Source of the DNA: a virus | Length of the DNA: 25,982 nucleotides | Strand: one strand, 5' to 3' | Virus record (IMG/VR): IMGVR_UViG_3300025646_000315 | Span: 1 to 25,982 of that record | In this document: piece after piece, positions 1 to 25,982 of the stretch | How positions within the stretch are numbered: position 1 is the first letter of the stretch | Layout of the letters: every line of letters starts with the position of its first letter | Notes under the pieces: generated by a model | What the model was told of the DNA's origin: nothing | Databases searched by the model: none | The model's input: the letters and a program-made list of their open reading frames with translations, nothing else | Made by a program: the position numbers and the translations under genes

Positions 1-101
1 CATCTCAGCCAATCAACATTGAGTGGCTTGATGAAACTCAGGAACGACCGTCCGATGAGGAAGTATTTGCTGAAGTCGAAAAACAATCGAGGAGCATCTA
101 A
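1..101 (+). CDS. 3' end of an unidentified gene (partial)
   Basis: The frame starting at base 3 is open from the window edge to a TAA at 99-101 and gives about 32 residues ending ...EVEKQSRSI. The tail is acidic and hydrophilic. The stop overlaps the next start codon (TAATG), the same coupling used by many gene pairs in this block, which supports it being a real gene end. It sits directly upstream of fibre-like genes, so a structural role is possible, but nothing in this fragment identifies it. Confidence 0.6.
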   Translation, partial: SQPINIEWLDETQERPSDEEVFAEVEKQSRSI

Positions 102-676
102 TGGCACTATCAATCCCACACTCATTCGTCAACAACACCATCGCAGAAGCAGCCGAAGTAAACGGCAACTTTACTGCAGTGAAACAATTTGTGGACGCAC
201 TACAAGATGGTACCGGCATCGACTCAAGTGCCATCACGTCCGTCAAGATTGCTTCATCCGCTGTGACGGAGGCAAAGATTGCGGTGGGTTCGGTCACGAA
301 CACCCGCATCGCAGCCGACGCGGTAACAACCGACAAACTGTCCGGAGCCGCCAAAGCAGGCTTCAACAGCATCCAGAACCAGCAGACAGGCACAACGTAC
401 ACTTTGGTGTTGTCCGACCTGGGCAAGTTGGTTGAACTGAACAACGCTGCATCGATTACGTTGACAATCCCAACTAACGCTTCTGTGGCGTTTGCCGTTG
501 GTGACCGTATTGACTTGTTGCAGACTGGTGCTGGTCAGGTGACGATTGTTGGTGCTGCTGGTGTTACGGTTAACTCTGAGTCTTCTAAGTTGAAGTTGGC
601 TGGCCAGTGGGCTGCAGCGACGCTGATTAAGCGTGCTGCTGACACTTGGGTTGCTGTCGGCAACCTGGCGGTCTAA
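101..676 (+). CDS. Fibre-like virion protein
   Basis: A 191-residue protein starting at an ATG that overlaps the previous stop, with a good ribosome binding site (GAGGAG at 89-94). Residues about 40-85 form short repeats of the type 'S-A-I-T-x-x-K-I-A', 'A-V-T-x-x-K-I-A', 'A-V-T-T-D-K-L', a pattern typical of trimeric phage tail-fibre shafts. The C-terminal half is rich in Thr, Ala, Val and Gly with alternating hydrophobic residues, consistent with a beta-structured tip or decoration domain. There is no signal peptide or membrane segment. It is translationally coupled to the next gene (TAATG at 674-678), which is also probably exposed on the virion. The fibre or appendage role is inferred from repeats and context; a capsid decoration protein is an alternative. 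Confidence 0.6.
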   Translation: MALSIPHSFVNNTIAEAAEVNGNFTAVKQFVDALQDGTGIDSSAITSVKIASSAVTEAKIAVGSVTNTRIAADAVTTDKLSGAAKAGFNSIQNQQTGTTYTLVLSDLGKLVELNNAASITLTIPTNASVAFAVGDRIDLLQTGAGQVTIVGAAGVTVNSESSKLKLAGQWAAATLIKRAADTWVAVGNLAV

Positions 677-1452
677 TGATTCCAGGCGTAGTCGCCTCAG
701 CATCAGGCGTAGTCGCAGGCTTCACTGACCCATTCACCGGTACTGGTGCATTGGCGTCAAGGTGGACGAACACGTCAGGGTCTTGGACCCGTGACACTGA
801 TGACGCCTACACGGCTACCGCCGCTTCGTCGTACCCGCTTGCATCATTCGATGCAAACACGAGGAACGTTAGTGTGCGTTCCGAGTATGGGGTGGCGAAC
901 ACGTTTGGTTGGGGTGTTGCGTTTTGGGTGACTGACGCTAACAACTGGTGGGCTGCGGTGGTGGACCGCACAGAGTCTTCGTGTGTTATTGGTTCTACGA
1001 CAGGTTGTTGTGCCTGTGGTGATGGCGGCATTTCTACTGGTTATCCGTCGTGTAACTGTGTTTATTGTGATTGTGGTAGTTGCCCAAGCAATCCGAACTG
1101 TGGTCAAACTCAATATGCGGGAACCTGCACCTACCCCGTTTACGGAACCTGCTACGACTATGTTTTGAAGTTGATGAAGCGCGAATCAGGAGTTGTGACA
1201 ACTGTTGCGACCACAAGTATTGCTTCTGGGAATATTGGCGGCGGTTTGACTGTCGCTTACGTGCAGGCTGTTACAAACGAGGCTGGTCAGATTACGGCTA
1301 CGGCGCAGATGTCAACCGGTGGTGCTGTGGCGTCAATTGTGAATACCCCAAGTTCTCCGGTTCGCACGAACCGTCATGGTATCATTTTGACACCACGCAC
1401 CACTGGCACCCAGGCCGACCGTATTGAAACGTTCATTTACGCACCACAGTGA
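676..1452 (+). CDS. Jelly-roll-like virion protein with cysteine-rich insert
   Basis: A 258-residue protein. The ATG at 676 is preferred because it overlaps the preceding TAA; an in-frame upstream start at 646 would add ten poorly matching residues. Residues about 16-100 (F-T-D-P-F-T-G-T-G, then S-R-W, then W-G-V-A-F-W and N-N-W-W) resemble LamG/concanavalin-type beta-sandwich domains found on phage appendages. Residues 103-159 hold 12 cysteines with many Gly, Ser, Asn and Pro residues. After this insert the beta-rich pattern resumes (Y-D-Y-V-L-K-L) and runs to the end. This looks like a disulfide-rich or metal-binding loop inserted into a carbohydrate-binding-like fold. Position next to the fibre-like gene suggests host recognition. 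Function is inferred; no catalytic motif is visible. Confidence 0.6.
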   Translation: MIPGVVASASGVVAGFTDPFTGTGALASRWTNTSGSWTRDTDDAYTATAASSYPLASFDANTRNVSVRSEYGVANTFGWGVAFWVTDANNWWAAVVDRTESSCVIGSTTGCCACGDGGISTGYPSCNCVYCDCGSCPSNPNCGQTQYAGTCTYPVYGTCYDYVLKLMKRESGVVTTVATTSIASGNIGGGLTVAYVQAVTNEAGQITATAQMSTGGAVASIVNTPSSPVRTNRHGIILTPRTTGTQADRIETFIYAPQ

Positions 1453-1459
1453 GGAAACC

Positions 1460-1606
1460 ATGAGTGATACACCAGAAAATCTCGAGACCTTTGAAGTGTG
1501 GGTTGAAGGCGAATTTGCCGCCCACATTCACCTTGTCCCTGAGGCAGAGGTTCTTGTCGCTGCCATGAAGTCGAACCCAACAATTGTTTGGGTTCCTCAA
1601 GGGTGA
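1460..1606 (+). CDS. Small hypothetical protein, 48 aa
   Basis: Starts at the ATG at 1460, with GAGG at 1451-1454 as ribosome binding site; the in-frame upstream start at 1424 would run back into the preceding gene. The protein is acidic, with alternating hydrophobic residues (T-F-E-V-W-V-E-G-E-F-A-A-H-I-H-L), suggesting a small beta-rich fold. Its TGA stop overlaps the GTG start of the next gene (GTGA), so the two are probably co-translated. Not recognised. It lies between virion genes and the small proteins before the terminase. Confidence 0.6.
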   Translation: MSDTPENLETFEVWVEGEFAAHIHLVPEAEVLVAAMKSNPTIVWVPQG

Positions 1607-1830
1607 GCGCCTGGGAAGAGTACAAAAAACGTGTTGGTGAAACACGTCCTTGGGATTTGTTGAATCCAAACATTGAGAGGTCTACACCTGAGGAGGCTGC
1701 TGAAAGACTGAAAACTTGTAAGGAATGCGACCGATTTTTGAAGGTGACAAGCCAATGCAAAGAATGCGGTTGTGTGATGATTGGAAAAGTAAAACTTAAG
1801 TCGGCTGTTTGTCCGATTGGAAAGTGGTGA
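1603..1830 (+). CDS. Small zinc-ribbon protein
   Basis: A 75-residue protein. The GTG at 1603 is chosen because it overlaps the previous stop; a TTG at 1588 would add five residues. The N-terminal half is helical and charged (W-E-E-Y-K-K-R...R-P-W-D-L-L-N-P). The C-terminal half has cysteines at 39, 42, 52, 55, 57 and 70 in a CxxC...CxxCxC...CP arrangement ending P-I-G-K-W, a pattern seen in short zinc-ribbon proteins of many tailed phages. Metal binding is therefore likely, but the role is unknown: small virion component, DNA-binding protein or assembly factor are all possible. It is the first of three short CxxC proteins scattered among the structural genes. Confidence 0.7.
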   Translation: MSAWEEYKKRVGETRPWDLLNPNIERSTPEEAAERLKTCKECDRFLKVTSQCKECGCVMIGKVKLKSAVCPIGKW

Positions 1831-1832
1831 AC

Positions 1833-2063
1833 ATGAAGAAGGAACATTTGGAAATGCTCAAGTCATGGGCAAAAGTATTCGGAGCAGGCGTTGTCGCTCT
1901 CGCCATTGCTGGCGAGCGTGACCCAAAAGCGTTGCTTGCCGCAGGTGTTGCAGCGGTACTGCCTGTGGTTTACAACTATTTGGACCCGAAGGACAAGCGT
2001 TATGGCAAGGTTGCTAAGCCTGTAAAGAAGGCTGCAAAGAAGGCTGTCGCTAAGAAGAAGTAA
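1833..2063 (+). CDS. Small membrane protein, holin-like candidate
   Basis: A 76-residue protein from the ATG at 1833, two bases after the previous stop. It has an N-terminal charged stretch, two hydrophobic segments (about residues 15-27 and 38-51, separated by G-E-R-D-P-K) and a highly basic tail of Lys/Ala/Val repeats ending K-K-K. Two short hydrophobic helices with a basic cytoplasmic tail is the layout of small phage holins, and similar 'LDPKD' hydrophobic proteins occur in actinobacterial phages. Against that, the endolysin lies 18 kb downstream, not next door. It is coupled to the terminase by TAATG. The alternative is a small membrane-associated or DNA-associated virion protein. Confidence 0.5.
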   Translation: MKKEHLEMLKSWAKVFGAGVVALAIAGERDPKALLAAGVAAVLPVVYNYLDPKDKRYGKVAKPVKKAAKKAVAKKK

Positions 2064-3649
2064 TGGAACTTACCGACCTGCTCAATGAGCGGGAATGGCG
2101 TAAATGTCGTGGACCGGAGAACGCGTCCACAGAAGATTTGGTAGCAGCATTTTCTTACTTTTGTGCTACCTACTGGACTATTCGCCATCCTGAGCGCGGA
2201 CGAATTAAATTCGTTCTGCGCGAAGCACAAGAAGACACTGCTTTAGCGTGGATTCAAGAACGATACAGTATTGTTTTGAAAGCCCGTCAAATTGGTTTTT
2301 CTACGCTTGCGGCAGCGTTTGTGTTTTGGGAAACGTTTTTTTGGGGCGACAGGTTTATTGTAATGCTTTCACGCACCGAACGTGAAGCGTCAAAACTTTT
2401 GCAGAAAACCAAATATGGCTACAAGATGATGCCACAGTGGATGAAGGAACGCGGCCCAGAGTTGCTGTCAGATAACCAGTTAAAAATGGTGTTTGCTAAC
2501 GATTCGTCAATTGAGTCTTTGCCTTCAGGTAATGACCCTGCTCGCGGTGAGTCGGTGTACCGTGTAGTGATTGACGAAATGGCGTTCTTGCCTAACGCTG
2601 AAGAGGCATGGGCTTCTATTGAGCCGATTGCCGACGTTGGTGGACGAGTTATTTGCCTTAGTACCGCTAACGGCGAAGGTAACATTTTTCACCAGTTGTG
2701 GGTTGGTTCACAAACGGGAACAAACAGGTTCCGTGGAATCTTTTTTCCTTGGTCTGCTGGTGACCGAGACGAGTCGTGGTACGAGTCGAAGCGTCGCGAC
2801 CTGCCGGACTGGCAGTTGGCGCAAGAGTACCCATCGGACCCAGACGAAGCATTCGTCAGGTCCGGTCGACCAGTGTTCGACCTGGATGCAATTAGGGAAA
2901 TTGAACCAATTGACCCCGACAGGGGTTATTTGCGGAAACTGTCTGGCAGGTCTTCGTACGAGTTTGTTCCTGATGGTGGCGAATTAGCGATTTGGGAGGA
3001 ACCAGCCGAAGGCGAGGTTTATGTTATTGGGGCTGACGTGGCTGAAGGTTTGGGTCATGGGGACTTTAGTTCCGCCCACGTTATTTCGGCTGAAACGGGT
3101 TTGGTGGTTGCTCACTGGCACGGCCACATTGACCCGGACTTGTTCGGGGAAGATGTGCTGGTTGGTTTGGGGTATTTCTACAACTACGCACTTTTGGGTG
3201 TGGAGTCCAACAACCACGGTTTGACGACCTTGAAGGCTTTGCAGCGCGTGGGTTATAGGAACCTGTACAGGAACCGCAAGATGCAGGTTCGTGCCCCTGT
3301 GGCTTCGGAGTCTTTGGGTTGGCGCACGACGTCGATTTCTAAGCCTTTGGCGATTGATGAGTTGAATGCGGCTTTGCGTGACGAATCTGTATTGCTGTTT
3401 GATTCTAAGACGATTGCCGAACTTCGTTCATTTGTGCGTGAGTCAAACGGCAAAATGCACGGCTCACCCCATGACGACAGGGTAATGTCCCTGGCCATCT
3501 GTAACCAGATGCTGAAATACGTTTGGTTGCCCGAATACAGGAACGATTTAGAGCCAAGAAAGAATTCTTTGGATTGGTGGTCCAGGTTCATTGTTGGGGA
3601 CCCAAAACCGCGGAATGCCCCAATTGGGGCTTATAACGTCGTGGATTGA
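2063..3649 (+). CDS. terL: Terminase large subunit (DNA-packaging ATPase/nuclease)
   Basis: A 528-residue protein, normal length for the family. It powers DNA translocation into the procapsid through the portal and cuts the concatemer. ATPase domain: a Walker-A-like segment at about 73-81 (K-A-R-Q-I-G-F-S-T, the variant seen in many TerL proteins, lacking the classical GK[S/T]); Walker B with catalytic acid at 168-172 (V-V-I-D-E); coupling motif at about 200-204 (S-T-A-N-G). RNase-H-like nuclease domain: Asp325 (I-G-A-D-V), Glu381 (G-V-E-S-N) and the H-D-D at 470-472 form the expected acidic cluster. The start overlaps the previous stop (TAATG). No small subunit was recognised nearby; it may lie outside the window or be too divergent. 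Identification is strong. Confidence 0.95.
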   Translation: MELTDLLNEREWRKCRGPENASTEDLVAAFSYFCATYWTIRHPERGRIKFVLREAQEDTALAWIQERYSIVLKARQIGFSTLAAAFVFWETFFWGDRFIVMLSRTEREASKLLQKTKYGYKMMPQWMKERGPELLSDNQLKMVFANDSSIESLPSGNDPARGESVYRVVIDEMAFLPNAEEAWASIEPIADVGGRVICLSTANGEGNIFHQLWVGSQTGTNRFRGIFFPWSAGDRDESWYESKRRDLPDWQLAQEYPSDPDEAFVRSGRPVFDLDAIREIEPIDPDRGYLRKLSGRSSYEFVPDGGELAIWEEPAEGEVYVIGADVAEGLGHGDFSSAHVISAETGLVVAHWHGHIDPDLFGEDVLVGLGYFYNYALLGVESNNHGLTTLKALQRVGYRNLYRNRKMQVRAPVASESLGWRTTSISKPLAIDELNAALRDESVLLFDSKTIAELRSFVRESNGKMHGSPHDDRVMSLAICNQMLKYVWLPEYRNDLEPRKNSLDWWSRFIVGDPKPRNAPIGAYNVVD

Positions 3650-3680
3650 TGGTTTTTGGTAACGAATCAACAGGTTATTG

Positions 3681-3905
3681 ATGAAGAATTTCCGTTGTCT
3701 TGAATGTTTGGCCGAGTTTGTGGCCGACGAACTACCCCGAAGGGGTTCGGTTTGCTTTAAGTGCCATGTGAAAAGTATCCGCCTTGGGTTCACCTACGGG
3801 CAGGAGGACTTTCATGGTCCAACGATTCGTGAGCGTCAACGCAAGACGGTCGAAGACGCCAGAGTTAACGGTTACAACGCTGAACCCGTTACAAACTGGA
3901 TGTAA
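3681..3905 (+). CDS. Small zinc-finger-like protein
   Basis: A 74-residue protein starting at the ATG at 3681, after a 31-base gap with only a modest AGG as ribosome binding site. Two CxxC knuckles (Cys6/Cys9 and Cys25/Cys28) flank a short linker and would bind one zinc ion. The rest is basic and polar with an R-E-R-Q-R-K stretch, which could contact nucleic acid. Short proteins of this type between terminase and portal genes occur in several phage lineages, with no settled function that I know of. The gap upstream contains GGTAACGAATCA (3658-3669), which is nearly repeated upstream of another CxxC gene at 8354-8365. Confidence 0.65.
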   Translation: MKNFRCLECLAEFVADELPRRGSVCFKCHVKSIRLGFTYGQEDFHGPTIRERQRKTVEDARVNGYNAEPVTNWM

Positions 3906-3908
3906 CCG

Positions 3909-4109
3909 ATGGAATGGCTGGTCCCAATTGTTGTTGCCGTAATCACCGGGCCAGTCGTAGTTGTATTGCAGAAACTGCGTAAAGAGAACACTGAGCAACA
4001 TAACCACAACACAATTTTGTTGCGACATATTGGCAGCAGAATTGACCGTATCGGAAGCAAGTTGGACAAACATATTGGCTGGCATGAAGGCCTGAAAGAG
4101 AACGACTAG
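3909..4109 (+). CDS. Small protein with one membrane segment and a coiled coil
   Basis: A 66-residue protein. Residues 3-20 are strongly hydrophobic (L-V-P-I-V-V-A-V-I-T-G-P-V-V-V-V-L) and are followed at once by a charged helical region (K-L-R-K-E-N...R-I-D-R-I-G-S-K-L-D-K) with heptad-like spacing. This one-pass topology with a soluble coiled coil fits an i-spanin-like or class III holin-like protein, or a membrane-anchored assembly factor. Its stop overlaps the GTG start of the portal gene (TAGTG), so it is translated with the portal. The function is unproven. Confidence 0.55.
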   Translation: MEWLVPIVVAVITGPVVVVLQKLRKENTEQHNHNTILLRHIGSRIDRIGSKLDKHIGWHEGLKEND

Positions 4110-5908
4110 TGGCACGAATTTCTAACCGAGAAATCATTTCCCAATACCGCGACAAGATTCAGCAGTCAAAGCGGTGGCGTCAACAGGAAGGTCTTGACGC
4201 AACATGGAAACGAATGATTGACCTTTACCGGGGCAAGCATTTCGAAACAGATTCAGAAACAGACCGCATGCTCATCAACGATGCGTTTGCCACAATTAAC
4301 GTGATTTGGCCCAGCGTGTCGGTTAACTATCCAAAGATTACCGTTAACGCTCGTCGGAGCGAAGACGCGCCGCGAGCGGTGGTTACCGAAGAAATCGTCA
4401 ACTACTGGTGGCGCCACTACGACTGCCAGCGAGAGTTTCGTCGAGCAGTCAAAGACATGCTGATTACTGGACACGGCTGGGTGAAGACCGGTTACCGTTT
4501 TGTTGAGAAGGGTGAAGACGATTACGACAACTCTGACGAGTTGGCTTCGCTTGCGCCAGAATCAATTGCTGAAAGCGATTTGATTATTACGGAAGACCGT
4601 CCGTTTGTGGAGCGCATTTCTCCGTTTGATGTTTTTGTTGACCCGGATGCTACAAGCATGCATGACATCAGGTGGATTGCACAACGCATCCGCCGACCAC
4701 TGTTGGAGGTGCGCAAGGACAAGCGCTATAACGCTCAGGCGCGCCAAGAGGCATCGCCGTCACACTACTCCAAGTTCGGTTTGGACTCCTACCTGCCTCG
4801 CAGGTCCGAGAAGCCCGAAGACGGCTACGTCGAGATTTGGGAGTTCTACGATGTGGACCGCAACAAGATGTCTGTGTTCTGCGACGGTGGCGACAAGTTT
4901 CTTGTTGCCCCGCAAGAAATTCCGTTTGCTTTTGGACACCCATTCGTGTTCATTCCGAACTATCAGGTGCCAGATTTCTTTTACCCGATGGGTGAACTTG
5001 AAGCAATTGAACCGCTTCAGCGCGAACTGAACGAAACTCGTACACAGATGATGAACCACCGCAAGCGGTTCTCGCGTAAATGGTTGTACAAGGAATCAGC
5101 ATTCGACCAGGAAGGTCGAAACATGCTGGAGTCCGACGAGGACAACGTAATGGTTCCCGTCGTGTCCGAGGAACCCCTCGGTGGCATTATCGCACCGATG
5201 CCTGCTGTTATTAGCCCACCTGAGTTCTACAACCAGTCTTCGTTGATTACTGCAGACATTGACCGCATTACCGGCATCTCGGAGTACGCACGTGGTGCTT
5301 TGCCCGAAATCCGCCGCACGGCCACGGAGGCTGGCATCATTCAGGATGCTGCCAACGCTAGGTCGTCCGACAAGTTGGCAATCATTGAGCGTGCCATTGC
5401 TGACGCCGCTCGCAGGCTCGTGATGCTGGCACAGCAGTACATGACTGGCGAGCAGGCGATTCGTGTCTCTGGCAAGAGCAGTTCTAATGCCTGGATGAAG
5501 TTCGACCGGGACTACATTCAAGGCGAATTTGATTTCGAAGTTGAGGCTGGTTCTACACAGCCGATGAACGAATCGTTTCGCCGACAGATGGCTCTTCAGG
5601 TTGTGGACGCTATGGCGCCCTTTGCTACTGCTGGTATCGTGGATATGCAGCGTTTGGCAAAGTATGTGCTGCAGCAGGGGTTCGGCATCAAGAGCGCCGA
5701 GTCGTTTATTGTGGCTCCACAACCACCCGCCCAGCCGGAGGTTGCCCCTCCCCCGACTGCGCCTTCGGCTGGGCTTCCTCCTGGCATGCCGCCAAGCATG
5801 CCTCCGGGCATGCCTCCAGGTGTGGAGGAAGAAATGCCTGAGGGCGAGTTGCCGCCAGAAGTTCTGGCTCAACTCATGCAGGGTGGCATGATGCCCCCTG
5901 GCATGTAA
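4109..5908 (+). CDS. Portal protein
   Basis: A 599-residue protein beginning at GTG 4109, coupled to the previous stop. It would form the dodecameric ring at the capsid vertex that the terminase docks on and that later joins the adaptor. Family features: helical N-terminus with W-K-R-M-I-D-L-Y-R-G-K-H-F, then I-N-V-I-W-P-S-V-S-V-N-Y-P-K-I-T-V; the central 'P-F-D-V-F-V-D-P-D-A' (about residues 172-182); 'Y-P-M-G-E-L-E-A-I-E-P-L-Q-R-E-L-N-E-T-R' in the stem/wing region; and 'G-A-L-P-E-I-R-R-T-A-T-E-A' near residue 400. These patterns and the length fit podovirus and related portals. The last 60 or so residues are rich in Pro, Gly, Met and Glu and probably disordered. Position between terminase and scaffold agrees. 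Confidence 0.9.
   Translation: MARISNREIISQYRDKIQQSKRWRQQEGLDATWKRMIDLYRGKHFETDSETDRMLINDAFATINVIWPSVSVNYPKITVNARRSEDAPRAVVTEEIVNYWWRHYDCQREFRRAVKDMLITGHGWVKTGYRFVEKGEDDYDNSDELASLAPESIAESDLIITEDRPFVERISPFDVFVDPDATSMHDIRWIAQRIRRPLLEVRKDKRYNAQARQEASPSHYSKFGLDSYLPRRSEKPEDGYVEIWEFYDVDRNKMSVFCDGGDKFLVAPQEIPFAFGHPFVFIPNYQVPDFFYPMGELEAIEPLQRELNETRTQMMNHRKRFSRKWLYKESAFDQEGRNMLESDEDNVMVPVVSEEPLGGIIAPMPAVISPPEFYNQSSLITADIDRITGISEYARGALPEIRRTATEAGIIQDAANARSSDKLAIIERAIADAARRLVMLAQQYMTGEQAIRVSGKSSSNAWMKFDRDYIQGEFDFEVEAGSTQPMNESFRRQMALQVVDAMAPFATAGIVDMQRLAKYVLQQGFGIKSAESFIVAPQPPAQPEVAPPPTAPSAGLPPGMPPSMPPGMPPGVEEEMPEGELPPEVLAQLMQGGMMPPGM
5772..5907 (+). repeat. Pro-Gly-Met repeat at the portal C-terminus
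   Basis: The portal tail repeats the unit P-P-G-M / P-P-S-M four times and ends M-M-P-P-G-M. At DNA level the palindrome GCATGC recurs at 5784, 5796 and 5808, each followed by C, with GGCATG again near the stop. Short tandem units like these can change in number by slippage. This is coding sequence, not a separate gene. Confidence 0.7.
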
Positions 5909-5953
5909 CGCTTTTCGCTGTCTATTAGAGCAACCCACGGAGGACTCAACGCG

Positions 5954-6745
5954 ATGAGCGACATAGTTAGCAATGAAGTCGAGATGGAATCGGCCCCTAC
6001 GCCCGAAAGCGAGGGACAACCGCAGGAAGTCACAGATGTAGTTGAAAGTCTCACAGAGGAGCAAATTGAACTCCTTCCCGTAGACGAGTTCGGAGACAAG
6101 TATGTTTCCGTAACCGTTGATGGCGAAGAGGTTCGTGTTCCTTTGAAGGAGGCGCTCTCTGGCTACCAGCGTCAGGCGGACTATACCCGCAAGACACAGG
6201 AGTTAAGCGAGCAAAGGCGACAGTTGCAATTTGGTGCTGCTTTGCAGGAAGCCCTGCAGAACAACCCCAAGGAGACGCTGGAACTGCTTAGCAAACATTA
6301 CGGGTTGGAAGAGCAAACCTCTCCCGAAGAGGAACTCTCGTTGGACCCGGTTGAGAAGCAGTACCGACAGTTGGAACAGCGAATCCAAGCCTTCGAACAA
6401 CAGAAGGCGATGGAGGAGTTGGAACGTACTATCGGAACGCTTGAAGCCAAGTATGGCTCAGATTTCGATGCTAATGAGGTGGTCGCCAAGGCGCTCGCTT
6501 TGGGGTCTTCCGATTTGGAAGCGGTTTACAAGATGATTGCGTTTGACAAGGTTTACGAGGATGCGAAAAGCATTCGCCAAATCCGTGAGGAGAAGGCGAA
6601 GGCCCAGAAGCAAATCGTTGACTCTAAGCGTCAGGCTGCGGTTGTTAATGGGGCTGCGTCATCGAGTTCTGCAGACGTCTCGGCTAAACCCATTACATCC
6701 GTGCGAGACGCATGGGAAGCCGCACTGCGGCAGACCAGCGTTTAG
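5954..6745 (+). CDS. Capsid scaffolding protein
   Basis: A 263-residue acidic protein with a strong ribosome binding site (GGAGGA at 5939-5944). It guides capsid protein assembly into the procapsid and then leaves or is degraded. The N-terminus is acidic and disordered. Residues about 48-90 contain the V-T-V-D-G-E-E-V-R-V-P-L-K-E-A-L segment followed by G-Y-Q-R-Q-A-D-Y-T-R-K-T-Q-E-L, a signature I know from many phage scaffold proteins. A long coiled coil follows (about 120-230), then a Ser/Ala linker and a short C-terminal helix, the usual capsid-binding end. Placement directly before the capsid gene is typical. No protease motif is visible. Confidence 0.88.
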   Translation: MSDIVSNEVEMESAPTPESEGQPQEVTDVVESLTEEQIELLPVDEFGDKYVSVTVDGEEVRVPLKEALSGYQRQADYTRKTQELSEQRRQLQFGAALQEALQNNPKETLELLSKHYGLEEQTSPEEELSLDPVEKQYRQLEQRIQAFEQQKAMEELERTIGTLEAKYGSDFDANEVVAKALALGSSDLEAVYKMIAFDKVYEDAKSIRQIREEKAKAQKQIVDSKRQAAVVNGAASSSSADVSAKPITSVRDAWEAALRQTSV

Positions 6746-6767
6746 CCTAAAAATTTAGGAGACACAA

Positions 6768-7706
6768 ATGTCAAACCCAAACTTTGACCAACTGTTGTCG
6801 ACGACGCTTGCAAACTACCGCAACCAGTTGACCGACAACGTGTTCACGGCACGCCCGTTGACCTACTTCCTCATGGACAAGGGTCGCCTGCGCATGCTTA
6901 ACGGTGGCACGAAGATTGTTGAGCCCCTCATCTACGGTCAGAACTCGACTGTCGCCTCGTACAGTGGCTACGACACCATCTCGCTGACCGCACAGGACGG
7001 CATCACGGCTGCCGAGTACGACTGGAAGCAGTACGCTGCGTCCATCGCCATCTCGGGAATCGAAGAGGCCAAGAACAACGGCGAGCAGGAAATCATCAAC
7101 CTCCTTGAGGCGAAGATTATGCAGGCTGAAGAGTCGATGCGTGAAGGTTTCAACCAGATGTTCTTCAGTGACGGCACCGGCAACTCCGGCAAGAACTGGA
7201 ACGGTCTCGGCAACATCGTTGAGGCTTCCGGCACCGTCGGTGGCATCAACCGTGCAACGGCAGGCAACGAGTACTGGCGCTCCTACGAGGAGAACACCGC
7301 TGGTGCTTTGACCCTCGCCCAGATGTCGACGGCGTACAACAGCGTGTCGGTTGGTAACGACCACCCAGACATGGTGCTGACGACCCAGACCCTGTTCGAA
7401 AAGTATGAGTCGCTTCTGCAGCCGCAGTTGCGCTACACCGACACCAAGACCGCAGATGCTGGCTTCCAGAACCTGCTGTTCAAGGCTGCCCCGGTGACGT
7501 ACGATGAGCACTGCACCGCAGGTGTTGTGTACTTCCTCAACAGCAAGTACCTCACCCTCGTGGGTCACAGTGGCAAGTGGTTCGCACAGACGGAATTCGT
7601 CCGTCCGGAGAACCTCGATGCTCGCTACGCGCTCATCATGTGCTACGGAAACCTCACCTGCCGCAACGCTGCGAAGCAGGGTAAGTTGACGGCCAAGACC
7701 GCCTAA
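6768..7706 (+). CDS. Major capsid protein
   Basis: A 312-residue protein with the best ribosome binding site in the window (TTAGGAGACACAA before ATG), as expected for the most abundant virion protein. It would form the icosahedral shell with an HK97-type fold. The sequence has the features of podovirus-type capsid proteins: N-terminal F-D-Q-L-L-S-T-T-L, then P-L-T-Y-F-L, 'G-G-T-K-I-V-E-P-L' (beta-rich E-loop region), long helix E-E-A-K-N-N-G-E-Q-E-I-I-N-L-L-E-A-K, a Gly/Asn-rich middle part, and C-terminal 'F-V-R-P-E-N-L-D-A-R-Y-A-L-I' followed by 'N-L-T-C-R-N-A-A-K-Q-G-K'. Codon use is more C-rich at third positions than in neighbouring genes, consistent with high expression. No prohead protease gene is seen; a separate scaffold takes that place. 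Confidence 0.92.
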   Translation: MSNPNFDQLLSTTLANYRNQLTDNVFTARPLTYFLMDKGRLRMLNGGTKIVEPLIYGQNSTVASYSGYDTISLTAQDGITAAEYDWKQYAASIAISGIEEAKNNGEQEIINLLEAKIMQAEESMREGFNQMFFSDGTGNSGKNWNGLGNIVEASGTVGGINRATAGNEYWRSYEENTAGALTLAQMSTAYNSVSVGNDHPDMVLTTQTLFEKYESLLQPQLRYTDTKTADAGFQNLLFKAAPVTYDEHCTAGVVYFLNSKYLTLVGHSGKWFAQTEFVRPENLDARYALIMCYGNLTCRNAAKQGKLTAKTA

Positions 7707-7725
7707 GGTCTTAGCAATAGAGTTG

Positions 7726-7750
7726 GGGGGCCCGGATAGTCCGGGTCCCC
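7726..7750 (+). other. GC-rich intergenic hairpin after the capsid gene
   Basis: An 11-base-pair stem (GGGGGCCCGGA pairs with TCCGGGTCCCC, with one G-U pair) closes a three-base loop, 20 bases after the capsid stop. It is the strongest hairpin I noticed in the window. There is no run of T after it, so it is a poor fit to an intrinsic terminator. It could instead protect the 3' end of capsid mRNA from exonucleases or reduce read-through into later genes. Confidence 0.6.
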
Positions 7751-7768
7751 TACTCGCAAGGGAGTAGG
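7749..7768 (+). promoter_or_regulatory. Hairpin covering a ribosome binding site
   Basis: CCTACTC (7749-7755) pairs with GAGTAGG (7762-7768) around a six-base loop. The ribosome binding site of the next small gene (GGAG, 7761-7764) lies in the 3' arm, two bases before its ATG at 7770. It shares two bases with the larger hairpin just upstream, so the two may compete. Translational control is inferred. Confidence 0.45.
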
Positions 7769-7769
7769 A

Positions 7770-7892
7770 ATGCCACAAAAGTATCGGATTCTTTCAAGCC
7801 ATGCAGACGCAAAGTCAAAGGCTGGCATGAAGACCTCTTCTTACCCAAAGTCAAAGGGTTCAAAGAAGAGCGTCAAGTCTAAGAAGTATTAA
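7770..7892 (+). CDS. Small lysine/serine-rich basic protein, 40 aa
   Basis: A 40-residue ORF from the ATG at 7770 to the TAA at 7890-7892. It has about eleven lysines and nine serines, one Asp and no Glu, and no hydrophobic core; the C-terminal half is mostly K, S and G with K-S-K-K-Y at the end. Its stop overlaps the ribosome binding site of the next, also very basic gene (TAAGGAG). It is likely real given start, spacing and shared composition with its neighbour. Such a protein would bind DNA or the acidic inner capsid wall, but this is inference. Confidence 0.6.
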   Translation: MPQKYRILSSHADAKSKAGMKTSSYPKSKGSKKSVKSKKY

Positions 7893-7902
7893 GGAGAACG
7901 CA

Positions 7903-8346
7903 ATGGCGATGAAGCCAAAGGTTAAGGCCCGAGTGGCAGCACGCAAGCAGGCTGTGGGCGAAATGAAGAAGAAGGGTGTCAAGGCGGGAGAAGCGCGTAA
8001 GCGTTTCTACGTGCAAACCCGTTCAGCAGAACTTGCTGCTAAGGGCGTCAAGGTCGACAAGGCTAAGCGTCAGGAACTTCGTAAGAAGTACGCTGCTGGC
8101 GACGTTTCTCGTGCAGGTTTTTACAAGAAGGGCGAGAAGGGAAAGATGGGTTCCAGCAAGTCTGGTACTTCTAAGACGAAGGGTTCGTCTTCATCTTCCT
8201 CGTCCAAGACGGTTACCCTGCCTAGCGGTGCAACCGTAAAGCCGGTCCGCAAGGATGTTGGTGGTCGTTCTCGTTCGGCTGGTCGTGCCGCCGCTGTGGC
8301 TGCCCGCAAGAAGAAGAACCCGTACATGGGTCCTGGGGCTCGCTAG
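7903..8346 (+). CDS. Highly basic lysine-rich protein (histone-like composition)
   Basis: A 147-residue protein with a clear ribosome binding site (AAGGAG at 7891-7896). Nearly a third of residues are Lys or Arg, mostly in the first 80 (K-A-R-V-A-A-R-K-Q, K-K-K-G-V-K-A, K-R-Q-E-L-R-K-K-Y) and at the end (A-R-K-K-K-N-P-Y). A serine tract (seven in a row near residues 91-97) and a short beta-like stretch (T-V-T-L-P-S-G-A-T-V-K-P-V) separate the two basic parts. Composition resembles H1-type or HupB-tail DNA-condensing proteins, but I see no defined family motif. Directly downstream of the capsid gene, it may be packaged to neutralise DNA, or be a capsid-associated protein. The function is inferred from charge and position only. 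Confidence 0.65.
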   Translation: MAMKPKVKARVAARKQAVGEMKKKGVKAGEARKRFYVQTRSAELAAKGVKVDKAKRQELRKKYAAGDVSRAGFYKKGEKGKMGSSKSGTSKTKGSSSSSSSKTVTLPSGATVKPVRKDVGGRSRSAGRAAAVAARKKKNPYMGPGAR

Positions 8347-8377
8347 TTTTGTAGGTAACAAATCATCCTTTAGGGTG

Positions 8378-8593
8378 ATGACTCAAAACAGCAAACCAGC
8401 ACACGCCCTTTACGGGGAGCCTGTCAAGGGCTACCGTTTGGCGGCCACAGGAACAGCCCGTATCGCAGCCCCGTCTGCGCCTTATGTTGGTCGGAACAGG
8501 TGCATCGCCAATGATGACACCTGTGACGGCCCAAAGGCCAAGGGCACCGACTTTTGTGTCGGGCATCTACGCTCCCAAGGGAAGGTTAAGTGA
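8378..8593 (+). CDS. Small zinc-binding-like protein
   Basis: A 71-residue protein; the ATG at 8378 is preferred, with GTG at 8375 directly before it as an alternative. Upstream in-frame starts would overlap the basic protein. The C-terminal third has Cys42, Cys49, Cys60 and His63 in the arrangement R-C-I-A-N-D-D-T-C...F-C-V-G-H, a probable C-x6-C-x10-C-x2-H metal site that recurs in short phage proteins. The start codon sits in a weak potential hairpin (TCATCC 8363-8368 with G-GATGA 8374-8381). The stop overlaps the GTG of the adaptor gene (GTGA). Role unknown. Confidence 0.65.
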   Translation: MTQNSKPAHALYGEPVKGYRLAATGTARIAAPSAPYVGRNRCIANDDTCDGPKAKGTDFCVGHLRSQGKVK

Positions 8594-9282
8594 TTACCCT
8601 TAATACGCTTAGGGCGCAAGCCCGGTCGATGACCGACCTTGACGAAACCGACCTGCCTAACGCAGTTGTCGACCAGTTCGCCAAGGAAGGTTTTCAGCGT
8701 ATTTACGCTTTGGAGCGTCGCTGGCCAAACCTCCAACGAACCTACACGTTCAGCACGGTGGTTGGTCAACGTGAATACGACATTGAAACAATTGGTGACA
8801 TTCGTGAAATTGTGTCGGTTGTGGACACTTCTGCGTCTGGTGCTCGCATGACGTTAATTGATTACAACAACGCTGAAGAGATTTGGTTGGGGAACACGGA
8901 TTCCCCGAGCCGCCCATATTTTTATTCTTTCTGGGACCAAGAACTGTATTTGTGGCCGAAGCCCGATGCGGTGTATCCGATTACTGTCCGCGCCTACCGC
9001 AATCCAACATACGACTGGTTGACAAACGCTGACGAGGAAATTGACCTCGACGAGTGGTTTCATGCAATTCTTCCATACTTTGTGGTCGCACGTGTTTATC
9101 AGCGTCAGGAAGACGCCGAACTGTCCGCAATGTATATGCGTTCGTTCGAGGAAGGCGTAGCCTTCGCTCGACGCGACCTGATGAAGGCTTCGAGTGCTCA
9201 GCCCGTAATCATGTCTGGTGGCCGTCGCTATCCGACCATGAAGCGCTGGTTGCAGACCCTCGGTGGAACGCTTGGGCAATGA
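8590..9282 (+). CDS. Head-tail adaptor (SU10-adaptor-like)
   Basis: A 230-residue protein starting at GTG 8590, overlapping the previous stop. It would bind beneath the portal ring and connect it to the nozzle. Typical features: an N-terminal helix with short-helix packing (L-P-N-A-V-V-D-Q-F-A-K-E-G-F-Q-R-I-Y), then a beta-sandwich region with Y-D-I-E-T-I-G-D-I-R-E-I-V-S-V, 'S-R-P-Y-F-Y-S-F-W-D-Q-E-L-Y-L-W-P-K-P' and 'I-T-V-R-A-Y-R-N-P', and a helical C-terminus with the D-E-W-F-H-A-I-L-P-Y-F-V-V-A-R-V-Y segment. The pattern matches phage adaptors of the SU10/podovirus type, from memory of the family. Its ATGA overlap with the nozzle gene supports a shared role. Confidence 0.82.
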   Translation: MITLNTLRAQARSMTDLDETDLPNAVVDQFAKEGFQRIYALERRWPNLQRTYTFSTVVGQREYDIETIGDIREIVSVVDTSASGARMTLIDYNNAEEIWLGNTDSPSRPYFYSFWDQELYLWPKPDAVYPITVRAYRNPTYDWLTNADEEIDLDEWFHAILPYFVVARVYQRQEDAELSAMYMRSFEEGVAFARRDLMKASSAQPVIMSGGRRYPTMKRWLQTLGGTLGQ

Positions 9283-10892
9283 GCGAAGTCGTTGTCGAAA
9301 GGTATGACGATTTCACTGGTGGCTTGAACCTTCGAGCCGACCAGTTTAAGTTGGCGCGCAACGAGTCTCCAGAGATGTTGAACATCGAGGTGGACCCGCG
9401 TGGCGGAATGTTTACACGTGGCGCTATGCGAGCAATTAACTCCACGGCAATCGGTGGAACCTGGAACCCAGTAAGGCTTTATCCACTTAACAGCGAAACC
9501 CCACGTTTGATGTTGTCGACTGTGAACAGGGTTTATTGGTCGTCTGGAACAAATTTTACGATGCTTGAGTATTCTGCTGGCAATCCTATTGCGCCTGTCA
9601 GCGACCATGGTTCCTGCATGGTTCAATGGAACAAAAAGATGTACATGACCACCGGTCGAGCAGGTAGTGGCGGGTATGAGTGGGACCCGGCAAATACGTA
9701 TGCGTTTGAGTTGACCGCATCTGGTGTTTCTCCTAACGCATGGCAGGCCACGCCTGACCCTTCTGCGCACAAGATGCCCACCGCGGAGCATATTGCTATT
9801 CACGCAAACAAAATGTTTGTTGGTCATTTGACGGAGGCTGGAGTGCATTACCCGAACCGAGTTCGGTATTCGCTTGAGGCGATACCGGACAACTGGCATC
9901 AAGACCATTACTTTGATTTTGAAGGTGGCGGCGAAGGCGTTACGGCTATTGCGTCCACAAGCGGGCAGTTGTTGGTGTTTAAGCCTGGTGCTATTTATGT
10001 CGTGTTTGGTTATGACGCAGATGATTTTCAGATTGTTCAGTTGACGAACCAGTTGGGTGTTCTCGAACATGAGCATATTGCTGTTGCAGAAAATGGCGTC
10101 TATTTTTACAGTCATCAGAAGGGCCTGTATTTTTATGATGGCACACGAATTGTTGATGTATCCGAACAGATACGCCCTATTTTCCCGGAAGGGTATGTCA
10201 ATGTTGCGTTGCCCGAAAAGTATGATGTTTCATACATTAACGGACGTGTGTGGCTGTCTGCACCGTACTCAAAGATTACGACCGCTAACGAAACTACAGC
10301 GTCGTTTGTTTTTGACCCAACCATCAATGATGGCTGCTGGGTGGTTCATTCCACCAGCGACGGGTACGGCATTGTGGGCGGAACAGACTGGACGGATTCC
10401 ACCGGTCGCAAACGATACTTTAGTTGCCATCCAACTTTGCCAAGAGTTTTGGAAGTCGATTTGTACGAATACGAAAAAGACGTTATTGAAACAACCGAAA
10501 CAGGTTTCCAATCGTTCTACCGAACCGGATGGTATGACGGTCGAATGTACTCGATGAAGAAAATGTTTAGACGACCAGATTTCGTTGTCAAACAGTTGAA
10601 CGAAGCGTCACAGATTAATGTGAAGGTGTACCACAATTATGAAGAGGCTGTTGGCAACGAACGCAAGAACTTCAACGTTGTTATCCCCGCGTCTGCCCAG
10701 GGCATGAGATGGGGTTTGGAAAACTGGGGTTCCGGCTACTGGGGTTTGGATGCCGAAGGTTCGCAGGTAATTAGAGGGTCCAACCTTGGGTTGGCCCGTT
10801 CCGTGCAACTTTTGTTTACTGGCCCATCTGGGCTTGCCTGGGGCATTGACAGTATTGCATACAAATTTAATACGCGAAAGGTGTCGGGATGA
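9279..10892 (+). CDS. Tail nozzle protein (T7 gp12 / P22 gp4-like)
   Basis: A 537-residue protein from the ATG at 9279 (ATGA overlap with the adaptor); the longer frame from 9054 is an artefact overlapping that gene. The N-terminus 'Y-D-D-F-T-G-G-L-N-L-R-A-D-Q-F-K-L-A-R-N-E-S-P-E-M-L-N' followed by D-P-R-G-G-M-F-T-R-G-A-M-R is the hallmark of short-tail nozzle proteins. The rest is beta-rich with repeats of hydrophobic strands and aromatic turns (L-L-V-F-K-P-G-A-I-Y-V-V-F-G; V-Y-F-Y-S-H-Q-K-G-L-Y-F-Y), consistent with a propeller-like ring. It would form the tip of the short tail, to which fibres attach. It strongly supports podovirus morphology. Confidence 0.82.
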   Translation: MSEVVVERYDDFTGGLNLRADQFKLARNESPEMLNIEVDPRGGMFTRGAMRAINSTAIGGTWNPVRLYPLNSETPRLMLSTVNRVYWSSGTNFTMLEYSAGNPIAPVSDHGSCMVQWNKKMYMTTGRAGSGGYEWDPANTYAFELTASGVSPNAWQATPDPSAHKMPTAEHIAIHANKMFVGHLTEAGVHYPNRVRYSLEAIPDNWHQDHYFDFEGGGEGVTAIASTSGQLLVFKPGAIYVVFGYDADDFQIVQLTNQLGVLEHEHIAVAENGVYFYSHQKGLYFYDGTRIVDVSEQIRPIFPEGYVNVALPEKYDVSYINGRVWLSAPYSKITTANETTASFVFDPTINDGCWVVHSTSDGYGIVGGTDWTDSTGRKRYFSCHPTLPRVLEVDLYEYEKDVIETTETGFQSFYRTGWYDGRMYSMKKMFRRPDFVVKQLNEASQINVKVYHNYEEAVGNERKNFNVVIPASAQGMRWGLENWGSGYWGLDAEGSQVIRGSNLGLARSVQLLFTGPSGLAWGIDSIAYKFNTRKVSG

Positions 10893-11086
10893 GTTACTCA
10901 ATAACGATTCCCGCTGTTACGGCATTAAGTGGAACTGATGCCACTGCAACACGCGCAATTATTGCTTCTCTGGTCAACGAGATTGTTGCTTTGGAGAAGC
11001 GCATTAGCGCATTAGAAAAAGTTGAAGCGGTACGGTTTGATGCCGTGACTTCTGGACGAGGGAGAAACAATGGCGTACGACGCTAG
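10889..11086 (+). CDS. Small coiled-coil protein, 65 aa
   Basis: Starts at the ATG overlapping the nozzle stop (ATGA). A Thr/Ala-rich N-terminus is followed by a helix with heptad spacing (I-I-A-S-L-V-N-E-I-V-A-L-E-K-R-I-S-A-L-E-K-V) that should form a coiled coil, then a basic, Gly/Arg-rich end. Its last 17 bases overlap the next gene, whose ribosome binding site lies within it (GGGAG at 11060-11064). It may be a small tail or fibre-anchoring subunit. Not recognised. Confidence 0.6.
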   Translation: MSYSITIPAVTALSGTDATATRAIIASLVNEIVALEKRISALEKVEAVRFDAVTSGRGRNNGVRR

Positions 11087-11501
11087 TCAGTTTGAGGCTC
11101 GTCGCCGTTCGTTGCTAAGCAACTATGCGGCGCAAGGAGCGATGAACGCTTATCAGCGTTTCTTGTCACAGCAACGAGGTCAACGAGACCTATTGAACCT
11201 GAACGAACAATATGAACGTGAAGCACCAAGGGTTGTTGGTTCGTTTGGTCGCCGTGGACTTGTTGGTCCTGGTGTGCAGTCTGGTGCGTTTAAACGCGCA
11301 ATGGCTGATTTTGCTAAGAACAGGATTCGTGCAACGGCTGAGGCTCAACGTGATTTGGACCAAAGTTCCGCTTTGAGTCAGTTGGAGGAACGCCAGTTGC
11401 GTGAACAGTACATGAACGATTTGTCCGATTTGGAGTTTGCGAAGGCCCGTCAGATTGAACAGGACGCTTTGGAACTTCTTCGTCTAAGAGCAGGAGTGTG
11501 A
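11070..11501 (+). CDS. Coiled-coil virion protein, 143 aa
   Basis: Starts at the ATG at 11070, overlapping the end of the upstream gene by 17 bases, with ribosome binding site GGGAG. The protein is almost entirely helical and rich in Gln, Arg, Glu and Leu: 'Y-Q-R-F-L-S-Q-Q-R-G-Q-R', then 'R-R-G-L-V-G-P-G-V-Q-S-G' (a Gly hinge near residues 63-73), then a long coil to the C-terminus. The layout and position after the nozzle suggest an internal virion or ejection protein, as in T7- and P22-like phages. No enzyme motif. Confidence 0.6.
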   Translation: MAYDASQFEARRRSLLSNYAAQGAMNAYQRFLSQQRGQRDLLNLNEQYEREAPRVVGSFGRRGLVGPGVQSGAFKRAMADFAKNRIRATAEAQRDLDQSSALSQLEERQLREQYMNDLSDLEFAKARQIEQDALELLRLRAGV

Positions 11502-11502
11502 C

Positions 11503-12615
11503 ATGGCAGGCGAAAACGAAAACTCATCTAACGTAACCGTTTGGCCACCACCGGCCCCAAAGTTTGGTCCCCAGAACCTAGACTTGCCGGTTGGAATTGT
11601 TGGCATGGATGTGGGCGACACTGCAGCAGCGCAACGGACCGCTCAAACAACAAACAATTTCGTTAATGAATATTCTAAAATGATTAGTCAACTTGCTGGT
11701 GGAGGTGGCGGTGCAAGCGCCAGCGACACTTTGGCCCGAGAAAAATGGCAGGCTGAGTTGGCTTCTGCTGCGGAGGCCCGCCGTAGGCGTGAAGCACAGT
11801 TGGCGTTGATGCAGCAGCGTTTGCAGTCTGGCGGTTACCGTGAAGGTATTGATGCTGCCTTGCGTGGCATTAGCGGCATGGAAGCAGAAACCCGTAAGGG
11901 TGTGCAGGACATTTACGGTCAGGCCATGAAAGATATTGGCGCTGGTTATGGTGCTGCTCAGGGTTTGACGACCAAGGGGTTTGATGCGTTGTCTAATTAT
12001 TTGGCACAAAATCAGGTCAACCCTTATGAGGGTCTGACCCAGCAGATGACGACTCTGAGTAATCCGATGGAGCAGACTTTGGCTGCTTACGGGATTACAG
12101 CCCCGGATGTTGCCCAGCAGTTGCAGGCCGAGACCCTTGCCGGTAGGCAGGGCGCAGAAGCCTTCCAGTCGCTTCTGGGAGTCCTCTCAGGGGCGCAAAC
12201 CTCTGCCCTGCAGTCTAGGGGCGCAGAGGCCGAAATGGCGCGTCAAATCGCAGCACAACGCTTGGGACAGGAACGTGCAGCGTTTGAGTCCAGGGCTGGA
12301 CAGGCGCGGCAGCAGTCGCTTAGCGACCTTGCCCGCTGGGTAGCGGAACAAAGGTTTGCCCAGGAACAAGATGCTATTGGCCGTAGACAAGACCTTATTG
12401 ACACCCTTATTTCTGAGGGAATTGACCCAGAAACTGGTGCTGACACGACAATGACAAAAGTCGAACGGGTTGCGTCCACAGCAAAGAACTTGAGGGAGGC
12501 GGCTAAGGAGTTTGCGCCGAAGTACATGAAGAATAACCCGAAGGCTACGGTGGCCGATATTACGAAGAAGTTCCCGAAGTTGGCTGAGGCGGTTAAGGCC
12601 GCGAAAAGCAAGTAA
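11503..12615 (+). CDS. Putative internal virion (ejection) protein, 370 aa
   Basis: Starts one base after the previous stop, with ribosome binding site AGGAG at 11492-11496. A Pro/Asn-rich N-terminal 35 residues (V-W-P-P-P-A-P-K-F-G-P) lead to a Gly run (A-G-G-G-G-G-A-S-A-S) and then long Ala/Gln/Arg/Glu-rich helices (residues about 80-310) with heptad character. The C-terminus is basic, with K-F-A/K-F-P-K-L-A-E-A-V-K-A-A-K. No membrane segment or catalytic motif. Position in a series of helical proteins ahead of the giant protein suggests it is carried in the capsid and ejected with DNA. This is inference from context and composition. Confidence 0.6.
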   Translation: MAGENENSSNVTVWPPPAPKFGPQNLDLPVGIVGMDVGDTAAAQRTAQTTNNFVNEYSKMISQLAGGGGGASASDTLAREKWQAELASAAEARRRREAQLALMQQRLQSGGYREGIDAALRGISGMEAETRKGVQDIYGQAMKDIGAGYGAAQGLTTKGFDALSNYLAQNQVNPYEGLTQQMTTLSNPMEQTLAAYGITAPDVAQQLQAETLAGRQGAEAFQSLLGVLSGAQTSALQSRGAEAEMARQIAAQRLGQERAAFESRAGQARQQSLSDLARWVAEQRFAQEQDAIGRRQDLIDTLISEGIDPETGADTTMTKVERVASTAKNLREAAKEFAPKYMKNNPKATVADITKKFPKLAEAVKAAKSK

Positions 12616-12632
12616 CAGAAAGGCCAAAAGGT

Positions 12633-13679
12633 ATGGTGGACCCAATTGTTCAGGCGATGATTGCAATGCTAGGCGGGGCCGACCCTTCGTCGGCAACGAT
12701 GGACCCGGTGCTTGGGTTGTTGACCAATACGTATCGTCCTGACCCGACATACTCCGAGGAAGAGTTGTACATGCTTAATGCGCCCACAATTCTGCAGGCT
12801 GGTGCAGAGGGTGCTGGTTCTCCACGTGCCATTGCTGCTTCACGTGTGCGTTCTGGTGAACCTGTGTGGAGTATCGCCCAGGACGAGGCTTTGCGCGGCA
12901 ACATTAGTGAGAAGGACTGGAATAAGTTTATTAATCAGTTGGCCAAGGAGCAGGAGTCTGTTCGTGTTGCGCAGTTGAAGCAGGAGTTGAAGCCTGACCA
13001 GTTTGCGGCCAAAAACCTTCCGTCTGTTGATGAGCGTTGGAATGTTGCAAGTTTGATGGGGATTGCTCCGCAGGCTTTTTCTGGTGCGTTGCAGGGTGCG
13101 AGTGAGGCGTTTGGTGAAAGTGAGAGGTTGCAGAATCAACTTGCGAAACTTTCTCAAGGCAAGCAGATTTACGGAAAAGATATTTTGAAAGCCCTTGAGG
13201 ATGAGGTTCGCAAAGAGTTTGCGTCAAAGAAAGAGATTGATAAGTCATCAAAAGAAGTTGATGAACTTTTGAAGAAGCGAACAGAATGGGTGCCGTCGCC
13301 CACACAGGTTATCGGTCGAGGACTTGGCCAAATCGGTAGAGGTATAGGTCGCGCATGGAAGGGTGGTATTGAGGCCCTTTGGTCGGATGAACCAGCAATC
13401 AGAAAAGAAGCCGAAAACCGTTTGCGTCAACTTGCCGCATCTACACCAGCAGGCGAAAAACTTTCCTACACGGTTGCTGCAAGCCCGGCAGAACTTCGAG
13501 CACTCGAACAAAAAATTAGTAAACGCAAGTATGTTCCCGGTACGGCAGAGTCGAAGGCCGCACAGGCCGAGCAGATTGCAAGCCAGTTGGGTTCACAACT
13601 TGAGGCTGCTGGCATTACACCGTTAATGGATGCGTTGCTGCGTTCCGCTGCACTGCGAAAAAGAATGAAGAATGGCTAA
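12633..13679 (+). CDS. Putative internal virion protein with glycine-rich amphipathic segment, 348 aa
   Basis: The ATG at 12633 has AGAAAGG about ten bases upstream; a second Met-free start is not obvious. The N-terminal 20 residues are hydrophobic and small (I-V-Q-A-M-I-A-M-L-G-G-A-D-P). The middle is helical and rich in Gln, Lys and Glu. Residues about 224-242 (V-I-G-R-G-L-G-Q-I-G-R-G-I-G-R-A-W-K) have glycine every three or four positions with Arg on one face, as in membrane-active amphipathic helices. The C-terminus is again helical and Ala/Gln-rich. It overlaps the giant gene by eight bases. It is probably an ejection protein working with the giant protein; a membrane-inserting role is inferred. 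Confidence 0.6.
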   Translation: MVDPIVQAMIAMLGGADPSSATMDPVLGLLTNTYRPDPTYSEEELYMLNAPTILQAGAEGAGSPRAIAASRVRSGEPVWSIAQDEALRGNISEKDWNKFINQLAKEQESVRVAQLKQELKPDQFAAKNLPSVDERWNVASLMGIAPQAFSGALQGASEAFGESERLQNQLAKLSQGKQIYGKDILKALEDEVRKEFASKKEIDKSSKEVDELLKKRTEWVPSPTQVIGRGLGQIGRGIGRAWKGGIEALWSDEPAIRKEAENRLRQLAASTPAGEKLSYTVAASPAELRALEQKISKRKYVPGTAESKAAQAEQIASQLGSQLEAAGITPLMDALLRSAALRKRMKNG

Positions 13680-16600
13680 GAAAAGAGATGAGCGAGCGCT
13701 TTTAAAGTCCCTTGAACTGTTGAACCAGCCGAACAAAACGGCTGTTGCGGGGGGAATTTTGAAGCAGTTGGATTCCCTGCCTAGAACCGCGCCCCCAAAA
13801 CCGGTGTCCGACGGTTCCGAACTTGCGCCAAAACTTGCGTTCAAGGCTCTTGAGACAACTGTTTTGAAGCCACTTCAACTAGTTGATACTGGCCGACGCG
13901 CAATTATTTCTACCGCACGAGAAATTGCTGACCTAATAGATGAGAATCCAAGAACTCGTGCGAGTTTTAACGATTGGTTCCGTCAAACACAAAACGTTAA
14001 TTATGGTTTTGGTACAGCATTTCCTATGTCTGGATGGAAAGGGCGAATCATCGGATTTGTTGGCGACGTCGCACTGGACCCGATTACTTACGCGACGTTT
14101 GGTGGAGCGGTACCTGCTAAGGCCATACTCAAGGGTGGAACAGCAACAATTAAGGCTGGCACCAAAACACGACTAGCAATAGGCAAATATACAACTGGTC
14201 GTGAAGGCAGACAAAAACTGGCATCGTTCGTTAGGGAACGACTCAACATGATGGCTCAACAAGGCGACAGAAATGTTGCCAATTGGGGGGCAAAAGAAGT
14301 CGACACGTTAGTAGGAGAAATTGCTTCTAAGGGCAAGCAAGCGCTTTACAAACATCCATTTCTTTTAGAAGACCTCGGCATTCGAGGACCTGGTATTTAC
14401 TATTTTGGTTCCCGAGTAAAAGTCCCCGGAAGCGGCCCTTTGGCCATGTTTGTTGAAAAGGGTTTAACAAAAGCAAGGCTTGGTGTCGTTGGCACTCAGG
14501 TGGGTGGGGCTTTGATGCGCGCCATTACGCCCAAAGGTGTTGGGAGCATTGACCAATATGGGCCAAACGCAATTCGAAATTTCAGAATTGCATTGTCAAA
14601 AGGAAACCTGCCATCTGAAGAAGTGGGCAAAGTTTTAACCATTCTTGAAGCAGACGACCTCAAAAGAATCAACATTGCGAAATATGGAGAAGAGGCATCC
14701 GATGAAATCGGTGCCGTTGTTGACCAGGCACGAACTACAAGCGTTCCCATGCACAGGCTTCTGGACAAGGTCAAGGACCCCTCTTTGGTTCCGGGAGCAT
14801 CCCCTGATGATGTTCGTTCTGCGCTTGCAATGCGAACAATTTTTAATAACTTTATTGAACGCATAAAAGTACGCGCAAAACAAATCGGTTCACGTGAACC
14901 AGGCGAAATTGTTGACGGATACTTTCCGCGCATGGAAACCGAAGCGTCTATGCAAAATCGTTTGTCTATGGGCGATGAAGCATTTGACGAAATGGTCTAT
15001 GGCGTAGATAAATCGCGCACACAATCCGTGTTCAAAGAACGAGAACTTGGTCAAGGCAAAGTGTGGTTTGGACACATTTTGACCGGAAATGAAACAGTAG
15101 ACGACCTCAACCGACTTGCCAGAAACTCAATTGACCCAGGTAAGAAAAGCGTAAACTTTGATATTTTTGAAACAGACATTGCCAACGTGATGGCAAAATA
15201 TGTTCGTGCATACGCAGAACAATTGGCCACGTATGACATGGTCGAATACCTCACACAACGGCAACTGATTGAATGGATGGACAAGGTCCTCCAAATTGAC
15301 CCGCAGTATGCACGCCAATTTCTTGTGGACGCACCACAACAGCGATTGCAGGAAATGACGGTTGCTTTACGTAATTGGGTTGCCGTAACAAATGACAATA
15401 ACGGCAAACTTTGGGATGCTCTTGACGCCATGCTGGGAGACCGACAGGCAACCCTGGCGGCTTTAAAGGCCGGAGATTTTAGTCAAGAAAATTTGGCTCA
15501 ACTTAAAGCAGCGCTCGCAGACGCTGTTGCGTCGTCCGACGCTGCAAATCAAAATTACATTTCTCTGTTCAGTCAACTAGATGACATCATTGAAGACGTT
15601 GATGGAATTTCAAACTTTGGCATGATTAAGCGCACGCGCGAAAGATTCCAGCAACAACTTGAAGCGCTTAAGCAACGCGCATTAATGCTTGACCAAATGA
15701 GTTCTAGCGAAGTTGGACAGTTAATGCGAGACTTTGATGCTTACACCAAAAGGGTGTCACGTTTTGAACGCGACATAGCAAACCTTGCTGATGCCCAAGT
15801 AATGATTCCAAGAGTTGGCTCTGGTCTATTTGAAAAAATAGATGGCAAAGACATTTACGAAGCGGTAAATAAAATAGCAAGGCTTAGGGGCATACCGGCA
15901 CCCGTTGTTTCTGCCAACCCAGCCTGGACGCCAGCCATGAAGCAGGCGGTCGGACAATTTAATGACGATACTGCAGGAGAAGTTCTTTTTCGTGCACTAA
16001 ACGAAGACACCATGCCAGCATCAATTGACGATGTAATGCGCTACGTCCAGGGACGGATTATTGCAAACGAAGAAGCAATTGGCGCAGGCAAGGTTCAATC
16101 AACATTTTTGACCGACCTCAACAATAACGTGCAGGTCCGTGGCGGAAGAAAAACACAATATGGTATTTGGGCTGAAGCACAACGCTTGATTAGGTCTGGA
16201 GAAACTGTTCGTGGCGTCCACATGATGCAGGACTTGTTGCACCAGCAGGCCTCATTTGCTCAATACATGCAATGGCGTTCGATACTGGAGCCTTACGGAA
16301 TAGAAATTGGCGATGATATTGTTGACGAAATTTTGCGCCGAAACGCGCAACCACTTATTAATGACGCAATTGCTAGAGGCGACCAGACTCGTCTTGCGCA
16401 ACTTACTGACCAAAATAATATTTATGGTCGTTACGGCGGGAAAGATTCCTTTGACCATCCATTCAGTAACTACAGAAAAGTGTCAGATGACGCTGTTATT
16501 TTTGATGAACAACTTGCCGAATTTGAGCAGTGGAGAAAATTAAATAAGTCAAAAGAGGCAGAGGGTCTCAGGATTGGTGAAACCCAAATACAGCGCGAAC

Positions 16601-19600
16601 TAAAGGAACTAACTCCAGAGCAAGCCAAGCAGTACCGAAAGTATAGGGCCACGTTAAGGCGTGTTCAGTTGATGCGTGAAAACGACGTCAAAGTCGCTAG
16701 GGCTGAAGTTAGAAAATTGCGCACACAGCAGGAGGTTGCTTACGCGCCTTTTCAGTCAATTAAGAAAAAAATTGACGAAACATATAAGCCGACCGAATTG
16801 ATTAGAGACGAGCAGGTTCTTGGAACGATTCCCGAACAACAGGTTATTGCCGATGTTGCTGAAGATGCCGTCGACCCGACCGACTCTCTTCAATTTGTCG
16901 GTGCAGATAATTCTGTTTACGTTGTTTCGAAATTGGTTTCAGATGAACAGATACCGGGCATTCAACAAACCGTAAAAAATATTCTTTTGACAAGTCTTGA
17001 AGGCAGGGAAATTTATGATTCTTGGATTACCGCTAACAGAAATTTCCTTGAGGCACTCAACCAATTGTCTTGGGATAAACCGGCGAAAAGAGAGTTTGCG
17101 GCAAAACTTTTGGAGTCGCTTGACGAACACATTGAGATTGTTTACAAGAAAAAAATTACTGGTCTTGAATCTGAAATGCGTGAGGCAGAAAACCAGGTTT
17201 TGCGTCTTCTCAGTGATTTGAATCTTATTGAAAGCAACATGGGCGTAATGCCCAGGGTTTTCATTCGTTCTGAAAGGGGTCAGGCGGCAACGCAGGACAT
17301 TTTGATGGCCGGTGTTGACCGTCCCATCGCGGCTGCCAAAGGCACCGCAAAAGGACGCATGAACAAGCAGGAGGCACTGGCTGTTCACGAGGAACTAATT
17401 AACTCCGACGCATACCCGATTGCTAAAAGCCAGCAAAGAGCCGGGAACATTGCTTACAGTTTGGCAGAACTTTCCTATAACCAAAGACGAACAATTGGAA
17501 CAAGATTCACTCAAGAGGAATGGGAAGACATTGTAAATGGTCGAACCATAAAACTTGGTGTCAACAAAAAAATTGATGCAATAATTAAAACTGCACACAA
17601 TAGATTTAAGGCTTTGCATCGCGCTGAATGGGACGCATTGGGCGGCGAGGTTTCAGACGAAAATGTTGTGCAGCGTTTAGTACAAGACCTTATTGCCGAA
17701 AATCCCGCCAATGCTGCAGACCCATCAATTGTTGCTGCTAGGCGCGGAGAGATAGCGGCACAATGGGCCGATACTGATGGCTACAACATGCTGAGTAAAA
17801 TTAATGATGCACGTGCGGAATGGATTGCAGCCGACCAACTAGAAAAATCAAAGAACGGTCAATTCTTGATGGACCGCGCAGCACAAACCGGTGAAAGACT
17901 TGAAAGAAATCTTCAAAACCTCTCCCTAGAGTTGGACGAATGGACTGCTGAATCCGCAAAAGAACTAGACCGACTTTACAACATTGCTGTTAAGGCTTCT
18001 AAAGAACAACAATTTTTGGACGACTCTGTACCCGAATCCAAAATTGCGGAATACGAAAGAGTTTATTCTGACCTTGTTGCTCGAAGCAAATACGGTCAAC
18101 AAAAAATTGACGCCGTTTTGTCTACGCCACTTGAACGCAAAAGCCCAGAGCAGTTGGCTGACGAAATTCGAATTCTTCGAAAACTTCGTGAAGACGGAGT
18201 AGAAACCCCATTAGTTAAAGAACGTGGGTCGCGTGCGCTTGAACGTGAACGCACCAGATTGCTGCAGGGCCCACCAGACGATTTAACTCCAGAACAACTG
18301 AAAGAACTTGCTCGCATGCGTGGCTCGGCACGAGCCGCAAAAGAAGCGGAAATGCGCAGCGAAGCCAACCAAAATGCCCTGGATAGGGTTCTGCACCAAG
18401 AAGCAGCAGTTGAAAGCAAAAACTCAAAGGTTGCCAGGTGGCTTGAAGCAAAAGAAGCAGAAAGCATTGATGAGCCATACAAGGCACTCGAAGTTAAGCG
18501 ACAACTTGACCTAGAGGCAGGGCAGCGAACCGTTCCTTATCGTCAAGCAAATTTTAAAACTCAAGTTGATGAAGAACGCATAACAAATCTGCAAAAAGAA
18601 CTTGAAGAACTACTGGCCCCAACACGCACCAGTCTTGTGGACGCATCAAGAGGTGAAGTCAAAGCCGCCGCCCGCCGCGTCCAGCAGGCGCAGGCGGTCT
18701 ACGACCAGGCACAAAACCTGGCCACGTACACCCCCGAAAGCGCAAAACAGATTGAAGACGACATCCGAGTTATATCCGGACTGCTCACACAGTTTGAACA
18801 AAAGGTTGCGCCCACAGTTAAGTCGCAGGCAGAGCGGGCCCAGATTGTCCGAGAGGCCGCCAAAAGAAGAGGCCAACTTTACGAAACTCTGGAAGAGGGC
18901 CGTGTCCGCATGGACGACGCCCTTGAACTCGTCAAGCACATTGGAACAAAAGACGAAATTGATGCAATTGATGCGGTAATACTTGCGCAAATTGATGCTG
19001 AAACACAGTTTTTTGACGCGGTTGCAAACATGAGTCAAGCGGCATTTGACAGACAGATGCTGCAAAGCGTTCAGGCATCCATAAGCAAAGGCGCCGTGCT
19101 CATGCCAAACGGCAAACTGCGTTTACCTAACGGTTCCATAATTGATGGTGTTCCAGTCGATGCTGTAGCAGAGTCAAACAGGCGTGTACTTAAAGAAGGC
19201 TTTGTTGTACTTAACGAAAAGTACTACCCCGAACTACAGGCAACCGAAGAGTTTGCCGCGCTGTGGAACAACGCCACCAGAACAGCAGACCCAGAATGGA
19301 TACGCAAACTGGCGTTGTACGTTGGCCCATACACCAAAGCATGGAAAGCATTTGCCGTCCTCAGTCCTGGTTTCCACGTCCGAAACGCAATTGGCAACGC
19401 CGTAACATTTACCATTTCTGGCGGAAACATCGATAACCTTATCCGCGTCACGCCCATCTATGCATCATGGGCTAAAGCAAAAAGAGCCGGAACGAGATGG
19501 GAAGTTTGGCTTAGAACACAACCACCCGAACTGATTCCAGTACTTGAAGAAGCAAGACTTGGAGCACTCGGCTCCGGAGGCGGCATCTTCAGCGAAACCT

Positions 19601-20292
19601 TTAAAGAAGCAACCGGTGGAAGCAGAATCTACGACAACTGGCTTACACGGAAAAACTATGCTTTGGGTCAAGAGGCAGACAACTATATGCGATTTGCACT
19701 TGCATTCGACACCGCAGTAAAAGGCGGAGACGCAGGACTTGCCCAAGCAAGAGTAAAACGTTTTTACTTTGATTACGAAGACCTTTCCAACTTGGATAAA
19801 GTCATGCGTCAAATCATCCCATTCTGGCTGTGGACCACCAGAAACATGACAATGCAAATCCAAAACATGTGGCTCAACCCACGCCCATACCTCATTTACG
19901 AAAGCCTGAAAAGAAACTTCCGAGACAAAGAACGACCAGACCCACCGTTCGTCCGCGAACTTGGAGGATTCAAACTCCCATTCGGAGAAGGCCTATTCCT
20001 CATGCCCGACATCGGATTCAACCGACTTCAAAATGACGTCAAAATGTTTTACGACCCCAAAGCATTCCTCAACAAAGCCAACCCGCTCATCAAAATTCCA
20101 GCAGAACAAATCATGGGCGAAACCGCTTTTGGAGGAAAACCATTGACCACAACCGAAGAACGAGTGCTCGCCGCGCTACGCGCAACAGCACCACCCGTCG
20201 GACAAGCCGAACGACTCTTCGCCAACGAAGGACTCAGCCAACTCAACGCATGGCTCGGATACCTCGGCTCCCCAGTACGCAAATACAACTAG
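13672..20292 (+). CDS. Giant internal virion / ejection-type protein, 2206 aa
   Basis: The largest gene of the window. The ATG at 13672 overlaps the previous gene. N-terminal 450 residues: globular and partly hydrophobic, including L-D-P-I-T-Y-A-T-F-G-G (about 134-144) and G-I-Y-Y-F-G-S-R-V (near 243), motifs I associate with very large podovirus virion proteins. Residues about 500-1850 are mainly long charged helices rich in Gln, Glu, Lys and Ala. The C-terminal 350 residues become hydrophobic and aromatic: 'S-P-G-F-H-V-R-N-A-I-G-N-A' (about 1897), 'F-Y-F-D-Y-E-D-L-S' (near 2028) and 'I-P-F-W-L-W-T-T-R-N-M' (about 2046). No lysozyme, transglycosylase or polymerase signature was found. It likely passes into the cell with the DNA or builds the trans-envelope channel. 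It is inferred, not proven; the alternative is a polyvalent-type protein with a hidden enzyme domain. Confidence 0.7.
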   Translation: MAKKRDERALLKSLELLNQPNKTAVAGGILKQLDSLPRTAPPKPVSDGSELAPKLAFKALETTVLKPLQLVDTGRRAIISTAREIADLIDENPRTRASFNDWFRQTQNVNYGFGTAFPMSGWKGRIIGFVGDVALDPITYATFGGAVPAKAILKGGTATIKAGTKTRLAIGKYTTGREGRQKLASFVRERLNMMAQQGDRNVANWGAKEVDTLVGEIASKGKQALYKHPFLLEDLGIRGPGIYYFGSRVKVPGSGPLAMFVEKGLTKARLGVVGTQVGGALMRAITPKGVGSIDQYGPNAIRNFRIALSKGNLPSEEVGKVLTILEADDLKRINIAKYGEEASDEIGAVVDQARTTSVPMHRLLDKVKDPSLVPGASPDDVRSALAMRTIFNNFIERIKVRAKQIGSREPGEIVDGYFPRMETEASMQNRLSMGDEAFDEMVYGVDKSRTQSVFKERELGQGKVWFGHILTGNETVDDLNRLARNSIDPGKKSVNFDIFETDIANVMAKYVRAYAEQLATYDMVEYLTQRQLIEWMDKVLQIDPQYARQFLVDAPQQRLQEMTVALRNWVAVTNDNNGKLWDALDAMLGDRQATLAALKAGDFSQENLAQLKAALADAVASSDAANQNYISLFSQLDDIIEDVDGISNFGMIKRTRERFQQQLEALKQRALMLDQMSSSEVGQLMRDFDAYTKRVSRFERDIANLADAQVMIPRVGSGLFEKIDGKDIYEAVNKIARLRGIPAPVVSANPAWTPAMKQAVGQFNDDTAGEVLFRALNEDTMPASIDDVMRYVQGRIIANEEAIGAGKVQSTFLTDLNNNVQVRGGRKTQYGIWAEAQRLIRSGETVRGVHMMQDLLHQQASFAQYMQWRSILEPYGIEIGDDIVDEILRRNAQPLINDAIARGDQTRLAQLTDQNNIYGRYGGKDSFDHPFSNYRKVSDDAVIFDEQLAEFEQWRKLNKSKEAEGLRIGETQIQRELKELTPEQAKQYRKYRATLRRVQLMRENDVKVARAEVRKLRTQQEVAYAPFQSIKKKIDETYKPTELIRDEQVLGTIPEQQVIADVAEDAVDPTDSLQFVGADNSVYVVSKLVSDEQIPGIQQTVKNILLTSLEGREIYDSWITANRNFLEALNQLSWDKPAKREFAAKLLESLDEHIEIVYKKKITGLESEMREAENQVLRLLSDLNLIESNMGVMPRVFIRSERGQAATQDILMAGVDRPIAAAKGTAKGRMNKQEALAVHEELINSDAYPIAKSQQRAGNIAYSLAELSYNQRRTIGTRFTQEEWEDIVNGRTIKLGVNKKIDAIIKTAHNRFKALHRAEWDALGGEVSDENVVQRLVQDLIAENPANAADPSIVAARRGEIAAQWADTDGYNMLSKINDARAEWIAADQLEKSKNGQFLMDRAAQTGERLERNLQNLSLELDEWTAESAKELDRLYNIAVKASKEQQFLDDSVPESKIAEYERVYSDLVARSKYGQQKIDAVLSTPLERKSPEQLADEIRILRKLREDGVETPLVKERGSRALERERTRLLQGPPDDLTPEQLKELARMRGSARAAKEAEMRSEANQNALDRVLHQEAAVESKNSKVARWLEAKEAESIDEPYKALEVKRQLDLEAGQRTVPYRQANFKTQVDEERITNLQKELEELLAPTRTSLVDASRGEVKAAARRVQQAQAVYDQAQNLATYTPESAKQIEDDIRVISGLLTQFEQKVAPTVKSQAERAQIVREAAKRRGQLYETLEEGRVRMDDALELVKHIGTKDEIDAIDAVILAQIDAETQFFDAVANMSQAAFDRQMLQSVQASISKGAVLMPNGKLRLPNGSIIDGVPVDAVAESNRRVLKEGFVVLNEKYYPELQATEEFAALWNNATRTADPEWIRKLALYVGPYTKAWKAFAVLSPGFHVRNAIGNAVTFTISGGNIDNLIRVTPIYASWAKAKRAGTRWEVWLRTQPPELIPVLEEARLGALGSGGGIFSETFKEATGGSRIYDNWLTRKNYALGQEADNYMRFALAFDTAVKGGDAGLAQARVKRFYFDYEDLSNLDKVMRQIIPFWLWTTRNMTMQIQNMWLNPRPYLIYESLKRNFRDKERPDPPFVRELGGFKLPFGEGLFLMPDIGFNRLQNDVKMFYDPKAFLNKANPLIKIPAEQIMGETAFGGKPLTTTEERVLAALRATAPPVGQAERLFANEGLSQLNAWLGYLGSPVRKYN

Positions 20293-20300
20293 GAGAAACA

Positions 20301-20792
20301 ATGAGACAATACACCGGCAACACCGACGCACCCGCCAAAGGGCTACGCCCAGGCATGCGCGTATTCATCGAAGAAATCATCAAAGAATCCGGAGGCGCAC
20401 TCTGGAACAACGGCGACTTCGGCGTACGCAACATGCGCTCCAAAAACACAATGAGCGTACACGCCACAGGAAGAGCAGTCGACCTCTCCTACAGGCGACT
20501 AGGCAACAAAGGCAAACCAAACGGACGACGAGAAGCAATCCGTATTTGCAAACTTCTCGCCCAAAACGCAGAACTATTTGGCCTTGAACTCATTATCGAC
20601 TACATGCCCAAACCCCACGGACGCACATGGAAATGTGGACGCAACAGTTGGACCCGCTACAGCAAACACACTGTTACAGGCGCACCCGGTGGAGATTGGC
20701 TGCACGTAGAACTGTCACCCGAAATGGCTGACGCACCCGACAAGGTGCGGAAAGCCTTCCAGCAAATTAGGGCTCAGGCAACTCCACAGTAG
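20301..20792 (+). CDS. M15-type peptidoglycan peptidase (endolysin)
   Basis: A 163-residue protein from the ATG at 20301, preceded by AGGAG (20291-20295); a start at 20250 would overlap the giant gene. Zinc-peptidase signature: S-V-H-A-T-G-R-A-V-D (His54 and Asp61 as ligands) and W-L-H-V-E (His135 ligand, Glu137 near the active site), the SxHxxGxAxD...H pattern of the M15/VanY-type D-Ala-D-Ala carboxypeptidase and L-Ala-D-Glu endopeptidase family. It would cleave peptide stems of peptidoglycan. There is no signal peptide, so it needs a holin or another route. There is no separate cell-wall-binding domain. It ends 26 bases inside the convergent minus-strand gene. Enzyme class is secure; the exact bond cut is not, and a virion-associated role is possible. 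Confidence 0.85.
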   Translation: MRQYTGNTDAPAKGLRPGMRVFIEEIIKESGGALWNNGDFGVRNMRSKNTMSVHATGRAVDLSYRRLGNKGKPNGRREAIRICKLLAQNAELFGLELIIDYMPKPHGRTWKCGRNSWTRYSKHTVTGAPGGDWLHVELSPEMADAPDKVRKAFQQIRAQATPQ

Positions 20793-21060
20793 GATTATCG
20801 ATAAGCCACACCCGAAGCACCATCCCCAAAGGGATGTGCACAGGGCCACTAGTTGTCTTCAACTCGGGAACCTCATCGGGCATATACGAAGACACCAACG
20901 TAATGTAGCCCTTCAAACAATCAGGCCATAAAAAGCCGACAGTTAGAACAGTTGTTTGCTCGGGGGCATAACGCTCAACGTCGGTCCAGCCGTTTTCGCC
21001 ATCAAAAGCATCCTGCCAATGAATGGCAACAAGCGGCCAGGGACTTTTAATCTTCTTCAT
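20767..21060 (-). CDS. Small hypothetical phage protein, 97 aa
   Basis: Last gene of the leftward block. The ATG at 21060 (M-K-K-I-K-S) has GAGGGG ten bases upstream and overlaps the preceding gene by 14 bases; earlier in-frame starts lie deeper in that gene. The protein has beta-strand-like alternation: I-H-W-Q-D-A-F-D-G-E-N-G-W near the start, V-L-T-V-G-F-L-W in the middle, and G-P-V-H-I-P-L-G-M-V-L-R-V-W-L-I near the end. This 'W-x-D-A...G-W...V-G-x-L...I-P' layout recurs in small early proteins of many phages with no assigned function. Its stop lies inside the endolysin gene on the opposite strand. Confidence 0.65.
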   Translation of the reverse strand: MKKIKSPWPLVAIHWQDAFDGENGWTDVERYAPEQTTVLTVGFLWPDCLKGYITLVSSYMPDEVPELKTTSGPVHIPLGMVLRVWLIDNPTVELPEP

Positions 21061-21322
21061 ACGGATTAATCCCCTCATCATCGAGATGGGCTTCAACAGT
21101 GTTCACAATACCGGCAACAAAAGAACTAATCTTCACCCAAGCCATGCGGTTACCGTTCATGGCGTCACGCCAAATACGACACAAATCAACGGCAGACTCG
21201 TTATCCGCATTAAGCGTCAAACGAATCCCGCCTTCCATATTCTTGCGAATACGGTCAGCACCACGATTCATGTCATCTACGTCATCTGCTGAAACATAAT
21301 TGTAAATCCAATCTTCAGACAT
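21047..21322 (-). CDS. Small acidic hypothetical protein, 91 aa
   Basis: The ATG at 21322 follows AAGGATGG and overlaps the stop of the upstream gene by eight bases. The sequence is helical and acidic: 'S-A-D-D-V-D-D-M-N-R-G-A-D-R-I-R-K-N', then a short beta stretch (G-G-I-R-L-T-L-N-A-D) and a helix, ending H-L-D-D-E-G-I-N-P-Y-E-E-D. No known domain seen. Co-transcribed with the replication genes. The longer frame up to 21463 is rejected because it would cover the neighbouring gene almost entirely. Confidence 0.6.
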   Translation of the reverse strand: MSEDWIYNYVSADDVDDMNRGADRIRKNMEGGIRLTLNADNESAVDLCRIWRDAMNGNRMAWVKISSFVAGIVNTVEAHLDDEGINPYEED

Positions 21323-21491
21323 CAACCAAACCATCCTTTGTATTAAGAACATGGATATACCCCGGCGGAAGGCCATTCTGCGGTATGCCCTTGCCCACGA
21401 CAACGCGGCCAAAGTAGACCGCCAAGACGCGTGCGACTTCTTCCGGGTAAACAGGAACATCAAACCCCACTGTTATTTGATAGTTCTTCAA
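21315..21491 (-). CDS. Small hypothetical protein, 58 aa, TTG start
   Basis: The best start is TTG at 21491, preceded by GGGAG at a normal distance; it overlaps the upstream gene by 32 bases. GTG at 21470 is a second possibility, with a smaller overlap of 11 bases, and an ATG at 21533 would overlap more. The product begins M-K-N-Y-Q-I-T-V-G-F-D-V-P-V, an alternating beta strand, followed by a helix (P-E-E-V-A-R-V-L-A-V-Y-F) and a Gly/Pro-rich loop. Not recognised. Confidence 0.5.
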   Translation of the reverse strand: MKNYQITVGFDVPVYPEEVARVLAVYFGRVVVGKGIPQNGLPPGYIHVLNTKDGLVDV

Positions 21492-22212
21492 CGACCTTTT
21501 CTCCCAACTCCAAACTAAAAGTACCATCATCAAGCATTAATGCCACAACACAATAGCCAACAACATCCCAAAGGGCATCAAGATAAGGTTCAGAAAGAGC
21601 CTTTCTGCTTTTCAAATTATGCAGTCGCTCAATCTTGTCACTCAACCGAACAAATACACCAAACTGGCCAAACTGCAAAATGTTTCCATGACCATAATCA
21701 TTCTGCTTTTTAACCAACAAAGTTAGCATTCCCTGAACGGAAAAACCGCCTTTGTTGCGCAAACCCGAAATTGCCATCGAAGCAATAGAAGTCCAGAACA
21801 ACGGACTCAACTCTTCATTTCTAACCGAATCAACAGCCTTGTCACGCAATGAACGCAACTTCAGGGAATCTATCTCAACGGAATCTTTTGCCAAAGAATC
21901 CAGGTGAGTAATCCACTGCAGAGCAGATTCATCCCAAGTATCAGCCACTTGTATTCTCCTTCTAATTAGTGGGTGCATCATTAAAAAGTACTTTAATTTA
22001 TCATACGCTGCATTTTTCAAGCGCCATGCATGCGGTTTGGAAACACCAAGACGTTGACCTAATTCTTCATAAGAAATCATTTCGCTATTGATTGCATCAA
22101 CAATAAAACGGTCATGCTCACTTAACTGTTCAATACATTGAGCGACAGCCTCACGAATCGGCTGCAATTCCTGAACAGACTCAACAGCATCCTCACCAAT
22201 ACCGGCAATCAT
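21460..22212 (-). CDS. Sigma-region-4-like HTH protein fused to a DUF1599-like domain
   Basis: A 250-residue protein. The ATG at 22212 has GAGG five bases upstream; a TTG directly before it is less likely. Residues about 27-75: 'L-S-E-H-D-R-F-I-V-D-A' followed by the helix-turn-helix 'S-Y-E-E-L-G-Q-R-L-G-V-S-K-P-H-A-W-R-L', very like sigma-70 region 4. Residues about 95-160 form a helical linker. Residues about 163-228: 'L-V-K-K-Q-N-D-Y-G-H-G-N', 'V-R-L-S-D-K-I-E-R-L', 'D-A-L-W-D-V-V-G-Y-C-V-V-A-L', the pattern of DUF1599 / nucleotide-modification-associated domain 1, found in many phages. Together this suggests DNA binding joined to a nucleotide-related domain. It could be a regulator or a nucleotide-metabolism protein. 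The domain match is from memory. Confidence 0.7.
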   Translation of the reverse strand: MIAGIGEDAVESVQELQPIREAVAQCIEQLSEHDRFIVDAINSEMISYEELGQRLGVSKPHAWRLKNAAYDKLKYFLMMHPLIRRRIQVADTWDESALQWITHLDSLAKDSVEIDSLKLRSLRDKAVDSVRNEELSPLFWTSIASMAISGLRNKGGFSVQGMLTLLVKKQNDYGHGNILQFGQFGVFVRLSDKIERLHNLKSRKALSEPYLDALWDVVGYCVVALMLDDGTFSLELGEKVVEELSNNSGV

Positions 22213-22214
22213 CA

Positions 22215-22230
22215 ACGCCTCAATCGGCGT
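22215..22230 (-). promoter_or_regulatory. Hairpin over the ribosome binding site of the HTH gene
   Basis: On the minus strand ACGCC pairs with GGCGT around a six-base loop, directly before the TG-ATG start at 22212. The GAGG ribosome binding site (22221-22218) lies half in the loop and half in the stem. It sits in the largest gap of the leftward block (76 bases, 22213-22288), in which I see no clear promoter. The stem is short, so regulation is only a possibility. Confidence 0.3.
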
Positions 22231-22288
22231 CTCTGGCCTCCTACTTCCATACGCAAACAGCGAAGAGAACGGAGAAAAACTGGATTCG

Positions 22289-22723
22289 TTATTGCTCAGC
22301 GTCGTAATCCGGATTCGTCAAACAATCCATAACTTCTTCAGGCAACAACAAAAACCCGCGAGTCGGGTTAGACGATGTGGGCGCGAACGTCTTCATCCGA
22401 GATTTAGGCAAACGGTCAACATAACGTTTTAACCGCTCAACCGAAATAGCAATTAAAGCGCCGTCCAAACAATAAATGTACACCCACCACTTTGCTTGAG
22501 TAACGCGCAAACCCGACGGCTTCCAACCAGTTTTGCGGGGATTTTGCTCAATCTCAACAACCATGCGGCCATTGCGATAACGGTCGGTTTTTACTTCGAA
22601 AGAACCATCCGCAATTGATTGCAGGAAATCTCGGGTGAGTTCCTCCCCGAGTTTCCCAAACTTTAAATCATCGGAAAAGTTGTAACGACGTTCTGCTGGA
22701 AAATCCCAGCGCGACTCTTTCAC
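22289..22723 (-). CDS. PD-(D/E)XK-type nuclease-like protein
   Basis: The GTG at 22723 is chosen because it overlaps the preceding stop (GTGA), giving 144 residues; a TTG at 22735 would add four. Core motifs: helix 'G-K-L-G-E-E-L-T-R-D-F-L' (Glu27), then 'S-F-E-V-K-T-D' (Glu43 and Lys45, the E-x-K half of the motif), 'V-V-E-I-E-Q', 'P-S-G-L-R-V-T-Q-A-K-W-W-V-Y-I-Y'. This order is typical of PD-(D/E)XK endonuclease-like phage proteins, in which the conserved G-x-x-x-T-x-A-x-x-W closes the fold. Likely role: DNA repair or recombination, or degradation of host DNA. Its specific substrate cannot be judged. It lies two genes from RusA. Confidence 0.65.
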   Translation of the reverse strand: MKESRWDFPAERRYNFSDDLKFGKLGEELTRDFLQSIADGSFEVKTDRYRNGRMVVEIEQNPRKTGWKPSGLRVTQAKWWVYIYCLDGALIAISVERLKRYVDRLPKSRMKTFAPTSSNPTRGFLLLPEEVMDCLTNPDYDAEQ

Positions 22724-22938
22724 ACAGACCGCCAAAGTCGAATGTTATTCCAATACACAATCTTATAAATTGTTGCGCCCACAATAAACCCGTACTGTTT
22801 GGTGACGAGTGAATACACAATCCAAAGCGACTCGTTGACAAAGAGCACGAGCCAACCCCACCAGACTCGACGGCCAACGATTACCAACCCGGCGGAGCCG
22901 ACGAAAACAAGAAGCCATGACCACCACTGAGAAATCAT
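22720..22938 (-). CDS. Small membrane protein, 72 aa
   Basis: Starts at the ATG at 22938, overlapping the resolvase stop (ATGA). It is highly hydrophobic and Trp-rich with two to three membrane segments: W-L-L-V-F-V-G-S-A-G-L-V-I-V-G (about 8-22), W-W-G-W-L-V-L-F-V-N-E-S-L-W-I-V-Y-S-L (about 26-44) and G-F-I-V-G-A-T-I-Y-K-I-V-Y-W (about 50-63). Similar W-G-W...L-W-x-x-Y proteins occur in actinobacterial phages, usually labelled membrane protein. A holin or membrane remodelling role is possible, but its place among replication genes argues for early expression. Confidence 0.65.
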   Translation of the reverse strand: MISQWWSWLLVFVGSAGLVIVGRRVWWGWLVLFVNESLWIVYSLVTKQYGFIVGATIYKIVYWNNIRLWRSV

Positions 22939-23297
22939 GCCTTCTCCAAATACAAGCAAACGATTTGTCGGTCATCTTTGTACGCGACGCCATTCAAGGC
23001 GTCAAGCACGGATTTGGCGTAGTTGTCTATGTCACCACGCAACCTAGATTGGGGTTGTTCAACATTTGGATTAAGTCCAACCTTTTCAATCATCACCTCA
23101 GTGCCTTCTATAGTGAATCGCAACTTTACAGACAGCATTCCATCTTCAAAACACGGACCCGAATAAGCCTCACGAATAGCCTTCTCGTAATCCACCGTCT
23201 GCTTAGGCGTATACGTATGACCAGTTTTGGTCACCCGAGGGCGACCTTTCGCACGAGGACGAATGTTAAACACTTGGTGAAAAGAAAATTTCTTCAC
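22935..23297 (-). CDS. rusA: Holliday junction resolvase, RusA family
   Basis: A 120-residue protein, normal RusA length, starting at GTG 23297 (GTGA overlap with the primase stop). It cuts four-way junctions formed during recombination and replication of the phage DNA. The N-terminal strand carries 'K-G-R-P-R-V-T-K-T-G-H-T-Y-T-P' (basic DNA-contact loop). The catalytic region reads 'G-D-I-D-N-Y-A-K-S-V-L-D-A-L-N-G-V-A-Y-K-D-D-R-Q-I', with Asp89, Asp91 and Asp108/109 as the expected metal ligands. All key residues are present. The product is typical of phage replication blocks. Confidence is high. Confidence 0.93.
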   Translation of the reverse strand: MKKFSFHQVFNIRPRAKGRPRVTKTGHTYTPKQTVDYEKAIREAYSGPCFEDGMLSVKLRFTIEGTEVMIEKVGLNPNVEQPQSRLRGDIDNYAKSVLDALNGVAYKDDRQIVCLYLEKA

Positions 23298-24181
23298 GAC
23301 ACCCCTTTGCTATAAGACGCCTCAAGCATGTTGCGTAAATGCAACTCGCCATCAGGACGCAAATGAAACTTGCCCCAACGTTTATCAGCATCAACAAGAA
23401 GCGCAAAAGCATGCGACACAGGAGTGTTGGCCTCGCGCATCAAATGACACATGCGAGCAAGTGTAGTAGACCTGTCAACTCCTTCTAACGGGCCTTCACG
23501 CCAAATCTTGGCAACAATCGGATTGACACGACTCAACGCATCCATCACCCCAACATTGGCAACAACATCAAAAGATTTACGCTGCGGGGGCGAATACATG
23601 TCAGCAAGCATCGACAACAAATCCTCGGAAACCCTTGAATTTATTGCGTTTCCCAAGAAATCACCGAGGTCTAACGGCTTGTCATCATCACCCAAAACAA
23701 ACCGCTCAGAAGGCAAAGACAACAAACCACCTGGATACGGCAAACGAACATAATTACCCAAACCCGAAACAGACTCTTGCTTGGGATTCACTTCTTTGGG
23801 TGGCAAACCGATTACTTGGTGCGCAACAAGAAATGCACGACGCATCACACGAGCAGGAACCCAATCATCAGCAAAAACCCACACATGATAACCACGCCGA
23901 GTTTTCTCAACAAACGACGGCACCCGTTTAACAGCGAAAGCCGTCTGCAAATTGCGGGCCGAATCCAAATCGTCCACATCAATATCGGAACAACCCCACC
24001 GGACCATCGACTCATCTGTCAGGGGGTAGACACCAATGAGCAGATTGCCGGTGAGGTGGTTCACAAACTGTTTGACCCCAACGTCACACTTCTCGCTACC
24101 GCCTTCCCAAGTGCCGTACGCATCATCGCGTCCCTGGAACAACGAATAGAAATAAGAAACACAAATGTTGGGGTCAAGCAT
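23294..24181 (-). CDS. AEP-type DNA primase (primase-polymerase)
   Basis: A 295-residue protein starting at the ATG overlapping the helicase stop (TGATG). It probably makes primers for phage DNA replication together with the helicase. Archaeo-eukaryotic primase features: 'W-G-C-S-D-I-D-V-D-D' (Asp66 and Asp68 as metal ligands), 'F-V-E-K-T-R-R-G-Y-H-V-W-V-F' (Gly-x-His-x-W/F strand at 97-103), and 'E-V-N-P-K-Q...G-L-G-N-Y-V-R-L-P' (130-148), the order seen in primases of the TOTE-type and other phage AEP families. A helical C-terminal half (residues 190-295) may be a PriCT-like or helicase-contact domain. I do not see a zinc finger. Polymerase activity is possible but unproven. Confidence 0.82.
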   Translation of the reverse strand: MLDPNICVSYFYSLFQGRDDAYGTWEGGSEKCDVGVKQFVNHLTGNLLIGVYPLTDESMVRWGCSDIDVDDLDSARNLQTAFAVKRVPSFVEKTRRGYHVWVFADDWVPARVMRRAFLVAHQVIGLPPKEVNPKQESVSGLGNYVRLPYPGGLLSLPSERFVLGDDDKPLDLGDFLGNAINSRVSEDLLSMLADMYSPPQRKSFDVVANVGVMDALSRVNPIVAKIWREGPLEGVDRSTTLARMCHLMREANTPVSHAFALLVDADKRWGKFHLRPDGELHLRNMLEASYSKGVS

Positions 24182-25203
24182 CAGTCATGATTCCCGAGCG
24201 AATGCCGATACTGCGCAGGCAAGTCGCCATTTAACTCACGCAACCGACCAGTCGTAATATCCAACTCAAAATCAATATCATCAACCAATTGGCCAGCAGG
24301 ACGCTTATTTTTCAACAAACTAACCGTCACCGTGAACTCATGAATCTTTAAATCATGACGCAAAAACTCGAGACGCTCAACAAGACGCTCACTATGTTGC
24401 CTGTCCAACTTCTCCGTCAACTCATTAATCTCCGCCATAATCTGATACTTCTTACGACGAACACCAATAATTGACGTAGCCTGCTGCTCGCCACCATACG
24501 AACCCGACGACATCGTCAACTTTGCACCATCCGCACCCGCAGTACGAGACGTCTGATGCAGAACTAGCATTGGAATATCGTGACGACGACCAAAGGATTT
24601 TAGAAACGTCGCCTTGTCGGGTACCGTCTCACCGGCCTCAACCAAATCCAAATAGTCAACAACAACCAACTCAGGAACCCGACCCCACACATCACAAACT
24701 TCATTGTAAGCCCGTTCCATATCAGAGCCGGTTAACGGCTGGTCAAAAACAGCAAGATTGGGGAAGTCTTCTTCAGCAGTACGACGCAACAACTCGATGG
24801 CTTCACTGTCATCAGCAGCCACCCGAGCCTCAAGTTCACGAGCATCAATACGATGATGAATACAAGTCAACTTAGTCAACACCAACTGACGAGGCTCATC
24901 CGGAATAAACAAAGCAATATGCTTATCCCGATTGTTCCGCAACGCATGCAACAAAACAAGTGTTTTGCCACCATGAGCGAACCCGAGCATCATTGCAATT
25001 TCGCCTGGCGCAATACCACGCAACTCGGCGTCAATACGATTGATACCAAGATGGACGCGTTCTTGTGGAGACTGAGCCCAACGAACAAACGAATCAGCGG
25101 CATCCGACAACGGAGAATACATCCGATAATCAGGAGACGGGGCTGCCGTAAGCAACCCCGTCAAATCCCAATTGGAGGTAATCTGCTCAGCAGACAGCCG
25201 CAT
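24181..25203 (-). CDS. DnaB-like replicative helicase (RecA-fold ATPase)
   Basis: A 340-residue protein starting at an ATG that overlaps the previous stop (TAATG). It likely unwinds phage DNA at the fork. Motifs: 'L-R-G-I-A-P-G-E-I-A-M-M-L-G-F-A-H-G-G-K-T' (Walker A at 74-81), 'I-P-D-E-P' (about 100-104), Walker B 'P-E-L-V-V-V-D-Y-L-D-L' (Asp183) and motif H4-like 'L-V-L-H-Q-T-S-R' (213-220), in the spacing of DnaB-type helicases. It lacks the N-terminal DnaB primase-binding domain, so the 340-residue size is smaller than bacterial DnaB (about 470). The first 50 residues are a short linker. The adjacent primase gene fits a helicase-primase pair. A RecA/RadA-like recombinase is less likely. 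Confidence 0.85.
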   Translation of the reverse strand: MRLSAEQITSNWDLTGLLTAAPSPDYRMYSPLSDAADSFVRWAQSPQERVHLGINRIDAELRGIAPGEIAMMLGFAHGGKTLVLLHALRNNRDKHIALFIPDEPRQLVLTKLTCIHHRIDARELEARVAADDSEAIELLRRTAEEDFPNLAVFDQPLTGSDMERAYNEVCDVWGRVPELVVVDYLDLVEAGETVPDKATFLKSFGRRHDIPMLVLHQTSRTAGADGAKLTMSSGSYGGEQQATSIIGVRRKKYQIMAEINELTEKLDRQHSERLVERLEFLRHDLKIHEFTVTVSLLKNKRPAGQLVDDIDFELDITTGRLRELNGDLPAQYRHSLGNHD

Positions 25204-25628
25204 TACTTGCTACGCGGCGGCCAGTACGCCTTCTCGGCATCAACAGCCTTGAAGTGCGGACGCTTATTGGTCGCATTGGCACCATCACGATTATCATAAA
25301 TTTTGGTGACGCCATCACGCTTACAAGCCTTAATCAACCAATCAGGCAGAGCACCATGCTGCTTGCCGACAACAGTCAAGCCACCCGAAGTGGTTGGAGC
25401 GCTAACGTCTTCACCGTTGAAGGCATCCTTGACCATTGCAACAACAGTTGCATTTTGTTTCTCGGCAGCAACAACATCACCATAAATCGTATCCATGATG
25501 ATGTCATTAATTGAAGAGAACAACGTGGCGAACTCGCCAATACGCTCTTCAACCCCGATTGACTTGTCAGTCAAATCTGCAGCAATCTTTGCACAGACCT
25601 GAGTGATAATTGCCCTATCTTTATCCAT
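25203..25628 (-). CDS. Hypothetical replication-block protein, 141 aa
   Basis: Starts at the ATG overlapping the nuclease stop (TAATG). The N-terminal 75 residues are helical (A-K-I-A-A-D-L-T-D-K-S-I...I-G-E-F-A-T-L-F-S-S-I), the middle is a Ser/Thr/Gly linker, and the C-terminal 45 residues read 'L-P-D-W-L-I-K-A-C-K-R-D-G-V-T-K-I-Y-D-N-R-D', then 'K-R-P-H-F-K-A', ending Y-W-P-P-R-S-K. This 'WL...DNR...P-x-F-K...WPP' ending recurs in phage proteins of replication blocks; I cannot name its function. Binding of single-stranded DNA is a guess from position between nuclease and helicase. Confidence 0.6.
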   Translation of the reverse strand: MDKDRAIITQVCAKIAADLTDKSIGVEERIGEFATLFSSINDIIMDTIYGDVVAAEKQNATVVAMVKDAFNGEDVSAPTTSGGLTVVGKQHGALPDWLIKACKRDGVTKIYDNRDGANATNKRPHFKAVDAEKAYWPPRSK

Positions 25629-25982
25629 TACGCCTCCTCAGCGCTATTAGTACGCTCCGAAATAAAGGAGCCTTTACACATCGACCAAACAGGACACCAC
25701 CGCTCAGAGCAGAGATGATGCTGGTCGTTCACCGGCCACCTTTCTTGTGGCAGATAAATCTTACTCAACAAAATACTGTTAATCAACGCAGTCGCCTGCG
25801 TAACAACCCACTTGGCATGCTCGGGCTTACGCTTCACCCGAACAATCTGACCCGAAGAAGAAGCATTGCGAATCATCACACCAAAATTAAACTCAAGCGG
25901 ATATTCCAACACACCCAACTGCACAGCAGCCTCAGCATAAATAGCAGACTGAATATTTTGAATCTGCTTTTCATTTTCATTG
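25628..25982 (-). CDS. Cas4/RecB-like nuclease, C-terminal part (5' end outside window)
   Basis: The reading frame is open from the window edge; the in-frame GTG at 25924 is internal, because the frame continues upstream to 25981 with a helical, Gln/Ala-rich stretch (N-E-K-Q-I-Q-N-I-Q-S-A-I-Y). About 117 residues are visible. The pattern 'A-x-Y-A-E-A-A', then 'F-N-F-G-V-M-I-R-N', 'R-V-K-R-K', and a C-terminal cysteine cluster C-S-E-R-W-C-P-V-W-S-M-C fits the end of PD-(D/E)XK nucleases of the Cas4/RecB type, where C-terminal cysteines help bind an iron-sulfur cluster. The catalytic motifs are beyond the window. Likely a 5'-3' exonuclease used in recombination. Confidence 0.65.
   Translation of the reverse strand, partial: NENEKQIQNIQSAIYAEAAVQLGVLEYPLEFNFGVMIRNASSSGQIVRVKRKPEHAKWVVTQATALINSILLSKIYLPQERWPVNDQHHLCSERWCPVWSMCKGSFISERTNSAEEA

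Follow-up and report, generated by a model that had tools for sequence, protein, structure and literature searches.

A cysteine-rich hairpin insert in a predicted lectin-fold protein of uncultivated phages suggests a tail adhesin with a hypervariable, disulfide-locked knob

Why would a phage protein carry twelve cysteines within 57 residues? The question is raised by a 258-amino-acid protein (P0001; ORF 676–1452), which we describe, from the ORF call and its AlphaFold model, as a lectin-fold adhesin with a cysteine-rich insert. It is encoded in the window, the 25,982-base IMG/VR virus record analysed here over its whole length, in which terminase, portal and major capsid genes are also present. 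Its cysteines (residues 103, 111, 112, 114, 126, 128, 131, 133, 136, 142, 151 and 159) all lie within residues 103–159, that is bases 982–1152, exactly as counted in the initial annotation, and the rest of the protein has none. The proteins elsewhere in the window contain ~0.6% cysteine on average, and at this background rate the chance of 12 cysteines in 57 residues is p ~4e-15, or ~3e-11 once all positions are allowed for; the background includes one gene (25628–25982) read out of frame, the only effect of which is to inflate it. Compared with close relatives the insert has a dN/dS well below 1 (dN 0.28 and dS 1.94 between the window and L001), which indicates that the 676–1452 frame is translated. 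This gene, the parts of it described below and its upstream neighbour are all on the plus strand.

The AlphaFold (AF2) model of the protein (pLDDT 87.8, pTM 0.82) gives the cysteines a structural context. The N-terminal half of the predicted lectin-fold core (residues 16–100, 721–975), delimited by HMM boundaries and modelled with pLDDT 92–98 in most blocks, ends in a conserved DANNWWAAV hairpin strand. An ascending stalk strand (residues 90–111, 943–1008) extends this hairpin strand, and a descending strand (residues 150–170, 1123–1185) leads back to the core, the C-terminal half of which (residues 171–258, 1186–1449) is defined by HMM boundaries and AlphaFold together. Between the two strands lies the knob (residues 112–149, 1009–1122), a segment of low confidence (pLDDT ~58–64) that holds eight of the twelve cysteines (112, 114, 126, 128, 131, 133, 136 and 142). 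All relatives share a single interruption site in the core, between 'DANNWWAAV' and 'Y.YvLkL.K...GtV'. One homologue, L045, has no insert: a two-residue turn occupies the site that accommodates 57 residues in the window protein, and in its model (pLDDT 89.9) this hairpin is made of strands 91–98 and 101–108. Taken together, the L045 turn and the AlphaFold strands suggest that the insert lengthens the core hairpin into a stalk and tops this stalk with a knob. In these models the cysteine region is thus a true insert at the tip of a core beta-hairpin, in agreement with the initial annotation, which had read it as an insert within a beta-sandwich-like protein and had envisaged homologues that lack it. 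Nor does it turn out to be a set of invariant cysteines belonging to a known domain, as insert length (~54 to ~417 amino acids) and cysteine number (0 to 46) vary widely across the family, without any match in Pfam or NCBIfam. Finally, the positions of Cys103 (982–984) and Cys159 (1150–1152) add up to 262, as do those of Cys111 (1006–1008) and Cys151 (1126–1128), so that both pairs fit one antiparallel hairpin register and, judging from residue positions, are candidate stalk disulfides. In most inserts of the family the outermost cysteines are nearly equally deep from either end.

The adhesin models are all-beta, two-sheet antiparallel sandwiches (pLDDT 88–90), and Foldseek matches them to L-type lectins (VIP36, legume lectins), CBM66, the CBM2 of the phage J-1 evolved Dit and Douge gp20. 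We therefore predict a ConA/LamG-like lectin fold for the core, by structural likeness only and without a matching sequence profile; the L-type lectins, CBM66 and the J-1 Dit CBM2 share the ConA-like sandwich, but their sequence similarity to the adhesin is undetectable in a PDB profile search. The closest phage structure is the central fibre protein gp20 of mycobacteriophage Douge (PDB 8ZDP/8ZDQ; TM 0.69 to the insert-free core), in which a sandwich domain of lectin/CBM type is likewise found, although the two are only 10–14% identical over the matched region. Douge central fibre domains have been shown experimentally to bind host glycans (PMC13033339).

With the 676–1452 protein alone as query 27 IMG/VR loci were found, and 80 with an alignment; three alignments of divergent relatives added further members. 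Profile searches of Pfam, NCBIfam and PDB gave no named family, and PHROGs gave only a weak match to phrog_14419 in 6 of 58 members, none of them confident. Relatives were found neither in INPHARED (tblastn with five different members as queries) nor in two scans of GTDB contigs, which leaves the family without an isolate or a host; it is seen here in IMG/VR uncultivated phage contigs only. Structural relatives in BFVD are labelled uncultured Caudovirales phage and, further off, actinophage minor tail proteins. No obvious counterpart was present among the annotated genes inspected in the Manatee Spring podovirus MW202803, the nearest phage by terminase (53% identity), and the open PMC literature, the scope of our search as distinct from subscription papers and preprints, yielded no phage protein matching the stalk and cysteine-knob description.

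The immediate upstream neighbour of the adhesin gene (101–676) encodes a tail-fibre/minor-tail-like protein (PHROG 21510, 8780 and 18179), and its stop overlaps the adhesin start by one base. Among the genes upstream of 63 loci, many match minor-tail, tail-fibre or virion-structural PHROGs, while the genes downstream are mixed. L045 itself runs on into an fn3 and a Gly-rich fibre-type domain, and fn3 is also found in L025 and L093. Several contigs carry adhesin paralogues (three in the L160/L292 contig, two in that of L108/L187), and the knobs read in these differ. A 2OG-Fe(II) oxygenase gene lies downstream in L261 (4821–5405) and in four similar loci; this enzyme could modify adhesin residues.

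The cysteines of the inserts follow a strict parity. When each insert is extended a few residues beyond its profile boundaries, which brings in cysteines at the edges such as Cys159, the number of cysteines is even in all 62 distinct cysteine-bearing inserts of the discovery set and in all 39 of a held-out set fetched later, with up to 46 cysteines. Across both sets the even:odd ratio is 101:0, against about 50:50 for thirteen other residue types in the same inserts. In 54 disjoint nearest-neighbour pairs of inserts, cysteine positions are altered in 36 and totals differ in 29, never by an odd number. Cysteine makes up 11.9% of the insert and 0.07% of the core, with one extra cysteine in the core, outside the insert, in 5 of 65 discovery-set domains, and in close pairs no other insert residue is as well conserved (95% versus 65%). 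Unpaired cysteines thus appear to be selected against within the insert, which is expected if every cysteine pairs within its own chain. The longest example, in L213 (within ORF 2959–4806), has 417 residues and 46 cysteines, again an even number, arranged in tandem units of about 10 residues (CATYSTVPGN- and YPCNATN-like); it represents knob growth through repeat expansion. Other inserts are cysteine-free with alternating tyrosines (YTYAYTYTY; L025, L026, L093, L143 and L264), and three insert types of this Tyr-rich kind (L025, L026 and L093) indicate that some members must do without disulfides.

The knob is also the most variable part of an otherwise conserved neighbourhood. Identity along the locus falls to its minimum at 1021–1140 against all four relatives compared, with nucleotide identities of 0.37–0.60 in this stretch and mostly 0.65–0.95 in the flanks. 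The insert dN is often 3–8 times the core dN, with dN/dS still below 1. This variability is not uniform across the family, since a few pairs, L197 and L198 among them, have inserts as conserved as the core or more so. Inserts and cores may furthermore differ in history. Between L086 and L107 or L119 the insert is 94% identical in amino acids and the core 75–77%; a loop segment of L005 recurs in L034 and L307 despite a much more diverged core; and L123 and L261 have in common a 24-residue segment with four cysteines (56 of 72 nucleotides). Loop segments that are alike at the DNA level across otherwise diverged backbones make for an apparent sharing of segments, part of which could be convergence, the stretches being short, repetitive and compositionally biased. 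In the targets of diversity-generating retroelements (DGRs; Mtd type), too, a phage adhesin carries a recognition loop that is hypervariable, a role that we propose for the knob as well, but the protein described here varies by indels and segment swaps, and on a lectin sandwich rather than a C-type lectin fold. A DGR origin of the knob variation is unsupported, as reverse transcriptase (RVT_1) was found in none of the 32 family contigs, some of which may be fragments, while the controls were positive.

How these properties are to be explained depends first on the state of the cysteines, for which the initial annotation had left a choice between a disulfide knot and metal binding. A metallothionein- or zinc-ribbon-like insert with zinc or iron-sulfur sites would account for the CxC, CC and CxxC spacings that occur in the inserts, some metal clusters are compatible with even cysteine numbers, and two zinc-ribbon-like small proteins are encoded in the same window. 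However, 31 of the 65 discovery-set inserts have a cysteine count that is no multiple of four, the CC, C.C and C..C spacings are below rather than above shuffled expectation, histidine and lysine each represent 0.6% of insert residues (Tyr, Thr, Ser, Gly and Asn being high), cysteines differ between relatives in even steps without a fixed motif, and cysteine-free inserts exist. In counts, which show no bias towards multiples of four, as in spacings and composition, the inserts do not look like a metal-binding cluster, whose cysteines would come in fours with conserved spacing or with histidines, and we regard metal sites as very unlikely. Parity and paired cysteine changes point instead to internal disulfides, so that of the two original options the disulfide is strongly favoured and the metal disfavoured.

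Disulfides might have a structural role only, stiffening or protecting the appendage or cross-linking virion partners. Phage tails are indeed proven to be rigidified by disulfide networks, as in phage Milano, where disulfides lock the tail by joining sheath subunits (PMC10811340), and the family occurs widely among phages of the environment, for which durability matters. The adhesin resembles Milano in having putative disulfides in a phage tail assembly, but these are predicted inside one hypervariable loop and not between sheath subunits; a purely structural part should be conserved, whereas nothing else in the locus varies as much as the knob, and even parity within single chains speaks against intermolecular bridges through single cysteines. 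A purely structural role is therefore unlikely in our judgement. At the other extreme, the insert could be expendable sequence of low complexity that is weakly constrained, drifts and has no specific function, a reading in line with the Tyr/Thr/Ser/Gly/Asn-rich composition, the internal repeats of some members (L213), the length variation and the one natural loss (L045). This we consider very improbable, given that even parity in 101 of 101 inserts, 95% cysteine conservation and a dN/dS below 1 together argue for selection on a folded, oxidised product.

The explanation that we think probable is a tail adhesin with a ConA/LamG-like sandwich, a two-strand stalk and a hypervariable, disulfide-locked recognition knob. 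The hairpin-tip insert, the even cysteines, the hypervariability confined to the knob, the apparent sharing of segments, the tail-gene neighbourhood and the predicted lectin fold are computed; from there we infer disulfide formation, virion location and receptor binding, and hypervariability, gene context and fold suggest a role in host recognition. In such a protein, one hairpin of the lectin sandwich would be drawn out into a two-stranded stalk presenting the knob, which, alone or with the lectin face, would touch the host surface. In the host cytoplasm the newly made cysteines would be reduced; they would bond with one another inside the knob and between the stalk strands (e.g. C103–C159 and C111–C151), probably when released into oxidising water or later. 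With disulfides, almost any loop sequence could keep a fixed shape even though it lacks a hydrophobic core, and the knob would consequently be free to change while the core stays fixed. It would be remodelled through substitution, indels, repeat expansion and segment exchange, and selection would purge versions with unpaired cysteines.

This design would work like the bovine ultralong CDR H3, by analogy and not by homology. The stalk and knob anatomy of the latter (PMC5994613) has in common with the adhesin a beta-ribbon stalk leaving a beta-sandwich, a small disulfide knob (a predicted one in the adhesin), variable cysteine number and position, and richness in Tyr, Gly and Ser. The adhesin differs in that its scaffold is a viral lectin-type sandwich and not an Ig V domain, that its variation has evolved from one phage to another and is not somatic, that its inserts reach 417 amino acids and 46 cysteines, and that its parity is stricter: 84% of bovine heavy chains have even cysteines, a proportion taken as disulfide evidence (PMC7366855). 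A wider proposal is that uncultivated phages use a general device of equivalent design, in which a beta stalk on a lectin-fold scaffold displays disulfide knobs that can be swapped for one another. The knobs would diversify as phages acquire substitutions, expand repeats and exchange segments among themselves, all within an even-cysteine rule that is nearly absolute, and some genomes would carry two or three copies that differ; for this broader claim we see the chances as evenly balanced. If true, viruses would have arrived independently at the binding design known from cow antibodies, a stalk with a disulfide knob, and the diversity of a recognition system could be read straight from metagenomes. 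The even-cysteine rule offers a sequence-only sign of an oxidised loop in a protein made in the bacterial cytoplasm, and opens virion disulfide chemistry and the matching of knobs to hosts to direct testing; the inserts also provide a large set of naturally occurring small folds rich in cysteine.

Some other features of the window deserve mention. The two small zinc-ribbon-like proteins are encoded near packaging genes, at 1588–1830 and 3678–3905, and the former matches DUF6171. At window positions 2041–2100, L001, L002, L003 and L005 have 98–185 bases more than the window directly before the terminase gene. Lastly, the protein encoded at 13672–20292 is 2206 residues long and entirely free of cysteine; PHROGs match it only weakly, over the first 776 residues, and it is perhaps an internal virion protein.
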